The notes below the pieces were generated by a model. It did no database searches and had not been told where the DNA came from. It saw only the letters and a program-made list of their open reading frames with translations. Below are positions 1 to 64,000 of a stretch of DNA of 64,000 bases, one piece after another (the stretch's first letter is position 1; each line of letters begins with the position of its first letter). Location of the stretch: assembly GCA_020847985.1 (NCBI GenBank), contig JADLBC010000023.1:1-64000 (forward strand). The letters run 5' to 3'. The DNA comes from Dehalococcoidia bacterium (GTDB taxonomy: Bacteria; Chloroflexota; Dehalococcoidia; Tepidiformales; Tepidiformaceae). A program made the translations under genes and the position numbers.

Positions 1-1335
1 GAGCACTCGACCGCGTGGACCGCCCGCCGTCCCGAGGCCCGCGCGCTCATCCAGGCGCTCTCCGCCGGCATGCTGCTTTCGCGGGGCCGCGTCGAGGCTG
101 CCCGCGCCGCCGTCGCCAGCGCTGGCGCGGATGAGCCCGGCCTGGTCACCCCGTTCGCCCGGGCCGTCGTCGTGAGCACTCGCACCGTCGTCGATATGGT
201 TTCGCTCACGCCCGGTGCCATCGCCCGCGCCGAACACGCCCTTTCGGATCCCTCGCTGCAGGCCATCCCCCGTCAGCAGTTGTGGGTGCTCAGTTGGTTC
301 GTCCCCTGCGTCGCCGCGATGGGCCGGCGCGGCAGCATCGAGCCATGGTTGAGACTCCTTCGTGCCCTGGCCCGAGCCGAACGCCACGAATGGCGCCTCG
401 CCGATGCGCGTTCGTTCGAATACGCCCTCGCGATCGGGCCTTCCTGCGGTCGCGGCGTCATCCCCGAGCCCGCCGGGCCGACGCTTTCGAACCCCATCGC
501 CGAGATGCGCTGCGTGCTCGCGCGCCTCCGCGCTTCCGTCGTCCGCCGCGATTGGCCCGCCGTCGGCGCCCCTCTTCAGCGCCTCGCCGCGATGGACGCC
601 GCCCAGGGAGGCTCTCCCTTCGGCGCCGTCGCGAACTACCACGCGCTCGTCGAATCCCACCGCGATGGCGAAATCACCACCCCGGTCGTCTTCCCCGCGG
701 AGTTCCACCTGGGCAACCTCCCCGCGACCCTTGCCGCCGTCGAAGCCATCGCCCACGGCGGCACCCAGGCCGAGGCCGTCGCAGCCCTGCGCCGCATGTC
801 CGCCATCCCGCGCGCCATCGAGACCTCGCTCGAATGGCCCGTCTCCCGCGCACGCGTACAAGGGCTGCTCGCGCTCCGCGCCGGCAACGAAAAGGACGCC
901 CGCCGCCTCCTTCAGCACGCCACCGAATGGGCCGGGGGTGCCGGCTACGAGGTTGAACGCGACCTCGCCGCCTTCCAGCTTGGCGAACTCTTCGCCAACG
1001 GCACCCTCATCGTTTCCCAGAAGCAGCGCCGCACGCAGCGCCGCGACGCCAGTCACTCACTCCTCCACGCCGGGATCGACCCCGGGCCACACGCTCTGCC
1101 GGTCGCTCGCGCGCTCAGCCGCGGCGCCGGGACGGACCCGGGCGGCCACCTCGCGCCGCGCGAAGTCGAAGTCCTGCGCAAGCTCGCCGAAGGTCTCAGC
1201 TACAAGGAAACCGCCGCCGCCCTCGGCGTGAAGCCCTCCACGGTGCAGACGCTCGCCCACCGCAGCTACGACAAGCTGGGCGTGAACGGCCGCATCGCCG
1301 CCATGAACCTCGCGCGGGAACTCGGTATCCTCTGA
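1..1335 (+). CDS. LuxR-family transcriptional regulator, 5' end outside window
   Basis: ORF 70..1335; frame is open back to base 1. C-terminal LuxR HTH 'LAPREVEVLRKLAEGLSYKETAAALGVKPSTVQTLAHRSYDKLGV'. Confidence 0.85.
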   Translation, partial: EHSTAWTARRPEARALIQALSAGMLLSRGRVEAARAAVASAGADEPGLVTPFARAVVVSTRTVVDMVSLTPGAIARAEHALSDPSLQAIPRQQLWVLSWFVPCVAAMGRRGSIEPWLRLLRALARAERHEWRLADARSFEYALAIGPSCGRGVIPEPAGPTLSNPIAEMRCVLARLRASVVRRDWPAVGAPLQRLAAMDAAQGGSPFGAVANYHALVESHRDGEITTPVVFPAEFHLGNLPATLAAVEAIAHGGTQAEAVAALRRMSAIPRAIETSLEWPVSRARVQGLLALRAGNEKDARRLLQHATEWAGGAGYEVERDLAAFQLGELFANGTLIVSQKQRRTQRRDASHSLLHAGIDPGPHALPVARALSRGAGTDPGGHLAPREVEVLRKLAEGLSYKETAAALGVKPSTVQTLAHRSYDKLGVNGRIAAMNLARELGIL

Positions 1336-1570
1336 TCCCGTGGAATCGATGGACAAACGCGTGTCCATCGATTTCCGAATACAGCCGCTCACGGCACGTC
1401 CTTAACATTCGATCCGGACACGACATGCGCGCCCCGGTCCGGCCCCACTCGCATGCATCGGCGCACGGAGCCGGTGCTGCGCGAGCGGAGTGGAAGGGGC
1501 CGGGCCACATGCCGGTGCAGGGGCCGGGTGGCGACGCCCGGTCTCCGCTCGGCGCTTCCGCCGCCGCCCG

Positions 1571-2068
1571 TTAGTCCGCTGACTCCCGCTGCTTCGCCTG
1601 GTACTCGCGGTCCGCGCGCTTCCCCCGGTACACGCTCATGTCGATCGCCCGGCGCACCTCGGGGACGAGCCGGAAGAGCAGTCGCGGTTCGGTCTGCATG
1701 TTCGAAAAGAACCGCTCCACGGCTTCGGCGTTCGCCGGATCCCCGCGACCCACGTACTTCTCCGCCAGGGCCCGCGAAATCGGCCAGATATCGAACGCCG
1801 GCAGCTCCTTCGCCTCGACGTACCCATCGAATTCGATATGGCCCGAGTTGGGGCGCCCCGCTTCGATGCACAGTGACGCACGCGGGTCCTTCAGCAGCTG
1901 CTTGCACCACACCCGCGAGTAGGTGCCCGTGACCCAGATCACGCCATCGCGCCAGAGCCACCAGACCGGCACCGTGTACGGCATGCCGTCCTTCCGCAGC
2001 GTCGCGATGACGCCCGTGATCGGCTGCCGCAGGAACACTTCCTGCTTCTCGTCGGACATCCGGGGCAT
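1571..2068 (-). CDS. Pyridoxamine 5'-phosphate oxidase-fold (PPOX/F420-type) protein
   Basis: 'GVIATLRKDGMPYTVPVWWLWRDGVIWVTG'; start MPRMSDEKQ preceded by GGAGGA. Confidence 0.75.
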   Translation of the reverse strand: MPRMSDEKQEVFLRQPITGVIATLRKDGMPYTVPVWWLWRDGVIWVTGTYSRVWCKQLLKDPRASLCIEAGRPNSGHIEFDGYVEAKELPAFDIWPISRALAEKYVGRGDPANAEAVERFFSNMQTEPRLLFRLVPEVRRAIDMSVYRGKRADREYQAKQRESAD

Positions 2069-2174
2069 GCCATCCTCCACGGCGCCCGGAACACCCGAGG
2101 TGTCCGGCACGCCGCGGCGATCCTGCATGCCCCGCCGGCCTGCCGCAATCGCCGTCCCGCCTGTGGCCCGCGCG

Positions 2175-2432
2175 CTATGCGGTCGCCAGCGCCGCGACCT
2201 CCTGCGCCGGGACCATCCCCTTCAGCACGCGCTCCAGCGCCATCGTGTGGCTGCACACCTGCCAGCCCTCGAAGAAGTCGCAGTTACAGTGCCACCGGCC
2301 ATCCCGGATGGTGACCTCGTGGTCGCTGTTCTCCCCATGGAAGCTGACGTGCAAATCGTCAATCTGCATGCGATGGCGCTCGCCAGCGTAGGCGCGGGCT
2401 TTCTCGACCTTGGAGATGAGGCTGGACTGCAT
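2175..2432 (-). CDS. Small SWIM zinc-finger protein (85 aa)
   Basis: SWIM motif CxC...CxH: 'WHCNCDFFEGWQVCSHTMAL'; start MQSSLISKVEKA. Confidence 0.7.
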   Translation of the reverse strand: MQSSLISKVEKARAYAGERHRMQIDDLHVSFHGENSDHEVTIRDGRWHCNCDFFEGWQVCSHTMALERVLKGMVPAQEVAALATA

Positions 2433-2493
2433 TCGGGGGCTCCCCTTTCGTGGTGTGTGACCCGAGAGACTGTCCGGATGCGCCCCCCTCTGA

Positions 2494-2530
2494 AACCACA
2501 AACGGCGACGCCTGCGCGCCGCCGTTCGTT
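2494..2530 (-). terminator. Intrinsic terminator-like hairpin downstream of the ABC ATPase gene
   Basis: AACGGCG/CGCCGTT stem followed on minus strand by TGTGGTTT. Confidence 0.5.
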
Positions 2531-2596
2531 CACCCTCTCTTCGTTCCAGAGAGCGCATCCATAGGCCCCGACACTAGTCCCCTCGATCCCGCCCTG

Positions 2597-3619
2597 TCAA
2601 CGGCTTGCAGGAACTGCAAGATGGTCCGCTCGCCCCTCGCTTTTGCTCGCCGGAGCGAAGCGTACGACCATGCCCGGCGCCGCCGTGACCACCAGCCGCG
2701 ATCCCGTGCGCGGCGCCGGCACACCCGCGTCCAATCGCACGCGCACCACCGAAGAGCCGACTCGCCCCAGCACCTCCACGCCGCCCGGCAGCGTCACCGC
2801 GCCCTCCACCGAGAGCGTGAACGTGACCCCGCCGGTGCCCACCGAGAGCGCGTCCGGCCATACCGCGACGGAGCCACCCTCCGTTTCCACGACGGCGTAC
2901 CCCAGCGCCGCCGCCGCCGTCGCATTCGGTGGCGAACCCAGCACCTCCACCATCGTGCCGTGCGCTACGACCGTGCCGCCCGCCAGTACCACCACGTCAT
3001 CCGCGAGGGCCGCCGCCTTGCGCACATCGAGCATCGCCAGCACGGCCGTCCCTGGCCAGAGGCGCAGAATCGCCGGCAGTGTCACGAGCATCTCCGCGAG
3101 CGCATCGCCATCCAGGCCCGCGAACGGCTCGTCGATGAGCGTCACCGGCGCCCACCGTGAGAGCACCCGCACGAGGTTCAACCGCTGCATCTCGCCCCCG
3201 GCAAGCTCGCGCACATCCCGCTCCATGAGTGGCCCGATGCCAAACGCCGTTGCCAGCGTGTCAGCTCGCGCGGGCACTCCGTCTTCGCTCCGCCAGCGAA
3301 ATCTTCGGCGGCCCTCCAGGTGGTCACGCACGCGTCCGCGTGCACGCTCGACCGGCTGGAGGGCCGCCGCCACGTGCTGTCGCGTCGCGCGCCCGGCGGC
3401 TTCGCCACCCAGGAGCACCTGCCCCATGGACGCCTGCTCCACGCCCGCGATGAGCCGCAAGAGCGCCGACTTCCCCGCCCCATTCGCGCCCACGACCGCC
3501 GTCACGCGCCCGTCCGCGATGTCCAGCTCCGGCACCGACAGCACCGTCGCCCCGCCTCGCTCGAGGCGCACGCCCTGCAACCGCACGTCCATCGCCGGAT
3601 TATCGCGCTCCTGTGCCAC
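2597..3619 (-). CDS. ABC transporter ATP-binding protein, no permease adjacent
   Basis: Walker A 'GANGAGKSALLRLIAG', signature 'LAGGEMQRLNLVRVL', Walker B 'VTLIDEPFAGLD'. Confidence 0.85.
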   Translation of the reverse strand: MAQERDNPAMDVRLQGVRLERGGATVLSVPELDIADGRVTAVVGANGAGKSALLRLIAGVEQASMGQVLLGGEAAGRATRQHVAAALQPVERARGRVRDHLEGRRRFRWRSEDGVPARADTLATAFGIGPLMERDVRELAGGEMQRLNLVRVLSRWAPVTLIDEPFAGLDGDALAEMLVTLPAILRLWPGTAVLAMLDVRKAAALADDVVVLAGGTVVAHGTMVEVLGSPPNATAAAALGYAVVETEGGSVAVWPDALSVGTGGVTFTLSVEGAVTLPGGVEVLGRVGSSVVRVRLDAGVPAPRTGSRLVVTAAPGMVVRFAPASKSEGRADHLAVPASR

Positions 3620-3675
3620 GAACGCGCCATCCGCTGCTTCGCGACCCTCCTCGACCGCGCTATGATGCCGCCGCG

Positions 3676-4482
3676 ATGAGCGGTCTCTTCACTATCACCC
3701 ACAGCATGGTCCAGTCCTACGAACGCTGCCGGAAGCAGTACTGGTTCACCTACCTCAGCGGCTTCGAACGGCCCCCGGACGAGGTTGTCACCCCTGCCGG
3801 CCTCATCGGTACTGGCGTCCACCGCGCGATGAAGACCCTCTGCCTCACCGGCGACCCCGAGGACGGCGCCCGCGAACTCGATGCCTACCTGCGCATGCCC
3901 GCCCACGACTGCGCCGGCCCCGGCACCGATGCCTTCGATCGCGCCATGGCCCTCTACGCGCGCGGCTGCGAAGCCCACGCCTCCATCGCCAGCGAGGACC
4001 GCTGGCCCGAGCTCGATACCTGGGCCCCCGTCCCGAGCCGCGCCGTCACCGTCCGCGCCCGCATCGACCGCGCCGACCGCTTCGCCGGCGGCAGCTGGCA
4101 GGTCATCGATTGGAAGACCGGCCACGACCTCGACGAGGTCACCGACGCCCAGCTCGACCTCGGGCACGTCGCCGTTCGCACCTCCTTCCGCGTCCCCCGC
4201 GATGCGACCGTGCGCGCCGTCGGCTGGAACCTGCGTTCCGGGCAGGTGCGCGAGCGCGTCCTTCGCCGCGACGATGCCGTGGCCACGGTGAAGCGCTACA
4301 TCGGCATCGCCTACCGCATCCAGGCCACGAAGGACTTCCCCGCGACACCGAACCGCGCCTGCGGATTCTGCGCGTGGCGCCCCCTGTGCCCCGATTCGGA
4401 GCCCCCGGCGGTGAGCGAGTGGGACTGGAGCGACGACGACCTCCCCGGCGACGATGCCCCCGCCGGTGGCCCGTCCGCGTAG
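3676..4482 (+). CDS. PD-(D/E)XK nuclease family protein (RecB/Cas4-like) with candidate Fe-S cysteines
   Basis: 'ITHSMVQSYERCRKQYWFTYL', 'RARIDRADRFAGGSWQVIDWKTG', C-terminal 'CGFCAWRPLC'. Confidence 0.8.
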   Translation: MSGLFTITHSMVQSYERCRKQYWFTYLSGFERPPDEVVTPAGLIGTGVHRAMKTLCLTGDPEDGARELDAYLRMPAHDCAGPGTDAFDRAMALYARGCEAHASIASEDRWPELDTWAPVPSRAVTVRARIDRADRFAGGSWQVIDWKTGHDLDEVTDAQLDLGHVAVRTSFRVPRDATVRAVGWNLRSGQVRERVLRRDDAVATVKRYIGIAYRIQATKDFPATPNRACGFCAWRPLCPDSEPPAVSEWDWSDDDLPGDDAPAGGPSA

Positions 4483-4514
4483 AATCGCGCCCACCACACC
4501 AGGGAGCGCACGCC

Positions 4515-5432
4515 ATGCCCGACTCCACCCCCGTCCCCTCCGCCGAGGAGGTCGACGCCTACTTCGAACGCTGCACCAACTGGGGCCGCTGGGGCGAAGG
4601 CGACAACGCCGGCACCATCAATCTCATCACCCCGGAGAAGCGCCGCGCCGCCGCCGGCCTCGTGCGCAACGGCCGCGCGGTCTCCCTCGCGCACCAGTGG
4701 AACACCATCGGCGGCCCCGGCAACCTCAACCCCGCCCAGCACTTCGTGCGCTCCACGAACGACTTCTCGGTCGATTACCTGGGCATCATGTACCACGGCT
4801 ACGCGACCACTCACATCGATGCCCTCTGCCACATCTTCTGGGAAGGCAAGGGCTGGAACGGCCGCTCCGCCAGCGAAGTCACCTCGCTCGGCGCGCGCTT
4901 CGGCTCCGTGGATGCATGGAGCCAGGGCATCACCACCCGCGGTGTCCTGCTCGATATCCCCCGCCTCCGCGGCGTCCCCTTCGTCGATGACGCGAACCCC
5001 GTGCGCGGCTGGGAGATCGATGCCGCCGCCGCGAAGCAGGGCGTGGCCATCGAACCCGGCGACGCCCTCATCGTCCACAGCGGCCGCCAGGCCTTCTACG
5101 AAGCGAACCCGGCCAGCGTTCCCGGCACCTCGCCGTCTCCCGGCCTCCACGTCGATGTCGCGCCCGTGCTGAAGGCCCACGACATCGCCCTCCTGGGCTG
5201 GGACATGATGGACGCCCGTCCCTCCGGCTACCCCGTGTTCGATGCCCGCGGGCTCTCCGTGCACGTCCTCGCGATCGTCTACATGGGCCTGCCGCTGCTC
5301 GATAACGCCCGCCTCGAACCGCTCGCCGCCGCCTGTGCCGAAGAGGGCCGCTACGAATTCCTCCTCACCGTGAACCCGCTCAACGTCCGCGGCGCCACCG
5401 GGTCCCCCGTGAACCCGATCGCCATCTTCTGA
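4515..5432 (+). CDS. Cyclase family protein (kynurenine formamidase-like)
   Basis: 'YHGYATTHIDALCHIFWEGKGWNG' metal-binding HxD region; 'GDALIVHSGRQ'. Confidence 0.75.
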   Translation: MPDSTPVPSAEEVDAYFERCTNWGRWGEGDNAGTINLITPEKRRAAAGLVRNGRAVSLAHQWNTIGGPGNLNPAQHFVRSTNDFSVDYLGIMYHGYATTHIDALCHIFWEGKGWNGRSASEVTSLGARFGSVDAWSQGITTRGVLLDIPRLRGVPFVDDANPVRGWEIDAAAAKQGVAIEPGDALIVHSGRQAFYEANPASVPGTSPSPGLHVDVAPVLKAHDIALLGWDMMDARPSGYPVFDARGLSVHVLAIVYMGLPLLDNARLEPLAAACAEEGRYEFLLTVNPLNVRGATGSPVNPIAIF

Positions 5433-5486
5433 AGCCGGTGTGCGCGTTCGCCGGGGCAGCCCGCGAACGCGCTACACTTGCCCGCC

Positions 5487-6311
5487 ATGGGCGAGCCCCC
5501 ACCCCTGCCGGACGCGCTCCTTTTGCGCCTCCACGAGAATTTCGCCGAGGCCTACCGGGTCATCGGCCGCAGCGTACCCGGCGGCGCCGTCTGGGAATCC
5601 GAAGGCGCCACCGCCATCGCCACCGGGGTCGGCCGCGCCGAATTCAACCGCCTCTTCGTCCTGCGCCCGCCCGCCGACGCCGAGGTCCTGCTCGACCATG
5701 CCTCCCAGTTCTTCGCGGCCGCCGGCGTGCCGTGGTGCATCATCGTCCCGCCCGGAATCGCCCAGTCGTTCGCGAACGCCTCCGCCATCGAGCCGGGCTC
5801 GCCCATCGCAGGCATGGCGATGGCCGACCTCCGCGATCTCTCCCCTCGCCCCGGCACGACCCTCTCCGTCCGCCCCGTCGAGACGCCGGAGGACGCCGCC
5901 ACCTTCGTCACGACCATGGCTGACGGCTTCGGCACGCCTCGCCACCTGTTCGACCTCTTTGGCCATCCCTCGCTGCTCGGCCGCCCCGGTCTCACGCATT
6001 ACCTCGGCTTCGTGGGCCCGAAACCCGTCGCCACGGCCACGCTCGTTGCCAGCCACGGCATCGCCGGGGTGTTCAACGTGAGCACGCTCGCGTCCCATCG
6101 CCGCCGGGGTTACGGCGAAACCATGACCTGGCACGCGCTCCGCGATGGGCTCGCCGCCGGCTGCTCGGCTGCCGGGCTCCAGGCCACCCCGCTCGGCTAC
6201 CCCATCTACCGGCGCATGGGCTTCCGCGCTTCCGTCGATTACCGCAGCTGGTACCCGCTCGAATCGCTCATAGAAGAGGGCATCGTCCCGCCGTCGATCG
6301 TCGCGACATAA
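5487..6311 (+). CDS. GNAT family N-acetyltransferase
   Basis: 'VFNVSTLASHRRRGYGETMTWHALRDG...YPIYRRMGF'. Confidence 0.8.
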   Translation: MGEPPPLPDALLLRLHENFAEAYRVIGRSVPGGAVWESEGATAIATGVGRAEFNRLFVLRPPADAEVLLDHASQFFAAAGVPWCIIVPPGIAQSFANASAIEPGSPIAGMAMADLRDLSPRPGTTLSVRPVETPEDAATFVTTMADGFGTPRHLFDLFGHPSLLGRPGLTHYLGFVGPKPVATATLVASHGIAGVFNVSTLASHRRRGYGETMTWHALRDGLAAGCSAAGLQATPLGYPIYRRMGFRASVDYRSWYPLESLIEEGIVPPSIVAT

Positions 6312-6715
6312 GGATCGGTCCCGCCCGGGCATAGTCGCCACCCGCCGGTGGAATCCGGCCGGGACGTAACGGCACGCCATCGTCAATCCTGTGTGAACGC
6401 CTGCCCCCAAACGTCATAACAGCCTGTCGCAGCGTGCCCGCCCTCGCTACAGTCCGCGCGTTGGAGGCGGGGTGAAACGGTTAGCCGGTGGTGGCACGGC
6501 GATTCGCCGCGGCCCACCACGGTCGCCGCGATGCCCGCGGCGACTCGCGGAAGCAACGCGGGGGCGAAGGCGCCAACCGGTGCCCGGCCGCCCCGTTCAG
6601 CGACCGCGCGGCGGCGATCCCGGCAGTGACGCGTGGCCCCGCCAGCGCGCGCCGGCATCGCGCCGGGGCAAGCCTCCACCACGCGCGGCCGGTAGCCCTC
6701 GCTGCCGGCCGCGCC

Positions 6716-7201
6716 CTATTCCTTCCGGCCCTCGTCCAGGATCTTCTCGACTTCCGCCAGGATGTCGAGCGGCGCGGCCTTCGCCTCCGGCACACCGCCC
6801 GCACGCACGTCAGGCTCGCCGGACGCCTCCGGTGTTGGCGGCGGAGGCATCGCCGCGGACGCGCGATCGCCTCGATCATCGGCCGCCGCAGGTTCCCGCT
6901 TCGGCTCCACGCCAACCGGCCGGGGGAACGGCACGGGCTCGATGCGCACCGCTTCGCACCACCGGCAGGCATCCCGCGACCCCACCAGCGACAGGCAGAT
7001 ATGCGCCCACGCTCGCCCGCAATCGCGCCCCGCACGCTGCCGCGATGACGACACGCTGGTCCGGCGCGGCTTCACGGTCTTCGCCTTCTTCGCGGGCTCG
7101 ACGCCCCCCGCGATGCCCGTCGGACGCCGCGCGTTGTACGCGTTCAACAGGTACACCCCGAGCGGCGCCAGGAACACCAGCAGGAAAAAGATGATGCTCA
7201 C
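6716..7201 (-). CDS. Hypothetical protein with N-terminal TM segment
   Basis: 'MSIIFFLLVFLAPLGVYLLNAYNA', then a Pro/Ala-rich tail; no family recognised. Confidence 0.5.
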   Translation of the reverse strand: MSIIFFLLVFLAPLGVYLLNAYNARRPTGIAGGVEPAKKAKTVKPRRTSVSSSRQRAGRDCGRAWAHICLSLVGSRDACRWCEAVRIEPVPFPRPVGVEPKREPAAADDRGDRASAAMPPPPTPEASGEPDVRAGGVPEAKAAPLDILAEVEKILDEGRKE

Positions 7202-7294
7202 ACCGTTATCCTACGCCCCGCCGCCAACGGTTCGCTTGCATCGTGCATCGCTGATCCGTCATGCTCTTGCCCGGCGGGAGCAGGTCAGTGCGCG

Positions 7295-8254
7295 ATGGAA
7301 GAGTCGGCGCGGCATCTCCCTGTCCTTCTCGTGCTCTTCGTCGCCGTCTTCGGTTCCGCCCTCGGCGCCGCCAACCTGCGTGCCGGCGACGGCTTCAACG
7401 TCACCTTCGTTCCATCCTCCGCCGGCCTGCGGCAATCCGTCGTGAACGTTGGCGGCCCCGGCGAAGCCCCGTCGCTGCCCACGGCCGTTCGCCCGCCGCC
7501 GATACCCGATGACTCCCTCGAACGCGCCATCCGCGATGCCCTCGGGGACGACGCCGCGAGCTACGCCGTCGTCGTGCGCCGCCTGCGCGATGGCCGCACG
7601 TTCGAACTGAGCCCGAACCGTGAGTTCTACGCCGCCAGCACCTTCAAACTCGCCGTGCTGTACGAAGCCGAACGCCGCATCAGTCTCGGCGACCTCCGCC
7701 TCGATGACCGCGTCACCATCTCCGGGGAGGATGCCAGCGAGGACCTGGGCACCATTGGCCTGCTCGAACTCGCCCCCGATGGCTCGCTCTCCGTCGCCGA
7801 CGCGCTCCGCGCGATGGTCACCCGTTCCGATAACGCCACGGCCGTGGCCCTCCTGCACCTGCTCGGCGCGCCCGCGATCGACGCCACCCTTCGCCGCCTC
7901 GGCGCCACGGGCATCTCCGTCAACACGCGCGACCTACCCATCACCGCCGCGGGGATGGCCCGCCTCATGGAGGCGCTCGTCCGCGGCGAAGGGCTCACCC
8001 CCGATGCCCGCCGTCACGCCCGTGAACTGCTCCTTGCCCAGGAATGGCGGGATGGCATCCCCGCCGGCCTCCCGCCGGGTACCGCCGTTGGCAACAAGAC
8101 GGGCACCTGGGAAGGCATCACCCACGACATCGGCTTTGTCGAAGCACCCGGCGGCACCTACGTCATCGCCGTTCTCTCCGAACATGGCTGGGTCTGGGAC
8201 CCCATCGCGCGCGTCAGCGCCGCCGCCTGGAACGACCTTATCCGCGAACCCTGA
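7295..8254 (+). CDS. Serine hydrolase, class A beta-lactamase-like
   Basis: 'YAASTFKLAVLYEAERR' (SxxK), 'RSDNATAVALLHLLG' (SDN), 'VGNKTGTWEG' (KTG). Confidence 0.85.
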   Translation: MEESARHLPVLLVLFVAVFGSALGAANLRAGDGFNVTFVPSSAGLRQSVVNVGGPGEAPSLPTAVRPPPIPDDSLERAIRDALGDDAASYAVVVRRLRDGRTFELSPNREFYAASTFKLAVLYEAERRISLGDLRLDDRVTISGEDASEDLGTIGLLELAPDGSLSVADALRAMVTRSDNATAVALLHLLGAPAIDATLRRLGATGISVNTRDLPITAAGMARLMEALVRGEGLTPDARRHARELLLAQEWRDGIPAGLPPGTAVGNKTGTWEGITHDIGFVEAPGGTYVIAVLSEHGWVWDPIARVSAAAWNDLIREP

Positions 8255-8357
8255 ACCTCCGCCAGGCAATGCCGCCCGCCGTGCATAACGCTCCCCGAAA
8301 AGCTTCACCCTCACGCCGCTCGCGGATCCGCCCTTCGCGCGTCAGACTGGATGAGCC

Positions 8358-9182
8358 ATGATCCGTGTCACCCTCATTTCGCACTCCCCCGAGCCCATGC
8401 GCTCGCTCTACATGGCCTACCGCACCTGCTACAGCGCGCTCACGCCCCAGCAGGTGTTCGCCCGCATCGATGACGAACGCATCACCGCCGAGCAGATGCG
8501 CACCTTCATCGAGGAGCGCCTCAAGACCGGCCACGCCAGCCCCCTTGAGCAGGTCTACTTCGAATTCGGCATCTCCGGCGTCTCCCGCGCCTTTAGCCAC
8601 CAGTTCGTCCGCCACCGCGTCGGCATCTCCTTCGAACAGCAGAGCCAGCGCTACGTCACCTACAAGGGCGGCGAATTCCCCTACACCATCCCCGACACCG
8701 TCAAGAAGGCCGGGATGGACGGCAAGATGGAGGAACTCTTCGGCCGCGTTGGCGAACTGTACGAAGAGTTCGTCGCCGCCGGCGTCCCCGCCGAGGATGC
8801 CCGCTTCCTCCTCCCCAACGCCACGAACACGAACTTCAAGATCACCGTCAACTTCCAGAGCCTCCTCCACATCTGCGACCTCCGCCTCTGCACGCGCGCC
8901 CAGTGGGAGTTCCGCAAAGTCGCCGCGCTCATGCGCGCCGAGGTGATGAAGGTCGTGCCCGAGCTCGGCCGCTACCTGCAGCCCAAGTGCGGCGAGTTCC
9001 GCCTTGGCTACTGCGACGAATCCGAGAAGGACTGGGCCGCCTGCCCCATCGGGCGCGTCCGCCCCCACAAAGACGCCCTCTTCCGCCTCTACGACGCCCA
9101 CCGCAAGGGCGAACTCGCCCCCCTGCGCGACGAGGACTGGGCCGCCATCGAGGCCGAGGACCCCGAGCCCCGGCTCCTGTAG
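8358..9182 (+). CDS. thyX: FAD-dependent thymidylate synthase
   Basis: 'RHRVGISFEQQSQRY' ThyX motif; 'NFKITVNFQSLLHICDLRLCTRAQWEFR'. Confidence 0.9.
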   Translation: MIRVTLISHSPEPMRSLYMAYRTCYSALTPQQVFARIDDERITAEQMRTFIEERLKTGHASPLEQVYFEFGISGVSRAFSHQFVRHRVGISFEQQSQRYVTYKGGEFPYTIPDTVKKAGMDGKMEELFGRVGELYEEFVAAGVPAEDARFLLPNATNTNFKITVNFQSLLHICDLRLCTRAQWEFRKVAALMRAEVMKVVPELGRYLQPKCGEFRLGYCDESEKDWAACPIGRVRPHKDALFRLYDAHRKGELAPLRDEDWAAIEAEDPEPRLL

Positions 9183-9196
9183 CGGGCTTTCACACG

Positions 9197-9403
9197 ATGC
9201 GCCCGCCTGTCATTCCACTCGGCCGCAAGCTGCCCTGGGTGGCTGCCCTGCTCGGCACCGTCGCCGTCGCCTACGGGCTTCTTCGCGATGATCGCGCGTT
9301 CGTCCTGCTCGGCGTCGTGGTCGCTGCGGGCGTGCTGATCGCGTTTCCGCTCGCCTCGCGCATAGCCGGCGAAGACGCCGAACCTCCGTCCCGGCCCGAA
9401 TAG
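9197..9403 (+). CDS. Small hypothetical membrane protein
   Basis: 'MRPPVIPLGRKLPWVAALLGTVAVAYGLLRDDRAFVLLGVVVAAGVLIAFPLA'. Confidence 0.5.
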   Translation: MRPPVIPLGRKLPWVAALLGTVAVAYGLLRDDRAFVLLGVVVAAGVLIAFPLASRIAGEDAEPPSRPE

Positions 9404-9410
9404 CGGCCCC

Positions 9411-10343
9411 TTGGTATCATTCGCTCGCTGGCCCCCATCGGGCCGCACGCGGGTTGGAATGCAGTACCGCAGCTGGATTGCCGCTTCGTTCGTCATTGGC
9501 CACCTGCCCGCTCGCGCCGCGTATGCCCTCGCCGCCGTCATCGGCGTGATCGGCTATTACGGCTGGCCGCGCGGCCGCCGTTCCACGCACCGCAACTTCC
9601 GCCAGGTCTTCCCGCACGCCGCACCCGGTGAGATTCGCCGCCTCGCCCGCGCCTCGCTCGTGAACTACTGCCGGTACCTGGCCGATTTCATCCAGTTCCA
9701 CCGCTTCTCCCCGGCCGGTCTCGTCGCCGCCTGCCGCGGCGAACCCGCCTTCGCCGGCCTCGATGCCGTCCTCGAACGTGGCAAGGGCGCCATCATCGTC
9801 TGCATGCACTTCGGCAACTGGGACCTTGGCGCGGGCGCCGCCGCGGCGCGCGGCTATCCCCTCACCGTCATCGCCGAAACCTTCACCGACCCCCGTCTCG
9901 ATGCCATGGTGGTCGGCGCCCGCCGCCGCCTGGGCATGCAGGTCGTCCCCATGGAGCGCGCTGCCCCGAGCCTCTTCCGCGCCCTCAAGGCGAACGGCCT
10001 CCTCGCCATCCTCATCGATCGCCCCGTGCGCGGCGACGGTGTCACCGTCGAGTTTTTCGGCCGCCCGATCGATGTCCCCGCCGGCGCCGCGCGCATCGCC
10101 CTGCGCACGGGCGCCGCCGTGGTGCCCGTCGCCTTCGCCCGTGAACACCCCTCGCGCCGCGAAGTCACCGTCCTCACCGATTTCAGCGTCATCCCCGAAC
10201 GCACTGGCGACGCCCGCGAAGACATTCGCCGCCTTACCCAGGCCATCATGCACGCCCACGAACGCTTCATCCGCGCCCACCCGGAGCAGTGGTACAAGTT
10301 CCAGGAGATGTGGCCGCGGACCCCGGCCCGCGCCTCCGCATGA
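9411..10343 (+). CDS. Lysophospholipid acyltransferase family protein (LpxL/PatA-like)
   Basis: 'CMHFGNWDLGAGAAAARGYPLTVIAE'; 'ERFIRAHPEQWYKFQEMWP'. Start may be internal. Confidence 0.85.
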   Translation: MVSFARWPPSGRTRVGMQYRSWIAASFVIGHLPARAAYALAAVIGVIGYYGWPRGRRSTHRNFRQVFPHAAPGEIRRLARASLVNYCRYLADFIQFHRFSPAGLVAACRGEPAFAGLDAVLERGKGAIIVCMHFGNWDLGAGAAAARGYPLTVIAETFTDPRLDAMVVGARRRLGMQVVPMERAAPSLFRALKANGLLAILIDRPVRGDGVTVEFFGRPIDVPAGAARIALRTGAAVVPVAFAREHPSRREVTVLTDFSVIPERTGDAREDIRRLTQAIMHAHERFIRAHPEQWYKFQEMWPRTPARASA

Positions 10344-11212
10344 GCCGCAGGACCGTCCTCCGCATCTGTATCCCCCTCCTGGGGCGCTTCCCCGCGCTTT
10401 CCTACCCTTTCGGCTGGTTCGTGGGGTGGGCGGCCTGGAACCTTCGGCCCGCCATGCGCCGCCGCCTCACCCGCACCATGCTCCCCCTCTGCGGAGGCAA
10501 CCGCCGCCTTGCACGACATGCCGGCCTCGCCGCCAGCCGGAACGTTGCCTGGTACTGGATCGACCTCTGCACCCTTCGCTACCGCGACCTCTCGCGCGTG
10601 GAGCACGACCATCTCCGCCTGGTGAATCCCCAGCGCCTGGCCGTGCTCGCCGAACCCGGCCCGGTCATCGTCGTCAGTGCCCACACCGGCAACGCCGAAC
10701 TCGCCATCCAGGCCCTCACCTACCGCGGCCGCCCGTTCGTCGCCCTCGTGGAACCGCTGCAGCCGCGCGATTTCGCCATCGAACTCCTGCGCCTCCGTTC
10801 CGTCGCCGGTGGCCAGTTCCACGAAGCCAGCTTCGGCGGCCTGCGCGCGTGCATCGAAGCCCTCGAGGATGGCGGCCTCGTCGGCGTCATGGGCGACCGC
10901 GACATCCAGGGCAGCGGCGTGTGCGTCGAATTCTGCGGTCGCACCGTCAAGCTTCCGCGCGGCCCCTGGGACCTTGCCCGCCGTACCGGCTCCCTCGTCC
11001 TCCCCGTCCTCAGTTCCCGCATCCGCCGCGACGACTTCGCCGTCTGGGTCGAAGAGCCCATCCGCGTCGCTCAGACCACCGACCCGGAACACGACATCCG
11101 CGAAGCCGTCGAACGCTGGTGCGGCATCCTCGAACGGCACCTTCGTCGCGACCCCGCCCAGTGGACCGTGCTCGAGGACTTCTGGGAGGTGCACCGCTGT
11201 GGGGAAGGCTGA
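10340..11212 (+). CDS. Second lysophospholipid acyltransferase family protein
   Basis: 'VSAHTGNAELAIQALTYRGRPFVALVEPL'; 'RHLRRDPAQWTVLEDFW'; overlaps the end of the previous CDS. Confidence 0.8.
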   Translation: MSRRTVLRICIPLLGRFPALSYPFGWFVGWAAWNLRPAMRRRLTRTMLPLCGGNRRLARHAGLAASRNVAWYWIDLCTLRYRDLSRVEHDHLRLVNPQRLAVLAEPGPVIVVSAHTGNAELAIQALTYRGRPFVALVEPLQPRDFAIELLRLRSVAGGQFHEASFGGLRACIEALEDGGLVGVMGDRDIQGSGVCVEFCGRTVKLPRGPWDLARRTGSLVLPVLSSRIRRDDFAVWVEEPIRVAQTTDPEHDIREAVERWCGILERHLRRDPAQWTVLEDFWEVHRCGEG

Positions 11213-11936
11213 CCTCCACCTGCACACCTCCATCTCCGACGGCATGTACTCCGTCGCCCGCCTCCTTGAACACGTCGAAGCCAACCTCGACCTCGACGTC
11301 ATCGCCGTCACCGACCACGAGGACGCGACCGGCGGCCACCGCGCGCGCGAACTGGCGGCGAAGCGCGGCTATGGCGTCGAAGTTGTCGTGGGCGCCGAAG
11401 TGACCACCCTCCAGGGACACCTCCTCGCGCTCGGCATCGAGACCGCGCCGAAGAGCTTCCGCGGCATCGAAGCGACGCTGGAGGCGATCCACTCCCAGGG
11501 CGGTCTCGCCGTCATTCCCCACCCGTTCAGCTGGCTGACCCGCTCCCTCAGCGAACGCACCGTCGCCCGCCTCATGCACCGCCGCGAGGCCGGGATCACC
11601 TTCGACGCCATCGAACTCGCCAATCCCAGCCCTGCCGGGCGCGTCACGGCGGGCCGCGCGCTGCGCCACAACCGCGCCTGGCGCCTGCCTGCCACCGGTT
11701 CCTCCGACGCCCACCATCTCCCCCACGTCGGCACTGGCTGGACCGAATTCGAAGGCACAACCGCCGCGGACCTGCGCCGCGCCCTTACCACCGGCGCGAC
11801 CGTAGCGATCGCCTCGCGGTATCCTGCCCTCCGGGAAGTCGGCATCGGGCAGACGCTGCTCGGGCTGGCGTGGGGCTATTCGGCAACGCCGCGCAAGATG
11901 CTGCGCCGCACATCGATGGAGAAGCCGCAGGCATGA
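11199..11936 (+). CDS. PHP domain metal-dependent phosphoesterase
   Basis: 'KADLHLHTSISDGMYSV', 'VIAVTDHEDATGG', 'GSSDAHH'; GTG start overlapping the upstream stop. Confidence 0.85.
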   Translation: MGKADLHLHTSISDGMYSVARLLEHVEANLDLDVIAVTDHEDATGGHRARELAAKRGYGVEVVVGAEVTTLQGHLLALGIETAPKSFRGIEATLEAIHSQGGLAVIPHPFSWLTRSLSERTVARLMHRREAGITFDAIELANPSPAGRVTAGRALRHNRAWRLPATGSSDAHHLPHVGTGWTEFEGTTAADLRRALTTGATVAIASRYPALREVGIGQTLLGLAWGYSATPRKMLRRTSMEKPQA

Positions 11937-13084
11937 GGATCGCCCTGGTCTCCCCCTACGACTGGTCCGTTCACGGCGGCGTCACGAATCACATCAAGCA
12001 CCTCGCCGAACGCTTTCGCGCCTGGGGCCATGATGTCGTCATCTTCGCCCCCGCATCCGACCCGGTGGCCGCCTCCGAGGAATGCTACGTCCTCGGTAAG
12101 CCGCGCAGCCTTCGCGTCAGCGGTTCGGTCGCGCGCATCACCTTCTCCTGGAAGTCCCCCGAGGTGAAGGCCGTCCTCGCCGAGGGCCAGTTCGATGTCG
12201 TGCACCTGCACGAACCCCTCATGCCCCTGCTCCCCTACCACTTCCTTCGCTACAGCAACGCCGTCAACGTGGGTACCTTCCACGCCTTCAAGGAAGGCGG
12301 CAACCGCTTCTACGAATACACCACCGCCCTCACGCGGCGCTGGTTCCGCAAGCTCGAAGGCAAGATCGCCGTCTCTCCCGCCGCCGCCGGCCTCATCACC
12401 CGCTACTTCGCCGGCTACTTCAACATCATTCCCAACGGCATCGATTACGCCCACTTCGCCGGTCCCTCCGAACCGCTCCCGGAGTTCATGGACGGCCGCT
12501 TCAACATTCTCTTCGTGGGGCGGCCCGAAAAACGCAAAGGGCTCAAGTTCCTCCTGCGCGCCTACCTGTTGATTCGCCGCGTCGAGCCGAACTGCCGCCT
12601 GATCGTCGTCGGCGCCGGCGATTTCTCGCGCTACCAGAACCTCTTCCGCACCTTCGATGACGTCGTTTTCCGTACGAACGTCCCCTTCGCCGAGATCCCG
12701 CGCTACCACCACAGCGCCCACGCCTTCTGTTCGCCCGCGACCGGCAACGAAAGCCAGGGTATCGCCCTGCTCGAAGCGATGGCCGCCGGCGTCGCCGTGG
12801 TCGCGAGCAACATCGAAGGCTTCGCCACCATGATCACCCACGAGGAGGAGGGCGTCCTCGTAAAGCCGCGCGACCCCGAAGCGATCGCCGCCGCCATCCT
12901 CCGCTACATCCGCGAGCCCGCCTTCCGCCAGGCCATCGCCGCTCGCGGGCAGGCCCAGGCCGAGCACTACAGCTGGGACCACATCGCCCACCGCGTTCTC
13001 AGCTACTACGAACGGCTCCTGTACGAACGCCGCCAGGTCGAAGAGGTTCGCGCGCGCCGCCACCACGCGGCCGTCCGCGCCTGA
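11933..13084 (+). CDS. GT4 glycosyltransferase, PimA-like
   Basis: 'MRIALVSPYDWSVHGGVTNHIKHLAERFRAWGHDVVIFAPAS', 'HLHEPLMPLLPY', 'GNESQGIALLEAMAAG'; ATGA overlap with the PHP gene. Confidence 0.85.
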   Translation: MRIALVSPYDWSVHGGVTNHIKHLAERFRAWGHDVVIFAPASDPVAASEECYVLGKPRSLRVSGSVARITFSWKSPEVKAVLAEGQFDVVHLHEPLMPLLPYHFLRYSNAVNVGTFHAFKEGGNRFYEYTTALTRRWFRKLEGKIAVSPAAAGLITRYFAGYFNIIPNGIDYAHFAGPSEPLPEFMDGRFNILFVGRPEKRKGLKFLLRAYLLIRRVEPNCRLIVVGAGDFSRYQNLFRTFDDVVFRTNVPFAEIPRYHHSAHAFCSPATGNESQGIALLEAMAAGVAVVASNIEGFATMITHEEEGVLVKPRDPEAIAAAILRYIREPAFRQAIAARGQAQAEHYSWDHIAHRVLSYYERLLYERRQVEEVRARRHHAAVRA

Positions 13085-13086
13085 CG

Positions 13087-13611
13087 ATGTCCCGGGCGCC
13101 GTGCCCTGCCCTCGCGCTGTCGATTCCGCTCGCACTGGCCGCGCTGGGGCTCGCGGTCGCGGCCGGCGTGGCGATCGCCCGCGACCTGTCCGTGCCCGCC
13201 GCGGGATTGACGGCCGGCGCCGCCATCATCGCCACGGCCGCCGCGAAAGCCATGGACCGCGGCTATCCCGCCGTCTTCGTTCCCATCGCAACCGCATGGG
13301 GCGAAGCCGCGCTCTTCGCAGGCGCAGCCTGGCACTTCGGAAACACCAACGACCATGCCGCCGCGATGGCCGCGTTCGCCGCACTGGCGGCCGCCATCGC
13401 CCAGTCCTACACCGCCGCCCGCGCCAGCGTCGTGGGCGCACCCATCGCGGAGGGTCCAGTCCGTTATCCCGTCAGGTCCGCCGTGCTCGCCGCGGCACTC
13501 GCCTTCGGCCACCTGGAAGCTGCCGTCTGGGCGCTCGCTGTGGCCGCCATGGGCAGCGCGCTGTTCACGTTCGCCAGGCTGCTGGTTGCCCTCAAGGCGC
13601 GCCCCGCCTGA
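13087..13611 (+). CDS. Hypothetical membrane protein
   Basis: Several hydrophobic Ala-rich segments; follows the GT4 gene by 2 nt. Confidence 0.55.
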   Translation: MSRAPCPALALSIPLALAALGLAVAAGVAIARDLSVPAAGLTAGAAIIATAAAKAMDRGYPAVFVPIATAWGEAALFAGAAWHFGNTNDHAAAMAAFAALAAAIAQSYTAARASVVGAPIAEGPVRYPVRSAVLAAALAFGHLEAAVWALAVAAMGSALFTFARLLVALKARPA

Positions 13612-13653
13612 GCCGCTCGCTCGCCTGCCCGCAACCAGGGGTGCTTCGGATGC

Positions 13654-14016
13654 CTAGTCGGCACACCCGGCTGGGACTTCGTGGCCCCAGCGCGATGCCC
13701 ATGCGCTCAGCGAGAGCACGATCTCCTGCAGCTCCCGCCCCTTGTCCGTGAGCGCGTACTCGATCCGCACCGGCGTCTCCGGATACACCGTCCGCGATAC
13801 GATCCCCGCCGTCTCCAACTCCCGCAGCCGCTCGGAAAGCAGCCGGTCCGAAAGCCCGGGCACATTGTGGAGGATGCCCGAAAACCGCAGCGATCCGCAC
13901 AACATGCTGCGCACGATCGCACCCGTCCATCGCCGGCCGATGAGTTCCACGGCCGATTGGAAGACGGGACAGTAGGGCGTGAGACCGGCGGAGTGGCTCT
14001 TCGCGGGGGCAGCCAT
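13654..14016 (-). CDS. HxlR-family winged-helix transcriptional regulator
   Basis: 'CPVFQSAVELIGRRWTGAIVRSMLCGSLRFSGILHNVPGLSDRLLSERLRELETAGIVSR'. Confidence 0.9.
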   Translation of the reverse strand: MAAPAKSHSAGLTPYCPVFQSAVELIGRRWTGAIVRSMLCGSLRFSGILHNVPGLSDRLLSERLRELETAGIVSRTVYPETPVRIEYALTDKGRELQEIVLSLSAWASRWGHEVPAGCAD

Positions 14017-14197
14017 GCCGTTATCCTACAGCAAACGCAGCGGCTTCGAACCAGCCCTTTTGTTACCCGCGTTACCTTCGGCCACCGTCCGGTCACGCTT
14101 CTGCAACTCCCTGTCGCTCCCGTTCGAGGGCATTCCCCGATATCGGTGCGGTGCGACACCGATGTGTAATGAGGATGCGCCCATAGGGGTGGTTGAC

Positions 14198-15856
<1,659 letters not shown>

Positions 15857-16007
15857 GCCCCGGGGCCTCGGGCCCGTTCCCTCGCCGCCCGAAGCCCCGG
15901 TTGCCGATCGATACGGTTGAACGCGCGCCGCGGATGCGTGCCCGCCTTCCCCACGCAGCCGTTTCGCCGCCCATAATGGCACCGGTATCCTGCCACCGGA
16001 GACGCTC

Positions 16008-16976
16008 ATGCCCTGGGTCGTCAGCATGTTCTTCGCCGCCATCGTCTGCGGCGCCATCTTCTTTGTCGGGCGAACCATTTCGCGCGCCGCCCGCGATGGC
16101 GACCCCGCGGGCAGCCGCGGCTCCATCATCCGCGTCGCCGCCGTCGCCCTGTTCATCGTCTGGGTCGTCGTCCACACCGCGTCGGCGTCCATCCGGCAGG
16201 TGCCCGCCGGCAACGTCGGCGTCGTGTACGAATTCGGCTCGATCGTCGGCCAGAAGGGCGAGGGCCTCCAGTTCATCGCCCCGTGGCAGTCGATGAAGCG
16301 CGCCAGCGTCCAGGTTCAGCGCCACCGCTTCGAACAGGTGACCGCCTTCTCCAGCGAGACCCAGGACGTGCTCCTCACCGTGACCGTGAACTACCAGGTC
16401 AGCCCCAACGCGGTGCAAGGCCTCTACCGCAACGTCGGCCCGAACTGGTTCGACCGCCTCATCGAGGCCCGCGTCGTGAACTTCGTGAAAGAAGAGACGG
16501 TGAAGTACGCGAGCGTCGATGTCGCCCCCAAGCGCGAACAGATCCGCCAGGCCGTGCGCGAACGCCTGACGACCGAACTCCGGCCCTTCTCCATCTCCAT
16601 CGCCGACTTCCTCATCGAGGACATCCAGTTCCGCGAGGAGTTCAAGCAGGCAATCGAACAGAAGCAGATCGCGACGCAGGACGCCCTGCGCGAACAGGAA
16701 CGCGTGAAGCAGCGCCAGTACGAGGCCCAGCAGCAGGTCGAAACCGCCAAGGGCGAAGCCGACGCCAACCGCATCCGCGGCGAAGGCCAGGCCGCCGCCA
16801 ATGCCGCCATCTCCGCTTCGCTCACGCCCGCCGTCATCCAGTTCCAGGCGCTCCAGAAGCTCAGCGACAAGATCCAGATCGCGCTCATCCCCAGCGGCCA
16901 GGGCATCATCATCGACCCCGCCCAACTCTTCGGAACGCTCGGGACGACATCCGCCTCACCCACGCCCGCGCGCTAA
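16008..16976 (+). CDS. SPFH/prohibitin domain protein
   Basis: 'IRQVPAGNVGVVYEFGSIVGQKGEGLQFIAPW', 'REEFKQAIEQKQIATQDALREQERVKQ'. Confidence 0.9.
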   Translation: MPWVVSMFFAAIVCGAIFFVGRTISRAARDGDPAGSRGSIIRVAAVALFIVWVVVHTASASIRQVPAGNVGVVYEFGSIVGQKGEGLQFIAPWQSMKRASVQVQRHRFEQVTAFSSETQDVLLTVTVNYQVSPNAVQGLYRNVGPNWFDRLIEARVVNFVKEETVKYASVDVAPKREQIRQAVRERLTTELRPFSISIADFLIEDIQFREEFKQAIEQKQIATQDALREQERVKQRQYEAQQQVETAKGEADANRIRGEGQAAANAAISASLTPAVIQFQALQKLSDKIQIALIPSGQGIIIDPAQLFGTLGTTSASPTPAR

Positions 16977-16991
16977 GTCCGCGGGTCGCGC

Positions 16992-17909
16992 TCAGCCGCG
17001 CGCAAGCTCCGCGACCACCCGGTAGGCATCCTCCGGGTGGGCGCCGGGCAGCTGCGGGATCGCCGCCACGAAGTCCGTCACGCCCGCCTCCCGGTAGGCC
17101 GCGACGCCCGCCGCGATGGTGCCCTCATCGCCCGCGACCGCGACGTCCGCGGGCCCGGCGGCGCCACCGCGGTCCAGCGCCGCCCGGTACGAGGGGATCA
17201 GTCCGTAATTCTTGAACGCCGCCGTTACGGCCTCGCGCCCCGCGTCCGCGTCGCTGTTCAGCGCCACGGGTACCATCGCCACCACGCGCGGCGCCGGCCG
17301 GCCCGCAGCCTTCGCCGCCGCGCGCACCGCCGGGATCGCGAAGTCCCGCAGGTACGGCAGGCCGCCCATCCACGTCACCGTTCCATCCGCGTGGCGCCCG
17401 CAGAGCCGCAACATGTCGGGCCCGAGCGCAGCCACCAGCACCGGCGGCTTCACCGGGTTCGCCACCGCGAGGCGCGCGTTCACGCGGTACTCGCTCCCGT
17501 TCAGCGATACCGCCTCGCCCGCCATCAGCCCGTTCAGCACGGCCAGGTAGTCGCGCATATGCGGGATGGGCCGCGAGTAATCCATCCCAAGAACGCCCTC
17601 CACCATCATCTTGTGGCTGAGCCCGATTCCCAGCGCCAACCGCCCGCCCGTGGCGTCCTGCACCGTCAGCGCCTGCCCCGCGAGCATCACCGGGTGCCGC
17701 GGATAGGTCGGCACCACCGACGTCCCCAGTTCGATGCGCGATGTCGCGCCGCCCGCGATCGCGAGCACCGTCAGCGAATCCAGCCCCGTCACCTGCGGCA
17801 GCCAGCCCGAGGCGAAGCCCGCCTCCTCGGCTTCCACGGCGCGCCGCACCAGGCCCGCCACGTTCGTCAGATCCCCGGGCATGGAAAGCATGATCCCGAT
17901 ATGCATCAC
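16992..17909 (-). CDS. LLM-class (luciferase-like) flavin-dependent oxidoreductase
   Basis: 'EEAGFASGWLPQVTGLDSLTVLAIAGGATSRIELGTSVVPTYPRHPVMLAGQALTVQDATGGRLALGIGLSH'. Confidence 0.9.
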   Translation of the reverse strand: MMHIGIMLSMPGDLTNVAGLVRRAVEAEEAGFASGWLPQVTGLDSLTVLAIAGGATSRIELGTSVVPTYPRHPVMLAGQALTVQDATGGRLALGIGLSHKMMVEGVLGMDYSRPIPHMRDYLAVLNGLMAGEAVSLNGSEYRVNARLAVANPVKPPVLVAALGPDMLRLCGRHADGTVTWMGGLPYLRDFAIPAVRAAAKAAGRPAPRVVAMVPVALNSDADAGREAVTAAFKNYGLIPSYRAALDRGGAAGPADVAVAGDEGTIAAGVAAYREAGVTDFVAAIPQLPGAHPEDAYRVVAELARG

Positions 17910-18424
17910 TGTTCCCCTTTCGCGTCCGTCGCCTTCGCATATACCAGCATGTGCCGGCCGGATTGCGGCCGGAACCAGTCCCGTTCCGGCTTCCGTTCGA
18001 ATCCCATCCGCTCGTACAGCTGCTGCGCCGCCGACATCCGTTCCTGCATCGAAAGCACCACCTGGCGCGCACCCGCTTCAGCCGCGATGCGGAGGCCCTC
18101 CTCGATGAGCAGGCGGGCCACACCCCGGCCACGGGCGCCCACCGCCACCGCCAACTGCCGCGCCTCCAGTTCGCCCTCCATGGCGATGAGCGCGTACGGC
18201 GTGCCCGGCTCGGCGAGGAGGATCGTCCCCACGATCGCGTGCGTGGCCGCATCCTCTGCCACCAGCACCCGCGCCGCGCGCGCCCGGTGCCCGACATCGC
18301 CGAACGGGTTCGCACCCACGGGCGTGAACCCTTCGCCAATCCATACCGTCGTCAGCAACTCCTCGACGGCCGCCGCATCCTCGGGCGCTACCGCGCGGAT
18401 CACGATTCCAGGGGCGTCCGCCAT
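17906..18424 (-). CDS. GNAT family N-acetyltransferase
   Basis: 'QLAVAVGARGRGVARLLIEEGLRIAAEAGARQVVLSMQERMSAAQQLYERMGFE'. Confidence 0.85.
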   Translation of the reverse strand: MADAPGIVIRAVAPEDAAAVEELLTTVWIGEGFTPVGANPFGDVGHRARAARVLVAEDAATHAIVGTILLAEPGTPYALIAMEGELEARQLAVAVGARGRGVARLLIEEGLRIAAEAGARQVVLSMQERMSAAQQLYERMGFERKPERDWFRPQSGRHMLVYAKATDAKGEQ

Positions 18425-18501
18425 GCAGGCCCTCCACGGGAAGTGCGCCCGAGAATACCAGCCTCCACCCGTTCCGCGCCTTCAACCCCGGCCGGGCGCG
18501 C

Positions 18502-19485
18502 CTACAGAGCCACCCGCATCACCGCCGTCGCCCGGATGCTGGTCCCGACATCCAGCACGCTCGTCGCCCGCGCCGCCTCCACGTGCACGTGCGAACCCTG
18601 CGCGCAGGAAGAGTCGTACTCCGGGCCCGTCTCGGGCCCCATGCGGCCTACCACCGTCCCCGGCGCGAGGACGTCGTCGATGCGCACCAGCACCGGGTCC
18701 ATGTGCGCGTACAGCACCCACGCGTCCGATGGCCGCCAGGCGCCGCCCGCCGCCCGGTGCTCGATACGAATCTGCACCTTGCTCCCGCCGTCGCTCAGCT
18801 GCCCCGAACGGCACGCCGGCCCGATGATCCGCACCACGCCTCGCACCTCGATCCCCTCCGGCGCGGCCACGTTGAACGCGATCGGCTGGCCGATGCTCGC
18901 CGCGCCGGCGACATCGAGGTCCATCGACCGCGAACCGCCGTAGGGCGTGTGGTGGCCCTGGCTCGATGACGAGGTCACCTCCGTGTCGCCGTCGAAGACG
19001 ATCGGGTTCAGGATGTCGATGGTCCCGGCGAGCACGCCCGCACCCGGCAGCCGCAGCACCTGGTTCACGCTAATGACGAACGGCTCGCGGATGCCGTTCG
19101 CCGCCGCGATGTCGCGCCAGCTGAGGCCCAGCCGCGTGCCGATCGCGCTCAAGCTGTCGCCGGGCAGCACCGTGTAGAAGGTCGCGCTCGCCGCCGTCGC
19201 CGTCCCCGAACGGTCCTCCGCCGGCTTCCGGTCGTGGTCCGGCACATCGATGTCGAGGCCCGGCGGCTCTTCGTTCACCGCCCGCTCGCCATCCACGGTG
19301 ATGTAGTCGCCGTGTACGAACCCGGGCCCGAGCGGCGATTCCACGCGGCGCCAGTCGCCGTCGCGCGCGGTGATCGTCACCACCTGGCCCACCGCCAGGA
19401 GCCCCAGGATTTCGGTCGCCGTCGAAGGTCCACGGCGCAGCCGCAGGCCCTCCTCCGGGATCACGGTCGCCAGCCGGTTGCCCAT
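18502..19485 (-). CDS. SH3-like plus LysM domain protein
   Basis: 'GLRLRRGPSTATEILGLLAVGQVVTI' (SH3); 'YTVLPGDSLSAIGTRLGLSWRDIAAANGI' (LysM). Confidence 0.8.
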   Translation of the reverse strand: MGNRLATVIPEEGLRLRRGPSTATEILGLLAVGQVVTITARDGDWRRVESPLGPGFVHGDYITVDGERAVNEEPPGLDIDVPDHDRKPAEDRSGTATAASATFYTVLPGDSLSAIGTRLGLSWRDIAAANGIREPFVISVNQVLRLPGAGVLAGTIDILNPIVFDGDTEVTSSSSQGHHTPYGGSRSMDLDVAGAASIGQPIAFNVAAPEGIEVRGVVRIIGPACRSGQLSDGGSKVQIRIEHRAAGGAWRPSDAWVLYAHMDPVLVRIDDVLAPGTVVGRMGPETGPEYDSSCAQGSHVHVEAARATSVLDVGTSIRATAVMRVAL

Positions 19486-19558
19486 CGCATGCCTCCAGGG
19501 TGTCGCACCCGGGGCGGGGTGTCGTGGCAGCGATTGTAGCCGCGCCCGCGAGCCGTAA

Positions 19559-19633
19559 TGCCCCCAGATGGCACACCCGGGCGGAATCCCCTCACACAGC
19601 GCCCGGCGCGCACGCCCGCAGCACCGCGCGCGC
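19559..19633. repeat. Left copy of imperfect direct repeat
   Basis: Core gaatcccctcacacAgcgcccggcgcgcacgcccgcagcaccgcgcgcgc (19584-19633) matches 20998-21047 at 49/50; weaker similarity extends about 25 bp upstream. Confidence 0.85.
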
Positions 19634-19664
19634 GGCCTGGCGGTTTCTGGTATCTTCCCGCCGC

Positions 19665-20954
19665 ATGATGAGCAGTGCCGAAATGGCGTACGGCGGCGAT
19701 GGCATCACGTATCCCGATGCCATCGCCTCCGCGCGGCTGCCGGCATCCGTTGCCTGGCTTTGCCTCGTGGCGTCCGTCGTGTGCGTTGCCGCGGGCACCA
19801 TCCTCGGCGGGCGTTGGGCGGCCAACTTCCAGAGCGAATACGGCGACTTTCGCGCCACCGTGCGCGACTACTACGAAGGCGGAAACGACCTTCGCGGCTC
19901 CGGCCTGTTCGCCCGCGTCACATTCGGGATCTACCGGACCGAGGACGACGAGAGCATAGAGTCCGTGGCGTACGGGTACAGTGCTCGGCAGGCGACGCTG
20001 GCCGTGGCAGCGCTCTGGGGAGTGCTCTCCGTCGCCGTGGTGGCGGCGCTCTGGCTCCTGTACCTCGCGGTCTGGGTGTGGCGCCGCGAAGGCCGCAAGT
20101 CGTGGTGGATGCGGGCCTATCTCACCGAGAACAACCTCTGGCACCGGAAGACCGGCACCCACGGTCGTAACAAGCTTCGTGCCGTCGCCGTGATGGCCGT
20201 CCCGGTCGCCGCCGGCCTTGCGACAGGCATCTATTTCGCCGCCTGGACCGGAAGCCAGGGTGTGAACTTCTCGGAGGCGATCACCGCGTGGAACGATGGG
20301 AGCTTCGAGGAGCAATTCGTCCGGTCGAGGTCCGACCAGGAGTACCTCGATACCACCCACATTCGTGCCTTCGCCTGGATCGAAGAGCACACGTTCACGT
20401 TTCCGGAGAGTGACGCTGAAGCGGGCCCGCCCATCTTCGGGTGGCTCATCGGCGCGTTCTGGGCGGCGGTCCTCTTCGTACCGGCTGTCGGCGTGGGCTG
20501 GTTCTTGCACTGGTGGGACGACCAGCGAATGGCCACTGCGTCGCCGCTCGTAAAGCTCATGAGCTGGGCGATCTCATTGCCTGGCCTGGTCGTGCTCCTG
20601 GCAGTGGCAGCCGCTACCGCGGCCCTGCTGCTCATCGTCATCGGCGCGATCGTTCTCGGCATCCTCGCGCTGTTCGCACTGGGCGCCGCTGCGGACGCGG
20701 AATTTGGCGCAAGTTCCGGGAGCGGCGGACGTGCCATTGCTGTGGACCGGGCCGGGGTTCGTTACCGGAAGAACTGGAAGGGCGAGTACGAGCCCGCCAC
20801 CGGCATTTTCGGACAGCAGCTGCGCGACACCACCATCACCGGCGCCCCGAAAGTCAAACAGGGGTGGACAGGCCCCGTCGAGAAGCGGGACGGGTGGTCC
20901 AATGCACCCCAACGCGGGAACGATGGCCACAAGCTCTACGAACGGGACGAGTAG
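19665..20954 (+). CDS. Multi-pass membrane protein of unknown function
   Basis: ORF from MMSSAEMAYGGDG with four or more hydrophobic segments and a hydrophilic C-terminus; no family recognised. Confidence 0.6.
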   Translation: MMSSAEMAYGGDGITYPDAIASARLPASVAWLCLVASVVCVAAGTILGGRWAANFQSEYGDFRATVRDYYEGGNDLRGSGLFARVTFGIYRTEDDESIESVAYGYSARQATLAVAALWGVLSVAVVAALWLLYLAVWVWRREGRKSWWMRAYLTENNLWHRKTGTHGRNKLRAVAVMAVPVAAGLATGIYFAAWTGSQGVNFSEAITAWNDGSFEEQFVRSRSDQEYLDTTHIRAFAWIEEHTFTFPESDAEAGPPIFGWLIGAFWAAVLFVPAVGVGWFLHWWDDQRMATASPLVKLMSWAISLPGLVVLLAVAAATAALLLIVIGAIVLGILALFALGAAADAEFGASSGSGGRAIAVDRAGVRYRKNWKGEYEPATGIFGQQLRDTTITGAPKVKQGWTGPVEKRDGWSNAPQRGNDGHKLYERDE

Positions 20955-20972
20955 AGCGACGGGCATCACTGG

Positions 20973-21047
20973 TGCCACCGCCTGGCACTCCCCGTGCGAA
21001 TCCCCTCACACCGCGCCCGGCGCGCACGCCCGCAGCACCGCGCGCGC
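20973..21047. repeat. Right copy of imperfect direct repeat (overlaps 3' end of the LLM gene)
   Basis: See 19559-19633; encodes the terminal '...VLRACAPGAV*' of the LLM gene. Confidence 0.85.
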
Positions 21048-22022
21048 CGCGTCGATCCCGGGCTGTGCCCCGACAATCCGGACGACCGCGAGGTCGAGCC
21101 CCTGCGAGAGACGCGCCAGTGCCGCCGGCGCGCCCGCTGTCTTGCCGTAGTAGCCCACCTCGCGCAGCAGCTCCTCCGGGAACAGGTCCAGCAGTTCGCC
21201 AGCCGGCGCCCCGGCATCGCGACGCTCCTCGATGTGCGTAAGCGCCGCATCGAAACCCATCCGCCGGAAATGCCCGCGATAGCCGTGGTCCTTCGATGCC
21301 CCGGCCCGTGCCAGCGCGTACGGCATGAGCGCCCGCACGAACGCCCGGCGCGCCTTTGCTTCGTCCTCATCGATGCACACCCGGATGTACTCCGTGACGC
21401 GGATGGCCGAAGGGTCCCGGCCCCGGCGATCGGCGCCACGCGCGATGGTCTCGCGCACGCCCGCGCGCATCCCCGGCGCCGTCCAGTTCAAGCACACCCC
21501 GTCGGCCACTTCGCCCGCGAGCCGCAACATCTGTGGCCCCAGCGCCGCCAGGTAGAGCGGCACCGTCAGCGGCCTCCCGGTCACCCGCAGCCCCCGGAGG
21601 CGCACCACCTTCCCTTCGAGCGTCACCGTCTCGCCCGCCAGCAGCCCGCGCAGCGCGCCCAGGTATTCGCGCATCATCGTCACCACGGGCCACTCCGGCA
21701 GCCCATACGTCGACCGGTACTCCGCGCCGTAGATGCCGCCCGTCCCCAGCCCGAGGGTGAAACGCCCGTCGCTGATTTCGTGCAGCGAACCGGCCTGCTG
21801 CGCCAGCGAAGGCACCGTCCAGAGCGGCGCCGGGATGACCGAAATGCCCACGGGCAGGCCCTGTGCCGCCCACTGACCGCACACCTGGAAGCCGTCGCGC
21901 GTCGCGGGTCCGCTCGGCGTCCACGCGCTGGCGTAGCCCGCGTCGCGAGCCTCCCCGACGAGCGCCCGCTGTTCCGCCAGGGTCAGCCCCAGGCTGGCAT
22001 CAATTCCGATCCCGAACTCCAT
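21006..22022 (-). CDS. LLM-class flavin-dependent oxidoreductase
   Basis: 'MEFGIGIDASLGLTLAEQRALVGEARDAGYASAWTP', 'LGTGGIYGAEYRSTYGLPEWPVVTMMREYLGALRGLLAGE'. Confidence 0.9.
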   Translation of the reverse strand: MEFGIGIDASLGLTLAEQRALVGEARDAGYASAWTPSGPATRDGFQVCGQWAAQGLPVGISVIPAPLWTVPSLAQQAGSLHEISDGRFTLGLGTGGIYGAEYRSTYGLPEWPVVTMMREYLGALRGLLAGETVTLEGKVVRLRGLRVTGRPLTVPLYLAALGPQMLRLAGEVADGVCLNWTAPGMRAGVRETIARGADRRGRDPSAIRVTEYIRVCIDEDEAKARRAFVRALMPYALARAGASKDHGYRGHFRRMGFDAALTHIEERRDAGAPAGELLDLFPEELLREVGYYGKTAGAPAALARLSQGLDLAVVRIVGAQPGIDAARAVLRACAPGAV

Positions 22023-22171
22023 CGCGCACTTCCTCCCGGGCAGACGCTACCGTGCCACGGGGGCCGCCGCCACCGTGAACGCCCGATTCGTGACAGGGGC
22101 TGCATTCGACACACGCAGCGAGTTGGCCGCTGCCGGCCGCCGTTGAAATCCCCAGGATTTGTGTTCGAAAG

Positions 22172-22780
22172 CTAAGGCTGGACGAGCTGCGACACCCGCA
22201 GCGGGAACGTCGCCAGCACTTCGTACATGGCACCCTGCGTCGTCAGCCGGCTCCGCATCAGCGACACGTGGGCCGTCCGCCACGATGTCTGCGGCACGTC
22301 CATCTTCCCCACCGCGACCTCGATCTCGGCCCGCTGCCGCGTCGAGATCTCGTCGCGCACCCGGCCCAGCGTGAGATGCGGCCGGAAGGGACGCCGTTCG
22401 GGCTCGAAACCCACGACCGCGAGCGCCGCGTTCACCGCGCGCACGAGTGCCTCCAGCCGCAGCACATCCCCGGCGATGCCCACCCACATGATGCGCAGGC
22501 CCTCGCGCCCCCCGAACGTCCCGATGTTCGAAAACTCCAGCTCAAACGGCGAGTGCCCGACCACCGCCTCCTGGATCGCGAGCTTAATTGCCGGCAGCTG
22601 CCGCACCGGCACCTCGCCCAGGAACTTCAGCGTCACGTGGACGCCCTCCGGGCGAATCCAGCGGACGGCGCTGCCGCTCCGGTCCTTCAGCGTCTCGATG
22701 ATCTCCCCGATCGTCTCGCGTGCATCTTCGGGGACTTCACAGGCAACAAAAAGCCTGACGTGGTCGGTAGGCGTGTTCAT
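22172..22780 (-). CDS. thpR: RNA 2',3'-cyclic phosphodiesterase (2H family)
   Basis: 'RLFVACEVPED', HVTLKFLG (HxTxxFLG), HLTLGRVR (HxTLxR). Confidence 0.9.
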   Translation of the reverse strand: MNTPTDHVRLFVACEVPEDARETIGEIIETLKDRSGSAVRWIRPEGVHVTLKFLGEVPVRQLPAIKLAIQEAVVGHSPFELEFSNIGTFGGREGLRIMWVGIAGDVLRLEALVRAVNAALAVVGFEPERRPFRPHLTLGRVRDEISTRQRAEIEVAVGKMDVPQTSWRTAHVSLMRSRLTTQGAMYEVLATFPLRVSQLVQP

Positions 22781-23625
22781 GGTTGGTGCGATTCCGAGAA
22801 CAGAGTTGTCGCGTTTCCGCCACACACCGCCTGCGCGATCGCGCCCGGGAGCGACGCCCGCAGGCGCTGCAGCTGACGACGTGGCGAAAGCAGCGGGTAA
22901 TCAGAGCCAAAGAGCACGCGCTCCGGGCCCGCAAGGTCCGCGAGACGCGCAACACTCCCCATATCATACAGCAGCGTTACAGCCGCCGTATCGAACCACA
23001 CATTCGCCAACGCACTCCGCACTTCCGGCATCTCCAGGTAAAACGAAAGGCCACCGCCGAGGTGCGCCGCGATCATTCGCGCCCCCGGGTGTGCCTCCGC
23101 CAGCGCGCACAGCGCCGTGGGCGAAATCCCCCCCGCCTTCCCCGGATAGCGATGGCCCACCGGTTCGCTCACATGCCAGAGAAGCACCGCCCCGCGCGCC
23201 ACAGCAAGGTCCGCGAGGGTGTGCCCTTCCGGCCCGAGCGGGTCCCAGCCCTGGCTGCCGGGCCGCAACTCCCCGAACCCCCGGGCGCCCGCGTCAAGCG
23301 CCTCCTCCGCCGCCGAGAGCCACCCGGCCGCCGCCGGGTTCACCGTCGCGAGCGGCACGATACGTTCGCCCGCTTCCGCCGCCGCTTCGATGATGGCCCG
23401 GTTCTGCGATTCGCAATCGCCCGGGCTGGCGAACGCGAACCCGGCCGCTACCGCCCGGTCGATCCCGGCTTCGTCCATCGCGGCGACCAGTTCCGGCGCC
23501 GTCGCCATCCGCGCAGCCGGGTCGCCATACATCTCCGCGAACGTCGCATCCCGCGCGGCGATCACGGCACGGCGGTCGCGCTGCTCCGGGGCGAAGAGGT
23601 GCGCATGTGCATCGACGACGGGCAC
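22777..23625 (-). CDS. Amidohydrolase family protein
   Basis: 'MPVVDAHAHLFAPEQ', 'MIAAHLGGGLSFY', 'ERVLFGSDYPLLSP'. Confidence 0.85.
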   Translation of the reverse strand: MPVVDAHAHLFAPEQRDRRAVIAARDATFAEMYGDPAARMATAPELVAAMDEAGIDRAVAAGFAFASPGDCESQNRAIIEAAAEAGERIVPLATVNPAAAGWLSAAEEALDAGARGFGELRPGSQGWDPLGPEGHTLADLAVARGAVLLWHVSEPVGHRYPGKAGGISPTALCALAEAHPGARMIAAHLGGGLSFYLEMPEVRSALANVWFDTAAVTLLYDMGSVARLADLAGPERVLFGSDYPLLSPRRQLQRLRASLPGAIAQAVCGGNATTLFSESHQP

Positions 23626-23677
23626 GTTCGCATGCTAACAGGCCGCTCAAGCGATCACCCGGCCCGCCCACGGCCCG

Positions 23678-23722
23678 CGAAAACAAACGAAAAAGGGGTG
23701 GCCCCACCGGAGCCACCCCTTT
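23678..23722 (-). terminator. Intrinsic terminator downstream of the thiolase gene
   Basis: 11-bp stem AAAGGGGTGGC/GCCACCCCTTT; minus-strand tail TTTTTCGTTTGTTTTCG. Confidence 0.8.
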
Positions 23723-23823
23723 CGAATCGCTGTACCGTTCCCCCCCGGATCGTCGCTCCCGGGGGTTGCCCCTGGGAACTGGGAACCGGGAACCGGGAAC
23801 TCGGCCCTGGCGCGCGAAGCGTG

Positions 23824-24966
23824 CTAGGGCCGCTCGTTCGACATGATGATCGTGCCGCTGGCCGCGAACATGCCGCCTACGCCATGGCAGACCGAAAGCT
23901 TCGCGCCCGGCACCTGCGCCGGGGCAATCCCGCGCATCTGCCGCACGCTCTCCTGCAGCGCGTACATGCCGTACATGCCCGAGTGCATGTAGCTCAGGCC
24001 GCCGCCGTTCGTGTTCAGCGGCAGCTTCCCGCCCGGGCGCGTGTTGCCCGCGGCGATGAACTTGCCCGCCTCGCCGCGCTCGCAGAACCCGAGGTCCTCG
24101 AGGCCGTAGATCGGCAGGTGCGCGAACGCGTCGTAGATCATCAGGTGATCCACGTCCTTGTGCGTGATCCCCGCCTCGTCGAACGCCTTCTTGCCCGAGA
24201 CGCGGAACGCCTTCGAGGTCGTGAAGTCTTCCATCTGGCTGATCATCGGCGTCTCGACGCTCTCGCCCGTGCCCACGACGTAGACCGGCTTGTTCGGGAA
24301 GTCCTTCGCCCGGTCCGCCTTCGTGAGAATGAGCGCGCCGCCGCCGTCCGTCACGAGGCAGCACTCCAGCAGGTGGAACGGGTACGCGATCATCCGCGAG
24401 GCAAGCACGTCCTCGACCGTGATCGGGTCCTTCATCGTCGCGCGCGGGTTCTTGCCTGCCCACTCGCGCTGCACAACCGCCACCATCGCCAGTTCTTCGT
24501 GCGTAAGGCCGAAGTCCTTCATGTAGCGAAGCACCGGGATGGTGAACATGCTCGGCGGGCCCGCGATGCCGTAGGGCGATTCGAACTGCCCGTTGATCGT
24601 CGATCCGCCGCCGCCGAAGCCGCCTCGGCCGACGCCCGACTTGCCGCTCTCGCCGTGCGTGATCAGGACCGTGTTGCACAGCCCTTCGTTGATGGCCGCC
24701 GCCGCGTGCCGGACGTGCAGCATGAACGAGCAGCCGCCCACCATCGTGCCATCGGCCCAGGTCGGGGTGATGCCCAGGTACCAGGCCACTTCCATCGGGC
24801 TCTGGCCCGCGCAGGCGACTCCGTCGATGTCCTTGGGCGAAAGGCCCGCGTCCTTCATCGCGTTCAGCGCCGCATCCGCGTGCAGGCCGAGCTGCGAAAG
24901 GCCCGGGATCAGACCGAGCTCGGTCGTTTCCGCCGCGCCGACAATGGCAATGCTTCCGGGCTTCAC
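23824..24966 (-). CDS. Thiolase family / SCP2-type acetyl-CoA acetyltransferase
   Basis: 'DGVACAGQSPMEVAWYLGI', 'VTDGGGALILTKADRAKD', 'YDAFAHLPIYGLEDLGFCERGE', 'NTNGGGLSYMHSGMYGMYAL'. Confidence 0.9.
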   Translation of the reverse strand: MKPGSIAIVGAAETTELGLIPGLSQLGLHADAALNAMKDAGLSPKDIDGVACAGQSPMEVAWYLGITPTWADGTMVGGCSFMLHVRHAAAAINEGLCNTVLITHGESGKSGVGRGGFGGGGSTINGQFESPYGIAGPPSMFTIPVLRYMKDFGLTHEELAMVAVVQREWAGKNPRATMKDPITVEDVLASRMIAYPFHLLECCLVTDGGGALILTKADRAKDFPNKPVYVVGTGESVETPMISQMEDFTTSKAFRVSGKKAFDEAGITHKDVDHLMIYDAFAHLPIYGLEDLGFCERGEAGKFIAAGNTRPGGKLPLNTNGGGLSYMHSGMYGMYALQESVRQMRGIAPAQVPGAKLSVCHGVGGMFAASGTIIMSNERP

Positions 24967-25385
24967 GCGCCACCTCCCACGGGACGGAAAATCGGCAGGC
25001 TGATCGTCTCCGAGGCCGCCTCGGGCGCCAGCTCCACGGCCATGTCGAGCACCAGCGCTTCCGGCGTCTGCTCGACTCCGCCGATGTTCGTCATCATCTT
25101 CGGGCCTTCATCCAACTTCACCACCGCGATCGCGTACGGCGCGGTGAACCCCGGAGCCGCCCGGTGGTTGATGACGTAGCTGTGCAGCGTGCCTTTGCCG
25201 CTCGCCTTGAAGGTCGCGACGTTGCGCGACCCGCACGACGGGCAGAACGGCCGCGGCGGGAAGTACGCCTGCGCGCAGCCAGCTTCCTGGCAACGCTGCA
25301 GCCGGAGCTCGCCGGCCTTGACCCCGTCCCAGAATTCCTGGGTTTCGGGCGTGGGCTGTGGAATGGGTTTGCGCGGTGCAGCCAA
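24963..25385 (-). CDS. Zn-ribbon/OB-fold (DUF35-type) protein, partner of the thiolase
   Basis: 'CFP..RPFCPSCGS' type ribbon ('FPPRPFCPSCGSRNV'), 'GKGTLHSYVINHRAAPGFTAPYAIAVVKL'; start uncertain (TTG at 25385, ORF open to 25451). Confidence 0.8.
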   Translation of the reverse strand: MAAPRKPIPQPTPETQEFWDGVKAGELRLQRCQEAGCAQAYFPPRPFCPSCGSRNVATFKASGKGTLHSYVINHRAAPGFTAPYAIAVVKLDEGPKMMTNIGGVEQTPEALVLDMAVELAPEAASETISLPIFRPVGGGA

Positions 25386-25611
25386 AGAGTGGCCCTGCCT
25401 TTCATGAAGTGCGGCCCGGCCGTACTGGTTCCCGGCGCCGCCTCGGAGCATCGGTGATTCTTCCGCACCCCCATCGCTCGGGCAACCACGCCCGGGCCGG
25501 GAACGCGCGAAGATTCAAAGCGCCTTTGAATTGCGCCCGCGATACCTTAATCCCCACGCGCCACTGCGTACAGCCACACCACCCGATTCCGCGCCATGCT
25601 CCGTCGCAACC

Positions 25612-25642
25612 AACGAAAACGGCACCGGGATCCCGGTGCCGT
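25612..25642 (-). terminator. Intrinsic terminator; 24-bp perfect palindrome downstream of DUF192 gene
   Basis: ACGGCACCGGGATCCCGGTGCCGT (25619-25642) is its own reverse complement; minus-strand tail TTTTCGTTGG. Confidence 0.75.
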
Positions 25643-25671
25643 ACATTAATGCCCGCTCGGACTTCGAACCC

Positions 25672-26016
25672 TCAGGCCGCGAACTCCAGCTGATGGCCCG
25701 CTTCGACGAAGTTCGCCGCACCGCGGGGAAGCTCGATCACGCCCTTCGCACCGCGCCCACCGAAGGCGAGCCCCACCCAGGGCCGCACGCCGCGTGCCAC
25801 CTTCGTCACCCGGCCCTCACGGTCGTAGAACACCGCGTCGATGGCGAAGCGCATGAACATCATGTGGATGGACCCGCACGGCCGGATGTCGAGCCCCTCG
25901 CCCTCGGCGAGGCCGCCGCGCAGCATCAGCCCGCGAAAGCGCGTCCAGGCCGTGTCCGCCGTCGATGCGTGCTCCGCCACCACCTTGCCGGCCGAGACAT
26001 CCATGATGCGCGCCAT
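25672..26016 (-). CDS. DUF192 domain protein
   Basis: 'FRGLMLRGGLAEGEGLDIRPCGSIHMMFMRFAIDAVFYDREGRVTKV'. Confidence 0.85.
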   Translation of the reverse strand: MARIMDVSAGKVVAEHASTADTAWTRFRGLMLRGGLAEGEGLDIRPCGSIHMMFMRFAIDAVFYDREGRVTKVARGVRPWVGLAFGGRGAKGVIELPRGAANFVEAGHQLEFAA

Positions 26017-26018
26017 CC

Positions 26019-26924
26019 CTAGAACGCACCCTTCATCTGGATGATTGCCGGCCCGCCGATGACGATCAGGATCGCCGGGAAGATGAACAGCACCAGCGGG
26101 AACACCATCTTGATCGGCGCCTTGAAGGCAGCCTCTTCCGCCTTCTGCTTCCGCTTCACCCGCATCACGCCCGTCTGCACCCGGATCACCGAGCCGATGG
26201 AGATGCCCATCTGCTCCGCTTGCACGATCGAGTTCACCAGCGAGCGCAGCTCCTCCACGCCCGTGCGGTCCGCCATGTCCAGGAACGCGTCGCGGCGCGT
26301 GCGCCCCATCGTGATTTCGCGCATCGTCCGCGTCAGCTCCTCCGCAAACGGCCCCTTCACCTTCTCGATCACCCGCGAGAACGCGGCATCGATGCCAAGT
26401 CCCGCCTCCACCGACGCCGTGATCAGGTCGAACGCGTCAGGCAGCGCCCGCCAGATTTCCTTCTGACGCCGCTTGATTCGCCCCATAATCCAGACGCGCG
26501 GACCATAGATGCCGAAGCCGGCCGCCACGCCATAGGTGATGAGCAGCATCTGCCCCGTCTTCCCGATCGCCGCCATGTAGAGCACCGCCAACAGCGGCAC
26601 GAGCCCAGCCGTAATGCCCACGATGAGGATGAGCTGGCCCGTCTTCATGTTCAGGCCCGCCTGCTTCATCGCCGATTCCAGCCGCTCCGACATCGTCGAG
26701 GGCAGCACGCCGTTCGCCTTCGCCGAAAGCGCCTTCACCATGGGCGCCACCACGCGCGCCTTGAACGCCGCCTCCGGGTCCGGTACTTCCTGCTTCCCCG
26801 GGCGGACATAGCGCAGGCCGCCAAGGCGCGAATCCATCGGGTCGTTCTCCGCCTGCCGGTAGAAGAGCCCGTATGCCGTGAGCGTCACCGTGACGAACGT
26901 AGCCAGCGCGATCAGTGCTTCCAC
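26019..26924 (-). CDS. tadC: Type II secretion F-family protein, TadC-like
   Basis: 'ALPDAFDLITASVEAGLGIDAAFSRVIEKVKGPFAEELTRTMREITMGRTRRDAF'; position in tad locus. Confidence 0.85.
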   Translation of the reverse strand: MEALIALATFVTVTLTAYGLFYRQAENDPMDSRLGGLRYVRPGKQEVPDPEAAFKARVVAPMVKALSAKANGVLPSTMSERLESAMKQAGLNMKTGQLILIVGITAGLVPLLAVLYMAAIGKTGQMLLITYGVAAGFGIYGPRVWIMGRIKRRQKEIWRALPDAFDLITASVEAGLGIDAAFSRVIEKVKGPFAEELTRTMREITMGRTRRDAFLDMADRTGVEELRSLVNSIVQAEQMGISIGSVIRVQTGVMRVKRKQKAEEAAFKAPIKMVFPLVLFIFPAILIVIGGPAIIQMKGAF

Positions 26925-26928
26925 GGCC

Positions 26929-27891
26929 CTATACCTCGATGTTCACGATCTTGCGGATGACGGCGAAGCCCAGGATCTCCATGCCGATGGCGCCGCCCAG
27001 CATCATCCGCCCCAGCGGATCCGTGAACAGCTTCCCCGTGAACTCCGGGCTGATCATCATGAAGATGATCCCCAGCCCGATCGGGATGCCACCGATCACG
27101 TACCCCGTCATGCGCTGCTGCGATGTCAGCGTCCGGATTTCGCCGCGAATGCGCTCCCGCTCACGCATCGTGTGGGCCACGTTGTCGAGAATCTCGGCCA
27201 GGTTGCCGCCCACGCTTCGCTGGATCAGCGTCGCCGTGATCACGATGTCGAAGTCCGAGCTTCCCACCCGCTGGTTGAGCGCGCTCAGCGCCTGCTCCAC
27301 GCTCGCGCCCATCGCCGTATCCCGCAGCGTTCGCCGGATCTCCGTGGCCAGCGGGTTCGGCAGCTGCTCCGAAGCCGAATCCAGCGCCTGGATGAGCCCG
27401 AAGCCCGCGCGCAGGCCGCTCGCCAGCATCTGCAGCATCTCCACCAGCTGCGCTTCCAGCTTGCGCGTCCGGCTGCCGATGCGCCGCTTCAGCCAGAAGC
27501 CCACCGCGAAGTAACCCAGCGGCAGACCCAGCACCGAAAGCTGCGGCATCGGCAGCGTCATCAGCCCGATGAGCACCATCACCACGCCGAACGTCGCCCG
27601 CAGGATGAAGTACTCCCGCGCGTTCAGCGCCAGGCCCGCCCGCTCCAGTTGCACCGTCCACTGCTGCACGAGGTTCGCCGAGACCAGGTTCACCCCGCCG
27701 AACGTCACCGTTGCCCGCTTGCGCAGGCTGAGGCCGCCGCCGGCCGAGCCCTGGGGCGCGCCTTCCATGCTCTTCAGCCGCGTCAGCCGGTTCGCCGCCT
27801 CGGCCGAGACGCCGCCGAAGCCCGTCGCCCAGAGCGTGAACGTCGTGGCCGTGGCCCCCGCCAGGAGGCAGGCCGTCAGGAGTGCGATCAT
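26929..27891 (-). CDS. tadB: Type II secretion F-family protein, TadB-like
   Basis: 'QLVEMLQMLASGLRAGFGLIQALDSASEQLPNPLATEIRRTLRDTAMGAS'. Confidence 0.85.
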   Translation of the reverse strand: MIALLTACLLAGATATTFTLWATGFGGVSAEAANRLTRLKSMEGAPQGSAGGGLSLRKRATVTFGGVNLVSANLVQQWTVQLERAGLALNAREYFILRATFGVVMVLIGLMTLPMPQLSVLGLPLGYFAVGFWLKRRIGSRTRKLEAQLVEMLQMLASGLRAGFGLIQALDSASEQLPNPLATEIRRTLRDTAMGASVEQALSALNQRVGSSDFDIVITATLIQRSVGGNLAEILDNVAHTMRERERIRGEIRTLTSQQRMTGYVIGGIPIGLGIIFMMISPEFTGKLFTDPLGRMMLGGAIGMEILGFAVIRKIVNIEV

Positions 27892-29630
27892 CACGAGCCT
27901 CCCTTCCGGTATCCCGGGTCGAACAGCGTCGCCGGCAGTTCGATGCCCGCCATCTGGAACTTGTGCAGGAACGAAGGCCGCACACCCGTCGGCTGCATCG
28001 AACCCACGACCTTCCCGTCCTCGTCCACCCGGTCCAGCTTGAACAGGAAGATGTCCTGCAGCGTGATCGTGTCGCCCTCCATGCCGCTCACTTCCGTCAC
28101 GTGGCTCACGCGGCGGCTGCCATCCTGGAGGCGCTGGACCTGGATGAAGATGTCGATCGCCGATGCGATCTGCTCGCGGATGGCCCGCGCCGGCAGGTCC
28201 ATGCCCGCCATCAGCACCATGTTTTCGAGGCGGGCGAGCGCGTCGCGCGGCGTGTTCGCGTGGATCGTCGAAATCGAACCGTCGTGGCCCGTGTTCATCG
28301 CCTGCAGCATGTCGAAACATTCCTCGCCGCGGACTTCGCCGACGATGATCCGGTCCGGGCGCATGCGCAGGCAGTTCTTCACCAGGTCGCGCTGCTTAAT
28401 CTGGTTCTTCCCTTCGATGCTCGCCGGCCGCGCCTCCAGCGTGATCACGTGCTCCTGCTGGAGCCGCAGTTCCGAAGGGTCCTCGATCGTGATGATGCGC
28501 TCCGTGTTCGGGATGAACGCCGAGAGCGCGTTCAGCAGCGTCGTCTTACCGGTGCCGGTACCGCCCGAGATGATGATGTTCAGGTGCGCTCGCACGCACA
28601 TGGCCAGGAACTCGGCCGTCGCCTCGCTCATCGCGCCGACCGCGATCAGGTCCGCCATCCGCATCTTGTCCGCCCGGAACTTCCGGATGGTGATGCTCGG
28701 CGCCTTCGGCGATGCCGGCGGAATGGTGATATTTACGCGCGAACCATCCGGCAGGCGCGCGTCTACCATCGGGCTCGATTCGTCGATGCGCCGCCCCAGC
28801 GGCGCCACGATGCGCTCGATGATGCGCATGATGTGCTGCTTGTCCCGGAATCGCAGCGGGCTCCGGTAGATGCGCCCGTCCTGCTCGAAGAAGATCTTGT
28901 CCAGGTCGTTGACCATCACTTCGCTGACCGATGGGTCCCGCAGCAGCGGCTCCAGCGGCCCCAGGCCGAGCACTTCGTCGGCGACTGCTTCCACCAGCTC
29001 GTCGCGCGTCGCGCCGCCGAGTTGCAGCTGCTCCTGGGCGACGATCTCGCGCGCCGCGCGAATCACGGCCTCGCGCTGCTGCTCGGCCGGCAGGCCTTCG
29101 AGGCTCCCGTGTTCGAGCTCTTCGATCAGCAGCTCGTGCAGCCGGATCTTCGCCGCCTCGATCTGCGGGTTCGCACGCGCATCACGCGGGCCCGCCTCGC
29201 CCGGGCGGCCGTCCGCTGCCCTGCGGCGCGGCGCCTGCTGCCCGTCCGATGTCGCCACCGGCTGATTCGCGGGAGGGATCTGGCGGCGGTCGCGGAAAGG
29301 CAGCGGCTGCGCAGGTGGCGGCGGTTCGCTCGCCGCCGTACGGTTCTGTGGCGCCTCCGAAGGCGGCGCGGCCGGCGGCCTCACCTCATCCGGGATGCCG
29401 CCCCAGCTCCGCCGCGGCGGAAGCTGCCCCGATGGCCGGAGCAGCCGGCCATCGCCCGCGGGTGGCTGCGCCGGAGGCTGCGGCCGCATCGCGAGGTTGC
29501 CATCGCTCGGCGGCGGTTCCGCCGGCCCCTGCCCTTCCGGGCCCGGGCTGCCTGCCCGCCGTCGCGCGCTCGACCAGCCGAAGAGCCGGCCGCTCTCAGG
29601 GGGTGTTTGCCGTTCAGACTCATCCGCCAC
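27891..29630 (-). CDS. tadA: CpaF/TadA-family secretion ATPase
   Basis: 'IIISGGTGTGKTTLLNALSAFIPNTERIITIEDPSELRL', 'RMRPDRIIVGEVRGEECFDMLQAMNTGHDGSISTIHANTPRDAL'. Confidence 0.95.
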   Translation of the reverse strand: MADESERQTPPESGRLFGWSSARRRAGSPGPEGQGPAEPPPSDGNLAMRPQPPAQPPAGDGRLLRPSGQLPPRRSWGGIPDEVRPPAAPPSEAPQNRTAASEPPPPAQPLPFRDRRQIPPANQPVATSDGQQAPRRRAADGRPGEAGPRDARANPQIEAAKIRLHELLIEELEHGSLEGLPAEQQREAVIRAAREIVAQEQLQLGGATRDELVEAVADEVLGLGPLEPLLRDPSVSEVMVNDLDKIFFEQDGRIYRSPLRFRDKQHIMRIIERIVAPLGRRIDESSPMVDARLPDGSRVNITIPPASPKAPSITIRKFRADKMRMADLIAVGAMSEATAEFLAMCVRAHLNIIISGGTGTGKTTLLNALSAFIPNTERIITIEDPSELRLQQEHVITLEARPASIEGKNQIKQRDLVKNCLRMRPDRIIVGEVRGEECFDMLQAMNTGHDGSISTIHANTPRDALARLENMVLMAGMDLPARAIREQIASAIDIFIQVQRLQDGSRRVSHVTEVSGMEGDTITLQDIFLFKLDRVDEDGKVVGSMQPTGVRPSFLHKFQMAGIELPATLFDPGYRKGGS

Positions 29631-29690
29631 AGCCGGCCTCCTCTCGTCGTTGCTCCATGCTCACGTCGCCGCTCTCTCTGTTGGTTTCGG

Positions 29691-30926
29691 TCAGGCGCTC
29701 TTGCGGAACAGGGGCCGGAGGAGGTTCGTCAGCGGCCCGCCGCCGCCACCCGCCTTCTTCCCCTTCTGCTTCGCCTGGCGCACGCCCGCCAGCGCCCGCG
29801 CCATTTCGCGGATCTCCAGCGAGACCTTCGTGTTCGGCCGGCTCATGACGATCGGCCGCCCAAGCTGCGCCGCCTTCACGACTTCGTTGTCCTGGGGAAT
29901 GCGCCACCACAGCGGCGAATCCAGCGTCCGCTCGACGTCCTTCTCCCGCACGCCCGTATCCACGCCCGCGCGGTTCAGCACGACCTTGATCCGCTCCTCG
30001 TCGTTCCCGAACCGCTCGTGCAGCATCTCCAGGGCCAGCACCGTGTCCTTGATGCTCGCCATGTCCAGCGTCGTCACCAGCAGGATCATCGTCCCGACTT
30101 CGATCGCCGCCGCGACGATTTCGTTGAACGTGCCCGGGGTGTCCAGGATCACGAAGTCGTGCGTCTGCGCGAGCACATCGACCACGTCCCGCACGTGCCG
30201 TGCCGTCAGGTTCCGCCAGTCGCTCGGCCGCGTCGGCGCGGGGAGGATGTGCACCCCCGACTCGTGCTCGACGAGGTACTCCTTCAGCGACTGCCGGTCG
30301 ACGTTGTCCAGGTTGCGCGCCAGGTCCGCGATCGAACGCTCCACGGGGATGTCCATCGTGATCGCGACATCGCCGAAGCGCGTGTCCATGTCCACCAGCG
30401 CTACCGACTGGTGCGCCTCGCCCGCGAGCGCCACCGCCAGGTTCGACGAAATCGTCGTCTTGCCAATGCCGCCCTTGGCCCCGAACACGGTGATGATCGT
30501 CCCCTGCGGGATCGGGTCATCCAGTTCGCCCCGGCGCCGCATGCCCTCGCGCTCCTTGCGTTCGAGCACCTTGATGATCGACGCCTCCAGCTCCTCCGGG
30601 TTCAGCGGCTCCTGGAGATAGTCCGAAGCCCCCGAGACCATCGACTGGCGCATCAGGCGGATGTTTGCCTCCGTCGAGAACACCACGATGGGCAGGTCCG
30701 GCAGACCGTCGTTGATGCGCGAAAGCGTCTGCACCGGCCGCACCAGCGGCTCCTCGATGCGCATCAGCATCACATCCGGCCGCAGCTGGAATGCCAGCGT
30801 GAACGCCTCCACGCCATAACCGGCCGCACCCGCCACGGAAAACCCGAGCATCGTCAGCGTCTTCTGGATCTCCGCGCTGCTTTCGCGGTCCGGGTCGATC
30901 ACGATGACCTGTGGAACCCTCGCCAT
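29691..30926 (-). CDS. cpaE: CpaE/TadZ-like AAA ATPase with receiver-like N-terminus
   Basis: 'MARVPQVIVIDPDRESSAEIQKTL'; 'ITVFGAKGGIGKTTISSNLAVALA'. Confidence 0.9.
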   Translation of the reverse strand: MARVPQVIVIDPDRESSAEIQKTLTMLGFSVAGAAGYGVEAFTLAFQLRPDVMLMRIEEPLVRPVQTLSRINDGLPDLPIVVFSTEANIRLMRQSMVSGASDYLQEPLNPEELEASIIKVLERKEREGMRRRGELDDPIPQGTIITVFGAKGGIGKTTISSNLAVALAGEAHQSVALVDMDTRFGDVAITMDIPVERSIADLARNLDNVDRQSLKEYLVEHESGVHILPAPTRPSDWRNLTARHVRDVVDVLAQTHDFVILDTPGTFNEIVAAAIEVGTMILLVTTLDMASIKDTVLALEMLHERFGNDEERIKVVLNRAGVDTGVREKDVERTLDSPLWWRIPQDNEVVKAAQLGRPIVMSRPNTKVSLEIREMARALAGVRQAKQKGKKAGGGGGPLTNLLRPLFRKSA

Positions 30927-31023
30927 TGCCTGTCCTCCACCATCGGCGGCGGCCCGCTCAGCGCGAGCCGCACATTGTTCCGCTACCCGTTGACCTGGAC
31001 GTTCGCACGTCCGCGGGCGCCTG

Positions 31024-31983
31024 TTACTTCTTCTTCTGCGTGAACACGTCCTCCAGCGACCAGAGCTGCGCACCCTCGATCGCCTTCGCATCGCCCTTCT
31101 GCCGCGGGAGAATGCGCCACTGCCCGATCTCGTCCTTCATCGCGTCGATGATCGCGACCTTCGCCGCGATATCCACCGGCAGCGCCAGCGTCAGCGAGAT
31201 CGCCTTCTCATACGTCGCGAGGTCCTTCTCCTTGTCCGGGTCCACGCTCGTCCCCGAACCGGCCGTCGCGGTCGTGCTCGTGCCCAGCGTCGTCGTCGTC
31301 GCGCCCGCCGTCGCCGTCGAACTCGCCGCCGCCTTCGCCTTCTGCGCGTCCGTGTTCACCACGACCTTCACCAGCGTCTGCGAAACCGCCAGCACCTCGA
31401 CGTCGCTCGCCAGGATGCCCGCGATCACGTCCGGCTTCTCCGCCCCCGTGAGCGGGTCGATCTTGCTCAGCGTCGTCAGGCCCAGCACATCCACCCGGTC
31501 GCCCGGCTGCGGCAGGCCGCCGGCGATCCACGCCTCGTGCGGCACCTGCAGCGCCAGCGCCCGCATCCCCTCCGGGATCTTGTAGGCGAGCCCCGCCTGG
31601 CCTTCGTACGTCGTTACCTGCGCCGAAAGCACCTGCTCGCCCGTCACGGCGGGCGCCGTCGTCACCTTGCCGACGAGCTCCTCGGAGCGCGTCGCCTCGA
31701 ACCGGCCCGGCAGCAGCGCGGCCGCCGGCACCGTCTTCGCTTCCAGCATCGAATCCGTGATCTTCTCGCCCGCGCCGACATCGCGCGTGAACACCAGGAC
31801 CGATTCCGCCCCGTTCCCGGCGTTGAGCGCCTGGTCGAGCGTGCTGTCCTTGGCGCCCCGGCTGTTCAGGAACGCGAACATGAGCGCCGCGCTCAAAATG
31901 CCGAACACCGCGGCGAGCATCAGGACGCCGCGATTCCGGCTCGAACCGGCCGCGGCTGTGGAAGCGATAGAAGTACGTGGCAT
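31024..31983 (-). CDS. cpaB: Flp pilus assembly protein CpaB (SAF domain)
   Basis: 'VLVFTRDVGAGEKITDSMLEAKTVPAAALLPG', 'VPHEAWIAGGLPQPGDRVDVLGL'. Confidence 0.85.
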   Translation of the reverse strand: MPRTSIASTAAAGSSRNRGVLMLAAVFGILSAALMFAFLNSRGAKDSTLDQALNAGNGAESVLVFTRDVGAGEKITDSMLEAKTVPAAALLPGRFEATRSEELVGKVTTAPAVTGEQVLSAQVTTYEGQAGLAYKIPEGMRALALQVPHEAWIAGGLPQPGDRVDVLGLTTLSKIDPLTGAEKPDVIAGILASDVEVLAVSQTLVKVVVNTDAQKAKAAASSTATAGATTTTLGTSTTATAGSGTSVDPDKEKDLATYEKAISLTLALPVDIAAKVAIIDAMKDEIGQWRILPRQKGDAKAIEGAQLWSLEDVFTQKKK

Positions 31984-32070
31984 CGCAGGATCTCCTCCCC
32001 TAGCTGTATCGACAGCCACACTCCACCGGCACAGGGCCGCAACCCCCCCTTGACCTTCCCGATCCCTTGG

Positions 32071-32105
32071 CCAACGAAACGGCCGCCCCTTGCGAGGCGG
32101 CCGTT
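32071..32105 (-). terminator. Intrinsic terminator between tadG-like gene and cpaB
   Basis: 10-bp stem AACGGCCGCC/GGCGGCCGTT; minus-strand tail TTTCGTTGG. Confidence 0.75.
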
Positions 32106-32131
32106 GGCAGCGATCCGGGCCGGTGGGCCGG

Positions 32132-33715
32132 CTACTGCGTCAGCTGAATGTGCGTCTCCGCCGCGATGTTCGCGAACGCGTCATCGAGTTCGGCCGTCGT
32201 CGGCGATTTGAAGTACTTCCCGCCCGTCAGTACCGCAACCGCCTCCAGGTTGGCATCGTCCACCGCCGTCCCCAGGCCGATCGTGTAGAGCGTCACCCCT
32301 GCCGCCTTCAGCCGGTTGGCTTCCGAAGTCAGGTGCGAATACGCGACCGATGTTCCCGGGCTCTGTGGCGAACTGCACGAGCCGTCGTAGTTCGACTGGC
32401 TGTACGAGGAGTTCTGGCAGACCGTGTTCGTCATACCGTCAGTCAGCAGGACGACGATCTTCTTCGAATTCATCCGCGAACCCGGACCCGTCGCGATCCG
32501 CCGTCCCAGCGCCGCCGCATAGGCGATGTTCGTGCCGCCCTGGGGTACCAGGATGGCGTCCATCTGCGTGCGAACCGTCGAGAACGTGCTGATCAGGTTG
32601 TAGTTGATCGTCCCCGAGGAGGAGAACGACGCCAGCCCGATCTTGTCGTAGGACTCGTTGAAGAAATTCGTGAAGTACTTCGCGTTGCTGATCATCGAGT
32701 CGAAGGGCTCGTGCGGGCCGTTCGTCGTCGTCGTCGCCTGGTAGGGCGCCGCCTTGTCACAGTACGGCTGGTCCGGGTTCGGAGCCGTGTCGTTCCCATG
32801 CAACGACCAGATGTACGCCCGCGCCGCATCCGCCGCGTTCGCGCTCCCGTGGTGATAGGCCTTCAGGGTCGGCGTGCTGTTGGCGTTGTTCCACTGCGCC
32901 CGCGTCACCGTGAGCTGGTTGGCCGGCACGTTCACCGCCGTGATTTTGAAGAGCTCGTCGTCGATCTGGATCATCCCCGCCCGTGGGCTGCCGCCGCCCG
33001 TCGGCGTGCGCTGCCAATATGGCGTGGTGCTGTTCCAGCCGTCACCGAAGTTCGCACGGTTCGTCGCCGCGCTCGTGCTGTTGAACACGCGCACGTCGTT
33101 CAGCGTGATGGTGATGCTGTTCCCCGAGACCGCCGGGATATCCGCCGCCAGGCGTGGGAAGCTGAATCCCCCCGCCGGCACCGTCAGCCGCCCCGGGCTC
33201 ATCAAGTAGATGGAGTTCGCGTTCTCCGTCTCTTCGTAGCTCGCCATGCACATCGACCCCGAGATGTCGAGGACGATCGCGATATCCAGCACCTGCGAAG
33301 CCGCCGTGCCCGTCGCGGATACGTGCCAGCTGTTGATGCCGAAGACCCGTGCGAAGAACGTCGGGATGTCTGCCTGGCCGGTGATGTTCACGGCCTTATT
33401 CCCCGCGGGGAAGTTCGTCGTGAAGCTCACATTCTGGCCCTGGCTATTGATGAACGAAGCGTTCTTCGTCCAATACGTATTCGCCGCCGCCGAGGCCGCG
33501 CTGGTCCCGTGCGGCATGTCCTGGGCCGCCGCGAGCGCCGCCGCGTCCACCGCCGCCTGCATCTGCGTCCGCGCCCAGAGCAGCCGGCCGACATCGACGC
33601 TCAGCGCCACCAGCCCGATCAGCCCGATGAGGCCGATCGCAAAAAGCGGCAGAGTCTGCCCGCGCTCATCGCGCACGCGTCCCCTGCCCATCAGCTTGTT
33701 CAGAATCGTTTGCAT
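32132..33715 (-). CDS. TadG-like pilus protein with VWA domain
   Basis: 'RDERGQTLPLFAIGLIGLIGLVALSVDVGRLLWARTQMQAAVDAAALAAA'; VWA MIDAS 'DISGSM'; 'LLTDGMTN'. Confidence 0.85.
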   Translation of the reverse strand: MQTILNKLMGRGRVRDERGQTLPLFAIGLIGLIGLVALSVDVGRLLWARTQMQAAVDAAALAAAQDMPHGTSAASAAANTYWTKNASFINSQGQNVSFTTNFPAGNKAVNITGQADIPTFFARVFGINSWHVSATGTAASQVLDIAIVLDISGSMCMASYEETENANSIYLMSPGRLTVPAGGFSFPRLAADIPAVSGNSITITLNDVRVFNSTSAATNRANFGDGWNSTTPYWQRTPTGGGSPRAGMIQIDDELFKITAVNVPANQLTVTRAQWNNANSTPTLKAYHHGSANAADAARAYIWSLHGNDTAPNPDQPYCDKAAPYQATTTTNGPHEPFDSMISNAKYFTNFFNESYDKIGLASFSSSGTINYNLISTFSTVRTQMDAILVPQGGTNIAYAAALGRRIATGPGSRMNSKKIVVLLTDGMTNTVCQNSSYSQSNYDGSCSSPQSPGTSVAYSHLTSEANRLKAAGVTLYTIGLGTAVDDANLEAVAVLTGGKYFKSPTTAELDDAFANIAAETHIQLTQ

Positions 33716-33788
33716 GGCGTGGTCCCTTTCCGGGTGGGTGGAGGCACGTCGCACCCTTGTGGACACCTGGTTCCTGGTCGCGCCCTCG

Positions 33789-34277
33789 TCATTCGAGGCG
33801 CATGTACGAAGTGGATTGAATCGTCGGCGCCGAGATCGAACTCCCGCCGACGAGCTGCATGATGTTTCCGATGGGCGTCACGAAGTTGAACGCGAACGCC
33901 ACCTTCACCGACGTCTCGGACCCGCGCGTGCCCTGCACGTTCGTCTTGGTGACCGTCACCTTCGACGCGTCGATCGCGCAGTTCGTGAACGCCGGGTAGC
34001 TGCTGCAGAAGCTCCCGTAGAGCTTCGCGTCGATGGTCGCGCTGTCCGATTGCACCGCCGCCGCCCGCGCACCTTCGCGTGCCGCGTTCGTGACGACGAT
34101 CCAGGTGTAGTACCCGCGTCCGAAGTCCACCATGCCGAACAGCAGGAGCAGGAACACGGGCAGGATGAGCGAGAACTCGACCAGCGATTGGCCCTTCTCG
34201 CCACCCCGGAAGCCCCGGCGCCGCCACCCACGCGCGGCCTGCTGTCCATTGGCGCCAGCGTTCCGCGGTTCGGTCAT
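33789..34277 (-). CDS. TadE-like pseudopilin
   Basis: 'GEKGQSLVEFSLILPVFLLLLFGMVDFGRGYYTWIVVTNAAREGARAAAV'. Confidence 0.9.
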   Translation of the reverse strand: MTEPRNAGANGQQAARGWRRRGFRGGEKGQSLVEFSLILPVFLLLLFGMVDFGRGYYTWIVVTNAAREGARAAAVQSDSATIDAKLYGSFCSSYPAFTNCAIDASKVTVTKTNVQGTRGSETSVKVAFAFNFVTPIGNIMQLVGGSSISAPTIQSTSYMRLE

Positions 34278-34395
34278 GTCGCTTCCCTCGCCTGGGCGCG
34301 TGGCCCGGATGTGGTTCGGGGGCGGGACGGGAGAGCCCCATCCCACCCCCGGTGCCTTTGCGTCCGCCCCCTCGCGGGGGCACCGCGCTCCGCCT

Positions 34396-34581
34396 TTAGA
34401 AGGCCGCGTTCACGCTGCCGAGCGCGCCGTTGATGCCACCACCCAGGGTCTGGAGAGCGGCGATGCAGACGACGGCGATGAGGGCGAGGATGAGGCCGTA
34501 CTCGGCGAGGCCCTGGCCTTCTTCGTCGCGGGTCTTGGCGGCCACGTACTTGCGGAGCGCCCAGTTGTGAATCTTCGACAT
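34396..34581 (-). CDS. flp: Flp family type IVb pilin
   Basis: 61 aa; 'DEEGQGLAEYGLILALIAVVCIAALQTLGGGI'. Confidence 0.95.
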   Translation of the reverse strand: MSKIHNWALRKYVAAKTRDEEGQGLAEYGLILALIAVVCIAALQTLGGGINGALGSVNAAF

Positions 34582-34976
34582 GGTTTCCTACCTCTTCCTG
34601 TGGTGGGGCCCCTGCCCCGTTTCGATGTCTCCCCGTCCTGTGCCCCGGGCCTCCCCGGCCATCTCCAGTGGCCAGCCCTCCCCGGCTGCCCCGCGGCGCT
34701 CCCTCTCTGGTGCGCGCTTGCGGGCCATCCGGCTCGGGACCGGTGCTCTCGTTGAGGAGCTACTAGCAACTTCGTCCAGACCTGGCGGCTCTAAAGGTGG
34801 GTTACCCCTTGTTCACCGGCCCTTCCCCATCCGGTCGTTCCCCGCTCTCCTTCGAAGCTGCCCGCCGGCTCCATCAGATTCGGCTGCCCTGTTCACCTTC
34901 GACCGCGCCCACCCATACCCGCAGGGCTCGCTCCTGCCGATGGTGAAAAAGACACGCACGACGGAGTAACCGCCAC

Positions 34977-35612
34977 ATGGCCGCACGCGCCGCCGCCGAC
35001 CCCCAGGTCCGCTCCCATATCAGCCCTTCGGCGTTCCTCCAGGATGCTGCCCTCGTCCTCGTTTCCACCCTCTTCTTCTGGGCGAACGCGCGCGAGGCCC
35101 TCGATGGCCACCTTCGCAACATCCCCTTCGCCTTCGAACAGGGGCTGCTCGTGTTCATGTTCCTCAGCCGCCGGCGCGCCATCGCCACCAGCACGCGGCC
35201 GATGGATTGGCTCGTCGCCATCGGCGGCTGGACGGCCCTGCTCCTGCGCCCCCACGACGGCGACTCACTGCCGCAGCTCGCCGGCACCGCCATCCAGGTT
35301 GCTGGACTCTGCCTCGTCTTCGTCGGCTTCAGCTACCTCGGGCGCAGCTTCGGCGTCGTCGCCGCCAACCGCGGCCTCAAGGTGAACGGCCCCTACCGGC
35401 TCGTGCGCCATCCCATCTACTTCGCCCACTTCGTCACGATGTCCGGCTACATCGTGGGCAACCCCACCCCCTGGAACATCGCCGTCTTCGCGCTGACCGC
35501 CGTCTTCCAGGTCCTCCGCATCCGCGCCGAAGAGCGCATCCTCTCCGATACCGCCAACTACGCCGAATACCGCGCTCGCGTCCGGTACCGCCTGCTGCCC
35601 GGCATCTGGTAG
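34977..35612 (+). CDS. Isoprenylcysteine carboxyl methyltransferase-family membrane protein
   Basis: 'GLKVNGPYRLVRHPIYFAHFVTMSGYIVGNPT...IRAEERILSDTANYAEYRARVRYRLLPGIW'. Confidence 0.85.
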   Translation: MAARAAADPQVRSHISPSAFLQDAALVLVSTLFFWANAREALDGHLRNIPFAFEQGLLVFMFLSRRRAIATSTRPMDWLVAIGGWTALLLRPHDGDSLPQLAGTAIQVAGLCLVFVGFSYLGRSFGVVAANRGLKVNGPYRLVRHPIYFAHFVTMSGYIVGNPTPWNIAVFALTAVFQVLRIRAEERILSDTANYAEYRARVRYRLLPGIW

Positions 35613-35653
35613 CGCGCCCGGCGGCCTTCCGCCCGCGCCGCTACACTGTCGCC

Positions 35654-36331
35654 ATGGAAGTTGCGAACGAGATCATGGTCCGCGGCATCGTCGTCGGTGT
35701 GTTCCAGGAAAACTGCTGGGTCATCGGCAATCGCCGCACCCGCGAAGCCATCTGCATCGACCCCGGCGACCAGCCCGAGGAGATCCTCGCCCTCGCCCGC
35801 GATATGGGCGTCGAGATCAAGCTCATCGCCAACTCCCACGCCCATATCGACCACGTCCTCGGCATCCGCGGCATCCACGCCGCCACCGGCGCGAAATTCC
35901 TCCTCCACCACCAGGACCTCGACCTCCTGCGCGATGGCTTCGGCATGTCCGCCGCCCGCTTCGGGCTCGACCCGACGCAGAAGCCCCCCGACCCCGACGC
36001 CTTCGTCGAGGACATGGATACCGTCGAGGTCGCCGGCCTCCAGCTCAAGGCCATCACCACCCCCGGCCACACCCCCGGCAGCGTGAGCTACTACGCCGAG
36101 GGCATGCTCTTCAGCGGCGATACCCTCTTTCGCGGCTCCATCGGCCGCACCGACCTCCCCGGAGGCGACCTTGCCCAGGAGATGACGAGCATCTGCGACC
36201 GCCTGCTCACCCTGCCGGATGACACCATCGTCCTTCCCGGGCACATGCAGGAGACCACCGTCGCCTTCGAAAAGCAGAACAACCCCTTCGTCCAGGAGTG
36301 GCGCCGTCACCTCGAGTCGCTCCAGCGCTGA
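35654..36331 (+). CDS. MBL-fold hydrolase (glyoxalase II-like)
   Basis: 'NSHAHIDHVLGIRGI', 'TPGHTPGSVSYY', 'GDTLFRGSIGRTDLPGGD'. Confidence 0.9.
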   Translation: MEVANEIMVRGIVVGVFQENCWVIGNRRTREAICIDPGDQPEEILALARDMGVEIKLIANSHAHIDHVLGIRGIHAATGAKFLLHHQDLDLLRDGFGMSAARFGLDPTQKPPDPDAFVEDMDTVEVAGLQLKAITTPGHTPGSVSYYAEGMLFSGDTLFRGSIGRTDLPGGDLAQEMTSICDRLLTLPDDTIVLPGHMQETTVAFEKQNNPFVQEWRRHLESLQR

Positions 36332-36470
36332 GCGCGTCGCCGCCCGGTAAACGCCCGGCCCACCGTCAGCTTCCCGCGATACCGCCGCGTCCAGCCGTGA
36401 CTCCGGCGTACGCCCCGCGCGTTCCAATAGGTACGCGGCCGGGAAACCAGCCGGCCCGAAGGAGGTCCCC

Positions 36471-36599
36471 ATGAATCAGCAATGCGACCGGTGCGGACAG
36501 CAGATCCAGGGCGACGCCGTCCACTACCGGGACCGGAACTTCTGCTCCCAGGACTGCCTCAGCTCCTTCAAGCGCGACGAAGCCGGTGCGTCCCGCTGA
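36471..36599 (+). CDS. 42-aa Cys4 zinc-finger mini-protein (absent from ORF track)
   Basis: ATG after GGAGG SD: MNQQCDRCGQQIQGDAVHYRDRNFCSQDCLSSFKRDEAGASR; Cx2C-x16-Cx3C. Confidence 0.75.
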   Translation: MNQQCDRCGQQIQGDAVHYRDRNFCSQDCLSSFKRDEAGASR

Positions 36600-36610
36600 C
36601 GCACCGGCTT
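36580..36610 (+). terminator. 12-bp stem hairpin overlapping the stop codon of the 42-aa gene
   Basis: AAGCCGGTGCGT / ACGCACCGGCTT. Confidence 0.55.
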
Positions 36611-36623
36611 CCCGTGTGACCGG

Positions 36624-36654
36624 ACAAACGAAAGGGGCCGATTCGGCCCCTTTC
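36624..36654. terminator. Bidirectional terminator between convergent zinc-finger genes
   Basis: GAAAGGGGCCG-att-CGGCCCCTTTC; minus-strand tail CGTTTGTCC. Confidence 0.75.
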
Positions 36655-36676
36655 GCATCGTCTCTCCAGGCGGTGC

Positions 36677-36901
36677 CTAGAACCCCGCCGGGGTAGCTTC
36701 CTCGGTCGACTTCTTGTGACGGAGCAGCGCCTCGAGCGTGAACCCGAGGTCCGCCTTCTCGCACAGTGAGCTGCAGTAGGTCATCTTCAACGACGAACTC
36801 GGGGACTTGCGCCAGTCGTAGCGCAGCCCGCAGCGAGCGCACACTTTGATGTTGTCCAGGCTCATCCCCGTCGCGCCGGGGCCAATGATGGGCGTATCCA
36901 C
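36677..36901 (-). CDS. Cys4 zinc-finger mini-protein, paralog A
   Basis: GTG start after GGGAGG; '...IKVCARCGLRYDWRKSPSSSLKMTYCSSLCEKADLGFTLEALLRHKKSTEEATPAGF'. Confidence 0.75.
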   Translation of the reverse strand: MDTPIIGPGATGMSLDNIKVCARCGLRYDWRKSPSSSLKMTYCSSLCEKADLGFTLEALLRHKKSTEEATPAGF

Positions 36902-37014
36902 GTTCCCTCCCCACGTCCTGAGTGACGTCCACTTACAGAACGTAGTTCCAGCGTAGAAGGTTCCGTCCACTGCCGCCACCACGGTAACAGCAGCTTAAAG
37001 AAACCCTCTTCCTG

Positions 37015-37203
37015 CTAGGCCGCCACCGTTCGCTCGGACCGCAGGATCGTCTCGATCGTGAAGCCCAGGTCCGCCTTTTCGCACAGCGAGCCGCAGTACG
37101 TCATCTTCAGCGACGAGCTCGGAGACCGCCGCCAGTCGTAGCGCAGCCCGCAGTGCACGCACGTCACGATGTTCTTCGGGTCGAATTCAGTGATGGTTCC
37201 CAT
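37015..37203 (-). CDS. Cys4 zinc-finger mini-protein, paralog B
   Basis: 'MGTITEFDPKNIVTCVHCGLRYDWRRSPSSSLKMTYCGSLCEKADLGFTIETILRSERTVAA'. Confidence 0.8.
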   Translation of the reverse strand: MGTITEFDPKNIVTCVHCGLRYDWRRSPSSSLKMTYCGSLCEKADLGFTIETILRSERTVAA

Positions 37204-37317
37204 GGCGAGTAGTCCTTCCCCCCGGCCGTTCCCGGCACTGGGATAGCGTGGCATTCACCGGAAGCAGGGCGCACCGCCATTAGGAGCAGAAAACACCCGC
37301 CTTTCGGCCGAAACTCC

Positions 37318-37509
37318 TTACGCCGCCAGCAGTGAGCGCCACGCCGGGCGCACCCGCTTGTAGTCGTACAGGAGCGTCTCGATGGTGAACCCGAGGTCCG
37401 CCTTCTCACAGAGCGACCCGCAGTAGGTCATCTTCAGCGACGAACTCGGCGATCGCCGCCAGTCGTACCGCAGGCCGCAGCGTCCACAGATCCGGATCGG
37501 GTTCTCCAT
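37318..37509 (-). CDS. Cys4 zinc-finger mini-protein, paralog C
   Basis: SD GGAGGAAA; 'MENPIRICGRCGLRYDWRRSPSSSLKMTYCGSLCEKADLGFTIETLLYDYKRVRPAWRSLLAA'. Confidence 0.8.
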   Translation of the reverse strand: MENPIRICGRCGLRYDWRRSPSSSLKMTYCGSLCEKADLGFTIETLLYDYKRVRPAWRSLLAA

Positions 37510-37712
37510 CGGTTTCCTCCGCGAACGGCCCCCCCGCGAACGGGGATCCGTCATGGACCGATCATCGGCACGCGCCCCGGCTACCGGCACTACGGGGTTT
37601 CGCCGATCCATTGCAGAACCGCACCGGGGTAACCCTCATGCGAGCCGCCTGCAACCCCTCGACTTCCCCCGTGCCCTCCCGCTGCGATACCGGCTCCCGC
37701 GGCCGGCCCCGG

Positions 37713-39002
37713 CTACGCCTTGAGCGCGATCTCCCGCAGCCGCTGCATCGCCCGCGCGCGGCGCTGTTGCGCCTCCGGCAGCTTCGCGATGTCCTCCTCC
37801 GCGATCGCGAAACCGTACGCCCGGTACGCCTCGATCTGGTCGTCCGTGAGTTCGCGCATCCACTCCTTCCGCTGGAAGGCCGCCTCCACATAGGGCGCGA
37901 GTTCGTCCGCCTTCCGCCGCGCGCGCTCATCCTCGCGCTCCTTGAACTCCGGCATTACCGCCGATGCGAACAGGTCGAGCGATTCGCAGATGTCCTCGTG
38001 CCGGTTGTTCCCGCCCTGCTGGATGAACACCGTCTGGTCCACGCCAGCGGCCGCGAACTCCGAAAGGTGCGCCCGCATCGAATCCGGCGTGCCGATGCCG
38101 CCCGTGCCGCCGCCCATCACCTCCGTGCCCAGGGCGTCCCGCACCGCGATGTACTTGTTCCAGATGTTCGTTCGCCCCGGCTTGTGCTCGCCGAAGTTGT
38201 AGTGGTGTCCCAGCGCGAACTGGAAGAAGCGGAAACCATCGAGCCCCCGCCGCGCCGCCTCGGCCGCATCCGGGTGGCACGAAAAGCTCGTCACCATCGC
38301 CACGTTCGGGTTCACCGCATGCCCGATCGGCACACACTCGCGCTTGAACGTCTCGTAGTAGTCATCCACCCACTTCTTCGCCTCCGCCGGGTCCACGAAG
38401 GCGAAGGTCAGCGCCCCGATGCCCAGTTGCGCCGCGAGATGGATCGTGTCCCGGTTCGAACATGCCACCCAGAGCGGCGGATGCGGCTTCTGCACCGGCT
38501 TCGGCACCACGTTCCTCGTCGGCATCGAAAAGAACCGCCCCTGGAAGCCCGGGTACGGGTCCATCGCCAGCATGTTCGCGACCTGCTCCGTCGTCTCGCG
38601 CCACATCGCACGGCGTTCCGAAGGCTCGATCGCGAACCCCTCCAGCTCCGCCCGGGAGGCCGATTCCCCCGTGCCCCACTCCACGCGCCCGTTCGACACC
38701 AGGTCCAGCGTCGCGATCTCCTCGGCGATGCGCGCCGGGTGGTTGTAGTTCGGCGGCATGAGCTTGATCCCGTGCCCCAGCCGGATGTTCTTCGTTCGCT
38801 GGCTGGCCGCCGCCAGGAATACCTCCGGCGCCGAGGAGTGCGAATACTCCTCGAGGAAGTGGTGTTCCACCTCCCACGCGTAGTCGATCCCCAGCCGGTC
38901 CGCGAGCTCCACCTGCGAAAGCGCATCCTGGAACAGCTTCAGCTCGGCCCCTTCGCCCCATGGCCGTGGAATCTGGTGTTCATAGAAGATCCCGAACCTC
39001 AT
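37713..39002 (-). CDS. LLM-class flavin-dependent oxidoreductase
   Basis: 'MRFGIFYEHQIPRPW...LGIDYAWEVEHHFLEEYSHSSAPEVFLAAASQRTKNIRLGHGI'. Confidence 0.9.
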   Translation of the reverse strand: MRFGIFYEHQIPRPWGEGAELKLFQDALSQVELADRLGIDYAWEVEHHFLEEYSHSSAPEVFLAAASQRTKNIRLGHGIKLMPPNYNHPARIAEEIATLDLVSNGRVEWGTGESASRAELEGFAIEPSERRAMWRETTEQVANMLAMDPYPGFQGRFFSMPTRNVVPKPVQKPHPPLWVACSNRDTIHLAAQLGIGALTFAFVDPAEAKKWVDDYYETFKRECVPIGHAVNPNVAMVTSFSCHPDAAEAARRGLDGFRFFQFALGHHYNFGEHKPGRTNIWNKYIAVRDALGTEVMGGGTGGIGTPDSMRAHLSEFAAAGVDQTVFIQQGGNNRHEDICESLDLFASAVMPEFKEREDERARRKADELAPYVEAAFQRKEWMRELTDDQIEAYRAYGFAIAEEDIAKLPEAQQRRARAMQRLREIALKA

Positions 39003-39236
39003 TCGCCCTGCCCTCCTGTCCGGGCCGCACCATACCAACCAGTTTTAAATCCGAGAAGTATTTACCCTTGATTACCGTCGCGGGCACTGCCACAATCCCG
39101 CGCACGCCGCCCGGCCAACCGGGCACGCGCTAAGGAGCCCGATGGTCGAACGGGATTCGGCGCCGGCAGCCGCACGCCATCCCGCCCCCCATCGCCCGCC
39201 TGGCGCCGCGGTGTCCGTTCCCACCTCGCCCACGGA

Positions 39237-39764
39237 GTGCATGCCATGCTCACCCCGCCCTCACCGGACCAGGCCGTGTCCCCCCTCGAAGCCGCGATGG
39301 CCGAGTTCTTCAAAGCCAGCGCCCTCATGGAGCCGCTGCGCCTCCGCATCTGGGATACCGAGGGCCTCACGGTTACCCAGCTGCGCCTCCTCATGCTCGT
39401 CTCCGATGCCCCCGGCATCTCCAACGCCGAGCTTGCCGACCGCCTCTACATCACCCGCCCTTCGGTCTCAGCCCTGCTCGAACGCCTCGAGCGTGGGGGC
39501 TTCCTCCGCCGCGACATCTCCCCCACCGACCGCCGCGGCATCTGCATCAAGCTCGAAGACCGCGGCCTCCGCGTCTGCAGCCAGGTCTCGAACGAAGTCC
39601 GCGACTACACCGCCGGCCTCATGAAGGACCTCAGCGAGGGCGACCTCGCCGAACTCCAACGCGCCCTCGCCAAGATGGTCGAAGCTGGCGAACGCCGCCG
39701 CCTGCTCGACCTCCAGTCCGAAGACGGCCGTGTGCACGAATTCGCTCACGCCTCCGCGAGGTAG
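39237..39764 (+). CDS. MarR-family transcriptional regulator
   Basis: 'LTVTQLRLLMLVSDAPGISNAELADRLYITRPSVSALLERLERGGFLRRDISPTDRRGICIKLED'. Confidence 0.9.
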   Translation: MHAMLTPPSPDQAVSPLEAAMAEFFKASALMEPLRLRIWDTEGLTVTQLRLLMLVSDAPGISNAELADRLYITRPSVSALLERLERGGFLRRDISPTDRRGICIKLEDRGLRVCSQVSNEVRDYTAGLMKDLSEGDLAELQRALAKMVEAGERRRLLDLQSEDGRVHEFAHASAR

Positions 39765-41449
39765 TGCGTATCGCGTACCGCCCGCGAAAACCGTAGCGCC
39801 TCCGCCGCGTCGTACCCCAGCGCGACGAGTGCCTGGCGCATGAGTTCCAGCCCACCCTCGTACTCCGGCACCACCACCTCGTCCGCGCCGAGTTGGCGCA
39901 TCATTGCCACTTCCCCCGCGTCGCGGGCCCGCACGATGACGCGCAGCCCCGGGTTCAGGCGCCGCGCATTCGCCACCGTCAGCAGGGCCGTGCTCTCATC
40001 CGGCACGCACACCACCAGCAACGACGCCCGTTCGATCGCGGCGCGATGCAGCACTTCCACGCTTGCCGTATCGCCCCAGGCCGCGGGGATGCCCGCTCCC
40101 GCCAGCCGCCGCACCAGCTCGATATCCGAATCCACCGCGAGGAACGGCACATCCAGCTGCCCCAGCGCGTGCCCCGTGAGCTGGCCCACCCGGCCGTACC
40201 CTGCGATCACGGCGTGCCCCGCCAGGCCCTCCCGTGCCTCCGGCAGCGGGCCCTGGCGGTCGGCCCAACGCCACAACACACCGGCCCGCCGGAAGACGCG
40301 CTCCCACGCCGGCACGCCCGCGAAGGTGATCGGATTGAGCGTGATCGAAAGCACCGCCGCCGCCAGCACCGCGTTGTAGGCCGGCGCGTGCATCAACCCG
40401 CCCTCGACGCCTTCCCGCGCGATGATGAACGAGAACTCCCCCACCTGCGCGATGCCCGCCCCCGTGAAGAGCGCCGTCCGCGCCGGGTACGGGAACGCCG
40501 CCGCGATCATCGCGGTGCCCAGGCCCTTTACCACGAACACGATGCCGCACGCCATCGCCACCAGCCCGGGGTGATCGCGGAACACCGCCGGGTCCAGCAG
40601 CATCCCCACGGAGACGAAGAACAGTACCGCGAACGCTTCGCGCAGCGGCACCACGTCGGCCGCGGCCTGGTGGCTGGTCTCCTTTTCGCTCACGACCACG
40701 CCCCCGACGAACGCGCCCAGCGCCACCGAAAGCCCCGCCGCCGCCGCACCCGCCGCCACCCCCAGCGCCACGCACACCACAGCCAGGATGAACAGCTCCC
40801 GCGACCCGAGGCGCGCCACCTCCGCGAGCACCCATGGCACCACCCGCGCCCCCGCCGTCAGCACCACCGCGAGGAACACGGCCGCCACCACCAGGTCCCG
40901 TCCCGCCGAACGCAGGAACGCGTCCACGCCCCCGGCTTCCAGCGCGGGCAGCATCGCGAGCATGAACACCGTCGCAATGTCCTGCACGATCAGCCAGCCG
41001 ATGGCCACCCGCGCGTGGACCGAGCCCATCATTCCCCGCTCTTCCAGCGTCCGGACGACGACCACCGTGCTCGAAATCGCCAGCGCGAACCCCAGCACCA
41101 CGCCCTCGCGCCCGCCCGCCCCGAAGTGGCCGCCCGCCCACACGGTCACGGCCGTCACCAGCGCCATCTGGATGAGCGCCCCGGGAATCGCCACCTTCCG
41201 CACCGACCAGAGGTCGCTCACATTGAAGTGCAGGCCCACGCCGAACATCAGGAAGATGATCCCGATCTCCGCGAGTTGCTCCAGGGTGGCGACATCGCCT
41301 TCGTACCCCGGCGTGAACGGCCCGATGACCACCCCCGCCGCCAGGTACCCCACGATCGGCGAAAGCCGGACAAGCTTCGCCCCCAGCCCGCCCGCGAGAC
41401 CCACGGCCAGCGCCACCGCAACCTGTTCGATGAGATGGGCGTCGGCCAC
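39746..41449 (-). CDS. Kef-type cation:proton antiporter with RCK/TrkA-N domain
   Basis: 'SPIVGYLAAGVVIGPFTPGY', 'AISSTVVVVRTLEERGMM'; 'HAVIAGYGRVGQLTGHALGQLDVPFLAVDSD'. Confidence 0.9.
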   Translation of the reverse strand: MADAHLIEQVAVALAVGLAGGLGAKLVRLSPIVGYLAAGVVIGPFTPGYEGDVATLEQLAEIGIIFLMFGVGLHFNVSDLWSVRKVAIPGALIQMALVTAVTVWAGGHFGAGGREGVVLGFALAISSTVVVVRTLEERGMMGSVHARVAIGWLIVQDIATVFMLAMLPALEAGGVDAFLRSAGRDLVVAAVFLAVVLTAGARVVPWVLAEVARLGSRELFILAVVCVALGVAAGAAAAGLSVALGAFVGGVVVSEKETSHQAAADVVPLREAFAVLFFVSVGMLLDPAVFRDHPGLVAMACGIVFVVKGLGTAMIAAAFPYPARTALFTGAGIAQVGEFSFIIAREGVEGGLMHAPAYNAVLAAAVLSITLNPITFAGVPAWERVFRRAGVLWRWADRQGPLPEAREGLAGHAVIAGYGRVGQLTGHALGQLDVPFLAVDSDIELVRRLAGAGIPAAWGDTASVEVLHRAAIERASLLVVCVPDESTALLTVANARRLNPGLRVIVRARDAGEVAMMRQLGADEVVVPEYEGGLELMRQALVALGYDAAEALRFSRAVRDTHYLAEA

Positions 41450-41573
41450 GCTTCAAGGGTACGGGATCGCCGTCACGAACATATCCCGCGCGCTGCCCGC
41501 CATTCTCCGCGATATGCAGAAGCGTGTTGCCCGTGACCGTCACTCCCGGTGCCGCCTGGGCCATACTCCCGGT

Positions 41574-42563
41574 GTGCTGAAGCCGTCCGCCGCCCTCGTC
41601 CTCGCACTGCTGCTGGCCACCGCCTGCGGCCGGGGTGACCACGCCCCGAGCCCGGCTTCGCCCGCGCCCACGGAGACGTCCGCGGCGGCCGCGGCGTCCC
41701 CTTCGCCGGCGCAGGCGGCATCACCAACCACCCCATCGCTCGCGCGCGGAGCCAGCACGCGCACCTTCCGCCACGGCGGCCTCGAACGCTCCTATCGCCT
41801 CTATCTGCCATCCGCGGCATCCCGGCCCGGCGCGAACCTGCCGCTCGTGGTCGCGCTCCACGGCGGCCTCGGCACGCCCGACCAGTTCGCCGCCACGAGC
41901 CGCCTCGAAACCCTCGCCGAGTCCGAAGGCTTCATCGCCGCCTTCCCGGCCGGCATCGAACGCACCTGGAACGGCGGAGCCTGTTGCCGCCCGGCGAGCG
42001 CGCTCCGCGTCGATGACACCGGCTTCCTGGCCGCGCTCATCGAATCCCTCCAGGCTACCCTGCCGGTCGATGCCGGGCGCGTGCTCGTCACCGGGCACTC
42101 CAACGGCGCCATCATGGCCTTTCGCCTCGCCTGCGAACGCCCCGATGTGGTCGATGCCGTCGTCCCCGTCGCGGGCTCCCTTGAGATCGAACGCTGCCAG
42201 CCGTCCATGCCCGTGCCGCTGCTCGATATCCACGGCGACGCCGACCGCAACCACCCCCTCGCCGGCGGCCAGGGCGACCGCTCCATCGCAAACGTCGACT
42301 TCCGTTCGACCTCGGACACGATGGCGATGTGGACCGCCGCGCTCGGCTGCACCGGCGCGCCAACGAGCGCCGCGACGGGCCCGCTGACGACCACGTCGTG
42401 GAGTGGCTGCCGGGGAGGCGTTCGCACGGAGGTCGTGGTCATCGCCGGCGCCGACCACCCGTGGCCCGGCAGTATCGGGCGCTCCGCCGCCGGCGGCGAA
42501 CCCTCGCAGGCCCTTGATGCCTCCCGTGCCGCGTACCGGTTCCTGCTCGACGTAACGCAGTAG
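41574..42563 (+). CDS. PHB depolymerase/LpqC-like esterase, putative lipoprotein
   Basis: Lipobox 'LATAC'; 'LPLVVALHGGLGTPDQFAATSRLETLAESEGFIAAFPAG', 'VTGHSNGAIMAFRLACERPD'. Confidence 0.85.
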   Translation: MLKPSAALVLALLLATACGRGDHAPSPASPAPTETSAAAAASPSPAQAASPTTPSLARGASTRTFRHGGLERSYRLYLPSAASRPGANLPLVVALHGGLGTPDQFAATSRLETLAESEGFIAAFPAGIERTWNGGACCRPASALRVDDTGFLAALIESLQATLPVDAGRVLVTGHSNGAIMAFRLACERPDVVDAVVPVAGSLEIERCQPSMPVPLLDIHGDADRNHPLAGGQGDRSIANVDFRSTSDTMAMWTAALGCTGAPTSAATGPLTTTSWSGCRGGVRTEVVVIAGADHPWPGSIGRSAAGGEPSQALDASRAAYRFLLDVTQ

Positions 42564-42731
42564 TCTCTCGTTCCCCGGGTGAACAGCTGGTGGACCGGTA
42601 CCAATGGCCCACGCGCATGGGCCCGTCCGGCCCACGCACGCCGCCCACGAAGGGGTACAACTGATACATCAAACGAACGAGAACCGGCCAGCACCGCGAA
42701 CGGGATGGCCAGGAGGACAGGAGGCAACGAG

Positions 42732-42797
42732 ATGCGCAGCACCATCCACGCCCTGTTCGGAGTACTCCAGGTCGATAGGCAGACCCCCGGGCAATAG
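42732..42797 (+). CDS. Possible 21-aa small ORF with strong SD
   Basis: aggaggacaggaggcaacgagATG; MRSTIHALFGVLQVDRQTPGQ*. Confidence 0.25.
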   Translation: MRSTIHALFGVLQVDRQTPGQ

Positions 42798-42904
42798 CCC
42801 ACAGGCGGCCTGGCTGCCACGAACGCGCCGGATGCACCCTCCCCCATTCGGAGACCCGGCAACCCAACAGCGGCAATAACGAGGCAGGCCGAGACCGCCG
42901 AACC

Positions 42905-42946
42905 ATGGCAAACGAAACGAAGGCCCCGGAAACGGGGCCTTCGCGT
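42905..42946 (-). terminator. Intrinsic terminator of thrS
   Basis: 11-bp stem CGAAGGCCCCG/CGGGGCCTTCG; minus-strand tail TTTCGTTTGCC. Confidence 0.8.
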
Positions 42947-42969
42947 TGTCCATCGAACCAGGCCGGCCC

Positions 42970-44772
42970 CTACGCCTCCCTGAAGACCCCGGGCACGAGT
43001 GCCTTCGTATCGCGCTCGTCGCGCAGCCGCGCCACGATATCGGCCACCGGCGTCGCGCCAAGGTCGCCGCCACCGCGGACCCGCACCGCCGCCGCCCGCG
43101 CCTCGGCCTCGCGGTCGCCGACGACGAGCATGTAGGGGATCTTGCGCATCTGGGCGTCGCGGATCTTGCCGTTCATCCGTTCGTTCCGGCCATCCACCTC
43201 CACGCGCAGCTTCGCCGCCCGCAGCTCCTTCGCCACCTCTTCCGCGTATGCCACATGGCGGTCGGCGATCGGGATCACGACGGCCTGCACGGGCGACAGC
43301 CACAGCGGGAAGTTCCCCTCGTACTCCTCGATGAGCAGCGCCACCATGCGCTCCATCGTCGAAAGCACCCCCCGGTGCACGATGATCGGCCGCTGCCGCG
43401 AACCATCCTCGGCGACGTACTCCAGCTCGAACTGTGCTGGCAGGTGGAAGTCCACCTGGATCGTCACGAGCGTCTCGTCCTTGCCCGCCGCCGACTGGAA
43501 CTGCACATCGATCTTCGGGCCGTAGAACGCCGCTTCGCCCTTCGCCTCATGGAATTCGAGCCCGGACCGCTGCATCACCCGCCGCAACAGCGCCTCGCCC
43601 ATCTCCCACATCGGCGGGTTGTCGACGTACTTCTCCGTGTCCTCCGGGTCACCGAGCGAGAGCCGGTAGCTGTAGTTCCGCAGCCCCAGCGTGCCGTAGA
43701 CGTCCTCCATCAGCTCCAGGACGCCGGCGATCTCCTGCTCCACCTGCTCCGGGCCGGTGCAGAAGATGTGCGAGTCGTTGAGCGTCATGATGCGCACGCG
43801 GCTCATCCCGGTCAGCTGCCCCGACTTCTCCCAGCGATGCATGTTCCCCAGCTCTGCCAGCCGGATGGGCAGCTCCCGGTACGAATGCAGCTCCGACTCG
43901 TACACCATGATGTGGCTCGGGCAGTTCATCGGCCGCAGCGCGTAGATCTCGCCCTCGCGCTCCATGATCGGGTACATCGCGTCCTGGTAGTGCGACCAGT
44001 GCCCCGACCGCACGTAGAGCTCCTTCTTGCCCACGTTCGGCGTGACGATGTGCTGGTAGCCCCGCTCGATTTCGAGGTCTTCGATCCAGCGAATCAGCTC
44101 GCGCCGGATCGTCGCGCCCGCCGGCAACCAGATGACGTGTCCCGGCCCGATGTTCTCGATCAGGTCGAACAGCTTCAGCTCCCGCCCGATGCGGCGGTGG
44201 TCGCGGCGGCGTGCCTCCTCCAGCTGCTGTTCGTACGCCGCCAGCTCCGCTTCTGTCTCGAAGAGTGCCCCGTAGACGCGCTGCAGCTGCGGGTTCTTCT
44301 CGCTCCCCCGCCAGTAGGCCCCGGCGATGGACATCAGCTTGAACGCCGGGATTTCGCCCGTGTGGTTCACATGCCCGCCGCGGCAAAGGTCCGTGAACGC
44401 CGCGTGCGTGCACTGCGTCACGTTCCCTTCCTCGATGTCCTTCAGGAGGTCGAGCTTGAACGGCTGGTTCGCCCACTTCGCTTCGGCCTCGGCCTTCGTC
44501 AAAGAGGCCATCTGGAAGGCGTGCTTGCCCGCCAGCGACCGCCGCATCCGCTCATCAAGCCACGTGAGGTCGTCCGCGTTCAATGGCCGCGGCAGCCGGA
44601 AGTCGTAGTAGAAACCGGTGTCGATGGGCGGCCCGATGCCCAGTTCGGCTTCGGGCATCAGCTCCACCATCGCCTCCGCCAGGACGTGCGCGGCGGAGTG
44701 GCGCATGCGATTCAGCCGCTCCTCCTTCGGCAGCGAAGCGAGGTCGACGTGGGATTCGAGAGGGTCAGCCAT
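42970..44772 (-). CDS. thrS: Threonyl-tRNA synthetase
   Basis: 'RMRHSAAHVLAEAMVELMPEAELGIGPPIDTGFYYDF', 'CRGGHVNHTGEIPAFKLMSIAGAYWRGSEKNPQLQRVYG', 'RPMNCPSHIMVYES'. Confidence 0.97.
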   Translation of the reverse strand: MADPLESHVDLASLPKEERLNRMRHSAAHVLAEAMVELMPEAELGIGPPIDTGFYYDFRLPRPLNADDLTWLDERMRRSLAGKHAFQMASLTKAEAEAKWANQPFKLDLLKDIEEGNVTQCTHAAFTDLCRGGHVNHTGEIPAFKLMSIAGAYWRGSEKNPQLQRVYGALFETEAELAAYEQQLEEARRRDHRRIGRELKLFDLIENIGPGHVIWLPAGATIRRELIRWIEDLEIERGYQHIVTPNVGKKELYVRSGHWSHYQDAMYPIMEREGEIYALRPMNCPSHIMVYESELHSYRELPIRLAELGNMHRWEKSGQLTGMSRVRIMTLNDSHIFCTGPEQVEQEIAGVLELMEDVYGTLGLRNYSYRLSLGDPEDTEKYVDNPPMWEMGEALLRRVMQRSGLEFHEAKGEAAFYGPKIDVQFQSAAGKDETLVTIQVDFHLPAQFELEYVAEDGSRQRPIIVHRGVLSTMERMVALLIEEYEGNFPLWLSPVQAVVIPIADRHVAYAEEVAKELRAAKLRVEVDGRNERMNGKIRDAQMRKIPYMLVVGDREAEARAAAVRVRGGGDLGATPVADIVARLRDERDTKALVPGVFREA

Positions 44773-44959
44773 GGGAGTACTCCGTACGGTCGGCGGCCGA
44801 TGGCCACGGGCGAAACGCGCCTCGAAGCGAGGGCTGGCGAAGGCGGCGCGGCCTCAGCCAGCCACGATAGTGGCCGCCCCCGGGCCCCTTCCCAATTCGT
44901 ATTGCATGCGCGTTCGCGGCATGGCCGTTCCCCCGTGTTGCCTGCGCGAAAGGGCACGC

Positions 44960-45175
44960 CACGCTGGCGCCGCCAATCCCGGGACGAGCGCGCGGGCTCG
45001 TGGTTCCACCCGGGTTCGCCGCCCCTCGAGGCGGCCTCATCAAATGGCCGGTGACGGGGCCAATCCGTGCTCGCTTAAGGCGCCATCACGCGCCGTTCGC
45101 GGCAGGCTCGCGGGTGGTTTTCGCCGGCCTTCTTGTCGCGCTTTCAGCCCGGGGGCGCGAACTCTCTGGGGCGGA
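44960..45175 (-). promoter_or_regulatory. T-box leader (riboswitch) upstream of thrS; boundaries approximate
   Basis: Minus strand: AGAGAG near 5' end, GCTGAAAGCG, ACC in GAAAACCACCC as possible specifier, and T-box GGGTGGAACCACG at 44999-45011. Confidence 0.75.
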
Positions 45176-45222
45176 CGGCTACTCGTCCCGGTCATCGCCG
45201 GTTCACCGAGGATAGCACGTCC

Positions 45223-45264
45223 GAGGAATGAGGAATGAGGAATGGGGTGCGAGGCTCGAGGCTC
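45223..45264. repeat. Heptad-phased short tandem repeat
   Basis: GAGGAAT x3, GGGGTGC, GAGGCTC x2 in register. Confidence 0.7.
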
Positions 45265-45326
45265 AAGGCCGGGGGCAACCCTGTTGGCCTCGCTTCCAGA
45301 CGTTGCGGGAGCCGGGCCGGCCTGGC

Positions 45327-46796
45327 CTACGGACGGCCGGAACGGTTGAGACTGTCCGCCGCCGCCAGCACCGGGTCGCGCCGCGCGGCCGACATGTCGT
45401 CCATCTCCAGCTGCACGTTGATGGGATACACGCCCGTGAAGCACGCGTTGCAGAGGTCGTTCGCGCTCTGCCCCGTCGCCGCGTTCAGCCCTTCGACGCT
45501 CAGGTACCCCAGCGAGTCCGCGCCGATATGCGCGCAAATCTCGTCGAGCGTCTTGTTTGCCGCGATCAGCTCGGACTTCGTCGCCATGTCCACCCCGAAG
45601 AAACAGGGCGAAATAATCGGCGGCGATGCGAAGCGCATGTGCACCTCGGTCGCGCCCGCGTTCCGCAGCAGCTGGATCACCCGCGGCGTGGTCGTCCCCC
45701 GCACGATCGAATCGTCCACCACCACGACGCGTTTGCCGCGCAGCACATCGCCGAGCGCGTTGAACTTCAGGCTCACACCCGCCGCCCGGATGCGCTGGTC
45801 GGGCTGGATGAACGTCCGTCCGACGTACCGGTTCTTGACGAGGCCCTCGCGATACGGGATGCCCGCCTCGCGCGCGTATCCGATGGCCGCCGGGATCGCC
45901 GAATCCGGCACCCCGATGACCAGGTCCGCCTCCACGTGGTGCTCGCGCGCCAGTTGCGCACCCATCTCCTCCCGCACCGGGTAGATGAGCTTGCCCATGA
46001 ACTGGCTGTCCGGCCGCGCGAAGTAGATGTACTCGAACGTGCAGGCCGCCCGCTTCGCCAGCGGCGCCACCGGTGAAAAGCTGCGCATCCCGCTGCCGTC
46101 GATCTGCACGACCTCGCCCGCGCGCACTTCCCGCTCCATCCGCACGCCGAGGTGTTCCAGCGCGCACGATTCCGAAGCCACCACCCAGCCACCGTTCCCG
46201 AGGCGTCCGAAGCACAGCGGCCGCACACCCAGGGGGTCGCGAACGCCGAAGAGCACATCCTTCGTCATAATGACGAGGCTGTACGCCCCTTCGATTCGCC
46301 GCATGACGTAGTGGAACTTCTCTTCCCAGGTCCCCGCCGGCGCCATCGCGAGCAGATGCGCGATGAGTTCGCTGTCGGCGGTGGATTCGAACCGCACGCC
46401 CTGCGCCTCAAGGTCCTCGCGCAGCACATCCGCGTTCGTCAGGTTGCCATTGTGCGCGAGCGCTATCTGCTCGCCCGTCTCCCGGTCGCGAACGAGGATC
46501 GGCTGCGCATTGCAGGCGAGCGAACCGCCCGCCGTGCTGTAGCGCGTGTGCCCGATCGCGATCTGGCCCCGGAGGAATGCGAGATCCTCCTCGTCGAACA
46601 CCTGCGAGACCAGACCCATCCCCGTCCGCAGACCGAAGCTTTCGCTCCCGTTGCTCGTGGCGATGCCGGCGCTTTCCTGCCCGCGGTGTTGGAGGGCGTA
46701 GAGCCCATAGAAGGTTAGCCGCGCGACATCCTCACCGGGGCCAAACACCCCGAACACGCCGCAGGCTTCTCGCGGATTATCGTCTCCAGGAATCAC
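45327..46796 (-). CDS. purF: Amidophosphoribosyltransferase
   Basis: 'REACGVFGVFGPGEDVARLTFYGLYALQHRGQESAGIA', 'VVVVDDSIVRGTTTPRVIQLLRNAGATEVHMRFASPPI'. Confidence 0.95.
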   Translation of the reverse strand: MIPGDDNPREACGVFGVFGPGEDVARLTFYGLYALQHRGQESAGIATSNGSESFGLRTGMGLVSQVFDEEDLAFLRGQIAIGHTRYSTAGGSLACNAQPILVRDRETGEQIALAHNGNLTNADVLREDLEAQGVRFESTADSELIAHLLAMAPAGTWEEKFHYVMRRIEGAYSLVIMTKDVLFGVRDPLGVRPLCFGRLGNGGWVVASESCALEHLGVRMEREVRAGEVVQIDGSGMRSFSPVAPLAKRAACTFEYIYFARPDSQFMGKLIYPVREEMGAQLAREHHVEADLVIGVPDSAIPAAIGYAREAGIPYREGLVKNRYVGRTFIQPDQRIRAAGVSLKFNALGDVLRGKRVVVVDDSIVRGTTTPRVIQLLRNAGATEVHMRFASPPIISPCFFGVDMATKSELIAANKTLDEICAHIGADSLGYLSVEGLNAATGQSANDLCNACFTGVYPINVQLEMDDMSAARRDPVLAAADSLNRSGRP

Positions 46797-46950
46797 GCCG
46801 TGGCACCCCTCCAAGCGCGTGACCGCTTCGCACTCTGCCAGTATAGGGGACCCGCGATCAGGGCGGCAAAGCCGCCGCATAAGAACTTTCACTAGGTGCC
46901 AATCCCGATACCCCCTGCGCGAACCTTCCCCACGGACCGACCGCGCGCCC

Positions 46951-46990
46951 GCGAAGGGCAAACGAAAGGCCCGCCAGTGCGGCGGGCCCC
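46951..46990 (-). terminator. Intrinsic terminator of the aldo/keto reductase gene
   Basis: GGCCCGCC/GGCGGGCC stem; minus-strand tail TTTCGTTTGCCC. Confidence 0.7.
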
Positions 46991-47016
46991 CGGAAATGCA
47001 TTACGCCACCGCGTGC

Positions 47017-47952
47017 TCACGCGGTGATCTTGTCGACCTCGGCCATCTCCTCGCCGGTGAGCCGCCATTCGAGCGCCGCCACGTTCTGCGTGATCTGCTC
47101 GGGCGAAGTCGCGCCCGCGATCACGCTCGGCACGTACCGCTTGCTCGCCAGCCAGCCCATCGCCAGGTCCAGGATCGAATGCCCCCGCGTCTGCGCGAAC
47201 GTCGACAGCTTCTCCACCAGGTCGAAGTTCTTATCGCTCAGCATGCGGCCCGCTCGCGGACCCCACGCCGCGAGCCGCGTGCCCGCCGGCGGCTCCTGCC
47301 CCTGCACGTACTTGCCCGTGAGCACCCCGCTTGCCAGCGGGAAATACGGCAGCAGGCCGACGTTGTACGCCTCCAGCGCCGGCACCAGGTCGCCCTCGAT
47401 GCGGCGGTTTAGCAGGCTGTACTCGTTCTGCGCCGAGACGAACGGCGCCACCCGCTCGTACTTCGCGATCGCCTGCGCCTCCGCCGTCTGCCAGCCCGCG
47501 AAGTTCGAATGCCCGATGTAGCGCACCTTGCCGGCCCGGACGAGGTCTTCCAGCGCGCGCATCGTCTCGTCCAGCGGCGTGAGCGCGTCCGGCCGGTGAA
47601 TCTGGTAGAGGTCGATGTAGTCCGTGCCCAGCCGCTTCAGGCTCGCCTCGCACGCCGCGATGACGTACCGCCGCGACCCGCCGGCCTTGTACGGCCCTTC
47701 GCCCATGGGGCTGCCGAACTTCGTCGCCACCACCACGTCCTGGCGGCGAGCGCCCAGCGCCTTGCCCAGCATCACCTCCGATTGGCCGCCGCCGTACACG
47801 TCCGCCGTGTCGAACAGCGTCACGCCCAGGTCGATCGCCTTGTCCACAACCGCCTGCGTCTTCTCCTGGTCCAGCCGCATCCCGAAGTTGTTGCACCCGA
47901 GGCCCGCGACCGAAACGCGCAGGCCCGAAAATCCGACGTTCCTGAATTCCAT
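47017..47952 (-). CDS. Aldo/keto reductase
   Basis: 'LGCNNFGMRLDQEKTQAVVDKAIDLGVTLFDTADVYGGGQSEVMLGKAL', 'VRYIGHSNFAGWQ'. Confidence 0.95.
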   Translation of the reverse strand: MEFRNVGFSGLRVSVAGLGCNNFGMRLDQEKTQAVVDKAIDLGVTLFDTADVYGGGQSEVMLGKALGARRQDVVVATKFGSPMGEGPYKAGGSRRYVIAACEASLKRLGTDYIDLYQIHRPDALTPLDETMRALEDLVRAGKVRYIGHSNFAGWQTAEAQAIAKYERVAPFVSAQNEYSLLNRRIEGDLVPALEAYNVGLLPYFPLASGVLTGKYVQGQEPPAGTRLAAWGPRAGRMLSDKNFDLVEKLSTFAQTRGHSILDLAMGWLASKRYVPSVIAGATSPEQITQNVAALEWRLTGEEMAEVDKITA

Positions 47953-48000
47953 CCCAATCCTCCCGGTTTCGTGCCGAGGAGTATACGAGCGATAAGCGGC

Positions 48001-49764
48001 TTATCGCTCGCCAGTGCGGGGGGTGGCGAACCACCAGGGCGGCGCACCGGGCGGCGCCTCGCCCCACTGCCGCTCGAACCATTCGAAGGTCGCCGCATCG
48101 CCCGGGTGAAGGTCGATCACCCAGTACGGGTCGAGCGCGTTCCAGCCCGCCACCAGTCCATCGAACACGAGCAGGGTGCCATCGTCGTGGCGCCACCGAA
48201 GCCGGAAGACAACGCGCGCATCGGCCCTTCGCGCCCCGCGCTTCTCCCACGCCGCGATCAGGTCGCGAATCGCCGCCGTCCCGTTCGGAGTCCGCCGCAC
48301 CGCCGCTACCGCCTGCTCGAACGCCCGCCCCGCGCCACCCGTTACGGTCGGATTCAGGAACGGCTTCAGCGGCGCCGGCACCAGCGTGAGCACGACCTCG
48401 TCCCAGTTCTCGACATGCATCCGGAACCCCTCGGAGGTCACCAGCTCCAGCAGATGCGGCCCGCGCTCGGTTTCGTGGAAGGGCGGCAGCGGAAACGGGT
48501 CGAAGCGCCGGGCGGCCGTGTTCCCGCCAATCAGCCGGCAGTCCGCGTCGAACACGAAGAGCGGCCACGGCAGCCGTTCCGCGTCCCGTTCCAGCTCTGC
48601 CGCCGAGAGGTAGTACACGGCGGCGTTGGGGTGGTAGGCGACATCCAGGCCCGACATCCACCGCGCGATCCATGCCGGTTCCGGGCTCATGCCGAGGTCC
48701 TCGAGGATGAAGTTCGTCGTCGGGCCATCCATCTGCAGCGTCCGCACGATCGTCATCACCGTGTCGCGCCGTGGCCGCCTCCGGCCCTTTTCGAGGCTGT
48801 ACACCGCATCCGCGGAAAGTCCCACGCGCGCGCCGAACTCCGCCTGCGAAAGGTCCAGCCGCTCCCGGAACGCGCGCAACGCCTCGTTCCATCGCACTGG
48901 CAGGTCCGGCTCCCAGTGCTCCCGCGAATGCGCCTCGCGGGTGCGCATCGTCCTCTCCACCCAGCGCCACGTTTCCGCGTTCGCCGGGTGCCAGTCGAAG
49001 GCGTAAAGCGAATCGAAGTCACTCCAGGCCCGGAACACGGTTTCGAAGCGGAGCACCGTGCCGTCGTCCACGCGCCACGTCACGGGGTGGCTGTTCCGGT
49101 TCCCTTCGCGCCATACCGGCACCGTCTGGTACAGCGTCAGCAGGTCGCCGAACGCCTCGGGGAAGCGGCTGCCGAGTGCCATCATCATCTGCAGCAGCGG
49201 CGCCGCGCCCTTCCCTGCTTCGCCCGTCTCCGAATCCGGCGGCCGCGAAAGGTGCGCCATCTTCCAGAACGAAACCTGCCGCCCGATGAGGTCCATCCAG
49301 TTCAGCAGGTGCTTGCGAAAATGCGCCGTCGCCGCCAGCCACACGACGTTGCGCTCCCCAAGCGTTTCAAAGTGCTCGGCAAAGTTCAGCTCGGCCACCG
49401 CCTCCGCCACGGAGTTCCACGCGAGGATGTCGTTGTAGTCATCGAGCAGCAGGAACGACCAGCGGTACGCCTCCATCTCGTCCGCGTACGGCCGCAGGCC
49501 GATGCGCCGCCGGCGCTGCAACTCGCCCGCCGGGCCGTTGGCTTCAGGTTCGAACCCGGCATCGGCCAGCACCGGCCGCCGCTCCGCGACCGGCATCTCC
49601 AGGCCTTCGCAGTACCGCAGGAGATTCTCCCGTTTCGGGTGCCGCCCGCCCGTTTCCCACGCCTCGATCGTCGCCTCGCCGATTCCCGCCGCATCGGCGG
49701 CCTGCTTCCGCGACCAGCCCATCGCGTCCCGTGCCCGCCGGATCGCCTCGCGCCATTCGTCCAC
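48001..49764 (-). CDS. Regulator with duplicated XRE HTH plus MmyB-like ligand-binding modules
   Basis: HTH1 'MGWSRKQAADAAGIGEATIEAWETGGRHP' and HTH2 'LDLSQAEFGARVGLSADAVYSLEKGRRRP'; module ends 'DDGTVLRFETVFRAWSDFDSLYAFDWHPANAETWRWVER' and 'DDGTLLVFDGLVAGWNALDPYWVIDLHPGDAATFEWFER'. Confidence 0.85.
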   Translation of the reverse strand: MDEWREAIRRARDAMGWSRKQAADAAGIGEATIEAWETGGRHPKRENLLRYCEGLEMPVAERRPVLADAGFEPEANGPAGELQRRRRIGLRPYADEMEAYRWSFLLLDDYNDILAWNSVAEAVAELNFAEHFETLGERNVVWLAATAHFRKHLLNWMDLIGRQVSFWKMAHLSRPPDSETGEAGKGAAPLLQMMMALGSRFPEAFGDLLTLYQTVPVWREGNRNSHPVTWRVDDGTVLRFETVFRAWSDFDSLYAFDWHPANAETWRWVERTMRTREAHSREHWEPDLPVRWNEALRAFRERLDLSQAEFGARVGLSADAVYSLEKGRRRPRRDTVMTIVRTLQMDGPTTNFILEDLGMSPEPAWIARWMSGLDVAYHPNAAVYYLSAAELERDAERLPWPLFVFDADCRLIGGNTAARRFDPFPLPPFHETERGPHLLELVTSEGFRMHVENWDEVVLTLVPAPLKPFLNPTVTGGAGRAFEQAVAAVRRTPNGTAAIRDLIAAWEKRGARRADARVVFRLRWRHDDGTLLVFDGLVAGWNALDPYWVIDLHPGDAATFEWFERQWGEAPPGAPPWWFATPRTGER

Positions 49765-49872
49765 GCTCGCCCTCCGTATCCGCCGAACGCTTCCTACAGA
49801 TGGCGATCTGTCGCGTCAATCGTTTTCGCGAAAGGCGACAGGATCTGGCGCGAACACCCCGCCGCGAGCCGG

Positions 49873-50124
49873 CTACTGCTCCGCCGTGTCATGCCTCGCG
49901 TCGCCATACCCGGCGTCCGCGACAATCCGGCGCCGTTCCGTGGCCGTCACGCCCAGCGTCCGGCAATAGGCGATCAGGTTTTCCATGCGCGGGTGGCGTC
50001 TGCCCGTCTCCCAGGCCTCGATTGTCGCTTCGCCCAGCCCCGCGGCCTCGGCCGCCTGCCGGCGCGACCACTTTCGCGCCCGGCGCGCCTGCTTGATTGC
50101 GCCCTGCCAGCCATCCACGCGCAC
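49873..50124 (-). CDS. Stand-alone XRE-type HTH protein, paralog of the adjacent regulator's first HTH
   Basis: 'WSRRQAAEAAGLGEATIEAWETGRRHPRMENLIAYCRTLGV' versus 'WSRKQAADAAGIGEATIEAWETGGRHPKRENLLRYCEGLEM'. Confidence 0.8.
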   Translation of the reverse strand: MRVDGWQGAIKQARRARKWSRRQAAEAAGLGEATIEAWETGRRHPRMENLIAYCRTLGVTATERRRIVADAGYGDARHDTAEQ

Positions 50125-50312
50125 ATCCTTCGCCGGTCAGCACGGCGCACCCGAAGGTGGTCCGCTGCCGCGTCAGTCTCTGGCGCCGCCCGGCGATGCC
50201 GGCGTCCGCTCCATCGCCGGCATCGCCCGCGCAGGAGCAAACCACGTGCGATGGGGACCGGCCAAGTGCAAAACTCGTACTGATGTAGGCCTGCCACGGT
50301 CCGCGGGCGTCG

Positions 50313-51107
50313 CTACCCGTGTACCGGTTCGAAGAGGTGCGTGCGAACCCAGTCCGCCGTCATCCGCGGCCGCGCCAGCGCCACCTGGTGCCTCCCGGTC
50401 GGCGCGACCCGCAGCCGCCAGCCGTACCGCGCCGCGATTTCGCGCACCGGTCCGACCGGCGCCGCCCCGTCCCGTTCGCCGTGCAGCGCCTCCACGGGCC
50501 GCGTGACGCGCTGCGCCAGCCCTTCCACGTGCCCGGCGAAGATGATCGCCTCCAGCCCCTCGGCGTGGCTCTCCAGCGTGTGTTCGAACGCCCCCGATGC
50601 CGCCAGCTCCGTGTATTCCCACGGCACCCGCCTCGCGACCGGCAGCCACACCCGCCGCGTGCGGTGAATCGCCTCGCAGCCCATGTGTGTCAGTTCGTGC
50701 CGCCGCAAGAACAGGTCGCGCACTCGGCTCCGCCGGCGCAGGTGCGCCCGCCCCTCCGCCCGCGACGCGTACACCGGCAGGTTCGCGACACCCACCCGCT
50801 GGAACTGCCCCGGCACCCGGGCCGCCAGCCCCAGCGCGACGATGGCGCCCATCGAATGCCCCAGCACATGCGTCGGCCGCTCCGCCTCCACCAGCGGCAG
50901 CAGCGCCTCGACCACGTCCTCAAGCTGGTACGAAGGCATCGCGCGGCCTGTGCGGCCGTATCCCGGGAGGTCCGGCGCGATCACCGTTGCATCGTGCGAA
51001 AGCTCCTCCGTCAGCGCATCCCACACCTGCCGCCGTACGAGGAAGCCATGAACCAGCAACAGCCGCGGCCGTTCCACGTCGTCGTTCACTCCCCGATGGT
51101 CGCGCAC
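50313..51107 (-). CDS. Alpha/beta hydrolase
   Basis: 'LLLVHGFLVRRQVWDALTEEL', 'HVLGHSMGAIVALGLAARVP'. Confidence 0.9.
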   Translation of the reverse strand: MRDHRGVNDDVERPRLLLVHGFLVRRQVWDALTEELSHDATVIAPDLPGYGRTGRAMPSYQLEDVVEALLPLVEAERPTHVLGHSMGAIVALGLAARVPGQFQRVGVANLPVYASRAEGRAHLRRRSRVRDLFLRRHELTHMGCEAIHRTRRVWLPVARRVPWEYTELAASGAFEHTLESHAEGLEAIIFAGHVEGLAQRVTRPVEALHGERDGAAPVGPVREIAARYGWRLRVAPTGRHQVALARPRMTADWVRTHLFEPVHG

Positions 51108-51128
51108 CGTGCGTCCCGCCGCCAGCCG

Positions 51129-51881
51129 TCAGCGAAGCGAACGTCCGCCGTCGATCGTCATCACCGAACCGGTGACATAGCCGCTCGCCGCGCTCGCCAG
51201 GTAGAGCGCGGCGCCCGTCACATCCTCCGCCGCGGCGACGCGCCCCATCGGCACGTCCCCGCGCAGCTTGTCACCCCAGCGGCTCGCGAAGAGGTCGTTC
51301 GTAAAGTCGGTATCCACCCACCCGGGCGCGATGCTGTTCACCCGCACGCCGCGGTCCGCCCATTCCAGCGCCAGCGACCGCGTCAGCTGGTCCATCGCCG
51401 CCTTCGTCGCGCCGTAGACGCTCAGCCGCTCCAGCGGGTGGCTCGCCGCCACCGAGCTGATGTTGATGATCGAACCCGGCAACCCCGCCTCAAACAGCCG
51501 CCGCGCCACTTCCGTCGACCAGAAGAACGTGCCTCGCACATTGATGGTGAACGCCGGGTCCCAGTCCTCCACCGTCACGAACTCCGCCCGCTTGTAAAAC
51601 GAACTGACGCCGGCGTTATTCACGAGGATGGTGACCGGCTGCAGCCGCCATGCCTCCTCCGCCGTGCGCGCCACCTCGGCGAGGTCCGCGTTGTCGCATA
51701 CTTTGCCGATCGCGTTCGGCCCCAGCGCCGCCTCCGCCTCGCGCAGCTGGTCCGCGTTGCGCGCGGTGATGACCACGCGTGCACCCGCCGCCACGAACGC
51801 CTTCGCGATCGCGAACCCGATCCCCCGCGACCCGCCCGTCACCACCGCCAGCTGCCCTTCGAGTGAAAACGCTTCGTCCAT
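51129..51881 (-). CDS. SDR-family NAD(P)-dependent oxidoreductase
   Basis: 'AVVTGGSRGIGFAIAKAFVAAGARVVITARN', 'NNAGVSS', 'YGATKAAMDQLTRSLALEWADRGVRVNSIAPG'. Confidence 0.95.
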   Translation of the reverse strand: MDEAFSLEGQLAVVTGGSRGIGFAIAKAFVAAGARVVITARNADQLREAEAALGPNAIGKVCDNADLAEVARTAEEAWRLQPVTILVNNAGVSSFYKRAEFVTVEDWDPAFTINVRGTFFWSTEVARRLFEAGLPGSIINISSVAASHPLERLSVYGATKAAMDQLTRSLALEWADRGVRVNSIAPGWVDTDFTNDLFASRWGDKLRGDVPMGRVAAAEDVTGAALYLASAASGYVTGSVMTIDGGRSLR

Positions 51882-51925
51882 CCCCGCGTTCTACCACCCG
51901 CCCGCGTCACGGTCGCGGGGCGCCC

Positions 51926-52957
51926 CTACTGGAAGATCACGACATCCGGCTGGGGCGAAATCGCCGCCACCTGCCACGGCGCCAGCAGGTTCACGTCCTC
52001 GTCGTAGAACAGCTTCAGCCCGCCGTGCGGGGCGCCGTCCTCCCGTACGAACTGGTCATAATGCGCGAGCTTGATCCCCTGCCCGCCAAACCCGTCCATG
52101 TCGATCACGAGGTCCACGCCCGGGTACCACTGCAGGCCGCTCTTGTTCCGGATCATGCTGGGAGTGAACTGGTGCACGATGAGCATCCGGTTCGAGAGCC
52201 CGTGCGCCGTGATGTAGTCCGACATCAGCCGCTGCGCCTCGTTGATCGCGCTCGCGTCCATTCCGCCGATGGCCGTGCCCGGCGCCACCCCCGGAGGCAT
52301 CGCCCACTCCGGGTCCACCGCAAGATGCACGCGCGGATTCGAAAGGTACGGCAGGAGCCGCGGGATCTCCTCCGCCACCGTGCTGTGGCCCATCTGCACA
52401 TCGAGGATCACGACGAGGTCGTTCGCCTCGGCCAGCGCCAGCTGATGGTCGATGGATTCCCACGGCATCCGCACCAGCCAGCTGCCGTCCGCCGTGGCAC
52501 TCGCCTGCGCCACCGCCGCGATGAGGTGCAGCCCGCCGATGGCGTGCCGCCCGCCGTTCGCCTCATCGTACGCGGCCACTTCGCGCCCGAGCCGGGCGAG
52601 CATCTCCGCCTCCGTGCCCTCGCCCAGCACGCCGAGCCCGGGCACGCCCGGGTACCCGTAATACGCGACCACCTGGCAGTTCCGCAGCACCGAATCGCCG
52701 TCGGCCGGCCGTACATCGAAGCCGCCCATGTCGCCGCGCGGCTCGAAGCAGCGTGTTGGCTTCGCCGGGATCGCCGGCGGCGGAGGGAGAGGAGTTGGCG
52801 TCGGCATCGGCGGTGCTTCGCCGTCCCGCGCGACCATCGGCGCGACCGCTCGAACGGGCCTGACCTGATCGGCGCTGCCGGTCTCACCCAGCGCGCCGAT
52901 GCCCAGTCCCGCCAGCAGGATGAACATCGCGACGAAGAGCCCGGCCGGAGTACTCAC
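51926..52957 (-). CDS. Hypothetical secreted/membrane-anchored protein
   Basis: N-terminal hydrophobic segment, Pro-rich linker, then globular domain 'NCQVVAYYGYPGVPGLGVLGEG'. Confidence 0.65.
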   Translation of the reverse strand: MSTPAGLFVAMFILLAGLGIGALGETGSADQVRPVRAVAPMVARDGEAPPMPTPTPLPPPPAIPAKPTRCFEPRGDMGGFDVRPADGDSVLRNCQVVAYYGYPGVPGLGVLGEGTEAEMLARLGREVAAYDEANGGRHAIGGLHLIAAVAQASATADGSWLVRMPWESIDHQLALAEANDLVVILDVQMGHSTVAEEIPRLLPYLSNPRVHLAVDPEWAMPPGVAPGTAIGGMDASAINEAQRLMSDYITAHGLSNRMLIVHQFTPSMIRNKSGLQWYPGVDLVIDMDGFGGQGIKLAHYDQFVREDGAPHGGLKLFYDEDVNLLAPWQVAAISPQPDVVIFQ

Positions 52958-53006
52958 GCCGCGAGTCTACCGCGCACGAGCCCTCCGCTCCTCGCCCGAG
53001 GTGGCC

Positions 53007-53510
53007 TTATTTCCCCGCCGACAGCGACCCCACATCCTTCCACACCAGCTGCGCGCCCGAGTGCCCCGCCGCGACCATGATCCCCGTCGCGCCCACGCCC
53101 ACCACCAGCGCCAGCGCATACACCGCCATCGGCGCCCACGGCGGGAGGTTCCACCGCTTCCCGAACTTCGTCACCAGGAAGAGCCCGATCGCCGTGAGTG
53201 CGAAGACCACGGCCAGGTTGCGTGCCATCTCGCCGTCCTCCGGATGGTCGCCAAAGCGCGGCCGTTGGAGCCCCTGGGCGCGCGCGGCATCCTTCACGCG
53301 GTCCTCGAGCGGCTCCCCGGTGCCCGCCGCCATGATCGCGAAGAACGCCCCGGCCGCCGCCAGCAGCGCAATCGGCAATGCGTAGACCTGCCGCCAGGGC
53401 GCCCGCCAGCCCGTCACCGCGAGCGCGAGGAAGGCGAGGGGCACCATCACGACGGCCGCGTGAACGATGAGCGCGTGCGCCGGCAGCCCGGCGAGCTTGT
53501 CAATTTCCAT
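53007..53510 (-). CDS. DUF2231-like membrane protein
   Basis: 'LPAHALIVHAAVVMVPLAFLALAVTGWRAPW...AIGLFLVTKFGKRWN'. Confidence 0.7.
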   Translation of the reverse strand: MEIDKLAGLPAHALIVHAAVVMVPLAFLALAVTGWRAPWRQVYALPIALLAAAGAFFAIMAAGTGEPLEDRVKDAARAQGLQRPRFGDHPEDGEMARNLAVVFALTAIGLFLVTKFGKRWNLPPWAPMAVYALALVVGVGATGIMVAAGHSGAQLVWKDVGSLSAGK

Positions 53511-53698
53511 GAATCCTCCAGGGCACCCCGCGGGTGGTGTTCACCATGGCACCCCCGCGTCCCGCAGCGCGATACGTCCGTTCAGCCACTTTTTCCCCGG
53601 CCCTGCCCGCGCCTTGACCCCACCCGAACCTCGCCCGCGTTGACGCCCGCGCCGCTCCCGGACGAAGGTGAGCCACAAACCGTCCCCCGGGAGGCGCC

Positions 53699-53920
53699 AT
53701 GTGCCGCAGCATCAAGCCCCTTCGCACTACCACCGGTCCCGCCACCGACGACGAGGTCCTCGCCGCCGCGCTCCAGTTCGTCCGTAAGGTCAGCGGCTTC
53801 CGTGCCCCTTCGAAGGCGAACGAAGAGGCGTTCAACGCTGCCGTTGGCGATATCACCGCCGCTACCGGCCGCCTCCTGCGCGCGCTTCCGCCGAAGAAAG
53901 AAGTACCCGTCCGCGATTGA
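53699..53920 (+). CDS. DUF2277-like small protein
   Basis: 'MCRSIKPLRTTTGPATDDEVLAAALQFVRKVSGFRAPSKANEEAFNAAVGDI'. Confidence 0.75.
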   Translation: MCRSIKPLRTTTGPATDDEVLAAALQFVRKVSGFRAPSKANEEAFNAAVGDITAATGRLLRALPPKKEVPVRD

Positions 53921-54020
53921 GGGAGGGGGCGACGAACGGCGCCCGCCTTCGGGCCCTTCGCCCGGCCCGGTCTGCCCGCAGCCAGGCTACAGTCCACGAG
54001 CGGAGCGGCCCGGAGGATGC

Positions 54021-54614
54021 GTGCCCGGTGAACTCGCACGTGCCCTGGCTTTCGTCGCGCTCGGCCTCGCGTTGCTCGCCTACTTCCTTCTTGAGTCCGG
54101 ACGCCATCTCATCGCAATCATTCGCGGCGATCGCGCCAGTGCCTCCGATGCGGGTTCGCTCCCCGCGATCGCGGCCGTCTGGTTTCTCGCCGTCATCGTC
54201 GCCTTCAGCCTGACGTTCACGGCCAGGGGCCTCGACTTCCCGGGGGGCTGGCCAGCGTGGTGGTTTGCCGGCGCGGTGCTGGTCGCGGCGGGAGCGGCCC
54301 TCCGGCTCCGCGCCCTGGGCGCCCTCGGCGAAGCCTACAGCCCGGCCGTGCATGTCGAAGCCGGGCAGCGCATCGTGACCGGCGGCCCTTACCGCGTGGT
54401 GCGCCACCCCGCCTACACGGGCGCGCTCGTGATGCTGACGGGCATCGGCGTCGCGTCCGCGAACGGAGCCGCGCTGGCGGTCTGCATCGGCCTCCCGCTC
54501 GCCGTGCTCCTCTTCCGCATCCGCATCGAGGAGCGCGCGCTCTTCGCCGCCCTCGGCGAACCGTATGCCGCCTACGCCGCCGGTCGAAAGCGCCTCATCC
54601 CGTTCGTCTGGTAA
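54021..54614 (+). CDS. Isoprenylcysteine carboxyl methyltransferase-family membrane protein
   Basis: 'IVTGGPYRVVRHPAYTGALVMLTGIGVASANG...RIEERALFAALGEPYAAYAAGRKRLIPFVW'; GTG start. Confidence 0.85.
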   Translation: MPGELARALAFVALGLALLAYFLLESGRHLIAIIRGDRASASDAGSLPAIAAVWFLAVIVAFSLTFTARGLDFPGGWPAWWFAGAVLVAAGAALRLRALGALGEAYSPAVHVEAGQRIVTGGPYRVVRHPAYTGALVMLTGIGVASANGAALAVCIGLPLAVLLFRIRIEERALFAALGEPYAAYAAGRKRLIPFVW

Positions 54615-54617
54615 TCC

Positions 54618-55361
54618 CTACCGCTCGCGCTTCCAGGCCGCGGCCATCGCCATGCCTTCTTCCTCGCCCCGGACGCGGTGCATCAGCGCCGTCGCGTGCA
54701 CCAGGTCGCCGAAGAACACCGCCGGGTCGTCGCCGGTCGCGTAGGGCTCGTCGCGCCCGATGTACTCGACGTGCAGCCGTTCGCACAGGTCCCGCGCTCG
54801 CCGGTGAAATTCGAACCGTCGCGCCTCGGCCCATGCCAGCGCCTTCGGCGAAACGTCGGCGCTGAGGGCGTTCTGCGGCCCACGCACGACGAGCACCGTC
54901 CCCTCGCGCGCCAGCACTCGCCGCGCGCTCGCCTCCAACACCGCCATGACTTCGTCCACGGTGAAGTTGGCGTCACCGCCGATGGTCCGCAGGAGCGCGC
55001 GCCGCGCCAGATGGTACGGCGGCGATTCCGCCAGCCAGTGCACCCGCGCCGATGCCGTCCCGACGTCCGACAACGCTTCGCCCACGCGCCCGATCCGCCG
55101 CTTCAGGCGCAGCGGCACCGAACGGAACGTCACCCAGTACGCGGCGAGCCGGATCACCACCACGTCCGGCTTCGTCTCATCCAGCCAACGGTCCAGGTGC
55201 ACGGGGAACGGTGGCGTCGGCCACATCACCTTCGAAACAGTGTGCGCCGCTTCGCCCGTCTCCGCCGTGAACACGCGCTCCGCCACGACCGTGGCGCGCT
55301 CCGCCTCCGGCACCCGCTCATTGAAGTCGTCGCTGTTTGTCAGTCGCAGGATTACGGCCAA
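54618..55361 (-). CDS. Hypothetical protein, possibly SGNH-hydrolase-like
   Basis: 'MAVILRLTNSDDFNERVPEAERATVVAERVF...LDETKPDVVVIRLAAYWVTFRSVPLRLKRRIG'; family call is weak. Confidence 0.5.
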   Translation of the reverse strand: MAVILRLTNSDDFNERVPEAERATVVAERVFTAETGEAAHTVSKVMWPTPPFPVHLDRWLDETKPDVVVIRLAAYWVTFRSVPLRLKRRIGRVGEALSDVGTASARVHWLAESPPYHLARRALLRTIGGDANFTVDEVMAVLEASARRVLAREGTVLVVRGPQNALSADVSPKALAWAEARRFEFHRRARDLCERLHVEYIGRDEPYATGDDPAVFFGDLVHATALMHRVRGEEEGMAMAAAWKRER

Positions 55362-55391
55362 CGCCCCACCCCCATCTGCTCGTCGCTTCCG

Positions 55392-55838
55392 CTATCCGCG
55401 TGCGAACGTGCCACGGCGGACCGCCAGCAGCAGCAGCGCACCCGCCACCGGCGGCAGCACAAAGGCCACCGCGCTCGCCACGCCGATCGCCGTTTCCAGG
55501 GCACTCAGGTCCTCGGCCGCGAACTCCATGCCCGCCAGGGGCAGCAGCGGCAGACCCGCGCCCACCAGCGTCCAACCGGCGAACCGCGGGTACGAAGGCG
55601 AGAACAGCACCAGTGCCAGCAGCGAGATCGCGCCGAACGAGTAGGCGAAGGACAGGAAGTCGATCGCGCCCCGGCTCAGCCCGGCGCCGTCATCGCCGAA
55701 GTCGTCCTTGGCGATGCGATACCCGAACGCGCAGAGCAAGAACAGCGCCGCCGAGATCGCCACCAGGATGGCCGGCACCGCCACCGTGCGAAGGCGTGCA
55801 TGCGCCTCCCTCGCATCCTCCTCGTCAGCCCCCGGCAT
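55392..55838 (-). CDS. Hypothetical membrane protein
   Basis: Multiple hydrophobic segments; start MPGADEEDAREAHARL. Confidence 0.55.
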   Translation of the reverse strand: MPGADEEDAREAHARLRTVAVPAILVAISAALFLLCAFGYRIAKDDFGDDGAGLSRGAIDFLSFAYSFGAISLLALVLFSPSYPRFAGWTLVGAGLPLLPLAGMEFAAEDLSALETAIGVASAVAFVLPPVAGALLLLAVRRGTFARG

Positions 55839-55914
55839 CGCCCCTCCCCGGCCTCGTGCTCCATTCACCGTAGCGGCATCGGCTCCAGTGGGCCACGCAC
55901 ACTGGCCGGGCGCG

Positions 55915-55950
55915 GACCAACGAGAAAGGGCAGCCGCGAGGCTGCCCCTT
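55915..55950 (-). terminator. Intrinsic terminator of etfBA
   Basis: GGGCAGCC/GGCTGCCC stem; minus-strand tail TTTCTCGTTGG. Confidence 0.7.
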
Positions 55951-55974
55951 CATCGATTGCGAACGCTTCGCGGA

Positions 55975-56934
55975 TTAGCCCAGCTTCTTGATCTCCTCGA
56001 TCAGCGCCGGGACAACCTTCTTGAAGTCGTCGATGATGGCGAACTTCGAAACCTTCACCATGTTGGCGTCGGGGTCCTTGTTGATCGCGACGATGTTCTT
56101 CGAACCCGCCATGCCCGCCATGTGCTGGCTGGCGCCGCTGATCGCGACCGCGATGTACAGGTTCGGCGAAACCGTCTTGCCCGTCAGGCCCACCTGCTGC
56201 GAAGGCGGATACCAGCCCAGGTCGCACGCCGCGCGCGAAGCGCCAACGGCGCCCGCCGGCATCGTGCCCGCGAGGTCCTCGAGCATCTTGAAGGCCGCGC
56301 CATCGCCCAGGCCACGCCCGCCGGCCACGACCACCGCCGCGTCCTCGAGCTTGATGCCCGTCGATTCCGCCTTCGAGATCCCCAGCACGGTGATGCGCGC
56401 CGTACCGGCCGCATCGATCGTCTTCGTCTCGCCGCCGCCCGCACCGGCCTCGGGCGCATCGAACGACTTGCCCTTCACCGTCGCGATCTGCAGCGGGGAC
56501 TTCCAGGTGTGCTCGGCCCGGGCGTTGCCGCCGAAAGCCGCGCGCGTCACCCGCAGGCGCCCGCCATTGATCTTCAGCTCGACGCAGTCCATCGCCGCGC
56601 CCGTCTTGTTCGCGAAGGCGAGCGCGGGGGCGAGGTCACGCCCGAGGCTGCTCTGCGCGATCAGGACGATGTCCGCGCCGGACTGCTCGATCGCGGCCTG
56701 CACGGCCGGCTGAAGCACTTCCGCCATGTTGCTCGCGAGCGCCGCGTTCGTGCCCACGTAGACGGTGGCCGCCCCGTGCTGGAGCAGCGCATTGGCGCCC
56801 GCCTGGCCGGCCACGAACGCCGACACCGCGCCGCCGCCCTGCGAGGAGAGCTGCTGCGCCGCGCCGAGCAGTTCGAGCGAGGAGGCCGAAACGCCGTCCC
56901 CGGCCGCTTCGGCAACAACCAGAATTCCTGCCAT
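55975..56934 (-). CDS. etfA: Electron transfer flavoprotein alpha subunit
   Basis: '[25 protein letters not shown]', '[45 protein letters not shown]'. Confidence 0.95.
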
Positions 56935-56949
56935 GTTCGTCGGTGCTCC

Positions 56950-57753
56950 TTAGACCAGCTTCGCCGCGCGAAGCTTCTGCGCGAGAACGGCCGCCTTCTC
57001 TTCCGGCGTGTCGCCCTCGATGATCTCGACGTTGCTCTCGACCTTCGGCACGTAGAGCGCTTCCAGCGGCATCGCCCGGTTGGCCGCGCCCACTTCATCC
57101 GCACCCAGGCCAAGGTCCGCGGCGCCCCACACCTGCACCGTCTTCTTCGCCGCCATCATGATCTGGCGAAGCTGCGGGTAGCGCGGCTCGCCGAATTCGT
57201 TCGAAACCGAGACCACGGCCGGCAGCGCCACTTCCACGCTCTGGAAGCCGTCGTCCAGCACGCGCTCCACCTTCAGTCCCGCGCCGCCCTTTTCGATCGC
57301 CTTCGCGACCGTCACCACCGGCACGTTCAGCGCCTGGCCGACACCCGTCGGCACCACGCCCATGTCCCAGTCCGCCGAAGCGCGGCCCATGAGCACGAGG
57401 TCGGCGCCGCCCAGCTTCTCAATCGCCTTCGCGAGCGCGTTCGCCGTCTGGAAGTTGTCGATGTCGCCGAACGCCGGGTCGTTCAGCAGAACGCCCTCGT
57501 CCGCGCCCATCGCCAGCGCGTGCTTGATCGCGTCGCGCGCGCTATCGGGGCCAAGGCTGATGACCGTGACCTTCCCGCCGCCATCCGCTTCCTTGAGGCG
57601 GAGCGCCGCCTCCGTGGCCTGCGGGTCGTACGGGTTCACAACGGGCGCGATGCCCTGGGCGGGGATTACCTTCTTCGCCGCTTCGTCCACCTTGAAGGAC
57701 GCTGCGGGCGTTTCCGGGTCCGGGATTTGCTTAACGCAGACGATGATGTTCAC
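56950..57753 (-). CDS. etfB: Electron transfer flavoprotein beta subunit
   Basis: 'MNIIVCVKQIPDPETPA', 'VNPYDPQATEAALRLKE', 'LVLMGRASADWDMGVVPTGVGQALN'. Confidence 0.95.
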   Translation of the reverse strand: MNIIVCVKQIPDPETPAASFKVDEAAKKVIPAQGIAPVVNPYDPQATEAALRLKEADGGGKVTVISLGPDSARDAIKHALAMGADEGVLLNDPAFGDIDNFQTANALAKAIEKLGGADLVLMGRASADWDMGVVPTGVGQALNVPVVTVAKAIEKGGAGLKVERVLDDGFQSVEVALPAVVSVSNEFGEPRYPQLRQIMMAAKKTVQVWGAADLGLGADEVGAANRAMPLEALYVPKVESNVEIIEGDTPEEKAAVLAQKLRAAKLV

Positions 57754-57889
57754 GCGGTAGCCGGCCTCCTGCGGCAGCCGGCGGCACCCTGGCCCCCGGC
57801 AGATTTCATACGTTTCGGGTTCGGGAAACCGCCCGGGATGGTATCACAAATGAAGCGCTTGTGAAATCTCGCACAGTTCCGCCCAAACC

Positions 57890-58999
57890 TCAGGCGAACC
57901 GCGCCAGGCACTCCGCGATGTATGCCACATCCTCCCCCGTCAGCGACGGGTGAATCGGCAGCGAAAGCACGCTCTGCGATGCCGCCTCCGCGACCGGCAC
58001 ATCGGCCCCCGCGCCCACCCCGAGCTCCTTCATGATCGGCTGCTCGTTGATGCACAGCGGGTAATGGATCGCCGTGCCCACGCCTGCCTCCGCGAGCGCC
58101 TTCTGCAGCGCCTCCCGCTTTTCCGGCGCCACCCGGATGGTGAACTGGTGGAACACGTGCCGGTCGCCCGGCCGCACGCGAGGCGTCTCCACACCCACGA
58201 TCTCCGCCGCCTCGACCGCCGCCGCCAGCGCCTGCGCGTTGGCGATGCGCGCCTCGTTCCACGCTTCCAGCTTCGCCAGCTGCGCACTCCCGATCGCCGC
58301 CGAGAGGTCCGTCATCCGCCAGTTAAGGCCGAAATGTTCGTGGTAATACCGCCGCTCCTGCCCGTGGTTGCGAATGATCCGCGCCATCCGCGCGACCTCA
58401 TCGTCGTTCGTCGTGATGATGCCGCCTTCGCCAGTCGTCATGTTCTTCGTCGGGTAGAAGCTGAAGCAGCCCGTGCCGAACGCGCCCACGCGCTTGCCCT
58501 GGTGTTCGGCGCCGTGCGCCTGCGCCGCGTCCTCGACCAGCGCCAGCCCGTGCTCGTCGCACAGCGTCTCGAACTCCGCGATGCGCGCCGGGTGCCCGTA
58601 CAGGTGTACCGGCATGACTGCCTTCGTCCGATCCGTGATCAGCGCCTCCACCTTTTCCGGGTCGAGGTTGAAATCGAACGGGTCGATATCCGCGAAGACG
58701 GGCGTGGCGCCGCAGGCAATGATGCTCGTCGCCGTCGCGATGAAGCTAAACGGCGTCGTGATCACTTCGTCCCCGGGCCCGACGCCGTGCGCCTGCAGCG
58801 CCACGATGAGCGCCGCCGTACCGCTGTTCACCGCCACGCCGTGCTTCGCCCCGACGTACGCCGCGAACTCCTTTTCGAACGCCTCCGTGCGGCTGCCCTG
58901 GGCGAGCTGCCCGCTTTCCAGCACGGCAAGCACCGCGGCCTTCTCTTCGTCCGAAACCAGGGGGCGCGCTATCGAAATGCTGCGAGGCGCGGTCGTCAT
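57890..58999 (-). CDS. DegT/DnrJ/EryC1/StrS aminotransferase
   Basis: 'AVNSGTAALIVALQAHGVGPGDEVITTPFSFIATATSI', 'EDAAQAHGAEHQGKRVGAFGTGCFSFYPTKNMTTGEGGIITTND'. Confidence 0.95.
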   Translation of the reverse strand: MTTAPRSISIARPLVSDEEKAAVLAVLESGQLAQGSRTEAFEKEFAAYVGAKHGVAVNSGTAALIVALQAHGVGPGDEVITTPFSFIATATSIIACGATPVFADIDPFDFNLDPEKVEALITDRTKAVMPVHLYGHPARIAEFETLCDEHGLALVEDAAQAHGAEHQGKRVGAFGTGCFSFYPTKNMTTGEGGIITTNDDEVARMARIIRNHGQERRYYHEHFGLNWRMTDLSAAIGSAQLAKLEAWNEARIANAQALAAAVEAAEIVGVETPRVRPGDRHVFHQFTIRVAPEKREALQKALAEAGVGTAIHYPLCINEQPIMKELGVGAGADVPVAEAASQSVLSLPIHPSLTGEDVAYIAECLARFA

Positions 59000-59060
59000 C
59001 AGGTTCTTCCTCCCGGCACGCGGCTGCCCGGCGGCTCTCCGCGCACGTTCTCAGCGTCGT

Positions 59061-59645
59061 TCAGGATTCGAGAATAGCGAGGCCGTCCGCTGTGCGCTGG
59101 TACCGCCGCCCGCATTCGCCGCAGGCCAGGTCGTCGTTCAGCCGGTGCGCGCACTGGCACACCCAGCCAACCTGCCGCGCCGGGTTGCCAATCACAAGCC
59201 CGTGCGCGGGCACGTCCTTCGTCACCACGCTCCCCGCCCCCACCAGCGCCCACCGCCCGATGCGCACGCCCGGCAGCACCACCGACCGCGAACCCACGGC
59301 CGCGCCATACTGCACCGTTGCGCCCACGCACTCCCAGTCCGAAGCCGACTTCAGGCTCCCATCGGGGTTGATCGCGCGGGGGAAGCGGTCGTTCGTGAAC
59401 ACCACCTCGGGGCCGACGAAGACGCCGTCCTCGAGCGTCGTGCCCTCGTACACACAGGAGTAATTCTGAACCTTGCAGTTCGCGCCGACCTGCACATCCG
59501 CGCCGATATAGACGCCCTTGCCGATGATGCAGCCCGGCCCGATGCCGGCGTTTTCGCGCACCTGCGCCTGGTGCCAGATGCTGGCCCCCTCGCCGATAAG
59601 CGCCCGGTCGCTGACTTCCGCCGTCTCATGCACGCGAAAGCTCAC
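59061..59645 (-). CDS. WbpD/WlbB-like sugar N-acetyltransferase (left-handed beta helix) with C-terminal Cys motif
   Basis: Hexapeptide repeats 'IGPGCIIGKGVYIGADVQVGANCKVQNYSCVYEGTTLEDGVFVGP', 'GNPARQVGWVCQCA'. Confidence 0.85.
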   Translation of the reverse strand: MSFRVHETAEVSDRALIGEGASIWHQAQVRENAGIGPGCIIGKGVYIGADVQVGANCKVQNYSCVYEGTTLEDGVFVGPEVVFTNDRFPRAINPDGSLKSASDWECVGATVQYGAAVGSRSVVLPGVRIGRWALVGAGSVVTKDVPAHGLVIGNPARQVGWVCQCAHRLNDDLACGECGRRYQRTADGLAILES

Positions 59646-61537
59646 GGCGCGGTCTGCCCTTCACGCTTCGTCACCGCACCCTCCGCTTCCAGCGAATACC
59701 GCCGCGAGACAAGGTGAATCCGCCGCCGAAGCTCATCCGCGTCGTCCCACACCAGCGCCGCGATCTCCTCGATAAGCCGCAGGATCTCGGCCTCCGTGAC
59801 ATCGATCGATGCGCTTAGCCGCATCACCTTCGGGTGCTCCGTGGGCGACATCTGTTCGAAGTCCGCCACGAGCTCTTCGCGCAGCTTCTCCCCCGGGCGC
59901 GTGCCCGTGAACACCACTTCGATGTCCTGCCCGGGACGCAGCCCCCGCAGCCGGATGATCCGCTCGGCCAGCTCGAGGATGTTGATCTCCTCGCCCATGT
60001 CCAGCATGTAGATGTTGCCGTGGCCGCCGAACGTGCCCGCCTGGATGACCAGCGAAACCGCCTCGGGGATGCTGATGAAGTAGCGCATCATCTCCGGGTG
60101 TACCACCGTCACCGGCCCGCCCCGCTCAATCTGCGACATGAACAGCGGCACCACCGACCCGCGGCTGCCCATCACATTGCCGAAGCGCACCGCCGCGTAC
60201 TTCGTCTTCGAAGCCTCCCGTGAAAGCGCCAGCACCAGCAACTCCGCGATCCGCTTGGTCGCGCCCATGATGCTCGTCGGCCGCACCGCCTTGTCCGTCG
60301 AAATCAGCACGAAGACGCCCGTCCCGAACGTTCGCGCCGCGCGCGCCACGTTCAGCGTCCCGAGCACGTTCACGCGGAACGCCTCCTCCGAATGCTCCTC
60401 CATCAGCGGCACATGCTTGTAGGCCGCCGCGTGGTACACGAGGTCCGGCCGCGTGCGCTTGAAGATGCTGTTCACGCGCGGCTCATCGACGACGCTCGCC
60501 ACCCACATCTTCAGCGTCGTCTCCGGCGAAATCCGCGTCAGTTCGAAGGAGAGGTCGTACAGCCCCGACTCGTTGTTATCGAGGATGTGCAACTCGCGCG
60601 GCTGAAAGGCCATCAGCTGCCGGCACAACTCCGCGCCGATGGAGCCCGCCGCCCCCGTCACGAGCACCACGCGCCCCTTCACCGATCCGGAGCACGCCGC
60701 GTAATCCACCTGCACCGGCTCGCGCCCGAGGAGGTCATCGAGGGTCACGTCCCGGAGCGTGTCATGGTGCCCGCCGAGTACCCAGTTCTCGACGCCTGGC
60801 ACGATCCGCACCGGGATGCCCTGCCGCTGGCAGACGCCCACGATCTGGCGAATCATCGAGCCCTTCGCCCGCGCGATCGCGATCGCGACCACGTCCACCG
60901 CTTCCTTCTGCAGCACCGCGTCGAGCTCTTCCACCGAGCCCAGCACCCGCAGGCCGTGGATGCGCGTGTGTACCTTCTTCGGGTCGTCGTCGACGAAGCC
61001 CATCGCCTGGTAGTTCAGCGCGGGGCTGTTCTGGAGTTCGCGCGCCAGCAGCTGGCCCGTATGGCCCGCGCCCACGATGAGCAGCCGCTGCGACGCGCTC
61101 GCGCTCCAGGGCATGCGCAGGAGCAGCCGCGCCCGCATCTTCACCAGCGCCATCCCCGGGAAGATGAGCGCCCCCGCGATCAGGATCACCGAAAGGGGCA
61201 GATCCCGGTCGCGCAGCCAGAAGTTGGCGATGAACGTGACGATCGTGACCAGCAGCACCGGCCGGAAGAGCGCGATGATGTCGCCGAGGCTGCCGTAGGC
61301 CCACACCGTCCGGTACACGCCCAGCGCCAGGTTCGCGAGGACATAACCGCAAGCGATGAATGGCACTACCCGCCAGGCGAACTCCGCGTTCGCGCGCGGC
61401 ACGTCGGCATCGAAGCGCAGCAGGAGCGCCGCCGCGTAGGCGAGGCCCACCACCAGCATGTCCAGTAGCGCCGCCGCCAGCGTGTGCAGCGGGTCGCCCG
61501 TCACCATCCGCCGGAAGGCGAAGCGGTGCGTGCTCAT
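59642..61537 (-). CDS. CapD/WbpM/PglF-family nucleotide-sugar dehydratase, membrane-anchored
   Basis: TM N-terminus; 'GRVVLVTGAAGSIGAELCRQLMAFQP', 'AAAYKHVPLMEEHSEEAFRVNVLGT', 'STDKAVRPTSIMGATKRIAEL'. Confidence 0.95.
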   Translation of the reverse strand: MSTHRFAFRRMVTGDPLHTLAAALLDMLVVGLAYAAALLLRFDADVPRANAEFAWRVVPFIACGYVLANLALGVYRTVWAYGSLGDIIALFRPVLLVTIVTFIANFWLRDRDLPLSVILIAGALIFPGMALVKMRARLLLRMPWSASASQRLLIVGAGHTGQLLARELQNSPALNYQAMGFVDDDPKKVHTRIHGLRVLGSVEELDAVLQKEAVDVVAIAIARAKGSMIRQIVGVCQRQGIPVRIVPGVENWVLGGHHDTLRDVTLDDLLGREPVQVDYAACSGSVKGRVVLVTGAAGSIGAELCRQLMAFQPRELHILDNNESGLYDLSFELTRISPETTLKMWVASVVDEPRVNSIFKRTRPDLVYHAAAYKHVPLMEEHSEEAFRVNVLGTLNVARAARTFGTGVFVLISTDKAVRPTSIMGATKRIAELLVLALSREASKTKYAAVRFGNVMGSRGSVVPLFMSQIERGGPVTVVHPEMMRYFISIPEAVSLVIQAGTFGGHGNIYMLDMGEEINILELAERIIRLRGLRPGQDIEVVFTGTRPGEKLREELVADFEQMSPTEHPKVMRLSASIDVTEAEILRLIEEIAALVWDDADELRRRIHLVSRRYSLEAEGAVTKREGQTAP

Positions 61538-62208
61538 CGCGCACCGCTCCCCGCCGCCACCTGCAGCGCCGTCTTCACCATGATCGCGAGATCACCGCGG
61601 ATCGAATGCTCATCCACGTATTGCAAATCGTAACGCATGATATCGTCGTAGGCGAGGTCCGAACGCCCCATCACCTGCGCCAGCCCCGCGATCCCGGGCA
61701 GGACATCGTGCCGCCGCCGGTATTCGGGCGGGTACTGGCGCACGATTTCGGGGATCTCCGGTCGCGGTCCCACGATGCTCATCTCCCCCTTGAGAACGTT
61801 GAGCAGGTTCGGAAGTTCGTCGATGGAGCTCTTCCGCGCAATCGCGCCCCAGCGCGTCACGCGCGGGTCCACCTCACCCGCCGGGCTGAACACGAACTGC
61901 CCCCAGTCCTCGATGGCGTACGTCTTCTCCTCACCCGCCTTCGCGTGCCGCATCGTTCTCAGCTTGTACATCCGGAAGGGCCGCTCGTGAAGCCCCACAC
62001 GCGTCTGTACGAAGAACGGGTTCCCCCGCAACTCCACCGCGAGGATCACGGCGAACGCCCCCACGATCGCGAGCGCGACCGGCGCGACCAGCAGCGTCAG
62101 CAGCACATCCACCAACGACTTCGCCACGGTCGCGAGCGTATCGAACCAGCCCCCTACGGACGATCCGGGTAAGCCCGCAACCGCCCGGCCCTTCACTCGC
62201 CACTCCAT
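61534..62208 (-). CDS. Polyprenyl-phosphate sugar-1-phosphate transferase (WbaP/PglC family)
   Basis: 'GNPFFVQTRVGLHERPFRMYKLRTM', 'ARKSSIDELPNLLNVLKGEMSIVGPRPEIPEIVRQY', 'LPGIAGLAQVMGRSD'. Confidence 0.95.
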   Translation of the reverse strand: MEWRVKGRAVAGLPGSSVGGWFDTLATVAKSLVDVLLTLLVAPVALAIVGAFAVILAVELRGNPFFVQTRVGLHERPFRMYKLRTMRHAKAGEEKTYAIEDWGQFVFSPAGEVDPRVTRWGAIARKSSIDELPNLLNVLKGEMSIVGPRPEIPEIVRQYPPEYRRRHDVLPGIAGLAQVMGRSDLAYDDIMRYDLQYVDEHSIRGDLAIMVKTALQVAAGSGAR

Positions 62209-62274
62209 GCCAACCACCCACCTGCCGACCCCTATGAAGGAGGGGTGCGCCCAGCACCCGCCCGGGAGGATGTC

Positions 62275-64000
62275 GTGGCGAACGATTTGCTGGTCCCCAT
62301 CCTTGGCCCTGGCCGCGGCGAAGGCACCCTCATCGGCTGGTATCACGAGGATGGCGACGAAGTCCGCGCCGGCGACCTCGTCTGCTGTTTCGAAGCCGGC
62401 AACGTCGCAGTCGATATCGAAGCCCCCGGCGATGGCTTCCTCTGGCACGAAGCTGCTGCCGGCATGCCCGCCCGCTGGGGCGAAGCCGTCGGCGTCATCC
62501 TCGCCCCGGGCGAAGTCCCCACCCCCCGCGACGACGCCGCGCCCGTCGCCCTCTACCCCGCGCAGGCCCACGACCCCGAGGCCGCGAGCGAACCGCCGCC
62601 CGCCGCCGCCCCCCACTACGCCTTCGAAGCGTACGAAGTGCACCCCGTCGAGGACGAGCCGGAGGCCGCCGCCCCCGTCTCCCCCACGGAGCTTCCCCTC
62701 CTCCGCCGCACGCACACCGCGGAAGAGCCGGCCGCCCTCTGGGGCTCCGCACCCGGCGACCAGACCGAGTTCGATAGTCCCCTGCTCTGGCGCTCCGCCA
62801 GCGAAGCATGGCCGTGGGGCCGCGACGACGACGGGCAGCCTCGCCGCCGCCGCCTCCTTCCCCTCGGCCCGACGGCTGGCAGCCACGACGACGATGCCCC
62901 GACCGCCGCCTCCTCCTACGACGACTGGGAGGACGATCCCCGGGCCGCTGTGTCCGACGAATGGGAGCCCGCGACGCCCACACGGGACGAGGGCGACGAG
63001 GATGACGCCGCCGGCAACACCACCGCGGGCTGGCTCGCGAACGCCGAAGCACCGGTCACGCCCACCGAGGATCGCGGGCACGATGCGCCGCCCCCGCCGA
63101 TGAGCTGGGAATTCACCGCCGCGCCCGCCGCCTCCACGTGGAGCGAACCGGCCCCCGCACCCGAGCCAGTCTTCGAAGAGGGCGACTGGGCGGTCGTCGC
63201 CGAGCCCGCGGAGTGGGATACCCCCGCGCCCGAGGCGTGGCCCCCGGCCCCCGCCACCGCCTTCGCCTGGGATGCACCTGCCGCCGATTCGCTCGCCGCC
63301 AGCGCCCCCGCCTGGGTCGCCGACCCCGGTCCCGCCGCGCCCGATGAGCCAGGTGAATGGACCGGTGAGCTCGAAACCATCGACGACGAGCCCGAACCCG
63401 CCGTCTTCGAAATGCGCGGCGACGTCGTCGAGCCCTGGGATGACCCCGCCGGCAATGTCGACCCGGCGCCGCTCGCGGCTGCGCTCCCGGTGCGCCCGGC
63501 CGCCCTCTGGCTTCGCACCGAACTCCCCGCGGCCGGCCTTGCCGAAGTTGAGCACCGTCTCGGGACGGAGTGGGGCGCGCCCGGGCCCTCGGCGGCGGTG
63601 CTCGTGGCCGCCGCCATAGCGCGCGCGCTCGCCGAGTCGGGCACGCCCGGCGCCGACATCCTGCTCGATACGCCCGGCCGCCCGGAAACCCATCGCGCCA
63701 TCCTTCGCGCCGCGGGCGAGCGCCCCATGCGCGAACTCGTCGACGACGCCACCAGCCGCTGCCCCCACGATGCCCTCTTCGATTGCGCCTTCACGGATTT
63801 CGGCCCCGCCGGCATCGACGAAGGCATCCCGCCGCTCGGCGAAGGCCAGGGGTTCGCACTCGCGGCCGGGGCGCTGCGCGATACGTTTGCCCTCGTGGCC
63901 GGGCGAGCCACGCTCGCGCCCGTCCTCACGCTCACGCTGTCCTACGACCCGGCCCTGGTCTCGCCGGGCGATGCCGCGTGGTTCCTCGCACGCGTCCGCG
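62275..64000 (+). CDS. Degenerate E2-like (lipoyl domain plus acyltransferase-like domain) protein, runs off window
   Basis: GTG start after GGGAGGA; open frame to 64000. N-term 'LVPILGPGRGEGTLIGWYHEDGDEVRAGDLVCCFEAGNVAVDIEAPGDGFL'; C-term 'FTDFGPAGIDEGIPPLGEGQGFALAAGALRD...LTLTLSYDPALVSPGDAAWFLARVR'. Not in ORF track (no stop inside window). Confidence 0.75.
   Translation, partial: MANDLLVPILGPGRGEGTLIGWYHEDGDEVRAGDLVCCFEAGNVAVDIEAPGDGFLWHEAAAGMPARWGEAVGVILAPGEVPTPRDDAAPVALYPAQAHDPEAASEPPPAAAPHYAFEAYEVHPVEDEPEAAAPVSPTELPLLRRTHTAEEPAALWGSAPGDQTEFDSPLLWRSASEAWPWGRDDDGQPRRRRLLPLGPTAGSHDDDAPTAASSYDDWEDDPRAAVSDEWEPATPTRDEGDEDDAAGNTTAGWLANAEAPVTPTEDRGHDAPPPPMSWEFTAAPAASTWSEPAPAPEPVFEEGDWAVVAEPAEWDTPAPEAWPPAPATAFAWDAPAADSLAASAPAWVADPGPAAPDEPGEWTGELETIDDEPEPAVFEMRGDVVEPWDDPAGNVDPAPLAAALPVRPAALWLRTELPAAGLAEVEHRLGTEWGAPGPSAAVLVAAAIARALAESGTPGADILLDTPGRPETHRAILRAAGERPMRELVDDATSRCPHDALFDCAFTDFGPAGIDEGIPPLGEGQGFALAAGALRDTFALVAGRATLAPVLTLTLSYDPALVSPGDAAWFLARVR

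Follow-up and report, generated by a model that had tools for sequence, protein, structure and literature searches.

In the window analysed here, which is the whole 64,000-nucleotide stretch of DNA, three tandem genes for small four-cysteine proteins form an array whose core is under strong purifying selection. Profile and genome comparisons indicate that these proteins belong to a new family, probably with a fold already known, the treble clef. The family was previously unnamed and is present in every searched genome of the Tepidiformaceae, and since this lineage includes cultivated members (Tepidiforma), it is open to experimental testing.

Results

The first-pass annotation had placed three minus-strand genes here, and they are borne out as open reading frames of 74, 62 and 63 codons (stop codon excluded), which we call alpha, beta and gamma (Table 1) and which are transcribed in the order gamma-beta-alpha. 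At the DNA level, a 141-nt repeat occurs three times in the array, with 75 to 80% identity to the reference copy and spacings of 320 and 327 nt. The near-invariant core described earlier is confirmed: 34 protein columns are invariant among the three copies, and in pairwise comparisons of these copies over the 38-codon core, dN is 0.02 to 0.08 against a dS of 0.56 to 0.95. Since dN is far below dS, selection acts on the protein. The cysteines are spaced Cx2C-x18-Cx3C in alpha, beta and gamma alike, and the block YDWR(R/K)S...LKMTYC...CE..DLGFT is common to the copies. The four cysteines and the core are invariant in 57 relatives, and the loss of cysteines in close relatives, named at first reading as a finding that would speak against the family, did not occur.

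Outside the core, the tails were said to differ completely, which holds between the three copies but not within each type, as every tail is conserved in its own orthologues. The alpha orthologues keep the N-terminus M-x-T/A-P-I-G-P-G, with IGPG...GMNLNNI conserved, and this supports the GTG start of alpha.

Table 1. Position of the array, its associated elements and neighbouring features (coordinates in the window unless another contig is given)
Feature	Position	Strand	Description
Alpha	36677-36901	-	74 aa, GTG start; protein VDTPIIGPGATG...CARCGLRYDWRKSPSSSLKMTYCSSLCEKADLGFTLEALL...
Beta	37015-37203	-	62 aa; C-terminus ...RTVAA
Gamma	37318-37509	-	63 aa; C-terminus ...VRPAWRSLLAA
Alpha-specific upstream motif	36947-36956	-	CTACGCTGGA; -10-like, 46 nt before the alpha start codon
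Gamma-specific upstream element	37561-37591	-	AGTG-N18-GCCGATGAT; promoter or operator candidate
Gamma C-terminal LLAA codons	37321-37332	-	SsrA-tag-like end
MarR-family-like regulator gene	39237-39764	+	Divergent, upstream of the array; family by eye
42-aa ORF	36471-36599	+	Four cysteines (MNQQCDRCGQQIQGD...FCSQDC...); convergent to the array
Inverted repeat	36579-36611		Perfect, 14 nt, GAAGCCGGTGCGTC, 5-nt loop; between alpha and the convergent ORF
Gene run resembling Flp/Tad pilus components	31024-34346	-	RGQTLPLFAIGLIG..., GQSLVEFSL...; by eye
Delta (L036, contig G000:C17)	7072-7353	-	Divergent fourth paralogue

The arrangement with the MarR-like gene is repeated in about ten relatives and is part of a conserved neighbourhood. 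Downstream of alpha and convergent to it, 25 loci (L040-L074) carry a gene that by eye encodes a rhodanese-like sulfurtransferase, often followed by genes resembling S9 and M24 peptidases (also by eye). The 42-aa cysteine ORF gave VATC and archaeal-TRASH matches below the cut-off and was rejected as a part of the system, having no match in 37 relatives. The inverted repeat beside it is possibly a terminator-like hairpin.

The comparison with related genomes indicates that alpha, beta and gamma are anciently diverged paralogues. A tree of 69 proteins, in which the shortness of the sequences leaves many forks unresolved, needs 3 label changes for the three types (minimum, 2; shuffled mean, 30), and its grouping is by type across genera and not by genome. 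The dS between types within a genome (0.57 to 3.2, with the window's own copies at the low end, 0.57 to 0.90) is comparable to that between orthologues (0.79 to 2.4). Tandem orthologues occur in many related genomes, and different genera share the order gamma-beta-alpha and a spacing near 320 nt; the set is incomplete in some genomes, several of which have alpha and delta only.

Each of two upstream motifs is largely confined to one type of gene. With at most one mismatch, CTACGCTGGA is found upstream of 28 of 33 alpha genes, 1 of 16 beta genes and 0 of 19 gamma genes (shuffled expectation for alpha, 0.4), and AGTG-N18-GCCGA upstream of 16 of 19 gamma, 1 of 33 alpha and 1 of 16 beta genes (shuffled expectation for gamma, 0.9). 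Their position and the -10-like sequence of the alpha motif suggest separate promoters for alpha and gamma. A sigma-70 consensus scan across the array found no promoter, and the motifs are for this reason promoter-like by conservation and position only. The gamma element was rejected as a regulon marker, since its 13 matches in five genomes looked real only upstream of gamma.

The C-termini are also specific to type. Of 21 gamma orthologues, 18 end in [LVIAM]AA, typically as WRxLLAA, and a terminal AA is found in 10 of 15 beta and 0 of 35 alpha orthologues. Among 351 other ORFs of the loci, picked by a rough coding-bias rule, 5 end in AA and none in LAA, a comparison limited by the non-independence of the orthologues. 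The tmRNA tags of the hosts end in RQLALAA in all four genomes examined. We infer from these ends that gamma, and perhaps beta, is built as a short-lived protein, but the LLAA end could instead serve a helix or a partner contact.

The survey of copy number in related genomes that had been proposed found family members in 38 of 38 Tepidiformaceae genomes searched, with at least one and usually two to five in each, and in none of 355 genomes from the rest of the class. A scan of 84,980 species, run with patterns typical of alpha, beta and gamma that may miss distant members elsewhere, returned loci mostly titled Tepidiforma or unclassified Chloroflexota/Dehalococcoidia metagenome-assembled genomes, which places the genome of the window in the Tepidiformaceae. 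A sample of the phylum outside the Tepidiformaceae gave weak, chance-like matches only; the sub-threshold Chloroflexota matches to a broad profile (E of 0.003 to 0.008) were dismissed as chance matches, since three of four are short or partial, and the ORF listing of the one examined (L155) held no convincing homologous gene. A plasmid search found no homologue. Delta lies on a separate contig in most genomes, this one included, and has the motif STSALRLTYCSFLCELGDLGFS and the pattern CxRCxLxYxPSKSTSALRLTYCSFLCELGDLGFS; some genomes carry additional odd copies besides (L111, L119 and L120).

Seven homologous genes were found in IMG/VR on six contigs (34.6, 52, 112, 165 and 172 kb and a 4.7-kb fragment). 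The 165-kb contig has two diverged members (L172 and L175) about 35 kb apart, one of them immediately preceding a gene with a match to a minor tail protein in PHROGs (E = 8e-7). The reading of these contigs as phages rests on their IMG/VR classification, the tail-protein match and dense runs of small genes. The gene on the 4.7-kb fragment resembles the delta gene of a related genome (G009) and may be chromosomal rather than viral. When the viral tail protein was searched for in host genomes as a link between virus and host, none was found, and tblastn matches to a Porphyromonas phage (E = 0.006) were rejected because their strand is opposite to that of the annotated integrase gene. The viral copies would point to a host target worth controlling.

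No family member scored above threshold in Pfam, NCBIfam, PHROGs, PADLOC or PDB, and a PDB profile search gave nothing significant, in agreement with the earlier proposal of an undescribed small-protein family. Several members have matches to the DUF2256, YacG and VATC models with scores short of the curated cut-offs. In profile comparison the core lies closest to the treble-clef families DUF2256 and YacG, which supports the TRASH/DUF2256-like treble clef suggested by the first-pass annotation. The best match was DUF2256 (PF10013), with a profile-profile probability of 89 to 92% over 31 to 33 columns and a score above that of 149 of 150 decoys keeping the cysteine columns, the single better decoy having an anomalous score of 137. 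Against PF10013, the window proteins reach at best 16.5 bits (cut-off, 25), and the best E value among 18 members is 0.005. YacG (PF03884) gave a profile probability of 23 to 59%, varying with the direction and the YacG set; in hhalign the gamma-proteobacterial YacG match exceeded 150 of 150 cysteine-keeping decoys, with an alignment running from the first C-x2-C over the second cysteine pair through DLG, and scores stayed below the YacG cut-off (best member, E = 0.005; P0001, 13.6 bits against 25.5). No DUF2256 protein above the cut-off was found in 61 related genomes searched and no canonical YacG above the cut-off in any Tepidiformaceae genome. AlphaFold2 models from 3 and 57 sequences had a mean pLDDT of 58 to 59, and the PDB fold search made with these low-confidence models (best E value, 2.5) was set aside for this reason.

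The lineage restriction, delta, the viral homologues, the upstream motifs and the SsrA-like ends had escaped the first reading because other genomes are needed to see them.

Discussion

We give about even chances to the array encoding zinc-stabilised treble-clef regulators that dock on protein, with a common core, separate transcriptional control and tail-specific roles. The Cys4 core and its conserved block would dock, much as YacG does, on a single conserved partner in the cell, alpha and gamma would be transcribed separately via their different upstream motifs, and stability or secondary contacts would depend on the tails. Gamma and, with less regularity, beta would be short-lived substrates of the ClpXP type, because their ends resemble the host SsrA tag, and alpha would be stable. 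The earlier suggestion of a shared core function with tail-specific roles is favoured by tails and upstream motifs that are conserved by type, and the copies appear to be regulators under separate control and not redundant duplicates. We infer zinc binding, docking on protein, proteolysis and the identity of any partner; for the latter, DNA gyrase is a rather improbable candidate, and RNA polymerase or the ribosome is also possible. The contrast between a shared core and tails that look stable or degron-like would make a clean test case for regulated turnover.

Several observations stand against the favoured reading. The Trp that follows DLG in YacG and the second Trp of DUF2256 are absent, with neither cut-off reached, the structural models give no meaningful fold match at their mean pLDDT of 58 to 59, and the neighbourhood offers no functional partner gene that runs consistently in the same direction as the array. 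The basic-aromatic core would fit nucleic-acid binding equally well. A fuller version of the docking proposal, with family-specific regulators that have one docking core, a stable alpha, self-degrading gamma and beta and separate promoters, and that act on a central host machine such as gyrase or RNA polymerase and were captured by phages to interfere with that machine, seems unlikely to us.

Nucleic-acid binding is a serious rival. The core would then be a nucleic-acid-binding or ribosome-associated zinc finger for DNA, rRNA or mRNA; its specificity would come from the tails, and the viral copies would redirect host transcription or translation. We regard this as possible but somewhat doubtful. 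Such a role would suit the aromatic-basic stretch Y-D-W-R-(R/K)-S, which is invariant, and the lysine of SLKMTYC, and treble clefs this small include ribosomal proteins (L24, grouped with TRASH [PMC4999995]), but YacG, the closest characterised profile relative, works by protein contact. It is mainly by analogy to YacG that protein docking is favoured over nucleic acid.

A role in zinc storage or TRASH-like metal sensing, with the copies providing dosage, would agree with the four invariant cysteines and their TRASH-type spacing, but it is very unlikely given how much is conserved outside the cysteines (WR.S, KMT and LGFT), the neighbour clusters without a recognised transporter or metal gene, and the differing upstream motifs and tails, which argue against dosage. 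Least credible, and already largely contradicted, are recent tandem duplicates without separate roles that are homogenised via gene conversion, a process raised by the first-pass annotation: the near-identical protein cores of the window copies and their dS toward the low end of the range would fit, but orthologues cluster by type across genera, within-genome dS is on a par with orthologue dS, tails and upstream motifs are conserved per type, and ongoing conversion finds no support.

Among known systems, the treble clefs of the TRASH, FCS and VATC groups share the cysteine spacing with the family and give sub-threshold VATC and MYND matches, but the family has no above-threshold match to them, and they are mostly domains of larger proteins. 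DUF2256 proteins are small and stand alone like the family, both have C-x2-C-G-x-x-(F/Y)-x-W-R-(K/R) ... Y-C-S-x2-C, and the core feature of DUF2256, Cx2C...W-R-K...YCSxxC, is found in the family. In contrast, 15 Chloroflexota DUF2256 proteins have an invariant P-x-K before the first Cys that is absent here, as well as a second Trp and a Val before YCS, neither of which the family has, and in the family the last Cys is followed by an additional 20 to 30 residues that include DLGFT-(I/L)-E-x-L-L.

The 65-aa zinc-finger protein YacG uses both its finger and its tail to bind GyrB (PMC10886550), and it has been united with the TRASH treble clefs in one family (PMC4999995). The likeness lies in the size of about 65 aa, in a zinc-finger core followed by a tail and in the C-x3-C-x3-D-L-G arrangement common to both. 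However, YacG continues as DLG-x-W where the family has DLG-F-T, the family has a longer loop and no RPFCS block, and its neighbours differ from those of E. coli yacG (coaE/zapD). We file the family as neither DUF2256 nor YacG because the defining features of both are found only in part. The family would add a new relative, confined to one lineage, to the gyrase-binding finger YacG and to the common but uncharacterised DUF2256.
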